A DNA stretch of 64,000 bases from Cymbomonas tetramitiformis. Lineage: Eukaryota > Chlorophyta > Pyramimonadophyceae > Pyramimonadales > Pyramimonadaceae. The stretch lies in the NCBI GenBank assembly GCA_001247695.2, contig LGRX02035486.1:26973-90972 (forward strand), written 5' to 3'. The notes beneath the pieces are model-generated. The model saw only the letters and a list, made by a program, of their open reading frames with translations, did not search any database and was not told the origin of the DNA. Positions 1-64,000 of this stretch are shown here, piece by piece (the first letter of the stretch is position 1; each line of letters opens with the position of its first letter). Both the position numbers and the translations under genes were made by a program.

Positions 1-1004
1 CATCTAGTGATGCATGGCGGTATCCACGCGTGGGGCACTCCCGCTCCCCCGCGCGTGATGGCGATTTCGTCTTATTATTCCATCAGCACGACCTACATGA
101 CCGATTTAAAATTGTATGCTGGGTAAAATTGCTTCGAGAAATGACCTGCCATGTCGGGTTAAGCGCCGTGTTTGTGACGGTCCGGGCAATTCTAGATTTG
201 TTTACAAGATGCCTCTAATGTATAGTGGCATGTTCGTATATTTTAATGGAATTTGATAATGTATCCATTCAGTATCGGATGCCTCTGTCGCTTGGTGCAT
301 GCCAGTGCTTTGTAGTAAGCCATTTATTTAAAAGGTGTTTTTAGTGAATATGCATGTTTGTACTCATACCAATATGAATCGGGTCCCCTATATGCAGTAG
401 TGACATCATTAAACATTAGTTATATCATTTGCATATGTATATAGAGGTATGAGCAACTTTATTGTAAGGTTCACATCTCACAATTGAAATGGCAAACTCA
501 ACAAACTCGTTCAGCGCGGCTCGAGATGGGGGCATCAGCGCGGCTCAAGGTGGCCGGGCTTCAGTGCGGCTCGAGATGGGGGCATGAAATGCCAAAACAA
601 CGCATATATGATATATATAATACCATATTGATGCGATGCACATGTTGCTGCCCTACTTATTGTTGTTGTATTATTATCGATGATCAACTCGGTTTTACCA
701 CATCAGCGCATACACCGCGTGTACTGTGGGTTACTGTACGAGTTTCATTATGCATCATCATTATCATCATGAGACATCTTGCGCACCGATGAAAGTGCTT
801 TGTTTAAGCATCATCATTTTCTCGCTGAATATACTTATTTTGGCATGGTCGTGGATCAAATTGATAATGAAGCGACTGGATATTGCGCCATCCCACAATA
901 TGTGCTTGTATGCGCCAGCGTGTGTGCCAAGCCCTTAAGCAGCTAATTATTCGTATTTGGATGTCATTATGCACCGTGTACAGCAGCAGCAGAGCTCTAT
1001 ACAT
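1..1004. other. Intergenic stretch, no gene recognised
   Basis: No convincing coding segment is seen. Around 508-585 there is a short imperfect repeat (three units of about 30 bp sharing GCGCGGCTC and GATGGGGGCAT). The remainder is AT-rich, low-complexity sequence downstream of gene A, whose stop codon lies at about 1005 on the minus strand. Confidence 0.5.
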
Positions 1005-1411
1005 CTACCAGCCCTGTTGGCATCTCTCTTTGTACTCCGCAACCAGCTCACTTCCACCAATGTCATCAAGCGCATTTTGGCATACAATATCCATGAGGCT
1101 GGCAGAGCTGTCGAGTGGTTGCGCTATGCCTGAGGTGGTATTTGCTATGTGACGGAAGGTGCTTTGCACTGCTGCTTCTCCACCTATATAAAACGCGTAG
1201 ACTGGAATCCCAAGAATGGCAAGCTGATTTGCCTCTCTCCGATAATCAGTGGCCATGATGTGCTTGTGATATCTTAGTCTTTCGCCTTTCTTCTCTCTGT
1301 GCGGTGGTGCATCTCCAATAAGCAGAACCCGAGTCACTGCCTTCTGCTGATGTTCGCATGATACCTCGGCGAGTGCATGCTCCACAGCCTCCTCCTTATC
1401 TCTTCCCCCAC
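1005..1411 (-). CDS. Gene A exon 9: vWA domain, C-terminal half and stop
   Basis: Acceptor GCTCCCAG|GTG restores phase and gives a GGRDKEEAVEHAL segment typical of the vWA loop carrying the second metal-site residues. Then come RVLLIGDAPPH and GIPVYAFYIGG strands. The protein ends CQQGW followed by TAG. Confidence 0.85.
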
Positions 1412-4400
1412 CTGGGAGCGGCATCGAAGCTGTGTGAGTTGTACAGCCGTGACTCGCATGTATCGATCAGTGATGGTTTTATCACTGACCGTCTGATGCA
1501 CAGGACACTCTTAGAACTTACCACAGCTCTGGATCACACAATGTATATCATAAAGGCACACACATTACCTCAATGCGCGTGCCTAATCTGGCCAACCCAG
1601 CTGATATCTGATATATTTCTAAATGGCTTGTATTGAATTTCATCGTATTCATTTGTCATTGCCTCATCAAGTTCGCTTCAAATTAATCAAATATATTGAA
1701 CACTGCACATGTCAATGGCTATTGAAGCTTTGTTGTTTACTAAAGTAGTGTCATTAATGTGTTGCGCAAAACTGTGATTTATCGTAAGGGAAAAGTATAT
1801 ATATTGTGTAACATCCCTCTGTAATACTGCTGTCAACAGGTGGGTGCGCCTCATTGTGCATTTTGCCATGCTTACATTTTTTAACTTATAGTACTATAAA
1901 CACATGTTCTTCTCGGCGCAATACAACACACACACACACACACATGCTATGATGGCCAACGGTTCAAATGTGAGTGTGGGGCATCAGTGATCATTGTACG
2001 TGAGTGTAGTAGTACAGTTCATCCGTGAATTGTGATTGCAGCCTTGTATGCCCCGCCCGCGCCAGGAAAAGCGCGTTGCATGTGCGTGCGCATGTGTGTA
2101 TGCGCTTGTGTGCGTGTGGCATGCTAGTCGTACACAATCACGCGCGGTTTGTTGCTGGGTACATATGCAAGTGCTTTGTGGTGGACCAGAGCTGACATTT
2201 ATAATTTTATCAAACCTGTATATCATGCAAGTATCTGTCTAATGTAACGCTGAAATCCGATTGTAATGATTCGCGTGATTAGATATCACTCATCAATATG
2301 TGTGGTGCAGCGTGTGTAACAGACAATTGATTGCAAACCACAACTGCCTGTAATATCTCGGTGTTTCTGACTTGATGAATATCATGTACCAACTGTAGGC
2401 AAGCTTTTGGAGTGAAAGTGCTCACCACTCTTTAGTTCATTTTTACACTCGATAGTTTGAACGAAGTTGTCCAGCTCGTTGGCATCCCTAGACCAAGGGG
2501 ATTTCCGAAGCAGATGTATATCACTATAATCACGATATGCAACCCACATCAGCTCCAGATTGTCTCCGCCAATCTCTGCGATCCGACGCAGCATCTCTCG
2601 GATGTGTTCCTTGGTTGAGTCCCATATGGGCCCCATTGAACCGGTCGCATCAGACAGACACATCATTCGGCACTTCTTCAGGCTGCTATCATCGTGCATG
2701 TGCGCCGCCTTGTACATCACCTTGAAAGCCTCCCGCGCCTATTGCACTTATTGCACTTAGTTGTTAAATATCTATACATAAATTTGACTCAATTGTTAAA
2801 TATCTATACATAAATTTGAGGTTAAGATGGTCAGCTGAAGCTTAGGTTGCAAGCACTACTTCCTGCCGCCAAATGCATTCGTTGAAATAGAAGAAGTCGT
2901 GTGTACGATACCATGCTGTGGGATCAGGCTTGGCTCTGCTGCGCTTCAGCTATGAGGCAGCGCGCAGTGCCGCACTGTTTCTATGTCCCAACGGCTGCAG
3001 TGAATCCATGCACGTATGTAGTCATCTATATTGTAGAATCGATGATATCATAGCATCAGCCGGTGAAGTAGACACCAGGAGTGGGTGTGCAAGAAGGAAC
3101 GCCTGCAGACTACGTAGCATATGCCCAGCGCCTCTAGCACTGCCGGCTCGTTGCGCGTGTGGAGGCATCAACCTCCGCAGCAAGCTTGAGATACCTGCTC
3201 CCTGAAGTGCTGAACACTCGATAACAAAGAGGGTGTGTGGGCTGCAGAGGGGGGGTGGGCTGCGAGCCCTGCGGGTCTTACACTCATTCCCGACATAGAG
3301 TACTTCCGCAAAACAGACACAGGCTATCGGATAGCAGTGTGCCACAGAGGCAAAACGAGGCATGGGTGTAGTACGCATCTTGTGCGAGGATGTATCGTGA
3401 CATTCGTAGCAGAGTGGACGCCCACTCTTCACCTACACATGTCACGTGTTTGTCTTAGCAAGCTATGCATACCTGGTTCATGTTTTTTGCCAGGAGGGAA
3501 TCGAAGTAGGCATGTGTGAGGCGATCCTTGTGCATCGCCTCTTGCAGCTTCTCGCTCATCTCTGCAAACACCCCTGCACGCTGCTTTTCTCGGGCTTCGT
3601 CGATGATGGTGTACAGCTCCCGGGGATGGTGTTGTTTTGCCTCTCCACGTTCTATCGCCAAGTTTTCCTTCAGGTCGTCCTCCAGTAGCACCATGGCATA
3701 CGTGCCTTGCTTACCCTGCAGGAGGCGCACTCCCACAACAGCACCGCAACAGCATTGTGGCGTATGAGCCTAGCTTACCCTGCAGGAGGTGCACTCCCAC
3801 AACCCTTTGGGTGCAGCATATGAATGAAGGATTTGTCAATTACCTGTCTGGCGGTGCGGCCCTGAATCTGCACCTCCTCGCTCTTCTCCATGGAAACAAA
3901 GGTTTGTATCACATGCATCCCCCCTGCATTTCATCCACGACACCCCTGCTCCTGGTAGTGACGTACTGCAGTTGACCATGCCCGTCGTGGTATGTGTTTG
4001 GCCACAACAGCCGCCATGCCACCCTGATACGGCTTATTTGAGGATGGCCAAGATTTGCCGAATACTATCAGCAACCCTCATATTCCGCCAGGCAAATGCA
4101 ACCAATGTAGACCACGCCCCCCGCCTTCGAGAACTCGACCACCGCAGTGACAGGGTCACGATCTTGCCTTTGGGGTGGGCATTTCCATAACAGATCACTT
4201 GCAATTATTATCCGAGTGAGGCGCGTCTACGGTCAAATGAAGATGGAAACAGTAGAGCTGCAACTGGGAATCAGGTGCTGAAAGACCCACCTGCCTCTTG
4301 CAGCTTACGGTCCACGCAAAAGAAGTCAGTGCCTCGGCCAAACACCTGGCCATGCACAACAGGGCTCTTTCAGCAGCCTCTTGAGGCAGATTGCTTGTGT

Positions 4401-7400
4401 CATACTGTTGGGCATCTTCGGTCTTCAGCCCTCGGCAGAACCTGGAGCAGCAGCCCGTGAATGGCCTTTTGCACAATCTGAATACTCTCACAGAACGCAC
4501 TGCGCAAACCAATAGCCAGCCCCGGCCTCACACCACGGCATCACAGGCCGCAAGGCTCACCCTTACTACGCTGGGTGCGTCAATGAGCCGTCCCTGGGCT
4601 CATCTCTCCACCAGGGTGTATGTGCTATCCGTCGGGACAAGGGGCGCAGATAGATTTCTGCAGGTACTACATACCGCGGTGCAGAATGTGGCCTGGCCGA
4701 CGGTGGCCGCCTTTTTTATGATGTACTCCTTCTCCTCTCGGCTCTGGCTCTCCTTCAGGACATTCTTGGTTGCCACCCGCCTGGAGTAATTGGACTGCAT
4801 GAACTCTTCGAGCCACAAGGCATCCTTGAAGAGAGTGATGACAGCTCGCCCACCCGCCACTACCTTCCTTACCTGTAGGGAAGGGGGTTGGCAGCAGGGC
4901 TACATCCCCTGAATATGAACTACAAACTTCCTGTATCTGAGTGCGTGGCAGGTCAGAGGGAAACGCCTCATTGGAAAAGGTTAGTATTTAGCGAACAGCA
5001 CACAGCGGAGGGTACTCACATGTATAAGCCCAGTGACCATCAATTGACTTGCTTTGCCTCCATGGTGTGTACAAGAAAATAAATGGTGAAACTGATTAGG
5101 AGATTGGGAGAGCGGATCAACGCGCCTCCTCGATGATAGCTTGGAAGAAGGCGTCTTTGGAGGCCTCGACGATGATGGGATTTGTTTGGGACTGATCGAG
5201 GAATCTAAAATTGCTCTGGCCATAAACCGAAGGCATGCGGGTATAAATGTGGATGGCGTATTGGTTTAGAATCTGCCACTCGTGCACCCCGAGGGCCTCC
5301 ACAGTGCCTGACACCCCGAGGATCAACGCAGGTGTTACGCTTGCGTAAGAGAACTGACCGCAGGGCACTCTGAGCTGGAGCGCCTTCGCCAGTGTGGTCT
5401 CCGGGTTCCGAAGGGTGCCCTTAGAGGCTTCGCTGAGATAGGCAAAGGCAGTGCGGTAGCCCCACACGACATCATAGTTGATCCCGTCCATCTCCTGGAG
5501 AAAAGGAAACAATGAGCACCCCTCTTCAAAATAGGGGGTGAATATATGCCTCAATACATACATGCTATTGCATCCAACAAAATGTTCCGCACGCGGAAGC
5601 GGAGGCAAACTGCCCTCTTTTGTAGAAATGGAATTGGAGGCCTGTTGATTCGGACATCCTCTGCCAAGAATTATATTGTTGCGCTCCGCAGTGTGCTGTG
5701 ACCATGATCTTAGGAGCTCTCTCTGCTTTATCCGAGCATAATACAGTTTTGAGGCCTTCCGAGTATGTCAGGCCTCAGACTACCGTCCTCTAAACCGTTG
5801 AGGGGTCCGGGAAATCTTAGTAGAACTACCACGCATAGCGTTATTTGATGTAATTTATTCTTGTACGAGATGTTTGCAAACAGGCGCACAGAAAAAACTG
5901 TCAAAATCGGGGACTCCAAATCGAAGCAAAAGCAACGATGAGGGGTGATCAATTAAGTCCCACCTTGTACCCAATGCGGTTGTGGGTGGTGTCGAAGTGA
6001 TATGCCGGGGTGCTGAACTGCTTCAAGTCGCTGCACATGCATGCGAGCTCCTTTTCAAGCAGGAAGTGCCACTGCGGGAACTGTCTCAGCAGCGCAAGGT
6101 ACGCTGGCAGCTTTTGCGCAGCTCGCAGCACCTCCCTGGGCCTCCCGGCCTGGCCGCGCAGCTCCCAGATCGCGCGCAGAATGGCCGACACCTTTGGCTC
6201 TTCGAGACATGCAACCTGGTTGTGGCACTTTCCGTAGAAGTTCTGTCCGAAGAACACGTCAACCTCGTCCACGAGAAGGACCTCCTCCCCTTGGCCAGGG
6301 CTTGGAGGCGCCACGTCGGTCTTCACGGTTCGTGCGAGGCAATGCGACCCCCCCGCGGAGGAGTTCTCAGCTTTAACCGGGTCGCGGGTCAGAGGCTGAA
6401 TGGAAGCGTTGCATGCGCTGGAGGGGATTTGACGTCGACCAGCCGGGTTGTCACAGGTACGTGCACAGCCACCTTCGCTGTCATTGGTGGAAGAGGTGGC
6501 AGTAGGTGTGTGCATAAGCTCGAGGGTCATGTTGCGCAGGTTACCCTTGGCAGCAACGGCGTCCTCGCTGTAGGCCGTGATCTTGCTGTACGTGACATAG
6601 CCAGTTACCCCGAATGCATAGAAGAGGTCCTGGAAGAGGTCTCGGTCTCGGTCGCTGAGGTACTCTGAGTAGCACACGCACCGGACGCGCAGCCCGAGCA
6701 GCCCGAGCAGCAGCGCGCATACACCCAGGATGATGGACTTGCCCTCACCCGTACGAATCTGCATCAGCTGATTCACCAGGGCTGGGTCATCCGTGCCCAA
6801 GCCCATCAGCTGCAGGATGGTGAGGACCTGGATGTTGTGTGGCTTCAGAAGCACGCTGCTATGGCTTCTTGGAGCTTCGTCACCGCTGCGGTCGCTACAA
6901 CTCTGCAGCGCGAGAGGGCCGCCAGCCAGCGCGGCATCTGAGAGGCGCGTGAAGCTGTCACCTGATTTGGAGATGGTGAAGTAGGCGAAGACGCCACCAA
7001 GGAGCCCTGGCACCGCAGCCTTGACCTCTCGGGACCACTGGCGGACGCAGCATGGACGAAGCTTCGAAGCCTTATCCACCACTTTCTGCGCAATCTCGTC
7101 CAGTTGCAGCTTCCCGACGCGCCACATGCTGAAGCACTCATCATACTCTGCTTCATAGGTCTCAAAGCCAGACCGCAGCCTCGCCTGTCCGATAGTAATG
7201 TCTTGGGCAGAGTCTGGAGATGTTTTCCCCACCATCAGCTTGCTGGTCACCTCTGCCAAGGTGGCATCAACCGATTTTTGCGTCACTTCTTCGTTCCACT
7301 GCAGAGTCACCACGTCCTTAAAGTGCCTAAAGGTGTTCACAAGCACGTGCCCGATGCGCTGGTCTTCGGATGACACTGCCTCCCCGCTCGGGTCCCTCGC

Positions 7401-10400
7401 CCCAAATATCCCCCGCTCCAGCCCCATGCCGAGCTGGAACAAGTAGTGGAAGCCCCACGGGAGAGCCTGGCAAGCATCCAGCACGTTCTCAAGGTTCAGC
7501 ATGGCCATGTCCTTGAACCGCGGAAGATCGTCCACGATGTATCCCAGGTGAATCAGCTGCATTGCCACATTGGTTATGTTTTCCTCCGCGTGTGCCTGGC
7601 TCCTGAGGAAGCCCCGGGTCTTCCCCGCCAGCGCCACGATCTCCTTCTCCACGCTCTCGGCAACTTGTGCAATGCGCTGGCGCCACCCGTCCGACCAGAG
7701 GTCATCGAAGGCGCTCAGCTGCAGTTCCATCTGTGCAAGCGCCCCGAAGGCCTCATGCACCTTCTTCAGCTCGCGCCGCTCCCAGCTGACTCTCACACTG
7801 GCTCCGATTCCGCGAGCATGTTCCTTCACAGCCTCGTGGACTGCTTGCCTTACGCGATCCACGTCAAATGGGGATGTCACCAATTCGCACAGCCGGTGTA
7901 AGTCCGCCAGCCCAGAGAGCAGTGCCTTGATGCGGTCATATGCCTGATCATCAAGAAGCTGGGCCGCGCGGTCCTTCAGCATCCGTGGAACTTGGCTGAT
8001 CCGTGAGGTGAACAGCCGTGCCAGCTCATCCGGGTACCGGGAGCGAATATCTCCACTCAGCAACGCCTCCTTGGCGCGCTCCACCTGCTGTTGCTTCGCA
8101 GTAGATCCTCCAGGACGGTCAGGGTGGTATACCATACACTTGCAATGGTACGCCTTCTTGCACCCCGCCTCGTGGGTGCAGGGAGGCACCTCGAGCACCG
8201 CGAAGTGGATTCCCAGCTCGGCCAGCCTCTCCCCACCAAAGTGCGCATTCCGGAGCGCAATGACGCGCTGGAACTCGCGGTCGTCTGTCAAATCGGCTCC
8301 GATATCTTCACAGTAGACCGCGAGCTCGCTGGAAAGAAACTGTCCGACGCCGCGCAAAGTGCTCACTGACGCCGAGGCGGCTTCGAAGTCGAACTCGTCC
8401 TGTAACTGTGACTCTAGCCGCTTCACCCGGGCCTCGAGGGCGCAGCACATCTCCCCGTGCAGGTGAGCACAGCGCTGCTTCACCCCGGGATGGCTGAGGG
8501 TCAGCCCAAGCACCAGGCTGTGGAACCGTGAGAAGAGCACCCGTGTCTCATCAATGCGGTTGCGGCCAAGCTCCAGCACGAGGTCAGCAGCAAGCTGGGA
8601 CAACCGCTGAGCAATCTGCGTGCACACCATCTCGGCGTCGGCATCATCATGTAGGTGGCTGCCAAGTTGCTGCAGAATGCATTTCAGGGCGCGCCCCAGC
8701 GCCCCTGTTGGGCCGTAATTATGTTTTGCCATATGACAACGCGCCTCCTCGACCATCCCAGAGACCCGCTTCTGAAGCTTCTCCCGCAGACGATCGTATT
8801 CCGATGTGTAGAATGGCAGTTTGTGTAGAAGGGCGCTCACGGGCCTGGAGCTTTCGGACCTCAGTGCATTCAGCTGCCGGACCCAGCGTGCAAGCTGCTC
8901 GTGATGCATAAGATACTTGCCGTACTCCTTCATCACCTTCGCGTCACTTGCCCGGAGCTCTTTCAGTTCTTGCAGGAGGTCTACGCCTCCCAGCTGTGGC
9001 ACATGCTCCTTCAGGCCCTTGTCCCACTCCCGCTTCCAGTGCTCGAACACCTCGACTGCTAAGGTAAAGATCTCACGCTCCTTCGCCACGTCGCGTATCT
9101 GGATCAATACTTTGCTCAGCTGATCTCTAAGACGGGCCCTGACCTCGTGGTAGTGCTCCTTCACCACCTGCTGGGCGGGACCGTGCGCCGCCGCCTTCAG
9201 ACTGCGCAGCGCAGTAAAGAGCCGTGGGGATGCAGAGCGGTCTTGCAACTCTGAGGTGCTGTAATCAACATACTCTTTCAGCTCACGGTCTAGCTGCTTC
9301 AAGCTGCACTCAGCACGAGATATGACTGCACTCGCACGCTGCTTGTCGTGGGAGTTGAGCAAGCCCGCGACATCCGCGTGGTACCCCTTCGCGCTGGAGA
9401 GTTTGACAAAAAGGACTGGATAGCTCGATGCCACTTCTGGATAGCTCCCTGCCAACTCGAGATTCGAAAGCAGCCCCTGAAAATGCTCGGCCACGCAGGC
9501 CTCGAGCATCTGCACTTGGTCTGCGAGGGCCACTGATGGCGTGTGCTGCTTCAGCGTCTCGCCAAGCTTGCCGAGCTCGTCCCTTGCCTTCTTCAACAGT
9601 GCAATCGCTGTCACTATCTCTGCGCCAGACGCTATCTGCGCATGAGCTGCGGAGATCTTCGCCTGCACGCTCGATGCGAGCAACCCCATGATGCGGGTAA
9701 AGCGCTGCCTGCTCAGGTTATCCTGTGACTCCGCAAGAGGCTCGAGGAGCTCCCTGATCCCCGCAAACTCGAACGCTTCTATGTTCTTCTGGACCTCCTC
9801 GTCCACCCGCGCCCGTTTGATTTCCAGCATGCTAGTTAGATAGTCCAAGTCCCTGCTGGCCTGATGCTTGAGGTGCGCATCGAGCACGCGTGCCATGGCA
9901 AATTTCTCCAGGCGTGCCTCCACTTCCTCCCAGTTGTCCGTGTCACCAAGTTGCTTGCGGATTGCATCTGCCTCTTGCGACAGCTCCGTCTGCAAGGCGC
10001 CGCACAGTTCATTGTAACTGGGAAGCCCTTTCACCAGACTGAAGAGCGAGCGCTGTTGCTCCCACTTCCAAATCGCGTCCAGCACCGTTTGCTTTGTGCT
10101 GTAACTCCCTTGGGCACGCGCAAGCTCCAGGACCGCGGTGCGGTAGCGCTGCATAATTCCATGCAGCTTGCCACACAGTGCCTGCACATCGGCTGCCCTC
10201 GGCTGGACTTGCGTCAGCCCCTCGCAGGTGGCCAGGGCCGCATCCACGACTGCTGCCTGTGCATCGCTTAGCTCGGAGAGATCTTCCGGAGCCGTCTCAA
10301 GCCACAGCTGCTGCCGCGCACACCACTGCATGATGAATTGCTCCACACCGTTGTTGAAGGCTACCCACGCCTCGGGAAGGCAGAAGCGTGGCAGGTGCTC

Positions 10401-13400
10401 AAGCTCGGATAGCTTGGGCTTCAGAGCCTCAAGCTCGGCGGCACACACTGCGGGGTTCTCTAGAAACCTCGTCAACCCCTGCAGCAGCTCGATCCCGGTC
10501 GCCAGGAAGTATTCGAAGTAGCGCGCGGCGAATGCACGGAGGCCCTCGGCAACAAAGCCGCGGCCTGGCGGGAGGAAGCCATCCAACCAGGCGAACCTTG
10601 CAAGGGTGATCAGTAGGGGCAGATGCCTCTCGGGGGAACCTAGCCCACCCCCTGCCATCATCTCGCGGTGAAGCAAATCGAGCTGCGAGACTCGTTCCTG
10701 AACCGTCTTCATCAGCAAATCGCAGGCATCCGTGAAGATGTTCTGGCCCATCGGATCCCTCTGCTGTCGGTCAGTCCGCGCATCGAGCCATCCCCGGAGC
10801 CTCTGCATGCGCATCTCCAGGGATGCCTCCAGGCCCCCCTCTAGGATTGCGGCCTTCACTGGATTCGCCTCCCGGAGCAGCTCGCTATTTGCCTCCATGA
10901 GCACCATGTGCCAGCTGTCACGCGCCAGCACTGCGAGGTGGGTAGGCACCATGGCACCATCCAGCGCATCAAGAAATGCCTCAAGTCTCTTTACGCAGGC
11001 CACGAAGACGCGAATGCGCACGGCAAGTTTGGCGAGGTCAAGACTCAGTGCTGCTCCCCGCTCCCCATGGAGCACCGTCTCCTGCATCTCAGACCTGTGG
11101 ATGGCCAGAGTTGCCCGAGGTCCGGTCCAGTCTACGTCCTCAAAGTTGACCTCCCCTTGCAACGCGGCTCGAGCAGTCTCGACATCTGTTTTCATGACAT
11201 GCTCCACCTGGGACAACGGGATCCTTTTGAATCTCAGCACCATGAACAGTCCTTGCTCATCTTCGGAGTGTGGAGCGAAGAGCGCCCGAAGGATCTGCCA
11301 CCACGTCAGGCAACTCACAACACGAGCTTGCTTAGTGTCCAATCACGGGACAATGACACAAAATCCAAACATTTCGGCATTTGAGGGACATGCCTACAAC
11401 ATTTAATCGTCACGGCTCCACCAACTGCCTGTCATCCAAAAATCAGAAGATCGGAGGCGGCTTTGGGCGTGGTACGCCCCCTTCACATTTCCCACAAGGG
11501 ACCTGGCGCCGCTTAACTCGGGGCACACACAACAAGGCGAGTTGGTGCACATGCCAGCTTGGCCATACACTGTATGAAAGCGTATCTTCATGACTTGACT
11601 GGCAAAGCACCGGATCAGGCACGCCGAGCATCAGCAATGCTCTCGGGAAGAAATCTACGACTTCGTGAAATGCTGCAGTGGCAGTGCATTCCATCCGGCA
11701 TGCTCACCTGTGCTGCCACCCCTTCCCAGGCCGCCTCCACGCCATTGGTGGTGATCCCAACCTCGCGCAGTTGAGGCAGCACGTTATGCACCTCTTGTAC
11801 ACACTCCATGGCGTCCACCATCACCGCCGCATCGCAAGGGCATCCCACTGTCGACCTGGCGACGACCCCTGCAACATACTGGTCAAGTGCCACAGCGGCG
11901 GAGGCGGCAAGATGCTGCCAGCTACACTCAACTGCACCCCAGGCGAGCAGCTTCGAGAGCACACGGAGGTGGGCCTGCAGGTCGGGCCTCTCGGTGCCTC
12001 CCTTCAGAGCTCCTTGCAGCGCTTTCGACATCTGAGCTAGGCGTTGGTACACATGCGCGAGCATCTCATCCGGCGCAGCTCTCTCCCCGTCAACAGCGCT
12101 GCCAAGCCCAAGCCCCTCGAGCACCCGCACCGAATGGAGCAGGTGCAGTACAATGCGTGCGCTGGCCTCTCCGAACTCCCCAGCGTCGGGCACCGTCCCG
12201 ATGTTGATTAGGCGGGAGGCGTCCTCCCGGGCCTGCCAAGCGGCCTCATTCACGAGCTCGGTGGCCTCGGAGTGCGCCTCCCGCACAGAATCCAGCTCGA
12301 GGTGCCGGCGTAGGTACCCAAGCGCCTGCGCCAGCTCGCCAATCTGCTCTGGATGCCCTGCTTGCAGCGCCATCCTCAGTGCGCTCAGCATCCGCCGGAG
12401 TTCGATGGCAACGGCGCTAGCATTTGCGGCTGTTATCCCGCAGCGCACCACGTCCCGCGCAGCCGCGCCCACGGTTGCCCCTATTGCAGCCGCGGAGCCG
12501 TCAGGCAAGGGAGCGAACAGCTCCAAGTTATCTCTGATGAGCCTCGAAACATCGGTGAGCTCCGGGTGAAACACATCGACGAATGGGAAGCCTTTCTTCA
12601 AACAGTGCTCCAACCACTTCAGGATCCCGCCCGCAATCCGGTCGCGCTTGTCGGTGCCGTTCAGGGTGTCCACCACTAACCCGTGCAGCGTTTTTCGGGC
12701 GTGCTGTAACTCGGCGGAGGGGCCCCACGGCACTGCCGCGCCGTCAGAGGCATCTGCATCGCTACTCACCAGATTCCTGAGGATGCCCGGGTGTGAGAAC
12801 AGGAACGTGAATGCGAGCTGGTGCTGTTTGAACTGCTCTGGCTGATGAGCGCCCACAAGCGTGGACACCAGCTTCACCAGATTACGGATTGCACCGCCCT
12901 TACACTCGAGGAATGAAGCACAGCTGACAAGCACCACGAAGCGGAGACTGCGGCACACGGCGGCTACCTGCTGGATCGAGATTGAGGTGGCTATATCCAC
13001 TTCCATCCCTGCTGTGTCCTCGTACCCCGCTGAATCGAGATAGACCACCGCTTCCTCGTCCTCAGGGTCGTTGCTACCCCCAGAAGTACGCAGATAGTGA
13101 CTGATATGCTTGGTCTGCGATTGCTGATCATGTCCAATGCAGAACCCTTCCAGTGGTTCGATGGCTTCGAATACCTCTTTGACTGCACCGTTGTATACTG
13201 ACTGGTACGAGCGACGCTGCAGCTTCCGCCCTGCAATGGCCTGCACCAGAGTTGACTTGCCAGAGCCAGTCTTACCAAGCAAGATCACGACGCGCTTCCC
13301 CACGGCATGCTGCAATGCCGGCTCCGCAGCTGCAACCAGCGTTCCCAGCAGCTTGAGATCCAAAAGTGGTGTCCATGAGGTGACAGATGAGAGATCATTG

Positions 13401-13441
13401 TCGGCATTGGTGTCGTCGTCGTCGTCAGATATGTCGTACAT
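1005..13441 (-). CDS. Gene A: P-loop / J-domain / SecA-type motor / vWA fusion protein (9 exons)
   Basis: Minus-strand spliced gene. Proposed exons in coding order: 13441-11708, 11294 (or 11330)-5964, 5494-5126, 4872-4675, 4345-4291, 3923-3844, 3715-3473, 2738-2426, 1411-1005. All junction phases agree and give about 2,910 residues. Domains in order: a P-loop NTPase with GKTGSGKST (about residues 55-64) and a DSAG switch-like motif (about 135); a very long helical region; a J domain with the HPD tripeptide (about 1630); a SecA-like DEAD motor with Walker A RTGEGKSII (about 2090), DEVD (about 2255), then FGRGTDF and GRTARQG; and a vWA domain with DATGSMG as a variant MIDAS (about 2700). Bacterial SecA is an ATP-driven preprotein translocase motor of about 800-900 residues. 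Related SecA-like domains are known inside large eukaryotic proteins of unknown role. Introns exclude bacterial contamination. Start chosen at the first ATG of the first long exon; an upstream non-coding exon is possible. Function is unknown; a chaperone-assisted, ATP-driven remodelling role is inference. Confidence 0.85.
1921..1945. repeat. (AC)n microsatellite in gene A intron
   Basis: About 11 AC units in the intron between the two vWA exons. Confidence 0.8.
2426..2738 (-). CDS. Gene A exon 8: vWA domain, MIDAS half
   Basis: Acceptor GTGCAATAG|GCG. Encodes CRMMCLSDATGSMGPIWDST, a vWA first strand with DATGS in place of DxSxS, as in alpha-kinase-associated vWA proteins. Followed by a helix and a WVAYRDYSD strand. 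Donor AGTG|GTGAGC in phase 1. Confidence 0.85.
3473..3715 (-). CDS. Gene A exon 7: end of SecA-like motor
   Basis: 81 codons. Acceptor CTCCTGCAG|GGT joins exon 6 to give GRTARQGKQGTYAMVLLEDD, as in SecA. The rest is charged and helical. Donor CCAG|GTATGC, phase 0. Confidence 0.85.
3844..3923 (-). CDS. Gene A exon 6: SecA motif VI exon
   Basis: 80-nt exon. Acceptor ATGCAG, donor CAG|GTAATT. Encodes GMHVIQTFVSMEKSEEVQ, then IQGRTARQ. This is nearly identical to the diagnostic SecA motif VI region (GGxHVIQTF, SEExQIxGRTARQ). Confidence 0.9.
4291..4345 (-). CDS. Gene A exon 5: SecA motif V micro-exon
   Basis: 55-nt exon between GGCCAG|GTG and GCAG|GTGGGT. It encodes VFGRGTDFFCVDRKLQEA, the SecA helicase motif V region. 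Ends in phase 1, which the next exon completes exactly to give AGGMHVIQTF. Confidence 0.85.
4675..4872 (-). CDS. Gene A exon 4: SecA-like second helicase domain
   Basis: 66 codons. Acceptor CCCTACAG|GTA; donor GCG|GTATGT. The peptide GGRAVITLFKDALWLEEF, followed by ATVGQATFCTA, matches the SecA segment leading into the GRGTD motif. Confidence 0.8.
5126..5494 (-). CDS. Gene A exon 3: SecA-like motor, middle part
   Basis: Acceptor TTTTCTCCAG|GAG is very good. The peptide begins EMDGINYDVVWGYRTAF and includes ILGVSGTVEALGVHEW, matching the SecA segment around the conserved GMTGT motif. The best end is a GC donor, GAGGAG|GCGCGT. It keeps phase 0 and reads across into VRKVVAGGRAVI as in SecA proteins; the GT two bases further on would break the frame. 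Confidence 0.75.
5964..11294 (-). CDS. Gene A exon 2: long helical region, J domain, SecA DEAD core
   Basis: About 1,777 uninterrupted codons. The acceptor is either CAG|ATC (exon start 11294) or AAG|CAA (11330); both keep phase 0. The first two thirds are Leu/Ala/Glu/Arg-rich and helical. Around 8090-8210 lies a J domain: a VLEV helix start, the KKAYHCKCMVYHPDRPGG loop with HPD, and a following helix ending SRYPDE. J domains stimulate Hsp70 ATPases. Around 6732-6758 is QIRTGEGKSIILG, the SecA/DEAD Walker A, and around 6253-6279 LLVDEVDVFFG, equivalent to SecA DEVD. The exon ends GYK|GTGGGA. Confidence 0.85.
11708..13441 (-). CDS. Gene A exon 1: N-terminal P-loop NTPase domain
   Basis: 578 codons opening with MYDISDDDDDTN, an acidic N-terminus. 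GKTGSGKST (about 13247-13280) is a Walker A/G1 motif, and YLDSAGYEDT (about 13030) fits a G3/Walker B-type segment, so a GTPase-like fold (AIG1/dynamin-like range) is likely. The rest is Ala/Leu-rich and predicted helical. Ends at a strong donor, CAG|GTGAGC, at 11707. Phase 0. Confidence 0.8.
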
Positions 13442-13628
13442 CCCACCTATTCAGCCCCATCCACCGAACCACATCACAGCACAATGAGAGCCTAAAAGAA
13501 GAGGGGTGGGAAACAAGTGTTGGAACTGAGAAACTTTATTGGGAGCCAAATGCAGGCTAAGCATAATCCCTTACATCATAGGATTGCATCGGAAGTTTTA
13601 AGGAAGATAACGGTTTTGAAATGGATAT

Positions 13629-14130
13629 TCATTTGAAACACGGGAGCTGTCCGTGTGCAAACAACGCAGTAGCCTGGAGGAAGCTTCTCGATGCGAGTGA
13701 ATGACTTGCAATTTTAGAGCAGGCTAAATTATAAAGGAAGCTGACAAAGGATGGGCAATATTCTAACGGAGGATCTAAATTTTGCACATGGATGCATCCA
13801 TCATGGATGCAACTGTTTTTCTCGTCAATGCTGAAACGATTATGATGCAGTTCAATACCTGTGATGATACGCCCGCTGAGCATGCCGGCCACCTCTGTCT
13901 CAGCCTGCGCGGGACTTGTCACATCTCGACCGCACGCTCTGATGAGATCATCGAAAGCCTTTTCGGGTTGTACATGCTCTCTCTCGTCATCTTCTTGTGC
14001 GCGTTTCGGCCCCTGTACCAACATTGCTTGTTGAGCAAAGAAATCTGTCGAAACTGCGTCCAGATCGGGAAGAAACCACATGTAGAACAGCTCACCTCGC
14101 CAGTGGCACGTTTCAGGACAAACTAAACTT
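13629..14130 (-). CDS. Gene B exon 3 (acceptor approximate)
   Basis: Open frame to a stop at 13629. Includes GELFYMWFLPDLDAVSTDFF and a long amphipathic stretch. CTGAG|GCC is the phase-compatible acceptor, but it is weak. Confidence 0.5.
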
Positions 14131-15727
14131 CCGGCCTCAGGCACACATACCGCAATTGGGCCTGAATGGCATAGGGCACTCTGGCAGAAAATTGCTCAAA
14201 ACTTTTGGGTTGGGATCAGAGGTGATTTCATAGGAGTGGCGCCGTCCAACAGCTAGGTGTGCACAAAGGAACCTCCAATATGTTACCAAGCTCGTGATTC
14301 TCAAAGAAATACGTATTTCAGAAAACACAAATAAAACACGAAGCGATATCACATATGCCGCTCAACTTGTCGTACGAAAGCAGGAAAGCTTCTCAACACG
14401 TACGCACAGCATATTCGCTTGAGGCATACCATTGAATCGCTGGCATCAGAACGGATTGCGTGCCCAACAAAATCGACCTTTTGCTCCATGCCCACGAATC
14501 CCGATTCCACTTGAGACTGGAGTTCGCCCACCCGTTCAGATCCCACTGGTGTCGGGTGCGATTGGAACATATCCCTTGTGGCACTCGTCACTAGGCCAGC
14601 TGGCGCCTCCAAGTTCATCAATTTCTCATCCGCCTCAACCATTAGGGATTCGTCCTCCACAAGCATATCTGCCTCCACTTTATTCGTGTGTTGCTCGTCT
14701 ACTTCCACCTTGAAAACGCCGCCGCTGATACTGGGGCTATACGGGAGCACTTGTTGCACGTGTCCTGCCTGTCGTACTTCCAAGTGTAAGGACGTTGGCA
14801 GCGCTGTCTCCATGTGGTGAGCTTTGTCTCTCGTGAGTTGCCGCTTCACCGTAGCTTGCGATTGTTCATCGGTCCAAGTTTCTTCTAGAAAACTGTCACT
14901 CGCCTCGGCAATTCCGTTGCCCGCTTTGCCAAATGCTTGGAGCAGTTCGTGATATGTGTTTCTGTCTGGAAATGCGTTCCTGAATGCTTCGCAGGCCACG
15001 TCAAGGTCGGACCGTGTTTCTCCCGAGCTTCTCGGTTCTGGAACACTGCGCGTAGAAGGAGCTGCCTCGGCCTCTTCCGGGCTCGGCGGCGCTGAAGATG
15101 CCTCGTGAAGCATCGCGCCTACACATGATGAGCGCACTCCTGACTGACAGGTCATTCTTAAAGGCGACTTGCATGGGGCACACCATCAATAACAGAAGGC
15201 AATGCTGTCTGAAATCAAGCAGCTTTCCGAGTCCCGGGCCCTTTAGTTATGGTACTGTCACCAGCTGACGAAAACTGGCAAAAAGTGTAGAATGGAGCAC
15301 GGATCCCTTCAGTTATGATCCACAGTGGACTGGAGCACGGCATCCTTCGGCTTCCAGAGTGTGAAACTCAGGGACCATATTCTGCAGCAGCATCCAGGCT
15401 GTAGTCCATTGACAGTGCTTTGTTAACTGGCTCCTCAGTAGGCATGCCGTTCATGAAGCTTCGAATCGATTATATGTGCAGGTGCATTTACACCACACAG
15501 CCACCTGAAGCTGGCCATGGTCTGCCGCTGGCGTTGCAAAGATCTGAATGGGCTCCGGTGGCTCAGCGGGAAGCAAGAGTTGCACATCTCAGTGGCTCGG
15601 ATATTCAAATGCAGTGTTGAGTGTGTGCTGGATCAACTTTGATTCCGCACATAGTGCAGCCGGTCTTCTACTGGCAGCTGGTGCCAAAGGAGTCGGTACA
15701 CGGATACGCACACACACACACACACAC

Positions 15728-15762
<35 letters not shown>

Positions 15763-16162
15763 CATACAATCCCGCTCCCTCCCTCCTCATCGGCGCAAAG
15801 ATGCAAATCGAGTTGAGCACAATATAGAATGACTTGCAGATAGCGTAAAGATCTGAAGTTCATGATAACAGTGTAAGTTAAGCGTATGTCATGGATAAAC
15901 AAAATGGATGAGACCTCGATCGAATATCGAGAAGTGACGACCGTGAAATCAGAGGGGAAACAGCATAAACACCTGTGAAGTGCGGCTGCTGTGCTTCTAT
16001 TTGGCCTCTCTTCTGCGGAACAGTCTCTCGCAGGCTCTCCAGTCTTGCGCCTTCTGGCCCTCCTGCGCTTTCTTCAAACGCACTGGATACATGGCGGTTC
16101 GGAGCAACTTTCTTCTTACCTTTCTGCTTTATAGCACGTTTCTTTTTTTTAAGGGTGCCCAT
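13629..16162 (-). CDS. Gene B: unrecognised three-exon protein
   Basis: Proposed exons in coding order: 16162-15973 (ATG start), 15118-14430, and about 14130-13629. Exon 1 begins MGTLKKKKRAIKQKGKKK, a lysine-rich tail that could be a nuclear or nucleolar signal, and ends at a good donor, CAG|GTGTTT, in phase 1. Exon 2 (acceptor TGTGTAG) restores the frame, is acidic and Pro/Ser/Glu-rich, and ends at ATG|GTATGC. Exon 3 has a better-folded composition (GELFYMWFLPDLDAVS and a helical stretch) and ends LPCFK-stop; its acceptor is not settled. Total about 455-465 residues. No family recognised. It lies about 190 bp upstream of gene A on the same strand. Confidence 0.6.
14430..15118 (-). CDS. Gene B exon 2
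   Basis: 229 codons after a two-base split codon. Acidic, low-complexity start (SPEEAEAAPSTRS), then mixed helical sequence. Donor ATG|GTATGC at 14429. Confidence 0.6.
15711..15763. repeat. (CA)n(GACA)n compound microsatellite
   Basis: CACACA run followed by about eight ACAG units, inside the first intron of gene B. Confidence 0.9.
15973..16162 (-). CDS. Gene B exon 1
   Basis: 63 codons with a Lys-rich N-terminus, ATG at 16162, donor ACAG|GTGTTT. The donor and phase match the next exon. Confidence 0.6.
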
Positions 16163-16862
16163 TATCTCGTCAAACTTGAAATGCGACGGGCCCTACTTAC
16201 GTTACTACGCCTTCATATATCACAACTCAGTGGGATGTTGGGCTTGGATGCAACTCGATAGAATAGAGCTCTAGAGGGGCGACGGTTTGTATCATCCGAT
16301 AAATCCGATGAATTATGTGTTGGTCGGATGGTCACCTGCTCACCTCCCCCCGGACCCCCTCCGGCTCGCCTGCGCTAAGCTAAACCTAAAGCTTCTAGCT
16401 TGACTTGAGACTTCCCGCAGACGCGGATATCGCATATCCGGATACAACATACATTTGCATGCGATGGACATGTCCACCGCACGCGGCACTCGCACTGTGC
16501 GGCACCCGGCACGCCTTGCTCATAACGAAAACCTACGCTACTCTATGACGGTCCAGTTTTTTCAGAAAATCGATACAGTACCATTTTTTACTGTCTCGTA
16601 CTGTAGACCTCGCGAGTGCCAGCCACGGGCTGTCATCCCACTATTCCCCCACCCCTCCACCATCCACTCCTCAGGGGACTTATAGGCATGCCTTGTGGAG
16701 TATCCGAGTAGCTCGCACGCCCTTAGCTACCGTATCAAGGGAATCACTCGACAACCCACCTTCAGTTCACCCACCCACCACACTGATTACCCCCTCCGGA
16801 CTTCTATGACTAACCCCCAGAAATTCTGCAAACTTTTTGCAGGTTTTTCTCGCCCCCCTTAG
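16163..16862. other. Intergenic, no gene recognised
   Basis: About 700 bp upstream of gene B, extending to the hAT insertion. No coding or RNA feature is visible. It may hold the promoter of gene B, but no motif can be named. Confidence 0.4.
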
Positions 16863-16929
16863 CCCCACGACAAGGTATGGTATCAGTTGTGCTGATATTC
16901 TGATTTATTGATATACCGGAAAAAAAGTA

Positions 16930-16934
16930 TCAAT
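16930..16934. repeat. Target-site duplication TCAAT, left copy
   Basis: Matches TCAAT at 25369-25373 on the other side of the gypsy element. Confidence 0.85.
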
Positions 16935-17619
16935 TGTGCCAGGGGCACGACGACAGATGCTCGGAGATATGTTTTTGATTGAACGTGCAAAGGTACACAA
17001 TTCGGATTTTTATAATATACTGGATCAGGGCCAGATTGAGGTACAAACGATAATTCGGTTCCGAGTTCTGAAGGCTAAACACTTCTCAAGTGCTCTACTT
17101 ATTCACTCGTCACTCAGGTTGCAGGGTCAACCACTCGAGAGCCGATGTCACACTTCGGCTCAACGTTCAGTTCCCGATCCGATCTCATTTCTAATTCCGA
17201 TTCGTCATTCTCGATTCAGATGTTATGCCAACAGGCTGACACGATGACTGCCCCACAGTACTGTCATACTACTGTACTGTCATACTGTCATAGCGTCATA
17301 CTGTCATACTGTCATAACCTTAATATCTGATATTCGATTTCATTGTCTTTTCAACCCCGATGCGAATCTGACCATTCTTCGAGGGTCTGACTGAGTTCCA
17401 CGATGACACCCCCCACAGTACTGTCATACTACTATAGTGTCATACTGTCATACTGTCATAGTGTCATAGTGTCATACTGTCATACCCCGGACATCTGGTA
17501 TTCATTCTCATCGTGATTTCAAGCCCAATCTCACTGTCATCGTGCCAATCCCAGATTACCCCCGATGACACACATACGGACGCATAGACATATCGGCTCA
17601 CGCTGTGCCTCCGGGCACA
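16935..17619 (-). repeat. Left (3') LTR of the gypsy element, 685 bp
   Basis: Starts TGTGCC, ends GGCACA. Contains two arrays of an 8-9-bp unit (GTCATACT/GTCATAGT) around 17261-17320 and 17418-17485. Differs from the right LTR by a handful of substitutions, a 1-bp indel and array copy number. Confidence 0.93.
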
Positions 17620-17634
17620 ACTCTCCCCCCCTTA
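17620..17634 (-). promoter_or_regulatory. Polypurine tract of the gypsy element
   Basis: A purine-rich run on the element sense strand immediately upstream of the 3' LTR; it is the expected plus-strand primer site for reverse transcription. Confidence 0.75.
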
Positions 17635-17807
17635 GGAGTGGTCTACCTCCTGGGATCACTCCGCTAAGGTACCCATCTAAGTTCCAGTTCTTAGGTTCTC
17701 TGGTTCCTTGCTGTTTCCAGTTCTTAGGTTCTCTGGTTCCTCTTCGAGCATAGTTCGCCTGCCGCTACCAGGGCACCACTTTCAAGAAGAAGGGTGCCAC
17801 TTGGAAT

Positions 17808-20800
17808 CTAAAGCGGGTCTTCAGTGTCGCGGAGGCGTAAATGTCGGAAAAGTTGTCGTAGCAGTAGTGCTGGTACGGGGTATACACTCGCAGATTGACC
17901 TGCTCCAGTCTGCTGCGGGTGAGGTCCAAGCTGAGCAGTCTCTGGGTGAGCACCGGTTGCCCATCTGCACGCACACGGTGTCGAAGTAGTACAGCGTAGC
18001 AGGGGCGAGGGTGGTGCTGAGTTCGTCCATATGCAGGTGGGTTTCATGTACTGCGTACCATACATGCAGTAGGTACACACCAGCGGTGGGGGAAGCTGGC
18101 GCATCATAGGGCGAAGCCGTAGCGCGTTAGGAAAGCGACCTCTGGGGTTTTCCATGAACCAATGTTTTGGCTCTAGGTAGTCAATGATCTGCAATGCTCG
18201 TCGTACGATTTTGTCAGCCTGGGGAAGGTCAGGGGGTCCACCAGTGGTGCGCGCTTGACTGTACTGCCTGCAGGGGGGACTTGCCCAAATAACATCGAAG
18301 AATCCAGGCGGGTATTGCCTGTAGTCCCATTGTAGGATGTCACACACATGAGTGGGTTGCCAGATATGCCCGGAGTCGAGGGTCACCACTGAGGCGGAGG
18401 GGAAGCAATTTAGGAATTCCCTCTCTACTGAGCCAGTACCGCTGAAAAGTACGAGAATCCTGGGCGTGCGGGTTGTTTTTGCCTGTATTGCCAGCAGCTC
18501 TGTCACCAGTGCCAACGACCCATCTTCCACGCGCTCCTGGCGTTCCCACGGCAGGGGGATATCATCTTCCATCTGTTCGAGCTGGTCCAGTTCATCGCAG
18601 GGATTGGTGATGAGGTGGGCCAGTGTCATTCCGGCTTGAGCGGAGTGGCGGCCACGCTGCTCGCGTCGCCGAGTGGCTTCGTCGCGGACTTGCGCTTCCA
18701 TGTGCAGTCTCGCTTGCTCGAATTCACGAAGTTGTTGAAGTGGACTTCCGCGTTCAAGTTTGTCACGCGTTCTCCATTGGTCGTGAGCTTTGGAGTAGCC
18801 AGTCCAGCGAACCTTCCACTCTTCCACCTCCTTTCCTCGAACAGACCGCACTCGACGTGCAAGGATACGCTCAACGTGTGCTTCCTTCTGACCGTCCACT
18901 ACCACCTCTTCAGGTACTGCTAGGTGATCGCGTGCGGCAAAAGCATCTTGACCGTTGGTGTACGGTTTGAGGCGATGTTGAGCGAACACGTCGTGAATCC
19001 GCCAGTGAGGAGGGAGGCGTAGGCGGTAGGCTACTGGAGCTCCTCTGTCGGCTTCGGGCATGGTCATCTGTATATCGCTGAAGAAGCGTTCGGTCACAGG
19101 AACTGGTCCATGCCAGCGCTTGGTCAGTTTCCTACAGATGGAGCGATCCATCACCTTCTCCGTAAGGTGCTTCGCCTCTATCCAGACCAGATCTCCAACA
19201 GCATACTCCCGCTGCCCGTGTCTGCGATCAAACTGTTCGCGCTGTCGCTGTTGAGCCAGCTCCAACCGCTGTCTGGCGTCCCGCAGCTGCGACGAAAATT
19301 TCACGGCCACTTCGTGTGCGGTGCCTACTCCCCCTGTTCGTCGTCCAGCGGTGGACTGTGCGGCCTCCAGGAAAAGGTCCAACTGCGACAGCGGCGAGAA
19401 CCCGAACACCAGTTCAAACGGCGTGAAGCCAGTAGATTCACTCCTGGAGTCATTGATCGCGAACTCCACGTTAGTGGTGAACAGATCCCAGTCCTCCACA
19501 TTGGCGTCAACAAAGGACCTGAGCATGTCCTCAATAACCCTGTTGCTGTGTTCCGCCTGGCCGTCAGACCGAGGGTTGTACGGCGTGGTGCGAGCCACTT
19601 TCACACCCATCAGTCTCATGAGTTCCTGCCAGAAAGCATCTTGAAACCGCGGGTCACGATCAGAGACAATCTTCATAGGCGCGCCATGTAAGCGCCACAC
19701 CGAGTCAAAGTAGATTCTGGCCACCACAGCTGCAGAGCTGTCGCCGAAGTTCATTGGCACAACGTGGACCATCTTCGTCAGCTTGCAGGTGAAGGCCACG
19801 AAAGCATCATTGCCCCTCTCCGATACCGGCAGGCCGGTGACGAAGTCCACCGCGACATCCTGCCATGGCCTGTTCGGGATGCTGTGAGGGTTTAGCAACC
19901 CATCCGGGTAAGTTCCCCGCGGTCTCACTGATTGGCACACTGCGCAGGATGCAACCCAGGTGCCCACATCTTCCGCGGCACCACGCCAATAGAAGCGTCG
20001 CAGCACCCTCTCCAGAGTCTTGTCTCGCCCAGTATGGCCCGAGGACAATGACTCATGAGCATGGCGAATCACTACCTCTCGAAGTGGAGAGTCCTCCCCC
20101 AGCACCAACTGATATCTCCCAGCTGCGGTCCTCCAAACCACTTCACCCACCAGTCTGAAGTCCTGTAGGCATTGGTGTGGTGCCGCCTTCACTTTCTCCC
20201 GCAGCGAACGAAGTGTCCCCTCTCGGGTGTACTCCGCCTTCAACGCACGCAGGAACTTTGAGTCCGACTGCTGGGAGGATGCGTCTCTGAAGGCTGCTGC
20301 CTCACCTGTCCTTATCACAGCGGGGGCCGTTCGCGGGTGCCTCACGCGTGCCGGCTGTGGTTTGGCGGGAGGGGCGTGTACTATCAGAACAGGCCAACGA
20401 AGGTCGAAGGCCTTCCCATCTGGGTTCTCGAAGAACTGATTGGGCTCGCCCTTATCATCGTGAGTAGGGATGACCTCCACGATCTGCATATTGGCCTTTC
20501 TGAAAAGTTTGCGCCACGCGGGGAGTTTGGACTGGTGATCTGGTAGGACGAAGACTGCTGAGGTGTTTTCTGGGTCTGCCTTCCATTCTGCGATATACTT
20601 GTTCAAAATCGCCTCCACCGTAATGTGCTTGGAGTTATATGGAGGGTTACACCAAACCCGAAGGCCCCTCCATTTCTCTGAAAGGCAGTCTGTCCAGAAT
20701 CTATCCGCCTGTCTGTTGCGGCCGCCAAAGTCACAACAGGCGTCCACATCGAAGGGTCCAAACTTCTCGGCGTACTTCGAGGAGTACTCTGCTCGGACAC

Positions 20801-23800
20801 GCCAATTCTGTGAGTCTTCGGGGGGAGTTTGCCGTTTTTGCGGGTGAAGGACCGGGGATGGAGCTGACTGCTGGGGCGCCTGCTGCGGGGATGGTGAGCT
20901 CACTGGCACCTTCTCAGTGGGCGCCTCCAATGCATCAGCTCGTGATGGCGTTCGCGTCTTCGGTGACGCCAACTGTGGAGGCGCTGGGGTCGTAGGGGCT
21001 CTTCCAGCGCGTGACATGCTCCTCGTTATCCTTATCTGAGGTGGAGCTCTGTCAGGGGGTTGGTGTGGAGCTTCTGTCGGCTTCGCGCTATCAGCTTCAG
21101 GCCAGTCAGGCATGTCGAAGTCGAGGTGATCCTCCTTCATTCCCTTATAGAGCTTCGGATTAACGAGAGCGATGGTCTCCCCCATGTCCATGGCCTGCTC
21201 TGCCACGGAGAGGGTTTCCACTGCTGAGAGCCAACAGTCAATTGTCTGGGCCCAGTGAGGATGAGCCGCGGGTGGTGAGCTGGAGAAGCATTCAGACTCC
21301 AGCGTTGCCAGAGGGTCTTTCGGCAGGTCTGAGGGGGGGTCGATCACTCCTGCCTCCTTCAACCCCTCGCGAACGTCCTTGTCTTTGAAGTCGGGTCTTC
21401 TGGACAGGGCGTCTGGTACCAGCAGCAGCGCTCCCTTGATGTACTCCATTCTCGGGACTCCCACCTCCACCAGATCCATGTACCAGCGTGCCTGTCTGCG
21501 GCTAAGCTCTCTGCCAGGTTCCATCAGCCATTCAAGGGGACGGTGATCACCCTGGATGCGGAAGTTGGTGAAGATGAGGTAATGCCGCCAGGTGACGGTG
21601 GTACAGTGGTGTAGAGCACCTAGCTCACGCTCGCCGGTGTGGTAATTCTGCTCGGCGGCTGAGAACTGTCGGCTCTCGTATGCTATCACGCGCAGCCCAA
21701 GACCATCTCCATTGTCTTGCATAAGTACTCCCCCAAGAGCGATGCCGCTAGCATCCGTCTGCACCACGAAAGGCGCCGTGCCGTCTGCGGCACCCTTAAT
21801 GTTGGGCAAGGCGAGCACTGGCGCTGATGTGAGGGCCTTCTTCAGCTCCTCGAAGGCCCACTGCTGCATGGGACCCCACTCCCAGGGTACGTCCGACTTG
21901 GTCAACCGGGTGAGGGGCTGAGCGATCTCGGAGAAGCAGTGGATGAACCTGCGGTAATACCCCGCTAGGCCCAAGAACTGCCTGACGTGGGTAACCGTCT
22001 CCAGCTCGGGCCAGTCCCTCACTGCAGCCACCTTGTCGTGTTGGGGTCTGCAGCCATCTGCGGAGATACAGTGGCCAAGGAACCGCAAGGATTTCTTCAA
22101 CAGTTGGCACTTGGACCTCTTGAGGAAGACGCCCTTCTCCCTGCATGTCAGGAGCAGTTGTTTGACGTGCTCGTAGTGCTCTGCAGCGGTGTTGCTGAAG
22201 ACGACCACATCATCTATGAAGATCCGGACAAATGGAAGATGGCCCAAGGCCCGCTGCATCCGTCGCTGGTACTGAGATGGTGAATTCTGCAGCCCCTGCG
22301 GCATGACCAACCACTCATATGACCCCATTTGGGTGGTGAAGGCGGTCTTCTCGACATCTCCTGGTGCCATCGGTACTTGCCAGAAGCCATCCACCGCGTC
22401 GAACGAAGAGAAGAACTTCGCACCCTGCATCTCGTCGAACATCATCTGGATGTCTGGGAGAGGATACTTGTCCTTAACTGTCTGGCGGTTGAGGAGCCGA
22501 TAATCGATCACCAGTCGCAGCTCCTTGGGGTTCCCGGGTTTAGGGACCATCAAACAGGGAGCTGCATAAGGACTGGAAGAGGGTCGGATGTAGCCCTTGG
22601 ACATCAGAGTCTCCACGCGTTCTCGAAGTTGGTGGAGTTCCTCTGCGGACTTCTTGTAGATGCGCTGGCAGGGAGGTCCCTTCTTGCTCAGCTCAGGGTC
22701 CAGGTTAATGTTGGCTTCATCTTGGGGGTCATGTCTGAGTCCATCGATGTTCGGTAGAGCAGTCGTCATCTCCTTCTTGTACTCCTCTCCCCAGAAGTCC
22801 TGAAACTTGAGGGTCCACTCAGGGCTCACTTCTGCATCTTCAGTATCCGCAGCGGGTTCGGCGTTCTCAGAGTCGATAGCCGTGGCCGCAAAGGCAGAAG
22901 CAGTATCGTCGGGGGACTTCTCGGCCACCATGAGCCAGGCGGGCTGTATCTCCGGGTCGTCATTGCCGCGTAGTTTCTGCGTCTCCGCATACACCAGGTA
23001 CTTCTTCAGCTGGGCAGGGGTCAGGAACACCTCATCCACCAATCCCGCGCAGGCCGTACCCTTCGGAGACCTGTCCCCAGATGCTTTCCCAGGAGAACAG
23101 CCTGTGATGGTGACGCGATCCCCAATCTTGCCACTGCGGGACTTCCTGAGGAAGGAGACGGAGCCATTCCCTTCATAGCCCAAAGTGACAGGAGAGTGAC
23201 TGCGCAGCCACCTTCCACCGAGGATAACATCCACCTGTATGCCCAGTGGCAGGATCCGGAGGGCAAGGGCGTTCTCCGTATAGGTGCCCGTGGTGGTGTG
23301 CGTGTTAAACTTGGCGTACGCGGTGGCGCCAGTGATCTTCACAGATCCATCCGCCAGGGTGACTCGCATCTCGGAGCCGGCTCGTGTTGTGAGGCCACAT
23401 CGCTTAGCGCCCTGCTCCGAGATGAAGTTGTCAGAGGCCCCCGAGTTAATCAGCACCTTGACCGTGTGCCCTCTGAGGGTTGCGTAGAATACCAGCAGTA
23501 GCGGTCCTTCTTCGTCATGTGCCGCTGCAAGGGTACCCTCGATGTCGGTCTTCCACCGAACTCCCCCATCTGTGCGTATGCTTTTGCACTTGAGGTTGGG
23601 GAGGAGGTTGTCCGAGGCCTCGCGGCATTCTTCCAACGTTTGCCTACACGCGGCGTAGAACTCCTCATCCAGCAAATCAACATCTTCAGGCGGATGACTG
23701 ACGAGGTTGTCTGCACTCGCCGTCAGCAGGGTGCCCGCTGAGGTGCATTCGCTCGAGGTGGGGCTGACATGAGTGGTGTCGCTGGTGGTAGGGCTCACAT

Positions 23801-24663
23801 GGGTGGTGTCACTGGTAGTAGGGCTCACATGTGTAGTGCCACTGGTGGTAGGGCTAACATGGGTAGTGCCGCTTACTGTGGGGCTCACGTGGGTAGTGCC
23901 GCTTGTTGTGGGGCTCACATGGGTAGCGACACTATTGGTGAGACCGCCATGGGTGAGAGGATCCTCGTCATGCTGAGGGCTGCCAGCAGGGGAGTTGTGG
24001 GCGAGCTGGTGGGAGCTCTGGTGGTCAGTTCTCGTCTGAGGGGTCCCAGCTGCTGCCATCTGCTGGGTGAAGCAGAGCGAGTTGACCGAGGACTCCTCTT
24101 CCATCACCTCAGGGTCTTCAGCGATGGGGTGGCTGTCGAGACAGGGTGGCGCTTCATCCACTTCATGCGTTTTGACGGTGGTCATCTGCTGGGTGAAGCA
24201 AAGCGAACTGGGTGCGGAGGTCTCCTCCGCCTCTGAGCAGTAGGATGAACCTTCGGGGTTTCCTCCCGGAGTGGCCGGCGCGTTATCATGGTGCGAAGAT
24301 GTAGTCTCTGTTGTGGGCTCGGCCAGCGAGGATGATGGAGGGGATGCTCCCAAGGGGCTGGGACCCAGCTTCCTCATCTTGTACTGGTGTACTGCGTGCA
24401 GACTGCACCAGGCGCCAGGTAAACCCACATCTCCCGCTGTCCCAGGCATCGTGCCCACTTCAGTGTCCAGGGTGCAGAGGGATGTCGAAGACCTCGCTGC
24501 TGCCCTTCGTGCGCCCTCCTTTTCCCACAGCCTGCTACCTGGGGAAGAGTCTGGACTCGAAGTGGCGATTGCCTTTTGCTGCTCGGCAGGCGACAGCTCT
24601 CTCCAAGCCGCGTAGAGGTCGTGGGAGCTGGTGTTAGAGGATTCGGGGACTTGCTGGCGACCG
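17808..24663 (-). CDS. Gypsy polyprotein: PR-RT-RH-adenine MTase-IN-chromo-cytosine MTase
   Basis: About 2,285 codons open from the N gap to a stop at 17808; the true start is hidden. The first part is low-complexity and has six copies of a ten-residue THVSPTTSGT repeat and two SLCFTQQM segments; no CCHC knuckle or capsid is recognised. Protease: LINSGASDNF (23424-23458), with Asn where the catalytic Asp should be. RT: from about 22700, with FSSFDAVDGFWQV and FIDDVVVF (about 22198-22222) as the YxDD-type catalytic box. RNase H: QTDASG near 21755. Adenine methyltransferase-like domain near 20370-20815. Integrase: HHCC (about 20070-19932) and DDE near 19840, 19660 and 19550. Chromodomain at 18745-18890. 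Cytosine methyltransferase-like domain at the C-terminus. Processing is presumed to yield separate proteins; linkers rich in Pro and Ser separate the added domains. Confidence 0.93.
17900..18475 (-). other. Cytosine-C5 DNA methyltransferase-like domain at the polyprotein C-terminus
   Basis: Starts PRILVLFSGTGSVEREF (motif I, SAM binding), then FDVIWASPPCRQYSQAR (motif IV with the catalytic Cys), then WFMENPRGRF (motif VI ENP). It ends with a Cys/His-containing tail (YCMYGTQYMKPTCIWTN onward). Motifs VIII-X of canonical Dcm/DNMT enzymes are not obvious, so this is the compact type seen in phages. Follows the chromodomain after a helical linker. Confidence 0.8.
20370..20815 (-). other. N6-adenine DNA methyltransferase-like domain in the gypsy polyprotein
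   Basis: The segment runs EKFGPFDVDACCDFGG, then GLRVWCNPPYNSKHI, then AVFVLPDHQSK. NPPY is the catalytic motif IV of amino-methyltransferases (D/N-P-P-Y/W). The order and spacing recall the phage-type Dam family, where a D-x-C-A-type N-terminal motif precedes W(x)nNPPY. It lies between the Pro-rich linker after RNase H and the integrase zinc-binding domain. Family assignment is from motif recognition, not a search. Confidence 0.75.
23770..23950. repeat. 30-bp coding minisatellite in the gypsy ORF
   Basis: About six 30-bp units encoding THVSPTTSGT/D on the minus strand, in frame, upstream of the protease. Confidence 0.85.
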
Positions 24664-24683
24664 NNNNNNNNNNNNNNNNNNNN
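24664..24683. other. Assembly gap (20 N)
   Basis: Lies exactly at the junction of the 5' LTR and the polyprotein. The true length is unknown; primer-binding site, leader and possibly gag may be missing here. Confidence 0.95.
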
Positions 24684-25368
24684 ACGACAGATGCTCGGGA
24701 ATATGTTTTTGATTGAACGTGCAAAGGTACACAATTCGGATTTTATAATATACTGGATCAGGGCCAGATTGAGGTACAAACGATAATTCGGTTCCGAGTT
24801 CTGAAGGCTAAACACTTCTCAAGTGCTCTACTTATTCACTCGTCACTCAGGTTGCAGGGTCAACCACTCGAGAGCCGATGTCACACTTCGGCTCAACGTT
24901 CAATTCCCGATCCGATCTCATTTCTAATTCCGATTCGTCATTCTCGATTCAGATGTTATGCCAACAGACTGACACGATGACTGCCCCACAGTACTGTCAT
25001 ACTACTGTACTGTCATACTGTCATACTGTCATAGCGTCATACTGTCATACTGTCATAACCTTAATATCTGATATTCGATTTCATTGTCTTTTCAACCCCG
25101 ATGCGAATCTGACCATTCTTCGAGGGTCTGACTGAGTTCCACGATGACACCCCCCACAGTACTGTCATACTACTATAGTGTCATACTGTCATACTGTCAT
25201 AGTGTCATAGTGTCATAGTGTCATAGTGTCATACCCCGGACATCTGGTATTCATTCTCATCGTGATTTCAAGCCCAATCTCACTGTCATCGTGCCAATCC
25301 CAGATTACCCCCGATGACACACATACGGACGCATGGACATATCGGCTCACGCTGTGCCTCCGGGCACA
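24669..25368 (-). repeat. Right (5') LTR of the gypsy element, about 700 bp
   Basis: Same ends and arrays as the left LTR; the first bases are inside the N gap. Because it is the 5' LTR, it should carry the element promoter and transcription start; no TATA box is pinpointed. Confidence 0.9.
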
Positions 25369-25373
25369 TCAAT
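25369..25373. repeat. Target-site duplication TCAAT, right copy
   Basis: Directly follows the GGCACA end of the right LTR. Confidence 0.85.
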
Positions 25374-25570
25374 TGATGACCAAACTTTGAATATCAGAAT
25401 TATTGGTATCGATTGATTGATTAGGACGACATATCAATATCATTCGATAGACCCCTCGGAATATCGGTATCAATCGTTTGACAGTGGTAGCATATCAATA
25501 TCGAATGATTACCATCGTCGATTTGCGATATCACTTGTATTTGATATATCAAAATATCAAAAACCGATCC
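25374..25570. repeat. AT-rich subterminal repeats (left side of hAT interior)
   Basis: Repeated ATATCAAT/ATTGAT-type words every 35-45 bp, matching the right-hand subterminal block at 26830-27050. Confidence 0.6.
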
Positions 25571-25727
25571 GGGACAATGCAAAATCTGGGGCTTGATAGG
25601 CCCATAAAGACGATTACGAGTCCTGGTTCAGGACCTGTTGCACCCTCGATCGATTGATCGTTGATTATCTAGAAGTAACGAAAATTTAAGCAGGGTATCC
25701 GAGGGTATCCGAAGAGAGATCATCATC

Positions 25728-26048
25728 ATGGGGAAACGTGGGCGTGGCAGCAAACGCCAAAGTGCCTCCGCTGTAACCCTGCGTGCTCAAGGAACCGGGC
25801 ATGTCAAGAGAACCCAGCAGTCCCCTTTCGATCCTGCTGGAAGTGATGAGGTAGACTATGTCGTGCGCATAATAAAAGCGGAACGCCTATCTGGTGCAAC
25901 CCCACAATGGTTGATAGGTTGGGAAGGGTATAGTGATGCCGCGGATACTTGGGAGCCGATAGAGAACTTAGTCGACCATGAGCAGGAGATTGCCGCTTTC
26001 CGTGAAAGGCGTAAGGAGGAGGTCGCGGAAGAATCGGCTGCTGCCTGA
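25728..26048 (+). pseudogene. Chromodomain-containing part of the hAT element
   Basis: 106-codon frame with a basic start, MGKRGRGSKRQ. A chromodomain follows: DEVDYVVRIIKAERL, then PQWLIGWEGYSDAADTWEP and ENLVDHEQEI, with the aromatic positions of a methyl-lysine cage (Y, W, W). The frame closes at EESAAA-stop. One frame over, the sequence continues NRLLPEIPAELKEV and ELELYLECPLTKKDVEV, typical of the hAT region before the dimerisation domain. A frameshift or lost intron therefore separates the pieces. Chromodomains are usual in gypsy integrases; here one seems tied to a hAT transposase remnant. Confidence 0.65.
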
Positions 26049-26137
26049 AATTCCAGCAGAGCTGAAAGAGGTGACGGAGAAGAGTGAGCTTGAACTGTAT
26101 TTAGAGTGCCCCTTGACTAAGAAAGATGTGGAGGTGT

Positions 26138-26310
26138 GATGGAAACACCGAAATGCTTCCAGTATAATCATATTGTTGATCAGACAATATAATTATATCG
26201 GGCAACAACCTCCCGACGAGATCCAGACGGGACTTGAACCTGCGCGCTCAAGGTGCAGTAGAAGCGTGGTGGGCCCATAACCTCACGTGGAGTGTGATAT
26301 CGGGTCGGAG
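26138..26310 (-). mobile_element. tRNA-derived repeat inserted in the hAT coding remnant
   Basis: Starts GATGGAAACACCGAAATGCT and runs, in antisense, through a body shared with the element at 61240-61457. A tRNA-like half follows whose minus strand carries the B box GGTTCAAGTCC. The tRNA-like 5' half differs from the 61-kb copy, and no closing inverted arm is found, so it is truncated or a subfamily. Confidence 0.6.
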
Positions 26311-26345
26311 GATATATATATATATAATGAATATATATATATATG
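26311..26345. repeat. (TA)n microsatellite
   Basis: Two TA runs separated by ATGA. Confidence 0.85.
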
Positions 26346-26416
26346 CGGGTCAGACAGGCGCAGGCAGTGAAACTCTCGGAAGTCTAAGATAGATCATAAA
26401 ACATAATTGAGGTTTT

Positions 26417-26740
26417 GTGCTATCGGAGACGGACGGAGCAGAACGGCAAGTCACGGCAGTGACACATGCACTGCACTCCGAGGGGGGAAAGCAGGAGACA
26501 GACCCCCACCTTATGGTGGGGGGTGAAATCAGTCTCTCCATGAAGGTGCAAGATTGGTTGAGAGAAAATGGGAACAAGTTCCCTTCAGTCGCTAGAATGG
26601 CTAGGCAGTTCTTGGGCGTGCCTGCCTCCACTGCGGGGGTGGAGCGTGCATTTTCAATAGTAAATGGCATGCACTCAAATTTGAGGAGGAATTTGAAAGA
26701 GGGTACAATAGAGCACTCGCTTATGACTGCATTGAATTAG
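26417..26740 (+). pseudogene. hAT transposase C-terminal dimerisation segment
   Basis: KVQDWLRENGNKFPSVARMA, then RQFLGVPASTAGVERAFS and a basic helix, SNLRRNLKEGT. This is the hAT C-terminal dimerisation domain with its VPAS..GVER.FS signature. The upstream catalytic core is absent, so the copy is non-autonomous. Confidence 0.85.
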
Positions 26741-26829
26741 GTTAGACAAATATAGTTGAACATATCATACCGCTTTGTGTTGTTGTAAGTGTTAACTGCT
26801 TAGAGCTCAAACACATTTTGATATATTGA

Positions 26830-27050
26830 TAATATTGATATCCCGATATATCAGTAAATTTAAAGTGATATCAATATTGATTGATTGGCACCCCTAACAT
26901 ATCAAAATCAATTGATAGAGCCTCTAAAGTATTTGAATCAATCGATTAGACCGCTAGAAAAATCGAAATCAATTGATATAATCTTGAAATTATTGGAATC
27001 ATTTGATTATTGGCCCGAAAATATCAGAATCAATTGATAAGACCGCCCAC
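26830..27050. repeat. AT-rich subterminal repeats (right side of hAT)
   Basis: Five to six units of about 37-40 bp with the word ATCAATTGAT and variants, next to the right terminal inverted repeat. Confidence 0.7.
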
Positions 27051-27088
27051 AACCGATACCATACCTTGCCCCACGGCGTACAAATAAT

Positions 27089-27283
27089 TGCTGGATGTGA
27101 CACCCCGTATGTGTCACAGTCCTCTGTCTGTACTAGTACTCCGTACAGTACGGCTGTCACAGGTTCAGGGTTTCGGGCTTGAGCCGAGCGACACTCAATC
27201 TAACTTCACTTCTTATGTTATCTTAAGTGTAAGCATTCTGTGTTTCAGCACCTCAATATATAGTCAGCACTATATATCCCACA
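27089..27283 (+). repeat. 5' LTR of the gag-only element
   Basis: 195 bp, TG...CA ends, contains a tract AGTACTCCGTACAGTACGG with internal symmetry. Confidence 0.9.
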
Positions 27284-27671
27284 GGTTATGGTGCGCCAGG
27301 CACCTTCCACTACTTTTGATTGCATGTGTGGCTAAGCCACTCCGCTTGGTGGGGCGTTGGGGGCCCGATTTGATGTCGTGATTTTCGCAGTTGCGGTCGA
27401 GAGCTAGTTTACGGGCGGATTGATTTGGTATCGCTGCAGCGTGCGCCTGCCTGGGATTATTTTGTATTGTCCGCGTTGGATTTCACTCGACTAGAACTTG
27501 ATCAATTTTTGTCGTGAGTTTCCTTGGCCGCCGCGTTACGATCTTGCAATTTCACAGTTACGGCTCCTTAATTATCCGTTCTGGCACTGCATTTTACGGC
27601 TCTCGACCGTCTTTCTGTATTCTACGACATCGGCCCTCTACCCCGACGCTCCCACCTACTGGATCTTCAAT

Positions 27672-29947
27672 ATGAGTGTGAATTCTCACGGCACGCCTCC
27701 CTTGGGGACCAACGACCGCATTAGACTAGACACGATTTTTTCACGCGACGTCGGCTCTCGTTATAGGCCGACACCGGATTCTCCCGGTGTTGCCCTCACG
27801 GCTGCGGACCGGACTCGTGCTACGGCCATCCAAAATTCCACTTGGGACGTGGACATCATCAAGAGGATCTCTCGCGACGCCTTGGGCTCCAAGGACGAGA
27901 CCTTCCGAGGCGATGAGTCCAACCGCAACACGCTCTGGACGTCCATTGTGAGGTCCTTGCAGCGCGCGTTCGAGCAGAAAGACCCCACCAACGCCGCTCT
28001 TTTTGATCTAGCGGACGCGACGAAGTTCTGAGGTCAACGCCATCTTCAACGCTATTCTCTTCTCCACTTTGACATCGTTGACCTCTCCACATTCACCCGC
28101 GCGGCGTTGGGTTGATGCCTCGGGACGGGCTTCGCCTCAGGATGGCAAGCGTGCCCTCCTCGAGGTCACCAAGAGGTTGATCCCTCGCGTGGTCCGACCT
28201 CTTGGGCACTACGAGGAGCTTTGCTCTATCTTCTTCAACTCCGAGAAGGACCCCGATCCACTTATCCAGGACTTTGACGCCTGCCTTACGGCTATTGGCA
28301 ACGGACCTTCTGGACCTCTCGACGAGATGATGGCGAAGAAACAGCTTCTGGCTTCACTCGACACCGAATTCTACGACAAGGTCATCACACCGCTTCGGCT
28401 CGACGTTGAGTTGGCCAAGGTGGACCTTGAGGACATCTACGCCCACGTCCTCGAGATTTGGGACGCCGACGCCGGCAAGCGGAAGCACGTGCCCCTCACG
28501 GACAAGAACATCCTGTATTCTGGCCACCCGTCCGACGTTGACGTGAAGGCCCTGATTCGGGAGTTTCAGTTCCACATCGACGCCGCCAACGAGGTTCTTG
28601 CGACGCTCTCCGACGAGGACGCGCACGACGAGACGACGACTAGGTGGCCGGCTCCGACTACGGGCAAGCCTACTGGCAAGCCAGGTGTGCATTTTCCACC
28701 CTCCTCCTGGCGTGACCGCCAGAACCGTCGGGTGGATGGGAAGTTTCATGGCCGAAGACGTGATTTGAAGCACCGCTTCGCCGCTTCGCCCCTTCCCAAG
28801 GACGGGAATTGGCCGCAAGGCGTCCGACGCCACAACGGCGACAAGAAGAGCTACGGCATGCACTCCGTCTCCTTCCACGTCCTCTCCAAGGCCTTCGTTC
28901 CGGAGTGTGTTCGATGCCCTCCGGGGTTTTGGCATGACTCCGCGAATTGCCCCACCGCGGACATCAAGTGCGACGAGTGCGTGATTGAGCAAGCCGACGA
29001 CGCCGACGGCCTCGTGTCCGCCTTCCAGACCGCGTTCGACACTGAAGACGACACCGCCTTTGCTCGACTCTGTGCACAACATGATCAGCCCTTGGTTCGG
29101 CAGGACGAGGAGCCCTTCACGTTCTCCGAGGACATTGACGTGGGCCTCCGAGCACAGTACGCGGGATTGACGCCCGCCCAACCCTCACTCCTTGCTACCC
29201 GCGTGCACGAGGCACGCACCGCTCTCCGCGAGCTCAAGCAGGTGGCTGGTGGTGCTGAGTCCGACAGTCACTCAGCACTTCCCGATGGTCCACTTCGGTT
29301 CGGCCACGCCCTCCGTGATCGACGATGCCGTCGTGGAGCATGAGCCGAAAGTGGCAATCGAGACCGAAGAGGACCCGAGGCAGTTCGCTGACGGTGAGCC
29401 GCCCTTCGAGCAGTCCTTTATGGACAACATGTCTGTAAAATTGGGCTTCTTCGAGCCCGAGCCGCAGGTCTCACTTCAATCCTTCAACCCCCTGCCTCCG
29501 TACATTCCTTCCACGCATGATTCGGCCAGCGTGGCTGACACGGAGTCTGACGACGGGGACTTGCATAATGCCGTCCCACCACCCGCTCCACGGGTTGGTG
29601 GTGTACGAACACCTTCAATCGGCGCATTCCTCACGGCAGCAGCTATCCCCGCTGTGTTTCTGTGTGTGAGCAGCGCCATGATCGACACCGTCACCGCCAC
29701 TGTACTTTGTGATGTGGAGATTGCTCCACCGTCGGCGGTGTACGGTGACTGCTCTGGTTATCAGAATGGCACAGTGGGCTACTTCACTGACCCCGACCTT
29801 CTGGACACTGGACCGACTGACTTCTACAACATCTTCAATCTGGACTCTGACGGCTTCGGCATCTGCGATCTGGGCTTCCGATTTGAGAACTACAACACCT
29901 ACAATCTTTGTGAACTCTGCTCTGTGGACCACTTTAAAGGTGGCTAG
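27672..29947 (+). pseudogene. Decayed gag of the gag-only element
   Basis: Begins MSVNSHGTPPLGTNDRIRL. The first frame closes at TTC TGA near 28031. Capsid-like sequence continues in another frame from about 28069 (RALLEVTKRLIPRVVRPL, DPLIQDFDACLTAIGNG) to 29343, with a zinc-knuckle-like C-x2-C-x5-H-x4-C around 28910-28950. A third frame (about 29260-29947) is acidic and ends in an Ala/Val-rich possible membrane helix. At least two to three shifts are needed, so it is scored as broken. No family beyond 'LTR gag' is named. Confidence 0.7.
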
Positions 29948-30161
29948 AGTTACTGTCAGAAGCCTAGTAGCACGACTAGATCTGTTTCACGGGCACAGCA
30001 GCCTTCAGTGTGTAGTGCTAGCTAGAGATTTGGGACCGCCCTGGCCAAGAGCACAGGCCCCCACTAGAAATTTGTTTCCACCGCTTGAGATGGTGTGTTT
30101 TGTTTCACCTAACACTGCCTGTTCCACCCTAACTCTTCCTCCGTAATAGTACAGGGTGGTG

Positions 30162-30356
30162 TGCTGGATGTGACACCCCGTATGTGTCACAGTCCTCTGT
30201 CTGTACTAGTACTCCGTACAGTACGGCTGTCACAGGTTCAGGGTTTCGGGCTTGAGCCGAGCGACACTCAATCTAACTTCACTTCTTATGTTATCTTAAG
30301 TTTAAGCATTCTGTGTTTCAGCACCTCAATATATAGTCAGCACTATATATCCCACA
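30162..30356 (+). repeat. 3' LTR of the gag-only element
   Basis: Same length as the 5' LTR with a single G/T difference seen near 30302. A modest purine stretch, AGGGTGGTG, precedes it. Confidence 0.9.
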
Positions 30357-30574
30357 ATAATCCCAAGGCACCTACTCGACCCCTATGCACCGAAATATGG
30401 CTATGGGCCCTAGGCTACAGCTCGCGCGATGCAGATGAATCACTGCCCCTGGGGTTCCCTCCGGAAATGGAGGGCAAACCGTCGTAGAGTTAAACGCTAC
30501 AAGTGAAAAGTAGTTGAGTATGCAAACCCAAAGACAATACACGCACACGTCTCTCGTCCGCTGAGTGCTGACAC

Positions 30575-30625
30575 ACGATGGCATGGCATGGCATGACATA
30601 ACGATATGGCATGGCATGCCTTGAC
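30575..30625. repeat. ATGGC-type microsatellite
   Basis: Repeats of GGCAT/ATGGC in two clusters. Confidence 0.75.
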
Positions 30626-30723
30626 TTGTACCCGTAGGTGGGTACCGCTGCCGCCTCGCCGTGATACGTGGCATGACATGACACGCGGCAGCGACATGCG
30701 CAAGCGCTCGGATATACTCTAGA

Positions 30724-30809
30724 ACCGGAGTCTCTGAGCCGCGATCGAAGCGATCGAGGTTCGATTATTCCCGAGGTTTGTTACATTTTAGAAGCTCAGA
30801 GACTCCGGT
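30724..30809. repeat. 15-bp perfect inverted repeat
   Basis: ACCGGAGTCTCTGAG at 30724-30738 and its exact complement at 30795-30809, with a 56-base spacer containing a GGTTCGATT word reminiscent of a Pol III B box. Confidence 0.7.
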
Positions 30810-31067
30810 ATTTTATGCCAAAAGCTTTATTTTCGCTTTTTTTTTTGCGGGTTCAGGGCGTCAGCCTGGTTCTGAGTTGTCGCAGTTTGCATAATGTCAT
30901 TGCCTCAAGAAGCTATATCCTTGAATTTATTGTCCTAACTGATACTTGAAACCGAAACTTTCTTCGCTTATGCCATATCGTGCAGTAAACGCCGCCGCCC
31001 AGGACGAAGAAACCTTTAAACGAGGGCGGTAGGATGGAAAAACATTTGCGGAAAGCGTGAACTCTTT

Positions 31068-31640
31068 TGGTCTATAGATGCTAGTTAGATTATCGGGGAC
31101 GGTTGATTATGTGCACGTTTGAAAGGTGAGAGGCCCTCTCGAAGTCTCGCACACAGTATCGGTTATTTGTTGTGACGTTGTTGGCCGCTTTGACGTCCGG
31201 GTTTGGGTTTCGCTACGAAGCGCATGTTGAAAACGTGAACTTTGCAGGTCTGCAGATTCTATTTGGATGCTCGAGGACGACGGCTGATGATGGGCGCGTT
31301 TGAAAGGTGAGAGCGCCCTCTCCAACATCCGCACATAATATCGGTGATTTGTCGTGACGTAGTTGTCCCTTTTTTACGTCCAGGTTAGGGTTTCGCTGCG
31401 AAGCGCATATATGCTGAAAACATGAACTCCGCAGGTTCATATATGCTGTTTGGATGCTCGGGGACGACGGCTGATGATGGGCGCGTTTGAAAGGTGAAAG
31501 TGCCTTCTCCAACCTCCCCACATAATATCGGTGTTGTGCTGTGATGTAGTTGCCCGTTTTTTACATCCAAGTTTGGGTTTTGCCACGAAACGCATGCTGA
31601 AAACGTGAACTCCGCAGGTTCATAGATCCTTGTTCGGACT
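31068..31640. repeat. Tandem repeat, three-plus units of 172-192 bp
   Basis: The phrase CGTTTGAAAGGTGA recurs near 31117, 31289 and 31483. Each unit also shares ATAATATCGGT and TGCTGAAAAC words. Open frames on the minus strand here are by-products of the repeat. Confidence 0.8.
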
Positions 31641-31772
31641 CCGCGACAGTTACAAACCCTAAATCGCAATATCTAAACGTTAACCGATCCGAAGGCTCTG
31701 GCCCCCAGAGTGGCTCGGATACAAGCATACACCAATTAGTCCTCGTGTCACATGCCGCAGAAACTAGGGTCG

Positions 31773-31915
31773 ACACAAGTAAATAAACAATACATTTACG
31801 ACGATAACCTCTGTCTTCAACCCGATACAAGTAAAATGAACAATTCATTTACGACGATAACCTCTGTCTGCAACCCGATACAAGTAAAATGAACAATTCA
31901 TTTACGCCGATAACC
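31773..31915. repeat. Tandem repeat, three units of about 51 bp
   Basis: CAACCCGATACAAGTAAA...CGATAACC repeated, the first copy diverged. Confidence 0.85.
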
Positions 31916-33642
31916 CTTCAAGCCTTCGAACCGTGATAGAATGCCACTGCCATGATGGGCTCTTGAATGCCCTAGCTATGGGTTCAGCCAGACATAGACA
32001 GTCATCACATGCGAAAATGGCCGTAGCGGCAGCGCTATTTTTCGAGAAACTCGGAGGAGTCGAACGCGCGAAGTCATCGGTGATGATGACATAAGCTCGA
32101 AAGCGACCAAAAACTTACATCACGTATAAGGAGAGGTCGCAGAGTTCACGGGGTTTCGCAGATTTCACGGACTTTGGAAGTGAAAGTTCGTGAAAAGGAG
32201 CCACGGAAGAGAAACGGCGTGATGATGTTGCACAACACTTCTTTGACCACAACGAGACCTTCAACATACTTAGATTATCAGAGTATGTTATAAAACACCC
32301 ACTTACAATCTTTTGTATCGATACATCTGCTTGCCATCGGTCAGTGTGTTAGACTCCGGCTACTTCGCATTCCCGGGTGGTGCGTTAGAGTATGTTAGGT
32401 ATAGCCCAGGCAGCCCTCCCGAGAGTCTCGGTGTAGGCCCCTGGTACCGTTAGACCCCTAGTCCGTACTGGCTCGAGTACCGCTGCCCGTGTGTGTCACA
32501 GCTGTGTCACATGCCGTTAGGTTCCGTTAGAGTCTTTCTTAGGTTATAGGTTTCAGTAAGCCTTTCTATCTGGTTATCTATCACATATGCTGAATACAGT
32601 CAACCTATATCGGCTCACTCCGAATATACCGGTTTAGGTATATTCACTAGAGTATAGAGTCCGATTCGATATGCTCTGACTACGGAATCTACTGTCACCG
32701 CACCGTGCTTACACCATAGTCCGAAACCCCGAAACATATGCTAGGGTCCAAACCGTGTGGGACGATACCTCGTACTGACTGATCTCAGAGAGACATTTCC
32801 GATCATGGATCATCTTCAAAGATCCAATAAGGTAAGCAGACTGCGGCTGTGAAGCGGCAGTGGGCTAGGGTGGGGCGATGTGATGCCATGCCGTGGCACT
32901 CGGTGTCACGCGACATGAAGGAACATGTATCATCGGTATGAAACTCTCCCCGACCGAACACCCCTCGCACACGGGGGTCTACAAAGAAAAAAACAGTTCA
33001 CTGCAATTTCACGCAATTATTTCTAATTTGAAATGATTAATAATGTCATCGCAAAGAGCCATAATATTGGACATGCTGTTAAAATGCTTACGGTCTCGAA
33101 AACTCGCACAAAATAATGTAGAAAATTGACTTTGGTAGCCCAGGCGAGTTTGAATTTGAAACGTTGTCTAACTGCAGTTGCCGCACACTAATATACCAGG
33201 TGCTGCTCAGTGCTGCTCGGATTCGATTCTGCAGCGGGACATATTAGTATTTAGTACTCGTTATATTACATTAAATATGGCTAAAACATTGTGACACTGG
33301 AGATCTCGATAACATAGATGCCACTCTTGCATCCTCATATCGTTCGATTGCGACAATTGTGCACTGGATGGTCAGCTAGACATTACTGTGACACAGCCTC
33401 GTGTGTCGTGTGCAATACTTGCGGGCTCTACTGCTGACACATGATTTTGATATGAATTAGCATCAGCTGTGTTTCACATTCACTTCCAAATGATTCAATC
33501 GCTATATATGTATATCTCGCTACACGACGGGTATCACGCAAGTTGTCGTGATATATTCACCCAACTCACGATGATTTATCGATTTCGACAATACGATGGA
33601 TTCCACTCTATCTGGCATGCACGACTCGTACATTATCCACAG

Positions 33643-33678
33643 CACACACACACACACACACACGCACACACACACACG
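33643..33678. repeat. (CA)n microsatellite
   Basis: About 17 CA units with one G interruption. Confidence 0.85.
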
Positions 33679-34956
33679 TATGCGATTTGCTTGCTACAAC
33701 GCCTCGGTATGAAACTCAAAGCCAAAACTACCGAAATGATCTTCCCCTGCGTGGGTGCCGTGTGACGTTTCGTGCATGTATCTGACGCAGCAATGTCTTA
33801 TTCTCGCAACATCATACGGTATATATCAGGGTTCCTTCCTTGTCTCAGCTGCCAAACACAACAAAATAGTATTGCTGCACACGATACACGCCGTGCAAGT
33901 TGCAACCTATATTTCTATTGGTGACGACCCTGTCGTCAGACAGATTCCCCGTACGCTGGTTCCTACTAGCACGACTGTGTAGGTTTTTGGGCGATCCGTT
34001 ATCCCGCAACAATGATTCCAGGTGAGTCGATGCATCAGCTATACGGGGAGTTTATATTCCGGCAGGTTGTGATGTGCACTGTTGGGGATTTGTACATGTT
34101 TCATCAGGATCCAATTTCTTACAATATAACCTTTCCTGTGTGTATGGCACGGATACATCCAGGGACCCACACACATATGGGTCTACCAGCAGCTGAAACT
34201 TACAGTGATCACAAACTACAGAGAGTCATCATTTACTCAACATATTCAACTAACTATAATATCATCGCGTCAAATCAATAATGCGATCACTACTACTGGT
34301 CTAAAGACTGATAAAAATTTACGTTTCATGGATCAGAGTGATTGTTCAAATACACATGCGAGATAGGTTCTTGTTCCTGTTATTTACAGAGCGATGAAGA
34401 ATATAATGATACTACTATCATGCTAATGGTACATATTTATACGTGTACAATATTACTCAAAGACTGTTTGTTCGGTAATCTTTGTTGACTCAAGGATCCC
34501 ATTTTCCTTGAAAATGCCATGTATGACTAGATCAGATGAACAAATCGAAGCCACTCGTCTACCAACAAATCCCCTTTCTACTGCGCTGCCACACAAATTA
34601 CCCCCTTTCCCTTTCCCCAAAATTGGATATCATTCCTTGACTTTCATTCAGTTTTCATTTTCTTTAGCACTGACAACCCCTTTGCAGATTGCATCTTTTC
34701 GGCGCTGTACATGTATAACATGTATCCCTCATAAACTGCGGCCAGCTGTAGCAGATTTCCAACGCATCATTCATTCAACTTCGTGGCAAAATGCTATGGA
34801 TGCCTACTACTTGACTGAACCCGGCTCATGTTTGTTATCTTGTCGTAATTTTTTTAGCAGTGCCTCAGTATTTGGTAGTTCATAACGCTGGCAGAGACGC
34901 GCCTTAACTACAAAAATTAGCTGTGCCACCTGCTTTCCACACAGCCACCCACTTTG

Positions 34957-35154
34957 TCAAAACACATAAAAAGCTAAATAACGAGGAAATGCGATTTCCG
35001 GCAGGTGCAGCACCTTCGCCCTCAAAGGGCGGGTGGGGACTGCCCCGAGCCCCGCCGATTTGCGCCGAGGAAGCACTTCCATCATCGCAGCCTCCGCCAG
35101 CTCAGCGTACTTCAGGATGGCTTCGGGGGCCTCGTGCCCTTCCACTTTTGCTTG
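34957..35154 (-). CDS. Gene C exon 33, C-terminus
   Basis: Acceptor TGTGCAG|CAA. QAKVEGHEAPEAILKYAELA, then a basic tail to a stop at 34957. Confidence 0.8.
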   Translation of the reverse strand, partial: QAKVEGHEAPEAILKYAELAEAAMMEVLPRRKSAGLGAVPTRPLRAKVLHLPEIAFPRYLAFYVF

Positions 35155-38100
35155 CTGCACAGCGCGCCCACCAAAAGTTCAGTCCGCCACGTCCCAAATG
35201 ACCCGTCCTCCCAGATGACCCGTCGTTCCAGATGACCCGTCGTCATGGGTATGAGTTGGAGCTATGCCGCATCTTCCCCCGACACCCAGCACACCCAGCG
35301 GACGCGTGGAGTGTTTTGTGAGCCGGCGGATGTGCGGCATGCATGCTCTCGAGGTAATCACCTCATCCGCTTCTTGCATTTCGAGAGTAGCAAAGTCCCC
35401 TTATTGACAAGGCTGATGCGTGGGGGCTCACCATTTGAGTCTCCAGCATGTCTCGCTTCCGAGTTACATGTGTGGAAGCGAGACAAGCTGGAGACTCAAA
35501 TGGTGAGCCCCCACCCATCAGCCTTGTCAAGAAGGGGACATTGCTACCTTCGAAGTGGAAAAAACGGATGAGGTGATTACCTCGAGAGCATGCATGCCAC
35601 ACATCCTCCGACTTACAAAACGCTCCGCGCATGTACACCACACCGCCATGGTGCCCACCGCCGCCCGGATCCAGGACATTTCAGGCACCGTGTGGCCGGC
35701 CTCACCTTGAGTTCCTGAGGTGTGACCGCGCTCAGTACATCCGCCACGCGGCAGAAGCCTTCCATCCAGTCAACGTACCCTGCACCCGCGCCACTTGGGC
35801 CTCTCACTTCGTAGGTTCACCCCGGTGAAGCATGCTGGCTGCTGGAAGCCTTGCCCCAGCTGCCGCACAGTCATGTGGCGCGGCCCCTGCTCTGTTACCA
35901 ATGACTGACGCGGCGCCATCGACCTCGCTTCTGAACACGCCGCCATCGACCTCGCTGCTGAACGCGGCGCCATCGACCTCGCTGCTGAACGCGCCGCCAT
36001 CGACCCCTGCTGAGCGCGCCGCCATCGACCTCGCTGCTGAACGCGCCGCCATCGACCTCGCTGCTGAACGCGCCGCCATCGACCTCGCTGCTGCTGAACG
36101 CGCCGCCACCAACCTCGCTGCGCTCGTCCTCCCTTGTCCAAAGTGCGGTGTGTCCTTGGACGTCCCAGAGCTCTCTTTTCAAGCGCTGCGATGTATGGAC
36201 CGCCAGGAATCGCACGCAGGAATCTTCAGTCAAGCGGGGATGCTCAGTGGGGTATCAAGGTGCGCATGCTGGGCAGGTCTAGGCTCGGGCCGCAGTGCCC
36301 CTGTGAGACCCTATTGCCGGCTCCCAGAAAGGGCTGTAGGGGGGCTGTAGAGGCGCCGGCATGACGAGGCCCTGCGGCGGGGCGCACTCACCGAGGCCCT
36401 CGTTCTTGTCCTTGTTGTCGTAGGGCTCCACGACTGTGGTGCGGGACTTGACGAAGCATGTCAGCACCTCCCTCGGGAACACGCTGACCGCCTTCACGTC
36501 GCCGCTCACAAGCTGGCACTCTTCAAACATCTGCATGAAGCCAAGCTGCGGCAACACACCCGCGGCCCGCGACCCCACTCTCCGCCGACGTGTCATACCA
36601 TTCTTTGCAGACGGTGCACTTCATCCTGACCCCCAGCCCCCCCTGGAACGAGCGATGCTCTCAGGGAGCCAGCATCATGGGCCTCCTCGAGAGTGCCTCG
36701 ATGGCAGGCGAAGGCTATTCACAACCTCGAGCGTGCCTCCCGTGAACACACACACACACACAACCCCACATACCCCACTGCTCAGCAGCAGCAACTCGGG
36801 AAAAGCAGCAGACCGCCCCCACTCCCTCGTGCGCCTCCCTTGCAGCCGATGCCTGGAATACCCACTCCTCGACCCGCGAGCTCTCTGCGGCCATCAGCTC
36901 GGGTGGGTCAACAAGAGTTGTCTGGGCGCCCAATGCGCGGCAGGCGGCACCAGGTCCATCCGCTTCTTTCTCCGCAGCCCCTTGTAGTAGTTGTAGGTCG
37001 CCTTGAAGAAGGGCTGCTCCTCCCGCAGCACCAGGTCCATCTCCTCCACGTAGAACCGGTCGTTGCGGAATGTGTCGTGATCGATGCCGTTCGACCCGTC
37101 CACCTTGATCACAGGCAGGAAGCATTTCGTCACCAGCATCTGCGCGGTCCGCCATCCGCCTCGGCTCAGCAGCGCTCTAATTTGAAATCAGACTCCTCGC
37201 AGGGGACTCTCAGCTGCCGCGGATCGTTCATCTAGGACCGCCGTAGCTGCTTCAGCTGACTGCAGCTGCGGATCATCGACAGCCCCTGGCGGAGGCCAAG
37301 AGCAGGGAATGCGGGGAGTGGATGGGGAGGGGGGTAGCTGGGGAAGGAGGGGGAAGGCACATCGATGGCCTCTGCAATCTCCACGAAGGCTCCGACTTGC
37401 TGAACTTGGCCTGCGCCACGCTACCATGATCTCGATGAACCCGAACAGCGCAGCGCCCGGTCTGGGTTGATCTTGTTCTCGCTCCACTGAGACCCCTCCC
37501 TCCCCCTCCCCTCCTCCTTGGCATGCCATCACTCACACGCTCTCTCCAGCCCGGCACTGCCTGCAATGAGGCGACACGCTTTTGCAGTGTGCCCGGAAAT
37601 TAAAAAGCGAAAACAACGAAAAAGAGAAGTGTGCTACGAAGGAAGCAAAACAGGACTCAAGCTTCAGCGAGACAGTTCTGAAGAATCGTGGCAGATCTCG
37701 ACAGAGGAGCTGGAAACAATCCCATCTCGATGCAATGGCCGAGGCAGCAAGGGTCAATCCAGACTCTCGGACAATGTAAAACGGCGCCGTGCTTCGATTT
37801 TACCAACATCGCTCGTCGTGCCTGTGGGCAGTCATCCGGAGAGACAGAGAGGGGAGGGAGCAGTGGCAAATCGAGGAGCGCTGATCCGGGAAATAGGGGC
37901 CGCATTCTTCAACAGCCGTCAGCTGTTGCTAGGTCCAGCGCATGAGACACCCGGGTTCGTTGATCATGGGGCACGAGAGCAAGCGGGCTGGCACAAGCCG
38001 AGCACTGGCCATGTGTGCGGCAGAAGCCCAGCACTGGCCACGTGTGCGGCAGAAGCCGAGCAATGGCCACGTGTGCGGCAGAAGCCGAGCACTGACCACG

Positions 38101-41100
38101 TGTGCGGCAGAAGCCGAGCACTGGCCACGTGTGCGGCGGAACCCGAGCACTGGCCATGTGTGCGGCAGAAGCCGAGCACTGGCCACGTGTGCGGCCGAAC
38201 CTCGCTGCCACACCTGCCTTCCCGAGGGATGGTGCCACGCACCTTCTTCTTTGCTTTGGTTTTGAGGTTACACTGGATGAAGAAGGTGTCCATGTCCGAC
38301 ACCTTGCAGAGTTTGGAGCTGTCGTCGCAGATGTTGAAGTCGTAGCACAGCTTCGCCCATTGGTTCAGAGACATGTAGAAGGGGCTCTTCTCGTCCAGCA
38401 GGGAGTATTCCTCGTATATGGCGCTCCACAGCCTGTAGTGCTTCATCACTGCGCGCCAGCCCAGCACTCGCCAGCCACATCAGTTTATCGCCTACCGCCT
38501 CGGGGCCGCTCTCACCTTGGCAAGCAGCAACACCTGAGCGTGGGGCGGGCTTGTGGGCATGCGTATTGGGCCTGTATTGTGCAGTGTCACATGTTCCGCT
38601 CGAAATGCCGGCGCGCTCGAGGTGCGCGCCTCGATGGGGCTCTGCCTCAGGGCACAGCCCCCTCCGGATTCTCACTCCGGTGACTGCAGGCTCGTGATTC
38701 GGCCGTCAGCGCGTGGTCACCTGCAGTGCAGCGCGGCGCTGGCAAGCAACAGGGAGTGCCTGCGGCAGAGTGAAGCTCACCTTGCGCCTTCACCCTCTCC
38801 TCGGCCGCAGCATCTCCTAGGCTCTGCGCGCCACAGCCGCCCAAAACATCAGGCCACGTCATTGGCAGACTCGGGTAACACCAGAAGCGCACCACGGACC
38901 ACTGCATGTCGCGCGCCTGGACAACCCAGGACGCGCTGCGGTGCTCTAGCGCGGGAACGTGACGCAGCCTGCATCTCTCGCTGCGCGGGTCACAGACAAA
39001 TTGCCGCGAGAGTTCCCCCGCTTCCCTTGGCCCTTCTTGGAGGTTCGGTCAACGCGGCACCGCAACGCACCTGCGAACGAGCGGACAGGAGACGCGGCGT
39101 AACGGGTGGGCGCAGGGCGACATGGGGGATGAGAGCGTGATGCAATGTGCATGGAAGAGGGGCGGACACGGGGGATGAGAGCGTGGTGCAATGTGCATGG
39201 AAGAGGGGCGGACACGGGGATGAGAGCGTGATGCAATGTGCATGGAAGAGGGGGGGACATGGGGATGAGAGCGTGATGCAATGTGCATGGAAGAGGGGGG
39301 GACACGGGGGATGAGAGCGTGATGGGGGATGAGCAGTAGGGGAACAAGACAATGGGGTGTTCCGAGTAGGTCTCGCGATCATTTGGGGGTCTCCGGAAAA
39401 GTGCTGCAGGCGTGGAGGAGGCTTCGGAGGGGGAAGGGGAGGGAGAGGGAAGGGGCGCATGTTAGACGAGGACTCGTTTGCCTGGGAGATCAGACGCGGC
39501 TGTGGCGAGGAGGAGAGCGGCCCACCTTGCGGAAGCCGTCCTTGGCCATCAGCCGATCCCAGTTGGCCTGGATGGAGCGTGTGGTAACCGCCTCGTCGTC
39601 GAAGTAACCCCGGGCATCCGCGTCCTTGCGCCGAGGCACGAAGACGCTGCGATGCCGCAGGAACACCGTCTGGTACCACGACGGCTTCGCTCGCGGCGTG
39701 GGTGCTGGAGGCTCCTGGTAGAGAGGAGAGGGCAAGTGTGAGGGAGGGGGAGGCAGGAGGCACATCACTCAGCTCGAGGGATCCGCGCCGCCAAACGCTC
39801 CAGTTTCCACGTCGCAGCGGGATTTCCACGTGGTACCGCGTGTGTGCGTTCCCCTCTGCCTACCCGCCGCAGCGCTGAAGACCCGGCGAGACGAAGGGAG
39901 AGGGGCGGACCAGCCGCGCGTTCTCTAACATCGAAAGCGCTCTGAGGAATGTAAGCTAGCCCGAAGGCAGATGCTCACAAACCCAGCTCCCCGACTGGCG
40001 CGTCATCCCTGTCATCCCCGACTGGAGCGTCATCCATGTCATCCCCGACTGGCGCATCATCCCTGTCATCGCCGCTGCAGGCCTCTGCAGCATGGTGCCA
40101 GTAGTGCCGCACCAACAAGGACCAGCGCGGTGAGAGCTCCACACAGCATGCGCTCGAGGGCCCAGCCATTCAAAACGCCCCCGCTGGCATAACGCTGCAA
40201 AAGCATGCGTCGGCCACACCCAGCAGACGTCTCCCGCCCCAGGCCGGCCCTGCGTCCTCCCACCGCAGTGATCCCGAAGCGGCGTCGCTGGCGGCCGAGC
40301 ACACTCAAGGTCTCCACCGCAAAGGGCCGTGGCGTGTTGGGCAGTGGCGTGTGGGGCTGAGCTCTGTGCACGGATGCTCCTTGCCGCACGAAGCTCGTAC
40401 CAGCTGCATGCCCTCTTTACCGACAGCTCGGTCAAAGACCTTGCTGGACATCTCAGGCGGCGCCCCGCGCGGCGCATCGTGGGGATGCGTGCACGTACTC
40501 CAGCGCAGATGCACCACGCAGCGGAAGCCCCATGCGTCCACATCGTCCCCTCGGCACCCGGCACCCGGACCCGTTGAGCGCAGGCACCTCCCCACCCGTT
40601 GAGCGCAGGCATCTCCCGGCCTGTCGGGATCAAAACTGCAGGGAGAGGCCCACGTCGACCAGTGCCACGAAGGCCTAAAACAAAGAGCAGGCGGCCAGTG
40701 CTCGGAGGTGGGGACTTGCCCCCATGTGAATCACGCTCGTTATGCGCGGCCTCGGTATGCAGTCGGCGGGGCTGAGTCCAACCAGCGCAACCAGCCGTGC
40801 TGATAATGAGGAAGAGAGAGATATAGAGAAGGGAACGCGGGGGGTGCCTTCTTCACAATGTATCGCTTCGTTCCACCCGGCTCCTCTTCGCCGGTGACGA
40901 AGAACTGCATTCCCATGTAGCGCTCCGGGAGGTGGGAGCCGGCTGGTCCACCCGGCGCTGGCGGGTGCGGCTTCGGCACTGTGGGGAAAAGGGACCCCGG
41001 AACGTGACACAGCATGTCGGCCACGTCCGCGGCACTTGGGATACTGCTTTTGGCCATCATGGCAAGGGTGACGGGGGGTGCCTGGGGCCCCTGCAGTGCC

Positions 41101-44100
41101 ACCTCCATCTGCGGTGCAGATGAGCACCCCTCCTCCTCCCTTTAGCTTCCCGCCACCGTCGATCTCAGCTGCGAGATGGCAGAGCCGCACGATGAGGACA
41201 CGCACGCCATGCGATGAGGGCCTTCCAAAAGCAAGAATCCAAATCCCCAGGCCGGTGACACACTGCACATCGCCATGCCCACGTGGAGACCGCCGGGGCT
41301 CTCCCAGGTCCGGGCCTGCACCTCGTCCTGCAGGGTCTTGGTCGTCTGGTAGAAATGCGCCTGGTGGCACACGGTGTCCGGCAGTCCCAACGCCCTCTCG
41401 CTGGCACCCTCGGCTCAACGCTCAAACAAGGTCGTGTTTAGGGTTTTAGGGATTTTAGGTTTTTGGGGGTTTAAGGGTTTAGGGTTTTTGCCAGCAGCCC
41501 CTGGAAGCACACGAGCAAGAGCGGCAGCAAAGAGGGTTGTAGACGCGGGCATTGGAGGATGCAGGGGGGCAGATCGCACGGGCGCTGTGATTGCGGGGAT
41601 TGGAGGATGCAGGGGGCAGATCGCACGGGCACTGTGGGATTGCGGGGATTGGAGGAAGCAGGGGGCAGATCGCACGGGCGCTGTGATTGCGGGCATCGGA
41701 GGAAGCAGGGGGGCAGATCGTACGGGCGCTGCGATTGCGGGTATTGAGCGCGGTGCAGGCGCAAGGGAGGTGAGAGCACAGGCAAGGGTGTGCTGGGAGG
41801 CAAGGTGGGCGTTGGAGGGCGGAAGGCGGGAAGAGGGGGGCTTGCCTGGCGCCCATCTGGGAGCCTGTAGAGGGGGAACATCTCCGAGATGCGGCTGCCT
41901 TCGTGGTGCGCCCACATGCTCAGAGTGTGCTCTCTGGGATTGAAACCCTGTGACGCCCCCCCCCACCGTTTATGACGCCCCCAGCCCCCCACCATGTGCA
42001 CGCCCCAGCCCCCCACCGTTTGTTACGCCCCAGCCCGCCACCGTTTATGACGCCCAGCCCCCACCGTTTGTAACGCCCCAGCTTTTTGGAAATTGAGAAT
42101 TGTGCAAAAGGAACACCCGGAAGCTGAGCTGGCACGCAGTCACACGTCACACACAGGCGATCCATGACCCGCCGGTACACCGCGCGAGCGACACGCCACG
42201 TGGCCTGAACCGTTTGCCGGTCGCATGGCCGTCACACCATCGAAGGCCTGCACCACCCCGGCCTCTTAGGGGCTCACCTTGAGGGAGAGCTTGCTGGGAG
42301 TGAACTTGAAGGCATTGCGAGGCCGCTCCAAGCCCCTCCCATGTCCTCCGCGCCCTTCCAGCTGCACCAGGATGGGGGGCTTCTTATCATAGGCGTCATC
42401 CGGGTTCAGGCATGCTGCGATCTCCATCTCGTTCACCTCCCCCTCCCGCTCGATTTCGACCTCGCCGTCAAACACGAGCTTTGTATTGCCCACCTACAAG
42501 TGAACCTCCGACGTCCCACCAATCAGGATGCGAAGATACCCGTGGTGGCAGGCTATTGCGCGGCATCCCAGGCTGTGCGGCCGTTGAGGAGGCCCGCTGT
42601 TCCGTGTGGGACGTGCGGTGGGGATGCACACTGCAGTTCAAAGAAACGGCCCTTGCTGCAGCTGAGAACGGAGTGCAGCCTCGTGGGAGAGAGGGACCGG
42701 GAGTACAAATCCGAGGGTGGGCCGGAGCGCGGCAGGCGCAATCCGAGGGTGGGCGGGAGCGCGGCAGGCGCACACCCGTGGCGCCCAGGTCTCCCGCTTG
42801 ATCTCCTGGAGGGTGCCGTCCGCGTGCACCACGTGGTGATTGCCAGGGGTTGTTGGCAGCACCAGGTTAGGCGCGACCGCAGCCACCGGCACCCAGATGT
42901 TCCTGAGCGACGTGCGCATGGACTGCCGCACCGCGGCCAGCCGCGAGGCCTCCGGGGACATCACCACGCTGACGAGGCTGGCGTCGTCTCGCTCCGAGGC
43001 ACGCCGCGCCGATTTTGAGCGCTTCACGCTCTTGCCTGTGAGCTTGCCTGTGATGGGTGGGAATGATATCGATTTCGACGTCGCCTTCTTCTTCCTCCTC
43101 CTCGAGGCTTTCGAGGGCTCCTCCGATCCAAGGCCCCGCCTGCTCCTCGGTCCCGCCTGCCCCGTCAGCTCCTCGGTGCGACTCCCTCCCGCCTCTACTC
43201 ACCACGCCGTCTAACAAATTTCACCGCTCTCGCTACCCCAGGCCCTCCCGCCCAACCGCTGCGCGCCCCTCTCTGAGTCATGCATCTCGCGTCCTGAAAA
43301 GGTTGCTGTATCTTTCGGCATTGGGCTCCCCGGGCATTGCGTACTGGGAAATCTTTGGCAGGTGCGCGGCTTCCTCCGAGTTCCGGGGCGGCGTCTCGTC
43401 CATCCCGGTGAGGAAGAAGCCGCCGCCGTCGTCATCTCCATCCTCGGCGGCGGCGGCGGCAGATCGCTGCGCCCGTCCCGGTGCCGACTGCGATGAGTAT
43501 CGAGCTTTGCGGGGTTCGTCTCTCCTCTCCTTCCTGGCCGTGGCCTTGCTTGTCACCAGCTTGGGCAGCGTCACAGCAACCCCCCAGCCTTCCTCCTGCA
43601 CCGCCCCCCGCCGGACTCACTGAAAGCTGCAGGGCGTTATATGAGGCACAGCATGCGGAGAAATAGTGAGCTACAATGCGCCCTCAGGGTGAAAGGAAAT
43701 CACAAAGTGAGAGTACTGACGTGGCGAGTGAACGCCCCGGCGGCGAGCGCCATCCCAGCTGCAGCGGCATGGCTCCTACCAGATGCCCCAGGAGCCATAT
43801 GCACTGGGTGTGGAGCCCAGCTCCCGGCGCAATGGCGGAGTGGGGACCCTCGGGCGGCCTGCAGGAGGCAGGGCCTCGTCCTCGTGTTCGTGGCCTCGGG
43901 AGGGCCAAAGCATAGCGAGCGGAACGCCGTGGCGCGAGTGAGGGACTACTCACCTGTGCCGGGGCCTCGAAGGTGTCCTCGGACCACTGTAGGAAGGACT
44001 GCTTCACCTGCTCGTGCTTTGGCAGCTGGCCCACATCCTCGTCCACCTCAGCCTCGTGCTCAGCGTCAACCTCGTCCTCGGGCTCCTCCTGAACTGTCTC

Positions 44101-47100
44101 CTCCTCCACCCTGGAGCCACAGCACCCCCGCACTCCTCCCTTCTGCTGCTCTGTCAAACCCGTTCCCCGCTTCGCGTGTGGCCGTAATGGAGCTCATTCA
44201 CACGCCCGCAACCGCTCGGCTATGGATACAAGCGGAGAGACGCCGTCACACCAATGACCGGGATGGGCAAGGAAGGCCGGAGGGAGAACGCAGAAGGCCG
44301 CCTCGCCTTCTGACGTGCGGGGAGTTTACAGGCGGGTGGAAAAGGGGGTCTGAGAGCCGGTGGGAATGCGGGAGCAGAGGAGGGTCAAGGCGCAAGGCAC
44401 TGCGAGCGCGTACCTGCGCATTTTCTCCCGCATCTCCCGCTTATACAAAATTGTTCGGTTGTCAGCATGGAGTTCAAGGTTCTGAGCACCCCGCTCTCCG
44501 CCACGCCATCACCAGTGCTACCCAGCTTCACAAACCAAGAGCCCTAGGTATCGGCCGTTTCACCACATGTCCCCTAAGCCCGCGCACTCGGCTTTGCGAG
44601 CGCAAGCAGTGCCTACCGGTCTCTGTGATATAACCACAAGAAAGCAACGCCTGCAGCCTTGGCCGCGTGGAGCATGGGCAGGCGAGCCGCGCGTAAAACT
44701 GCCTGCGCGAGCTTCAGTTGGGGCCAGGCTCCAACGAGGATGAGGGAGCACACGGGCCGTCGCGGGAAGCCTCTCGAGCAGGGGAAAGGTCACCTTCAAA
44801 ATAGTGCTGCTGATGCACTGCAACTCAACTCCGAGCTTCTCCGGAACTCGAGCCTGGGAGGCCGCGGACCGCCGCGCCCGCGTCAGCACCGCCACGCCTG
44901 CCATCTTTCCCGTCTCCAGTCCTGCGGCTATTTCGGCCCATCCTCTCCGGACTGGCCCTGCCGCCTACACCTACAGTATGCAGCAGAGCAATGCCAGGAG
45001 TTTCTGCGCCACTCGCATCAAAGTTGATGACAGATGACACACTGAAAATGCCTGCTCCGCAAGGACGCCATCGCCATCCAAGGGTCAGGTCCCGAATCAT
45101 CACCAGCTTTGTCATCATTGGTGCGAGTGGCACTTGGTGGGCGGCGCGCCACGTTCTGGGCGGCGCGCCACGTTCTGGGTGGCGCGCCACGTTCTGGGCG
45201 GCGCCGCGGTGGGTGCACCTGTGCGTGCAAGCGGCGCGGGGGGCAGGGCGCGCCCACCTGGATCACCTCCTCTCTGCGGAGATTAATGTCGAGCAGAGTG
45301 TCGAGGGTGAGGCGACAGATCTGCAGCTGGCCTGTGGGGCGCGTGGACAGGTTGAGGAGGGCATAAAGCAGGATGCACGCGAGGTCCGGTTTATGACTCA
45401 GGAACTTCTCTAGCAGGCGCACGAGGGCCGGCACCGCGCTCCGGCTCAGCAGATCCTCCTGTGCACGGCCGGCACATCGCATGAGAGAGACTCGCTGCAC
45501 CCAGAGTCAGCTTGGGATGAGGCCGGCGAGACAGCCGACAGAATCAGCCCGCCACGTCATCATGAAAGGAAACGAGACGGAATCAGTGAAATGTTCACTC
45601 GGTGCTGGCTATCCACTGAATCGCACAATCAAGCCCTCGGGCTGGCACTTTCCATGCGCCAACTCTGCTTCTGGCGGCTATCACAAACCGTTGGCGTTCC
45701 CTTTGATCCGAAATCGACGGCGAGCAAGCCATCCCTTGGTGTTGGTGCACCGCGCCAGACCAAACGCGCGGTGACAGGATCAACCGGCGATGCTCCCAAT
45801 AGGACGATGGAGGAGTGAGCAGTCGACTCAAATGGACGCACGGCGCTGCGCTTCGACATGCCCCTGGCAACAATGTTTGATATGCTTTTTGCCATGGCGG
45901 CCTGAGTCAAACTGGTAGGCTCATGCGTTCTACTTCAGAGCTGCTGATGCCACACAATCGCATGCAAGACATGCTTTCCTGCAGCCGTCTTCCATCACCG
46001 CCAAATATGCGCGCTCCTCTCCACGTCAGCAAACAGCCCTCGTGCCCGCGCAGCTCCAAGGACACCGGCTGGTATCCTGCAAGCAGCGAGGACACGCTCG
46101 AGGGGGGAGCAGGGAGAGGGGCAGCTTGAGATATTGTGCGGAAGCTCGTGCCTGCGACTCCCGGCTCTCATATGCCATAGCACCACACGTGCGGGCCCCC
46201 ATTTCCTGCGCCCCACACACAGCCGAGAGGGCGCCGACTTGCTCTTCTGCGCCCCACATTAAGAGGCACCTGCCAACTTCTCTACAAAGGAGGATCCAAT
46301 CGCAGGGCGGGCAGGAAGGGAGGGGGGCTACTACTGCAATGGCCATATGCCCAGCAAGGCGTACAGAGTGCGCACCCGAAGGGGCGCGAGGGTGGCAGCA
46401 GAGCCCTGGAGCACACAGGGCAGAGTGCTACTGCGCGCGCCTTGCCCGATGCTACATTCCCCGTCCCTTTCGAGCCGGGGTTCGCAGTAAACAGGGGGCC
46501 GGGCGTCCTAATACTGCTGGCGGGCGCACTTGAAGGGTCTCATTGTCGGTGTTGATCATCTTGACACACGTGAGCTCGATGGAGGGTCGCTCCTCCCCGC
46601 TCTCCAGCACGCTCGCCTCGTGCCCGGGCTTGGGGAAGCCGAAGAAGACGCAGAGCAGCATGTGCAGCGCCAGGCTGCAACTCCTAAGCTCAGCCATGCG
46701 CTGATCGTCACACGCAATCGTCAGCAGGTACCTGCCCGCCCCCCAGACCGCACCCTCTCCTCACTAAGCGATTAGGTACACTTTTGTGCTGCCCTTCCCC
46801 GCCCCAATCATTGCCATTCGACGTGGTTCCCTCAGCAGCTAACGGAGGCTTCCCCGATCTGGGCCAAGTCTAGAACCCTACCAATAATGTGCCAACGGTG
46901 ACACACCAACAGTTACAAACGGTACATCATCGGTGCGCATGTACCCACCAAGTACCCACTGTTTGGTACATATTCTGTGCCCTACAGACCCTACAAACTT
47001 CGGTTTGTAGTTTGTACCCTACCTACAAGGTACACAATGTGCTACTACAAACCGTACAAACTAGGGTTTGTAGTTTGTACCGTACACAACTTAGGAACGT

Positions 47101-50100
47101 GCACGGCACATGTACCTAGCATGTACGGGACCCGTGTGCGGAGCGTGTACGGGGCATGTACGAACCTGTGTACGGATCAGGGGAGAAATGGGTCTGGCAC
47201 ATTCTGGGTAAATGCGTACTGAGCATCTTTTGTGCTCGCAGCGCAGTGTGCACACGCAGCTTGTACGAGGGATTCCGTACACGTTGCGCACACGTGCACT
47301 CGCGTCTATTTCACTGGGTCCGTGCGTACGAACTATGTACCAAACAGTGGTACTTGGTGGGTACATGCACGCCGATGATGTACCGTTTGTTACCGTTGGC
47401 ACATCAATGGTAGGGATCTAGAGCTGACGACCTCGAAGCCAAAGGCGTTCGCCCGAGCCTGGAAGATATGCACCTGGCCTGTGCCTGGCCTCGGGCCTGA
47501 TGCAGCGGCGCGCACCCTGGGAGACCTTGGTGGCGCGACAGCAGGGGGGCGAGGAACTACGCACCTCGACCCGTGCAGCCCCTCCGCGGCCTTCAACCGC
47601 TCCGGCTCGATGGTGGCCTCCAAAATGCGGTGCACAAGCGTGATGAGCTGGCACATCCGCGCCTCCCCCACAAAGCTCCCTTCCATCACAACATTGTTCA
47701 CATCGATCACAACATTATTCTCATTGATCACAACATTGTTCACATCGATCACAACATTGTTCACATCGATCACAACATTGTTCACATCGATCACAACATT
47801 GTTCACATCGATCACAACATTGTTCGCATCGATCAAAACACTGTTCGCATCAGTCACAACATTGTTCGCATCTATACCAACATTGTTCACATCGATGACA
47901 ATATTCGCCGCCTTATCAGCTTCCCTGCCCGCGGGGCGAGGTTGTTGGCCATGCCAGAACTAACAGTGATGAGCAGCTGTCGGGAAGGCGACGAACGGTT
48001 GGTGAACTATCGGCCACCGGGAGGGCTTGGGACACACAAGTATGTGTGGGGATGGGACCCCAAGTAGGAACAGCGCGGAACAACAGCTGCAATGCACATG
48101 TGATGCGCATGACTCAAGCCCCGCAACTTACTCGTAGGATGCCCAGGGCAAGGGCGACAGCCCTATTGAGTTGGTGTTGGGTTGAGGGGGCTACGAGCGC
48201 AGTTCGGTGGCGGGCGCACAAGGCCAGCAGGAAACAATTCAATCCATCCTTCTCAGGCCCTCGGGACAACCCTTTGGAACACTGGACATGTGGTGGGTGG
48301 ACAAGCCCTCTTGAGACCAGGCTTTGAGACAGGCAGGGAGCAGGTTGGTGGTTCTGAGCGCAGGCTTGGTAGTGGGGAGATGGCTTGTGCAGCTCGGGGG
48401 GTAGAGGTGGACCGGCTTCAGAGACACAGCTTCAGTTCGTAGGCAGTGCAGTCGCACAGGTTGTACTCGGATGGCCCGGCGAGGCTTAGCAGGTCCAATT
48501 CTCCACTAGTGAGCTCAGGAACTCTGAAAAAGTGTCCCGAAATGTGTGTTGAATCCTTAGAGCCGGTGAGGGTACATAGTGCGGCCAATCTTCTGTGGCT
48601 ATATGGTGCCAAAGGAATTGGTCCGAGGATAAGCCACCTATGAGGTGTATGCTAAATATATGTACATCTTATTGGCGTCGAGAACAGGCGCCGCTATGCC
48701 ACGGATATGCCACGTGGCCAAGCGCACCATCAGCTTGCTGGTGTCCCGGATGCTGGAGTCCATCTTGCTGTCCAGACGGTCCTCCGGCAGCTCGATCAGG
48801 ACGACGCAGTCCTGCAGCAGCTGGTTGCACACCTCCCGGAACTGATTCTCCAGTTTCTCCAGCCTTGCCTGCTCCTTCACTTCCTCCGCCTTTTGCTTCC
48901 TTGCCTCGGCCGCCGCCTGGTGAAGAGGGAAGAAGGGGGAGGAAGGGGGGAGGGGAGGAGGTGGGCCAACACATCGAGAGCATCACATGGGGAGGGGGGG
49001 GCGGGGGAGAGCCAACACATCGAGTGCAGCAAGCGGTGGGGGAGTAACACATCGATAGCAGCAAGCGGGGTGGGGGGGAGCCAACACATCGATAAAGCAG
49101 CAAGCGGGGTGGGGGAAGTCAGCAAATCGACAGCAGCAAAGCGGGGTGGGAGGAGCCAACACATCGAGAGCAGCAAGCGGTGGGGGAGCCAACATCGATA
49201 GCCGCAAGCGGGGTGGGGGGAGCCAACACATCGATAGCAGCAAGCGGGGTGGGGGAGTCAAATACATCGATAGCAGGCAAGCGGGGCGTGGGGGTGTCAA
49301 CACATCGAGAGCAGCAAGCGGGTGGGGGAGCCAGCACATCGAGGGCAGCAAGCCGGGTGGGGAGCCAACACATCGATAGCAGCAAGCGGGTGGGGGGAGC
49401 CAGACATCGGGAGAGCCGCAAGCGAGGTGGGGGGAGAGCCAACACATCGAGAGCCGCAAGCTGGGTGTGGGGGAGCCAACACATCGGGATAGCAGCAAGC
49501 GGGGTGGGGGGGAGAGCCAACACATCGAGAGCAGCAAGCGGGTGGGGAGCCAACACATCGAGAGCAGCAAGCGGGGTGGGGGAGCCAACATATCGATAGC
49601 AGCAAGCTGGGTGGGGGAGCCAGCACAAAGAGAGCCGCAAGCCGGGTGGGGGGAGCCAACAACACATCGAGAGCAGCAAGCGGGGTGGGGGAAGTCAACT
49701 ACATGCGTCGGGAGGGCGGTGTGCTGGAAGGTCTGTGCATGAGCAGGTGGGAGGTCCACCGCCCTAGACCCTTCCAAAAAGCTGCCCGCTTAATATGTCA
49801 TATGCTACCGCACCGAAAGCACTGACCTTTGCATTCCGGCGCCATGCGAAGGCCTTGTCTTTGATGGCTATTTCTTCCCCCTTGTCTTCCTCCAGCTGTC
49901 AGAGCTCGCGCAAAGCCCCATCTCCAGCGCCTCCCCTCCCCATCAGTGTTTCGGATACCCCATGAACACGAGCCGCGCGCACCAACCCCTGTGGCCCCAC
50001 CGATCCTCCCGAAAGCGCTTTGGCTGGAGAACATGGGGGCTGGGTCCCTCGCTCCAGCCATCATTGGGTTCATCTGAAGGTTTTGAGTCATCTGAAGGTT

Positions 50101-53100
50101 CAATGAGTTCATCATGACAGCTAGGTCCGCATGCGCATTGTGCGATGGCGATGGCTGCGAGGCACCTCTTGATGTCGGAAGGGCGTGTCCTCAGGCCGAG
50201 GGTCATTTTTGGAGGGCAGTCACTGCCGCTTCGATGTCGAGCAATAGAAAGATGGATTGAGGTCTCTGCGGGTGTGGGGGAGGGGCTCACCAACGCATCT
50301 TGGGTCAAAATCCCGAGCTCGACGCCTCTCTTCATGGACACCGACTCCTTGGTGCGCTCCTGGCGGCGCCGCTCCAGCGCCTCCTGCTCCGCGCTCAGAC
50401 CGAGGCCTCGCACGCCCTTGCGAAGCGCCACGTCAGCCTCCGTGAACACCTTCTTATTCCACAGTTCGAACAGTTTTACTAGCTTTGCTTTCTCCTGTGC
50501 ACCGCCAGCATCTCCCGCCCCCCCAACGCATTAGGCGCAAGGCATGCTCCAGGGCACACGGCGAATGCCAATGCTTCAGTCATCTGCAGAGGGCGCAGCC
50601 ATACAGAGCTTCCCTCTCACATGCCCTCACATCTGTTGGCGGGAGTAAGAAGGGCGAGCAGAGCGCCGCACTGCGCAGTGAGGCTCCCCCCGCTGCTGCT
50701 ATTGAAGGCCCGACAGCCCGCGACAGCTCCGGAGTCCCTGGCATATCAGGCACACAGGCGGGGTGGCGGGTGTGGCGAAGTTCTTGGGGAGAGTAGTGCA
50801 GATGCAGGGGCGAGGGGAGGGAGGCTGGCCGGGCTGTGCCGGGAGGGACCTCGGCCTCCTTGCGGGCCTTGGCTCTGCGCCGGGCCTCCTCCTGCTGCGC
50901 CTTGCGCTCCGCGTCCGCGTGCTTCAGGATGAGCAGCAAGGCCGCCACGATCCACTCGACGATGCTGTATGCGTGGCTGCGCAGCGCGGCGCACTCCCCA
51001 TCCTCCACGCGCTCCTCCGGCTGCAGCACCCAGGGCATCAGGCTGTGCAGCACGATGTTCAGGCACCAGGCCTCGTCGCCGAGGCACTCCATCTCCCACA
51101 TCACCGCGCAGTTCTCCGCGTTCCGGGCGATGCACCACAGCGCGACCGCCAGGTACATCTTCTCCTGGAACTTCCCCCTGCCGAAGTGCCCACGCCGCCA
51201 AGCACACAGCCGGGGATGGGGGGCGGAAGGGAGGGGGCAGGACTCTGTGCAGCTCATTGACTGCAGAGGGTGCGCGGCTTGGGGCCCCCCAGGGCCTCCA
51301 CGACAAGATGCGCACAGCCCCAGGGCCTCGCCTGCAGCGGCGTGTGCGTGCCACCTCGGCGGGTCCTATAGAGATGACCGCCCCGGACGTGAACGCTCGG
51401 GGAGGGCAGAGCATCGAGAGTGCCCCGAAAGGCTGGTCTTAGTGCGGGCGCGCGTGGATGAGGCGCTGCCGCAATCCGATGCACAGGATTCACGTGCGGC
51501 GCCAGCTCAGCTCTGGTCTTTGTGCGTGGTGCGGAGATGACTGGCGGGTGACTGGAAGGTGACCGGAAGGTGACCGGAGGGTGACGGGAGGGCACCGTGA
51601 ATGAAGGGACATGATCCGAGCAATATCCATCCGCTCCAGGGTATTGCTCTCGGTGCAGATGTGCATGAGGGCCGCGGCGGCGCCCTCCAGCCGGAGCCAG
51701 GGGAAGGCAAACTGCACGTCCTGGCCCAACGTGGGCACCACCAGCGATCGGCGCTTGCCGAGCATCTCCTCGCCAGGCGAGGCCCTCTCCATCGCCACCA
51801 TCTCTCGCTCCACAAGCACCAGCAGCGCCGCCAAGCCTCCGTGTGCCACTAAATCCGCGCCAAAGGTACTCTGTTGCACCCACATCCGCACGCGTCCGTT
51901 TTAACGTCCGCGCCTCGAGGGGGTTCACGCGCCACGTGTCACGCAAGGCTCAGCGAGGGCGCTCGTCACGGGCTCGCACGGCAGAGAGCAGGTGAGACCA
52001 GTCGGCAAGTCGCATGAAGGAGCAGCCATGGCCGAGGGGCGAGGGCGTGGTGAAGGAGGTGGACCTCGGCCTTCCCGGGCGGAGGGGCGAGCGCGGCGCT
52101 GCAGGGAAGCTCGGAAGCCGCGTGCGGGGAACCTCCCTTCAGGAGATTCTCACCTGGAGTCCTGCGTCCATATCATAGCAAGAGCGCGCTCTGTGGCCAG
52201 CCACCTTGAGGTAGCACCCCAGCTGAAAACACCTCACCACCCTCGCCTCCCCGTCACCGCGAGGCCCCTGCGATTGAGGCGAGCGCTGCAGGTTTTCAGT
52301 GCTCGCTCTTACTCATCACAAGATGGCCCAAGATGAAAGTGCCATGGATTGTGGGGGTGCGATGTCCCTCTAGATGGCCTTCCTCCACATCCATCAGGCG
52401 GTCGCCCGGTCCGCCCGTCAGCCGCAGGGGACCGAAGCCGTTGTCGCCTTGGGGGAGGAGGCATATTCCGGCTGGAGCGGTGTGAGACGGGCGGCTGTGG
52501 CGAGGTCACGGGCGGATGCAGGCCAGCGCCCCGTCCCCCTTCAGAGAGATCAACCCGAACAGAGGATTTCGCATTACCACCGACTGGCTGACCGGATTCC
52601 CTGGGACAGAACCGGGCAGCTCGGGTCGCCTTCGCCGCGCGGTCGGGCACTACCGCTTGGTCCACGAGGGGCGCCTCGAGGGCGGTGTCCACGAGCATGC
52701 CGGTGAGCAGAGAGAGGATCCCCGCGTCCACCATGCGCTGAGCCAGCTCGACGGAGCTGCTGAGGCAAGATATCCCCGACAGCAGCCGCCACCGTTGATC
52801 TCGCGGCGGCAGGCCTGGCACCCGCATCCCCCTTACCACATCCTCCTTGCCAACGGCCTCGATAACCTGTTGCCAGGCAGCCCCCCCCACCCCGTATCCC
52901 TAATCTCAAAAGTCCGCTGTCTCGATCATGAACATTCGTATGCTGCCTCAACCACAAATGAGAGGTCCTGCACCGCGCCGCTCCCGCTCCAAGGTCCACC
53001 CTTCCTCAACCCTAGCACGCCTGCCATGCTCCCCGTGTGCCGAAATCCTGCCCCCGACCCCGCATCCTGAACCCCTTTCTTTTTCTCTGCAACCTGCCCC

Positions 53101-56100
53101 GCTCTTTGCAACTGCATCGCGGGCAAGGGCTCTCCGCTGCTGGAACGCAATTCCTGTGGGCGATGCAATGAGCATACGCCTCATCCATCGGTTTCACCCC
53201 AGCTAGTGGCAGTCCCCCAGGCCGAGGAGAGTGGCGGGGAGATCCGTGCGCGGTGACGTACGACCGAAAGCGCTCCAAGATGGGGGCCGGCCTCCGCGCA
53301 GCTGCGTGGGCAGTGCGGCCGGGGACATACATTTCTCGTGAAGGAGTACACGTCGAAGTGCTGAAAGCTGTCGAAACCGTGCACCTCCTTGATCGCCGTC
53401 AGGCCGACGCATAGCGCAGCAGTGACCAGCTCCGACGCCTGCTCTGCATCGCCCATGTCTGCAGCAAGCACACAAGAGCGCTCCGGCGCCCCTTTGCCGC
53501 TTTCAGTTTTGAGACTTGGCGCGGTGCCTTGAGGCTGAGAGGTGTCTACAGGTTCTGGGCCGCGGGTCGCAGCTGCGAGGTGCGCAACTCTCAGCAGGAG
53601 CACGGGCTGCCTGGCGCCTCGGGGCGCGCAAAAAGAGACATGCTGCCGCCGGCTACAAAGAGCTGGAAGAACCAGCGTGCCTGTCGGACGGCAGCGAAGG
53701 CGTGCGGCCCTGCGCCATGAAGAGGGTCGCAGAATGTGCTGAAGTAGAAACGGCAGCTAGGCAGAGCGTATGGCCGGCCGGACCGAACCCGATTCCGCAC
53801 TTCCTGCAATGTGTGGGATCACGGGGAATAAAACTACCGATGACACCATCAGCCACAGAAAACCGATATGGACAACGCAACGGTTGCCTGCAGATTAGAG
53901 CCGAATTATCTACAGCAGTGCGTGGCGGCGGACACAGACGCTTGGGCACGCGGAATTATGGTCGAAGCAGTTCACTTCGCCGCAGCAGCGCCACGAACCT
54001 CGGCAGCTGGGACTCATAATCTCTTGCAGCTTCGCCATCAGCGTCCCCTGGGGCCCACCATCCGCACCACTCTCAGCGCCGCGGCGCGCCATTAAGGGGG
54101 TCTTGGAGGGAGAGGGAGGCAGGGGTGAGTAATAGCGCCCCGCAGGTGCACCTGGCAGAGCCCCGCTGAAGTGGGCATACTTCGGAGCAGTGCTTTGACA
54201 AGGTTGAGGGCAAAAGGTCGGAGGAGAGAGTGCCAGCACGGCCGACCACCAGACATCCGGTGTGTGCAGTGGCTCAGCGGGAGAGGCCAGAGGCCGAGCG
54301 CAAAAATGGAGCCCCGAGGAGGAGACTTGGAGGCAGCTGAGGGCAGATGGACATCAACGACGGAGAATCGCAGGCAGCTGAGGGGCAGATGGGTACCAAC
54401 GACGGAGCCGCAGGCAGCTGAGGGCAGATGGCACCCGGCCAACAACGGAGAATCCGCAGGCAGCTGAGGGCAGATGGGCATCAACGACTTGAGAATCGCA
54501 GGTAGCTGAGGGCAGATGGGCATCAACGACTTGAGAATCGTGAGTGTGCTGAGGGCAGATGGGCATAAACGACTTCGGAGAATCGCAGGCAGCGAGGCAG
54601 ATGGCATCAACAACGGAGAATCCGCAGGCAGCTGAGGGCAGATGGGCATCAACGACGGAGAATCGCAGGCAGCTGAGGGCAGATGGGCATCAACGACGAG
54701 CACCGCAGGCAGCTGAGGGCAGATGGGCATGAAACGACGGAGAATCGCAGGCAGCTGAGGGCAGAGGGCATCACCTACTTGAGAATCGTGAGGCAGCTGA
54801 GGGCAGATGGGCATCAACGACGGAGAATCGCAGGCAGCGAGGGCAGATGGGCATCAACGACGGAGAATTCCGCAGGCAAGCTGAGGGCAGAGCAAAAAGT
54901 ATCAACGACTAGGAGAACGCAGGCAGCTGAGGGCAGATGGGCATCAACGACGGAGAATCACAGGCAGCTGAGAGGGCAGATGGACATCAACGACGGAGAA
55001 TCGCAGGCAGCCGAGGGCAGATGGACATCAACGACGGAGAATCACAGGCAGTGTGAGGTCGCGAGATATCAGAGGCAGAGAATTGGAGGCAGCAGCGGAA
55101 GATCGTAGCTGGAGGATCACAAGCAGCCCAGAGCACAGTTGTGAGCCCATGCCTCACTCTCAGCATACCACTGGGCACCGTCGAATCACGGCCGCCCTTC
55201 TCAGAGCGGCTCAGTCACCGCGCCATCCGGAACATCACGACCAGTGGATGCATGACGGTGGATGTGCGGAAAGCGGCGCTGAAGAGATGCGGACCCTTCG
55301 TGCGGATCGATCTGCCTGAGGCCATGCACAAAGCGGCGGGAGGAGGGCATGACGCTCCGGCAGACTTCGGGGCAGCCAGCCGCGCCTCACACTGGCTCCC
55401 TCCGCCGTCTTTATCAGCTCGCTGCGGACCCGCCCGTCCGAGTGCTTCTGGCCCCCATTACGCAGACGTGGCGTGTGATTGGTTGATTGCCTGACAAGGC
55501 GAGTGTTGCGGGCTGCGCCTCGGGATTGACACCGCGGGCTCCGGGCCAGCACCAAAATGCGCGCGGCCACTGCCGGATGCTGCACCAGCGCCACGCGGCC
55601 CGCAGGCATCTTGCCCAGCTGGATCACGACGACCACGGCGGCCTTAGTCACTGGGTTGAGCAGCCTCGTGCCGCGGTCCTCTAGGGCCGTGTCCGGGATG
55701 CTCATCATTTCCCCCAGCATCGAGCTCCCTCCACATTCGGTGAAGGACGCCGCCACGCTGTTGCAAGCCCTCGCACCGTCCAATCACCGGCGTTCCCCTG
55801 GTGCGCGCCACGACCAGCCTTGCAGGGAATCCAAGGACAGGGGGAGGGGGCCAGAAGATCCAGGGCCTGATCCCAAGGACGGGAGGGGGCCAGAAGATCC
55901 CAGGGCCTGGGATCCAAGGACGGGAGGGGCCAGGAAGATCCTGTGGCCTGATCCAAGGACAGGGGGAGGGGGCCAGAAGATCCAGGGCCTGATCCTGGGC
56001 GTGTGTTCTTAAGCCCCTAAAAAGATTAGATGTAATACATCCCCCAGGATCAAATGATGCCCGGGCGTGTCATCTCGAGCCTCTGATGATAAAACGGTGA

Positions 56101-58997
56101 GCATTAAATGCGACGGTGTTATATGGCGCAGGCTGTGTGGTGTAAATGTGCGAGTGCCCAGCAGCTTGCCAGGCGCGTGGCAGCGGCCACTCGGTGGCAT
56201 GGCGAGCCGCGGGTTGCGCTGAAAGACCCTCAAGGCCGGTCTGCGGCGAGGCGGCGGTCGACCCGCGGTGAGGTGATGGGTGAGGACAGCCCTTCTCCTG
56301 GCCACGTGGTTGGAACGGGAAGGGAGGGTACCGATTATCAATACAGAGTGCCCCGCTGAGGAAACGCGCGGCCACGTGGCTCACGCTCCCGAGCATCCCG
56401 TCGCGGCTGAGCTTCGTGCAACACGTCTGCAGGCTGTCCCACACCGTCTGCGGCGTGATCCTTGTCGTCACATCGTACACCGGGCGGTATAGCCGCCTCC
56501 TGCCGTAGGCGTCGCAGGCCAGGGTGGTGAAGGCCCCGATGGCCGTCTCCTGGGGGACGCAAAAGGGCGTGTCAGTCGGATATGGACCCGGCGTGGATTC
56601 TGGCACGTCGCCGACAAAGGGTGCCACGTGGATCCAAGGCCCCCACCAACCCCACCGGCAGCTCACAACCCCCGCCAACGCCACCAGTCCCGAGGGGGTG
56701 TGGGGTGGCCCGGTCCAAAGTGATAGGGCACCCACCATCACGAGCTGGCAGTCCTGCGGAGAAAGCAGCCTCGGCTCTTCGAACGTGTCCGGCTCCAGAA
56801 GAGCCACGGAGGTGTCCATGCTCTTGGTGGGGCTGCTCCCGTCTGCGATGGCCACGGACTTGGACTTGCGTGGGCTGCCCCCTGGCACCCGGCCTTTGAG
56901 CAGCTTCGACTTCGGCCGAGCTGGAGTGGTGGTGCTCGGGGGCCGGGGGATCCACCGCTGGTTCACACCGTCGTTCTGCGCCGTGCGCAGCAAGTCCTGC
57001 GTGTGCCGGAGGAGTGCCCACCCATGAGGCACAGCGGGATAGCACAGTGACGACATGGGAGCCCAGTGGGCGGTAACGGGCTGACGACGCACGCGTGCAA
57101 ATCATATACATCGGGGCATGACTGAATCCCACATCTCTTTAGCCTGCGTTTTGATCTGAATTGTGAAGCTTCCCGAAAGCGATTCGGGCACGTACCAGGA
57201 CAGCCTCGATGGCTCCGAGGTCGACGAGCTGATGGCGCGCAACTTTGCTGGCGGATAGAGTCCAGAGGCACGTCATCGCCCCAATTGAGACCCGAGCGTG
57301 GGTGTTCTCCACACCCTTCCGCGCCGCCATCTCGTGCGCTTCCAGAGGGACGTCCACGAGCTCTACCAGCTTCCTCAGCAGCTCCCTGGACAGCTGCCAA
57401 ACAAATGGTACTTGCAATCAAGGCAGTCCGTAGTTGAAAACGTGAACTAAGGGAGTTGGCAAGAGAAACATCATCATCGGGTGCTTTCCCGAAGGTGTCT
57501 GCTTGTGAGGTGTGCACGTCGAGTGGATATCTCTGGCAAGTCCCACGGGTGTCACTCTCGAGTGCATGTCACCGGCGTGCTCGCGCATGAAGCCAGCCCG
57601 CTGCTGGTCCAAGGGAACATGTCAACGTCTTGTGCAAAATTTTGGCTGTAAGCGCTCGAAAGAGAGGGCTACTTGGTGGTCTCAACTCCTCCCTGCCACC
57701 AGTTGAACGCAGGGTAACCTGGGAGCCATGAGAGCGCTGCGTGACAGACGGCACCTGATCATAGTGGCTCCGAGAGTGTGAGAACACAAGCTCCCAGAGG
57801 CCCTCCACCCCTTCAAGAGTGAGTGTATGGTCATTTTGCTCCAGCTTTGCGTGTAGAAAATTGCCTGCAACACCTTTCGTTCTGGTCCATGAGACATCCA
57901 CGACAGCAACGGTGCCGGGCCAGTGCAGAGCGAAAGCCAGCAACGGTGCCGGGCCAGTGCAGAGCGAAAGCCGGGAACATTGCCGGGCCAGTGCAGAGCG
58001 AAAGCCAGCAACGGTGCCGGGCCAGTGCAGAGCGAAAGCCAGGAACGGTGCCGGACAAACGGCCCACTCAGCGCCACAAGCAGGAACGCTGCTCGGCCCA
58101 CTCAGCGCCACAAGCAGGACCGGCGCTCGGCCCACTCAGCTCCAAAGACACAGTTGCCAAAGGGGTGACACAGCCAAACAGCATAGGCGGATGAAGCGTC
58201 ACAGGCAGGATCGATGCTGGGTTACCGCAGTTTTTCTCGCACGCCGGATGCATCCGAGCTTCTCTGCTGCGGCGGCAGGACAGCGCACAGAGTGTGACAA
58301 TGACGGGCATCAGATTGAATGAAGCGCTGGATTATGAAATTCGTGAGTGGCATGCTTTCGCCGCTTCGTCGTCTTTTCGATGGTGGGAAAACCGCTTGAA
58401 TGAACGCAAAAATTATCGAGTTGCAGGAACAGTAGGAAGGAAACCGAAAGAACCCACCTGTGTGGAAAACCCATGCTTCTGTGTCGAGACGAAGTGATGT
58501 CACCAGATCTTCCCATGACACCTCATCTAAAAGAGTACATATCGTGCTGTAGCTCGGAACACGAGAATCGTAGTACACCGGAACCTGTGCGTGATGAGCT
58601 CCAGCGCAGCAAGTTAAAAAGTCAGAGGGCTTAAGCATATGTTCTTAAGGCTAAATTTCGGCGGCACATGAGGCGAGTACCTCGTAGGGTGAGACGTGGC
58701 TAGAGAAGCGGAAGAAAATGAGTTGCAGACGGAGTCGGAGCAGCCTCGAAAGGCAGTATTTCAGTGCTTTTTAAGAAACTCAAGGAAGTTCACGGGGCGT
58801 TAGGGGGTCGTATGTTACAGGCCTGGTGACAGTACCTTCCACAATTGCATTACTGGTTTCTCATAGATGAATGCATCAGCCGTTTCTTCTATCTCGCGCT
58901 CGTCTTCCTCATCAATATCAAATTGTTCGCATACGAACTTGCGCAATTCCTCAAACCCTGTCTCAGGCGAAATTTGTTCTTCTGTCTTTTGGCCACA
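34957..58997 (-). CDS. Gene C: large armadillo-repeat-like protein, at least 33 exons, 5' end not found
   Basis: Minus-strand gene built from 33 small exons (listed singly) with CAG acceptors and mostly strong GT donors. Reading phase is continuous through nearly all junctions; the exon 8 to 9 join is unresolved. About 1,890 residues are recovered. Exons 4-18 hold armadillo/HEAT-like helices, for example AVPALVRLLEKFLSHKPDLA, VAHGGLAALLVLVE and LVDLGAIEAVL. Exons 12-14 are charged coiled-coil-like. Exons 20-22 are acidic then Lys/Ser/Arg-rich linkers. Exons 27-33 form a helical C-terminus with repeated W/F...D patterns (FYMSLNQWAKLCYDFNICDD; LGFMQMFEECQLVSGDV; YVDWMEGFCRVADV) that resemble divergent EF-hand units. 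Such large ARM proteins are often scaffold or ciliary proteins in flagellates, but no named family is assigned. The 5' exon(s) upstream of 58997 were not identified. Confidence 0.8.
35309..35624. repeat. 316-bp hairpin (arms about 150 bp, 13-bp loop) in the last intron of gene C
   Basis: Left arm from GTGTTTTGTGAGCC to TCTCGCTTCC (35460), loop 35461-35473, right arm the near-exact complement. Intron-located foldback element or long-hairpin small-RNA source. Confidence 0.9.
35706..35779 (-). CDS. Gene C exon 32
   Basis: Acceptor GGTGCAG. YVDWMEGFCRVADVLSAVTP, then QELK. Donor AAG|GTGAGG. Confidence 0.85.
35913..36118. repeat. 27-bp minisatellite in gene C intron
   Basis: GCCGCCATCGACCTCGCTGC-type units, about seven copies, some truncated. 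Confidence 0.9.
36392..36545 (-). CDS. Gene C exon 31
   Basis: LGFMQMFEECQLVSGDVKAV, then FPREVLTCFVKSRTTVV. Donor TCG|GTGAGT, phase 1. Confidence 0.88.
36751..36765. repeat. (AC)n microsatellite
   Basis: Short CA run in the intron after exon 30. Confidence 0.7.
36951..37139 (-). CDS. Gene C exon 30
   Basis: 63 codons. MLVTKCFLPVIKVDGSNGID, then FYVEEMDLVLREEQPFFKAT and YNYYKGLRRKKRMDL. Confidence 0.88.
37995..38205. repeat. 29-30-bp minisatellite in gene C intron
   Basis: GTGTGCGGCAGAAGCCGAGC-type units, seven copies, immediately downstream of exon 29. Confidence 0.9.
38243..38448 (-). CDS. Gene C exon 29
   Basis: MKHYRLWSAIYEEYSLLDEK, then FYMSLNQWAKLCYDFNICDD. Donor AAG|GTGCGT. Pattern resembles paired helices of divergent EF-hands. 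Confidence 0.88.
38781..38823 (-). CDS. Gene C exon 28 (43 nt)
   Basis: SLGDAAAEERVKAQ between CGCGCAG and CAAG|GTGAGC. It converts phase 0 to phase 1, exactly what exon 29 needs. Confidence 0.7.
39115..39330. repeat. About 45-bp minisatellite in gene C intron
   Basis: GGGATGAGAGCGTGATGCAA-type units, about five copies. Confidence 0.9.
39526..39714 (-). CDS. Gene C exon 27
   Basis: 63 codons, acceptor CTACCAG|GAG. AKPSWYQTVFLRHRSVFVPR, then SIQANWDRLMAKDGFRK. Donor AAG|GTGGGC. Confidence 0.88.
39996..40075. repeat. Short tandem repeat, about 30-bp unit
   Basis: CCCCGACTGGCGCGTCATCC-type units, three copies. Confidence 0.8.
40401..40451 (-). CDS. Gene C exon 26
   Basis: 17 codons, MSSKVFDRAVGKEGMQL, donor CTG|GTACGA; phase fits both neighbours. 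Confidence 0.6.
40848..40978 (-). CDS. Gene C exon 25
   Basis: Acceptor TTCCCCACAG|TG. LPERYMGMQFFVTGEEEPGG, then TKRYIVKK. Ends at a probable GC donor, AAG|GCACCC. Confidence 0.75.
41291..41396 (-). CDS. Gene C exon 24 (boundaries approximate)
   Basis: LPDTVCHQAHFYQTTKTLQD, then EVQARTWESPG. Phase-compatible sites are weak at both ends. Confidence 0.6.
41432..41490. repeat. Interstitial degenerate TTTAGGG telomere-type repeat
   Basis: GTTTAGGG, TTTTAGGG, TTTAAGGG and TTTAGGG words within about 55 bp, in the intron between exons 23 and 24. Confidence 0.75.
41555..41745. repeat. About 49-bp minisatellite
   Basis: GGGGGCAGATCGCACGGGCG-type units, four copies. Confidence 0.85.
41945..42080. 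repeat. About 29-bp tandem repeat
   Basis: CCCCCACCGTTTATGACGCC-type units, about five copies. Confidence 0.85.
42278..42493 (-). CDS. Gene C exon 23
   Basis: 72 codons, acceptor CTTGTAG|GTG. VGNTKLVFDGEVEIEREGEV, then RPRNAFKFTPSKLSLK. Donor AAG|GTGAGC. Confidence 0.85.
42776..43139 (-). CDS. Gene C exon 22
   Basis: 121 codons. Basic linker RRRKKKATSKSISF and VKRSKSARRASERDD, then RQSMRTSLRNIWVPV and NHHVVHADGTLQEIKRETW. Donor CGG|GTGTGC. Confidence 0.75.
43345..43595 (-). CDS. Gene C exon 21
   Basis: EEGWGVAVTLPKLVTSKATA, an Ala/Asp/Gly-rich linker, then HLPKISQ. Donor CCA|GTACGC in phase 2, which exon 22 completes. Confidence 0.75.
43954..44088 (-). CDS. Gene C exon 20
   Basis: Highly acidic EEPEDEVDAEHEAEVDEDVG, then EQVKQSFLQWSEDTFEAPAQ. 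Donor CAG|GTGAGT is consensus. Confidence 0.85.
44794..44853 (-). CDS. Gene C exon 19
   Basis: 20 codons, ARVPEKLGVELQCISSTILK. Acceptor CTCCCAG, donor GAAG|GTGACC. Another helical frame near 45000-45050 could be an extra exon upstream, but its phase does not fit. Confidence 0.65.
45125..45205. repeat. About 21-bp tandem repeat
   Basis: GGCGCGCCACGTTCTGGGCG-type units, about three to four copies. Confidence 0.8.
45258..45458 (-). CDS. Gene C exon 18 (clear armadillo repeat)
   Basis: 67 codons. EDLLSRSAVPALVRLLEKFL, then LACILLYALLNLSTR and LTLDTLLDINLRREEVIQ. Donor CAG|GTGGGC. Confidence 0.88.
46530..46700 (-). CDS. Gene C exon 17
   Basis: 57 codons, acceptor CGATCAG|CGC. CSLALHMLLCVFFGFPKPGH, then IELTCVKMINTDNETLQ. 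Donor CAA|GTGCGC. Confidence 0.85.
46888..47403. mobile_element. 516-bp terminal-inverted-repeat (MITE-like) element in gene C intron
   Basis: Starts TGTGCCAACGGT and ends ACCGTTGGCACA. The arms match over about 70 bp (TACATCATCGG, TGTACCCACCAAGTAC), the left arm carrying a roughly 15-bp extra piece. No transposase frame. An internal direct repeat of about 50 bp (GGTTTGTAGTTTGTACC) is present. No clean target duplication seen. Confidence 0.8.
47432..47458 (-). CDS. Gene C exon 16 (possible 27-nt micro-exon)
   Basis: ARANAFGFE between TTCCAG and GAG|GTCGTC. Phase fits both neighbours, but the exon is tiny; a longer form starting at 47473 is possible. Confidence 0.45.
47561..47675 (-). CDS. 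Gene C exon 15
   Basis: FVGEARMCQLITLVHRILEA, then PERLKAAEGLHGSRC. Donor TGC|GTAGTT is chosen for phase; AG|GTGCGT four bases upstream is the stronger site but breaks the frame. Confidence 0.7.
47692..47910. repeat. 21-bp minisatellite in gene C intron
   Basis: ACATCGATCACAACATTGTT-type units, about ten copies with variants. Confidence 0.92.
48666..48916 (-). CDS. Gene C exon 14
   Basis: Acceptor TTCACCAG|GCG. Coiled-coil-like AAAEARKQKAEEVKEQARLE, then LLQDCVVLIELPEDRLDSKM. Donor GAT|GTACAT, phase 2. Confidence 0.8.
48960..49700. repeat. About 35-38-bp minisatellite, roughly 20 copies
   Basis: AGCCAACACATCGAGAGCAG followed by a GCGGGGTGGGGG tract; the largest array in the window, inside the intron between exons 13 and 14. 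Confidence 0.92.
50291..50494 (-). CDS. Gene C exon 13
   Basis: EKAKLVKLFELWNKKVFTEA, then EQEALERRRQERTKE: charged helix. Donor TTG|GTGAGC. Confidence 0.85.
50850..51177 (-). CDS. Gene C exon 12
   Basis: 109 codons. KFQEKMYLAVALWCIARNAE, then helices and an Arg/Lys/Glu/Ala coiled-coil tail (QQEEARRRAKARKEAE). Donor GAG|GTCCCT. Confidence 0.85.
51596..51870 (-). CDS. Gene C exon 11 (ARM-like)
   Basis: STFGADLVAHGGLAALLVLV, then FPWLRLEGAAAALMHICTES. Donor CACG|GTGCCC in phase 2. Confidence 0.85.
52654..52866 (-). CDS. Gene C exon 10 (ARM-like)
   Basis: 71 codons, acceptor GGCAACAG|GTT. VIEAVGKEDVVRG, then LLSGISCLSSSVELAQRMVD. Donor GCG|GTAGTG. Confidence 0.85.
53331..53458 (-). CDS. Gene C exon 9
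   Basis: Acceptor GCTGCAG. MGDAEQASELVTAALCVGLT, then FQHFDVYSFTRN. Donor AAT|GTATGT. Ends in phase 0 as required by exon 10. Confidence 0.75.
54335..55080. repeat. About 38-42-bp minisatellite, roughly 17 copies
   Basis: GGCAGCTGAGGGCAGATGGG with CATCAACGACGGAGAATCGC, in the intron between exons 8 and 9. Confidence 0.92.
55219..55295 (-). CDS. Gene C exon 8 (boundaries uncertain)
   Basis: GPHLFSAAFRTSTVMHPLVV follows a phase-compatible AAG acceptor. The donor (GCGCG|GTGACT) leaves a phase that does not match the next exon, so the 3' boundary or an intervening exon is unresolved. Confidence 0.5.
55553..55757 (-). CDS. Gene C exon 7
   Basis: Acceptor GCAACAG|C. Includes SMLGEMMSIPDTALEDRGT and AAVVVVIQLGKMPAGRVALV. 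Donor TTG|GTGCTG. Confidence 0.85.
55825..55998. repeat. About 42-bp minisatellite, four copies
   Basis: GGGCCAGAAGATCCAGGGCC-type units. Confidence 0.9.
56332..56549 (-). CDS. Gene C exon 6
   Basis: Acceptor CCCCCAG|GAG. ETAIGAFTTLACDAYGRRRL, then VWDSLQTCCTKLSRDGM. Donor TCG|GTACCC in phase 2, matched by the next exon. Confidence 0.85.
56736..56996 (-). CDS. Gene C exon 5
   Basis: 87 codons. Starts DLLRTAQNDGVNQRW, then a Pro/Lys/Ser linker (LLKGRVPGGSPRKSKS), then LLSPQDCQLVM. Donor ATG|GTGGGT. Confidence 0.85.
57196..57393 (-). CDS. Gene C exon 4 (ARM-like)
   Basis: 66 codons, acceptor TTTGGCAG|CTG, donor CTG|GTACGT. Armadillo-like helices ending HQLVDLGAIEAVL. Confidence 0.85.
57719..57864 (-). 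CDS. Gene C exon 3
   Basis: Acceptor GTTGCAG restores phase. Encodes NFLHAKLEQNDHTLTLEGVE. Donor CCAG|GTTACC. Confidence 0.75.
57900..58065. repeat. 34-bp minisatellite, about five copies
   Basis: GGTGCCGGGCCAGTGCAGAG and CGAAAGCCAGCAAC, beside exon 3. Confidence 0.92.
58458..58584 (-). CDS. Gene C exon 2
   Basis: Acceptor CGCACAG|GTT, donor CACACAG|GTGGGT, phase 1 end. VPVYYDSRVPSYSTICTLLD. Confidence 0.8.
58836..58997 (-). CDS. Gene C exon 1 (first found)
   Basis: 54 codons, acceptor TTTAACAG|TGT, donor AAG|GTACTG. Acidic peptide including GFEELRKFVCEQFDIDEEDE. Since it starts with an acceptor, at least one more exon lies upstream. Confidence 0.75.
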
Positions 58998-59800
58998 CTG
59001 TTAAACATACAAAGCAGTCTTACAAGTTAGTGGGCATTCTCTGAACAGGTCAGATTTTGACAGAAATCCACGGACCAAAGCTTAACTGAACAGGAAATGC
59101 GTCATTACTCCAAGAATCACAATAGAGTTTAGTGGATGCTTCCTAGACATAAAAATGCAGTGAAGAATAAGTTGCGAGGTTCAAGCGAAAACGTACACTT
59201 CCCAGGAAACGTCTGGTGAACTTGCATTTAATCTCCGTCGTCAAATTAGCGACCATAGTCGCACAAAATGATGACATCACAATTGATACTGCTTGAATTT
59301 TGCAGAACTACATTTGGCACTGCTTCGATATCCAACTTCGTAGTCTAGGCGCAAAACTTTCTGTGCATTTTCAGGTGGAGGAAGACAGAGGAACACTGTG
59401 ACATCTCTATGATCACTTGCCAAATGTTAAAGAAACAGCTCTGCTTATCAACACTAAGATTTAGTAAGGAATATGATGATATCACAGCTGTTCTCATCAT
59501 GCGCAGCTCATTCCAGGCTCGAATCAGGGATTATCTCTCATTGTAGTTAAGGACACTTTTCTCCGGATGCAATGTCTGTCGCACAACCACGATGTAGGTG
59601 ATATTTGAGCCCTAGATATCCACTGGCTCCACATTAATTTTATACACTAGAGGTCATATCGATATGATATTCTCGTCCGGTAGCAAAAACTTCGCTTCAT
59701 TAAGTAAATGTACACCCAAGCCAAAACCGTTCTTGCCCTACGCTCGGCTGTGACCGCTACAGTACTCTGAGACTGTACCGCCGGGTCCCGACGCGAGGTG

Positions 59801-59826
59801 CTATGCTATGCTATGCTATGCTATAC
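59801..59826. repeat. (GCTAT)n microsatellite
   Basis: Five units. Confidence 0.85.
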
Positions 59827-60924
59827 TAATACTTGTAGTGCTAGTTGCTTTCATATCATATCCAATCATATGTTTTTTTTAAAGGGTATATAGCTTTATA
59901 TAGCAGGTGTGGGTTTATATCGTATTATTTATCTATTATAATTATATTAAGAGGTAATATAACTATATAAGTAGACCTTGGGACCACACACCACTGCCGC
60001 TATATAAAGTCCTGCTTATTTTGCTTATTATAACCAGTTTATAACCCCAAACTTTGGACTTATACGTATATTTATACTTTATACTTATATATGTACAATG
60101 CTGTTTTGGGGCTATCGTATGCTATGCCGCTATCTGACTCAGCTCCGCTCTGCTGAGCTGCCCAACGCAAGTGCCCTAGCTACCCGTGTCACGCCATCGC
60201 CAAGCGTACTGTACCCTTTCGTTTGTCGCTCGCTCGTCATCGACAACCAATGGTGTTTTGCCGAAAAGAAAGAAAAATCGTGCCGAACCGCGCAAAAATC
60301 GCGACTGAATCGGCTGTCGCGGGCTGTTGCGGGCTGCTCGATGCTGTTTGTGTTTCCAAATGTTCGGATGCCGTCGCTTCGTTTCCAAATTGGGACAGGG
60401 TACAGTGTCACGGGCGCTGGGAACTTGTCCAACTTTTCCGATGACTGCATGTCACGGCTGCGTCTATCGCTATCGCATGAGACACGGCGGTGACACTGTC
60501 GTTGCGGTTTCGCGCAGTCGAAACTAAATTAATTGTTAACTCAATCCTCGTTCGCCACAAAAGAGATAGCGGTTTTTTGCAAGAGCCAGTTCTAGGTAAC
60601 GAATCCCTTCGCCCCATAGGGCGAACAGCTAGTATGCCTGCCAGCAAAGCAGTTGTGAGAAAGCGCTCCGCTGTGCACGAAGAGCTGGAAAAATTGCCTG
60701 AAACGTCTTGTCTTCCTACTACTATTATGCTTGAGAAGAGCCCTGTTAGAATTGAACGTAGAATCACAGTCGCTTCCCTTGCAAGTATCTGCTTCGCACT
60801 GTTCGCGATACAATGCTTTCATCTACCTATGCGCCTCGCCCCTTGTGGCACTGAGATAAAGTCAATTTCTGAATATGTTGATGCACGTGGTCCGGGTCCG
60901 GCGCTTGGCCTGCAGTTCCGTCAA

Positions 60925-60960
60925 TGGGCGCCAAGCACAGAAGTATGTGCTTGGCGCCCA
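60925..60960. repeat. Perfect 15-bp hairpin
   Basis: TGGGCGCCAAGCACA, 6-base loop GAAGTA, exact complement. It could be a structured RNA or terminator-like site, but it has no gene next to it. Confidence 0.75.
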
Positions 60961-61060
60961 AGTCTACATGGATCTTTCAGAGACCGCTGCTCCACTGCTT
61001 CCCCAACATATTACGCACCTTTCAGCGTTGACCCCAGTCCTATGGCTACTGCCCGACGCT

Positions 61061-61082
61061 CCAGTCCTACCACAAGGACCGA
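61061..61082. repeat. 22-bp direct repeat, left copy
   Basis: CCAGTCCTACCACAAGGACC plus GA, repeated at 61488-61509; together they bracket a 405-bp segment holding the tRNA-like element. Confidence 0.8.
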
Positions 61083-61239
61083 AGTAAAAGGGGGCTAGCC
61101 ACCACGATTTTTCGATGTAGTTGATGTTTGAGTGCTTAAAGATCATCCTTGGGTGCTCAAATATTTATTAAAAACATGTGCCGGGTGATATACTCGATAT
61201 GGGTATGCACTTGTGAGGGCTGAAGAGGTGGGGGTAAAT

Positions 61240-61457
61240 GATGGAAACACCGAAATGCTTCCAGTATAATTTTGTTGTTGATCAGACAATCTGATGATTG
61301 GCGCGCTACGGCGTAGGGCGCTATGTGTTGGACTTGCACCTTGAGCGCGCAGGTTCGAGTCCCGTCTGGATCTCGTCGGGAGGTTGTTGCCCGATATAAT
61401 TATATTGTCTGATCAACAATCGTATAATTATACTGGAAGCATTTCGGTGTTTCCATC
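61240..61457 (+). mobile_element. 218-bp inverted-repeat element with a tRNA-like core
   Basis: Arms GATGGAAACACCGAAATGCT...ATAATT are mirrored at the end over about 50 bp. Between them a tRNA-like segment contains TGGCGCGCTACGG (A-box-like) and GGTTCGAGTCC (perfect B box), followed by a body ending GGTTGTTGCCCGATATAATT. It combines SINE-like Pol III boxes with MITE-like ends. A related copy interrupts the hAT element at 26138. Confidence 0.8.
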
Positions 61458-61487
61458 AGTAAAATTAATTCAAATTAAATAAAAAGG

Positions 61488-61509
61488 CCAGTCCTACCAC
61501 AAGGACCGA
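61488..61509. repeat. 22-bp direct repeat, right copy
   Basis: Exact copy of 61061-61082. Confidence 0.8.
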
Positions 61510-62740
61510 GATGTTTCTCAAGCTAGCTACCTCCACGAAGGTCCTGTGAAAATTTGCGAGCTGCTCTTTCTGCAGTGTCTTGCCAAAAAATGATCGGAGG
61601 TCATCTTCGCCCTCAAAATATCGGTTGAAGTTGCCTTGTCACAACTATGAACACGCTTAGAAGGGGTCCCTCGGGCACCCCTGAAAGGCCTGTCACACCC
61701 CCCATATTCAGTCACGCTACCGCAGCCCATGTCAGACCCCACCGCAGTTGCCCCCATCGCGCCCGTCTCAGCCGACAGCAAACGCCCCAGCCATGACCCC
61801 TTTTTCAGTAATTGTCATTCCCCCCTCAGTCACGGTCCTACCCCAGTTCATTGTCCGCTCGAGCGCCCGGAGCATATCACGTTCACCCTCCTGCTCAGAT
61901 CGCCCTCCCAGTTTAAATCATGCACGACGCCTCGCCAAGCGCTACATCGACGTCGCCGCGACCAGCCCGTGCCGATCCGCGAGAACCGCAGAGCGTCGAG
62001 CACGACATCACGCGAAGTGACATCACGACACGACCACACATGACGTCTCGGCAATGCATGACAGGGCAAACGCAAGCGCGCGTTGACACCAAACGCCGCT
62101 GTCACTGGGAACCAATGGTCACAGGGCATCCGAAACGACAATGGCATTCACGGACTTTCACTATGCTCGCTTGAGTATTTAGCTAGCTCTGCTTTCGAAA
62201 AGTTAGATCCGAACCTTTCAAAACCATTCCGCGGTATAGTGATATTCGCCTCTTGTGGCCTGGTATTAAATGTGATATTTGCATACATATACTTTGAATC
62301 CACATGAGAGCTTTGTCACTAGCAGTTTGTAAGAGTCTGGTTCGGATCCCCAGAGTGCCGTCACGCCACTCTGACGTATGTGCGAAGTCGTGACGTTGTG
62401 CTTGCTTTATCTGTGAATTGCCCCCTGTGTTGCTCGTTTGCCTTTCTGCTTTTCATGCTTCCATCTGAGCCTGAATTTACAGTCTGCGAGTGCAAGTTAG
62501 GCCCGCGCCCGTTTTGCGAATCCACGAGCCGGCGCGGCAGAAGCGCGTTGCCGCCTGGCATGTTTTACGTGGCATAGCAGTAGAAACGCATGTCACCGTT
62601 CCGCAGCGCTGGAGATCCTCAGCTGTCCGAAAACATTCACGAATTCACAACACGCTCACGAATTCCCGCAGAGGGGCATTTTTCCCGTTGAGCGCCTAGC
62701 GGCGAGATAGCCCGAAGCTGCGTTTGTCATTAATTCACAC
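61510..62740. other. No gene recognised
   Basis: Short overlapping frames only; CACGA/TGACATCACG-type words near 62005-62045. Nothing supportable as a gene. Confidence 0.4.
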
Positions 62741-63540
62741 CCGTGACGGCGGACCGTCACAGGCACTCTCAGCGGTATTCACGTGTGTGCACGATGCGCT
62801 CGGCCTTTTTGTGCCATATTTCGTACCAATTGCTTTGCGAATTCGAACCGCGCAGGGCTTGCTTGCCGAATATGCTCAAACCGGCGTATGTGACCGGCGT
62901 TTGGGAATTCACAACCGTAGCCGCGCCAACTCGAGCCGTGACACCTGACTTTTGCTGTTTGACGAGGTTGTAGCCGCACCCATGTTTTTCCCACAGTTTG
63001 TATGATGTTAACTTTTGTGAATTCGAACTGCGCAGGCTGTGGCAACGTTGAATTCCCCGAACGGGCCTGTGTGACAGGTTGTGGGAATTCACGGCTTACG
63101 GCGCGTCAGCGCGAGTCAAAACACCCGACTGCAACCTTTTGGCAGCATTGCAGCCGAATGTCTTTCCTTCAGTTTTCATTGTGTTTGTATTTGTGAATCC
63201 GACCCTTGTGGGCGTTGGCAACGGTGAATTCCCCGACGGGCCTGTATGACAGGTTGTGGGAATTCATGGTTGGCGACGCGCCAGCTCGGGTCTGGACACC
63301 TGACCCATGCCTTTTTGCCATGCGTGTGCTCGAAGCACGCCTTTGCCCGTAGTTTCTTTCATAATTGTCGACGGGAACTTGTGCTTGGTTGCTCGAAGGG
63401 CACCAACTTGGCCTCGTGGCAGGTTGGGGGCATTCACCACAGGAGCCGCTCGTGCTGCGACCTGGGCGCACGGCACGAGAGCCGCAGTGAATGCCCAATT
63501 GCAAAGTGTTGTTTGTTCTGCTGGAACGGTATCACCTAAC
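62740..63540. repeat. Satellite-like tandem repeat of about 175-180 bp, four diverged units
   Basis: The GTGGGAATTCA phrase recurs near 62903, 63083 and 63256 with a diverged copy near 63428. Each is preceded by a CCTGTATGACAGG-like inverted word and followed by a CGCGCCA...CACCTGAC stretch. Confidence 0.75.
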
Positions 63541-63929
63541 AGGGTGCCGAACCTCTTCGTTGGTTTTGAAAGTTATTCCTCGGATCTCCTTTGTTTTCAC
63601 TTGTGTGTGAACTCCTATGTGATGGCACCAGGCTCGCGCGCGTAGTGACACGGCAGCCATAGGCTCAGTGCACTTCAGGCCAGCTTGTGCATGCCTGACA
63701 TGGTCTTTCAAACTTTGTGGCAGATTGGGTCAGCAACTTTTGTTGAGGGTGCTTCTGTTGTGACTCATCAGCACGGGTGCAGTGCTTCGCAGCCATGGCG
63801 CCTGAGACGCCAGCTTTGCGCAGCTCTGCGACCTTTCAAGTGCCATGCCAACTGCGACACCTGCTTTCAGCCCTTCCAGCCATACAGAGTCTCTCTCTGA
63901 ATGGCTCGGTGTGCAGGTCTGAATGAAGG

Positions 63930-64000
63930 TCTGTGTAGGTATGTGTGTGTGCAGGTCTGTGTGTGTTGTCTATGTCTGTGTGTGTGGGTGTGTGTGTGTG
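63930..64000. repeat. (TG)n microsatellite at the window edge
   Basis: GTGTGTGT runs with interruptions, continuing off the window. Confidence 0.85.

Follow-up and report, generated by a model that had tools for sequence, protein, structure and literature searches.

A Ty3/gypsy retrotransposon of Cymbomonas tetramitiformis with putative N6-adenine and C5-cytosine methyltransferase domains in one Pol frame

Results

Architecture of the element

The window, the whole 64,000-nucleotide stretch of a Cymbomonas tetramitiformis contig that was analysed, contains an LTR retrotransposon on the minus strand (16935-25368), bounded by a 5-bp target-site duplication. Taken together, sequence, structure models and trees make it almost certain that this is a chromodomain-bearing Ty3/gypsy element, with a Dam-type N6-adenine and a compact phage-type C5 methyltransferase domain in Pol (Table 1). 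The first-pass annotation had proposed this combination, and profiles, structure models and further copies bear it out. The Pfam matches also reproduce the domain order that it had given, namely protease (PR), reverse transcriptase (RT), RNase H, Dam-type N6-adenine methyltransferase, integrase (IN), chromodomain and compact C5-cytosine methyltransferase.

Table 1. Features of the element in the window (positions are those of the window).
Feature	Position	Strand	Basis or remark
Target-site duplication TCAAT (+ strand letters)	16930..16934	.	read at element edge
3' LTR, TGTGCC...GGCACA (TG...CA ends)	16935..17619	-	repeat search and BLAST
Purine-rich stretch abutting the 3' LTR	17620..17633	-	read directly
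pol reading frame	17808..24663	-	stop-free
Putative compact C5-cytosine methyltransferase domain (FSGTGS, SPPC, ENP, KPTCIWT)	17811..18482	-	PF00145, phrog_757, model
Chromodomain	18717..18878	-	PF00385 E 1.2e-6, over cut-off
Integrase: H2C2 zinc domain, catalytic core, Tf2-1-like SH3	18966..20108	-	PF17921, PF00665, PF24626
Putative Dam-type N6-adenine methyltransferase domain, CNPPY at residue 1389	20346..20831	-	PF05869, phrog_111, model
RNase H	21468..21779	-	PF17917 E 8e-27, PF17919 E 7.1e-25
Reverse transcriptase	22071..22547	-	PF00078 (RVT_1) E 1.7e-31; FIDD motif at residue 866
Aspartic protease domain	23181..23498	-	PF13650 E 2.3e-8, PF13975 E 5.5e-8
Run of 20 N, assembly gap	24664..24683	.	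takes out Gag, gag/pol junction and Pol start in this copy
5' LTR	24684..25368	-	final 15 bp lost to gap; direct repeat search and BLAST to 3' LTR
Target-site duplication TCAAT (+ strand letters)	25369..25373	.	read at element edge

Two TG...CA LTRs, a short target-site duplication and the PR-RT-RNase H-IN order are all features of Ty3/gypsy elements (Metaviridae). The Dam domain is inserted between RNase H and IN of this otherwise standard order. The integrase is recognized by PF17921 (H2C2, E 5.8e-17), PF24626 (SH3_Tf2-1, E 5.5e-8) and, below the cut-off, PF00665 (rve, E 6.5e-5). The PF00385 match supplies the chromovirus trait, a chromodomain behind the integrase, and places it directly ahead of the C5 domain. 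A DIRS retrotransposon was considered and rejected, in view of the protease and DDE integrase in Pol and the lack of a Pfam recombinase match there. The purine-rich stretch is the probable polypurine tract, and none of ten further ORFs in the window has a Pfam match at 0.001.

An uninterrupted frame had been claimed for the element. The frame is indeed stop-free throughout (17808-24815), but it is interrupted by the assembly gap. Because only LTR lies above the N run, Gag and the Pol start are missing, and the copy in the window is incomplete. In 20 other copies the gag/pol junction is intact, with gag sequence, an in-frame TGA and then Pol, and a Gag with a CCHC knuckle upstream of Pol can be read in the translation of one of them (L006). 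The position after the 5' LTR where a tRNA primer-binding site is expected likewise falls in the gap, and the upstream stretch taken from copy L022 ends short of a 5' LTR. BLAST aligns the 5' and 3' LTRs of the window copy over 686 columns at 96% identity, the indels falling in internal repeats, whereas its 3' LTR is 99.6% identical to that of another copy (L015).

The two methyltransferase domains

The adenine domain is a putative N6-adenine methyltransferase by profile, motif and fold. PF05869 (Dam) matches the whole protein with E 2e-7 and 31.3 bits, and the segment alone with 36.2 bits (cut-off 28.1); it also matches 20/20 aligned members of the domain. PHROGs phrog_111, annotated as a DNA methyltransferase, matches the segment with E 1.1e-13. 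TIGR01712 scores 25.1 bits, far under its equivalog cut-off of 97. The predicted structure (pLDDT 87.2) resembles mainly N6-adenine methyltransferases: in the VIA rows PCIF1/CAPAM ranks best, followed by KsgA, Erm and adenine DNA methyltransferases. PCIF1/CAPAM, the nearest solved fold, acts on RNA caps. Plain Foldseek gave the domain a single match at E 0.001 or better, amid many methyltransferases of other kinds.

The C5 domain, likewise, appears able to act as a C5-cytosine methyltransferase. PF00145 (DNA_methylase) stays just under its cut-off of 22 bits on the whole protein (20.9 bits, E 2.7e-4) and exceeds it on the segment alone (25.1 bits, E 1.4e-5). At E 0.01 the profile matches 61 of 66 aligned members of the domain; precomputed Pfam names it in only one of 29 related polyproteins (P0002). 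Motifs I (FSGTG), IV (PPC) and VI (ENP) are all present, and phrog_757 (DNA methyltransferase) matches with E 6.2e-17. In the profile search for methylase families that had been suggested, PF05869 is thus over cut-off outright and PF00145 for the segment alone; the suggested structure prediction gave confident models and methyltransferase fold matches for both domains.

With pLDDT 92.6, the C5 model matches DNMT3A/3B first and also M.HhaI and DNMT1. The domain is short and has no evident target-recognition part. By sequence it is related mainly to short stand-alone proteins and to phage-type profiles. The related sequences were compared in 56 rows, made up of the window, 39 returned proteins and 16/80 viral loci (one of just 59 aa); among the rows labelled Ty3, eight are short fragments that may not belong to such elements. 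PDB sequence searches gave weak matches only, to DNMT1-named chains at E about 0.5 in one and to unrelated proteins in the other. By sequence, the C5 domain resembles compact phage-type enzymes, and derivation from Dnmt3 is not favoured, although DNMT3A/3B rank first by fold.

Copies, relatives and selection

The family is large and recently amplified in C. tetramitiformis. At least 21 genome matches span Pol residues 5-2291, and 20 of them are free of internal stops. All of the 150 scored matches to the Dam segment are over cut-off, and all 150 to the C5 segment are stop-free at 99-100% identity. These counts are lower bounds for copies picked for likeness, being the best scored among 34527 (21 copies), 7257 (Dam, 150) and 8320 (C5, 150) first-look candidates. 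Twenty other genomic copies show the same domain order gap-free. So do a diverged second subfamily, which has intact copies of its own, and proteins of other origin.

It had been asked whether other copies keep both domains under purifying selection. All five motifs checked are retained in 20 of the 21 near-identical copies, and relatives at 37-39% identity still have both methyltransferase domains, but some subfamilies lack the adenine motif. CNPP[YF] is present in 21/21 copies and 24/29 relatives. The five others (P0008, P0012, P0017, P0024 and P0030) still hold the surrounding adenine-domain sequence, and P0008 and P0012 retain the C5 motifs, so some lineages can do without the putative adenine activity. 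C5 motifs absent from P0003-P0005, P0007, P0015, P0016, P0022-P0027 and others are no proof of loss, since these entries are short contigs or automated gene predictions with ends that may be wrong. In P0028 and P0029, which retain both methyltransferases, PF00628 (PHD finger) matches and no chromodomain is listed.

Because the choice of similar copies lowers pN in every domain, the linker was taken as control. The adenine domain and RT have similar pN/pS, and selection constrains this domain roughly as much as it does RT and integrase. The catalytic motifs of both domains are among the invariant or near-invariant alignment columns; one of the conservation alignments omits the motif-losing relatives. 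In the second subfamily, summed pairwise synonymous/nonsynonymous differences are 52/53 for linker plus Dam, 16/22 for C5 and 34/12 for RT. At face value, and with scant variation, the C5 domain is there less constrained than RT. Selection and motif conservation in copies and relatives rule out decayed inserts.

Relationship to DIRS-like loci

Domain trees broadly agree with the pol tree; 11 of 29 relatives and the window were considered in the polyprotein comparison, and 11 rows (the window and ten relatives) were used. In the Dam tree, whose rows include 21/80 viral and 5/7 DIRS-like loci, the adenine domain of the element and DIRS-like loci of the same genome form one clade (support 100/100). 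This clade points to domain exchange between retroelement classes. The best tree splits the Ty3 rows, but forcing them together is not rejected (p-AU 0.23), so that a transfer from DIRS to Ty3 and the reverse would both fit.

The DIRS-like label covers L024-L029 and L033. RVT_1 accompanies Dam in three of them: it exceeds its cut-off in L027 and falls short in L026 and L024, the L024 match lying in a neighbouring frame. In the frames downstream of Dam, weak sub-threshold matches of phage-integrase type occur in L024, L026, L027 and L028 and are absent from L025. PHROGs matches were weak in L024 and L027, and L028 had none. No RNase H profile matches these loci, and their RNase H part was read by eye.

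A tblastn search of phages with the adenine segment of the window found nothing at 1e-5, whereas the version from L026 does reach phage enzymes. Single-sequence scans of viral contigs recovered no relative, unlike alignment-based scans, which did.

CpG content

Rare C>T/G>A variants affect 39/549 CpG sites and 101/1900 sites elsewhere, and are thus only 1.3 times as frequent at CpG. The CpG observed/expected ratio is 0.73 in the element and 0.81 and 0.89 in its flanks. Three DIRS-like loci for which no C5 domain turned up have still lower ratios (0.58-0.62). The mutational trace of CpG self-methylation in the element is weak.

Discussion

Retrotransposons are usually targets of DNA methylation. 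We know of no retroelement that writes two different DNA marks. Methyltransferase-carrying elements are rare, and published ones, as far as the accessible sections of the papers go, carry one kind. KnitGypsy-Dnmt3 of Klebsormidium nitens, a Gypsy LTR element under purifying selection, likewise has a C5 methyltransferase domain in its Pol frame (PMC5890265). However, its domain is a Dnmt3, with no adenine methyltransferase described in the accessible sections, in contrast to the compact phage-like C5 and Dam domains of the Cymbomonas element. SymbioDIRS-Dnmt3 and SymbioLINE-Dnmt of dinoflagellates also carry C5 methyltransferases, and the DIRS type methylated CG in yeast. They differ in being DIRS (tyrosine recombinase) and LINE elements with Dnmt3 or orphan C5 domains, and no Dam is reported in the accessible text (PMC5890265).

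Published DIRS elements of the type RT-RNase H-MT (Dam, PF05869) also have Dam behind RT and RNase H (PMC3783388). Unlike the Cymbomonas element, they have a tyrosine recombinase and neither protease nor DDE integrase, and the accessible sections mention no C5 domain. A review lists DAM in DIRS and DCM in Ty3/Gypsy and DIRS elements, with green algae among the hosts, but in its accessible part the two are named in different elements (PMC6338049). Orchid Ty3/gypsy elements have similarly captured a nucleic-acid methylation enzyme, an m6A RNA demethylase, but this 2-ODD domain protein strips the methyl group from RNA and is encoded in a separate ORF (PMC9289625).

In Cymbomonas itself, the accessible text on a Chlamyvir-related chromovirus mentions no methyltransferase and does not contain the string 'methyl' (PMC10675990). 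Nanopore reads for this alga are reported in that paper. Chromodomain, RNase H and cytosine DNA methyltransferase were noticed as separate homologies in highly repeated Cymbomonas scaffolds (PMC5741210, section 20); neither an element nor an adenine domain is described in that section. These scaffolds are very probably pieces of the present family. Dam has been described in DIRS elements and Dnmt3 in Gypsy elements, and no report of one element with both was found in the accessible literature. The first-pass annotation is to be amended in that the adenine domain is common to DIRS-like elements, and in that earlier work had seen a cytosine methyltransferase in the commonest repeats of the alga, albeit in a different setting from the present architecture.

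The element probably places methyl marks on nucleic acid, and its own DNA copy is the likeliest substrate. We assign a probability of about one half to self-marking of its cDNA by both methyltransferases. Made as part of Pol, the enzymes would stay with RT and integrase, and could methylate adenines and cytosines of new element DNA before or during integration. The mark might shield the DNA copy against nucleases or the sensing of foreign DNA, and also fix the chromatin state where the element inserts, at sites chosen with the help of the chromodomain. Phages mark their own DNA. By analogy, and only tentatively, a DIRS-shared domain and a phage-type enzyme may form a two-base kit (6mA and 5mC) that marks cDNA against restriction, with the chromodomain placing the marked copy. 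The lack of the adenine motif in 5/29 relatives, the faint CpG trace and the RNA-acting nearest adenine fold are points against self-marking.

Alternatively, the substrates may be RNA. The adenine domain would then act on the element transcript, for example close to the cap in the manner of PCIF1, and the C5 domain would make m5C in RNA, aiding translation, packaging or escape from RNA surveillance. This appears unlikely, as the phage families that both segments match by sequence carry DNA methyltransferase annotations, and by fold the C5 domain lies nearest DNA enzymes, although fold likeness does not reveal the substrate. It is less probable again that the enzymes act on host chromatin at the target site instead of cDNA, where together with the chromodomain they would add or reinforce silent marks, making the insertion less damaging to the host and relieving the element of further control. 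The adjacency of chromodomain and C5 domain would fit such a role, as would the PHD finger in two relatives that keep both methyltransferases. Other, longer C5-methyltransferase matches in the genome (not inspected) make a methylation system to interact with plausible, but the weak CpG trace argues against this role.

Hitchhiking or decoy folds, non-catalytic domains that would act as spacers or in binding DNA or SAM, could explain why relatives that lost CNPP[YF] keep the sequence around it. Given near-invariant catalytic motifs and an adenine domain with much the same pN/pS as RT, this is very improbable. The gap in the window copy and its LTR pair, less alike than its 3' LTR and that of L015, could hint at unrelated genes fused to a retrotransposon by assembly or annotation, but the order shared gap-free by 20 other copies, the diverged subfamily and proteins from other sources leaves almost no room for this and rules out an artefact of joining.

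Two methyltransferase domains in one element make an unusual link between transposons and epigenetics. In an abundant young family that keeps both, unrelated as they are, under selection, the question why a retroelement writes marks becomes testable. The family allows asking whether both enzymes act on cDNA, and whether algal 6mA can come from a transposon, with the subfamilies of changed adenine site as a natural built-in comparison. If two-base marking is true, an element that fills its host's genome could have influenced the host methylome.

Structure of the element

The stretch at 16935-25368 (minus strand) is a recently amplified mobile element, in which a Dam-type N6-adenine methyltransferase domain (Dam, PF05869) and a compact C5-cytosine methyltransferase domain (C5, PF00145) are maintained by selection. 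The first-pass annotation was right to call it a retrotransposon: it is flanked by direct repeats of ~685 bp (LTRs) with TG and CA ends, and a 5-bp target duplication (TCAAT) is present on either side. The single uninterrupted frame claimed for it holds in that 17808-24815 contains no stops, but the upper part of this frame is LTR sequence, connected across 20 N at 24664-24683. The 3' LTR is closer to the 3' LTR of another genomic copy, L015, than to its own partner, and so the gap may join portions of two copies, despite the matching target-site duplication.

The gag/pol junction was found in all 20 other copies retrieved from the genome (L002-L021) as an in-frame TGA in an identical 27-base context. 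As Gag and Pol share one frame, Gag-Pol is therefore probably made by stop readthrough. In the translation of L006, the frame upstream of the TGA closes a Gag bearing a CCHC knuckle. The Pol frame measures 2524-2537 aa in 19 of these copies, the sole exception being L008 with an internal TAG.

Coordinates of the gag/pol junction, of genomic C5-methyltransferase matches and of other open frames in the window
Feature	Position	Strand	Remarks
gag/pol TGA	~740-757 in element orientation, L002-L021 (L011 ~630)		Gag and Pol in one frame, single TGA between
Longer C5-methyltransferase matches	G000:C23365:8880-9803, C169:37107-38228, others		up to 228 bits
1797-aa long open frame	5949-11342	minus	SecA_DEAD match over cut-off, DnaJ match below cut-off
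608-aa open frame	11615-13441	minus	weak P-loop NTPase matches (STAND, NACHT, others), all below cut-off

Abundance, conservation and selection

The searched assembly comprises 851.7 Mb, in keeping with the published genome size (850 Mb-1.2 Gb, PMC5741210). Scoring was confined to top-ranked candidates: for the polyprotein the best 21 of 34527, for Dam the best 150 of 7257, and for C5 the best 150 of 8320. Three database polyproteins from Cymbomonas tetramitiformis (P0003-P0005) are 92-98% identical to the query across ~90% of its length. A second subfamily of diverged copies, 72% like the related polyprotein P0018 (itself 49% like the window element across residues 1300-2335), gave 17 stop-free matches spanning almost the entire polyprotein, and the motifs of both methyltransferases are intact in all seven copies read in part. 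According to Burns et al., Cymbomonas scaffolds with >10,000-fold coverage contain chromodomain, RNase H and cytosine DNA methyltransferase (PMC5741210).

All five checked motifs are kept in 20 of the 21 genomic copies (the ENP pattern is absent from L016) and in 13 of 29 related polyproteins, among which CNPP[YF] is kept in 24, SPPC in 20 and the two together in 18. The outcome that would have spoken against the annotation, family copies without the domains or with them only as decayed insertions, was not seen, though the adenine active-site motif is altered in the relatives P0008, P0012, P0017, P0024 and P0030. The C5 motifs are retained in P0008 and P0012 despite this alteration, and the Dam branch of P0012 is long (0.56, compared with 0.09 for its sister P0009). 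The farthest relatives, P0028 (39% identity) and P0029 (37%), keep all five motifs; they have both methyltransferases and a PHD finger match, with no chromodomain listed, and have perhaps swapped one chromatin reader for the other. Across 11 lineages, mean pairwise identity is 0.75 for RNase H, 0.64 for RT and integrase, 0.54 for C5, 0.50 for protease, 0.48 for Dam and 0.44 for the chromodomain; three linkers have values of 0.15, 0.39 and 0.20.

The purifying selection on both domains for which the annotation proposed a check is seen in the 21 copies, with pN/pS of 0.04 for Dam and 0.13 for C5. The values are 0.03 for RT, integrase and protease, 0.00 for RNase H, 0.07 for the chromodomain and 0.28 for the linker before Dam. 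Choice of the copies on protein score lowers pN in all regions; the linker value is higher despite this choice, and the domains are therefore still distinct from the linker. Dam of the P0018 copy, compared with Dam of the second subfamily (a pair not selected for Dam likeness), gives pN 0.06 and pS 0.89 over 141 codons. When the second subfamily is set against the window family, pS is at saturation (0.83-0.94), with pN of 0.36 for Dam, 0.35 for C5 and 0.32 for RT.

Origin of the methyltransferase domains

In trees of the 11 lineages, P0013/14 and P0001/06 cluster alike for pol, Dam and C5 (support 82/87 to 100/100), as do P0018/19/20, with just 51/0 in the C5 tree. P0021 joins the latter group in the C5 tree (98/96) and is placed elsewhere, weakly, in the pol and Dam trees. 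P0009/12 are united with P0001/06 in the pol and C5 trees (at least 97/96); this grouping is missing from the Dam tree, which has low support there.

Seven other Dam loci of the genome (L024-L029, L033; PF05869 matches of 51-54 bits) have no match to the RT, integrase or C5 of the element within ~1.5 kb. In L024, L026 and L027, RVT_1 matches lie within or upstream of the Dam frame; downstream of that frame, L024, L026, L027 and L028 have weak matches of tyrosine-recombinase type. We call these loci DIRS-like because the arrangement resembles the DIRS kind in the accessible text of PMC3783388. In five of them, Dam is 29-32% identical to that of the window element. In a tree that also includes 21 viral Dam proteins, all 20 retroelement Dam sequences fall on one side of a 100/100 branch. 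The simplest reading of these sequences would be exchange of Dam between DIRS and Ty3/gypsy elements.

The closest relatives of C5 are short stand-alone metagenome proteins; one, P0120, has relatives in phage records (28-35% identity among the matches listed). In the C5 tree, 15 of 16 viral sequences are separate, and the Ty3-labelled sequences lie on one side of a weakly supported branch (55/86). A compact C5-like domain also ends the copia-type metagenomic protein P0042 (1575 aa, PF07727 over cut-off), with PF00145 below cut-off (E 0.0016) and IPC replacing PPC, which suggests a further capture. In the genome, the best 123 of 6837 PF00145 candidates comprise ~20 long or strong matches (top 228 bits) and ~100 short ones (41-48 bits, mainly profile positions 57-126) that frequently sit in long open frames. 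The longer matches may be host or viral genes.

Relation to known elements and possible function

Retroelement-borne methyltransferases as such are already known. Capture of cytosine methyltransferases by retrotransposons, which the annotation mentioned for a few algal and protist lineages, is published for LINE, DIRS and Gypsy elements, as is Dam in DIRS elements (accessible texts of PMC5890265, PMC3783388, PMC6338049). PMC6338049 covers Ty3/Gypsy and DIRS elements that encode DAM or DCM, from several groups including green algae; unlike the window element, no single one is described in its accessible text with both. In the accessible text of a 2025 DNMT survey (PMC12344493), Copia and DIRS elements are named as carriers of Dnmt3. 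Text searches found the word Cymbomonas absent from this survey, and retrotransposon and DIRS absent from a 2025 6mA survey (PMC12695648). As the annotation had supposed, no element with both methyltransferase kinds was found in the open-literature passages searched; PMC5890265 cites Iyer et al. 2011 and Goodwin and Poulter 2004, where an earlier mention is possible. The architecture would be a new one within a known kind of element.

Both domains would be catalytic and would methylate the cDNA of the element, and the mark may shield or steer the new copy. The loss of the adenine motif in five relatives, in P0012 with a long Dam branch and intact C5 motifs, limits this self-marking reading. 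So do a slight excess of rare CpG transitions (39/549, compared with 101/1900 elsewhere) and a mild CpG deficit in the element (observed/expected 0.73; three DIRS-like loci have 0.58-0.62, and two Ty3 loci from a different subfamily 0.80-0.81). The solved fold nearest to the adenine domain is PCIF1, an enzyme acting on RNA. In view of the motif losses, the weak CpG trace and this fold, an RNA substrate is therefore a serious rival to self-marking of cDNA. The interest lies in two distinct base-modifying domains within one successful element.
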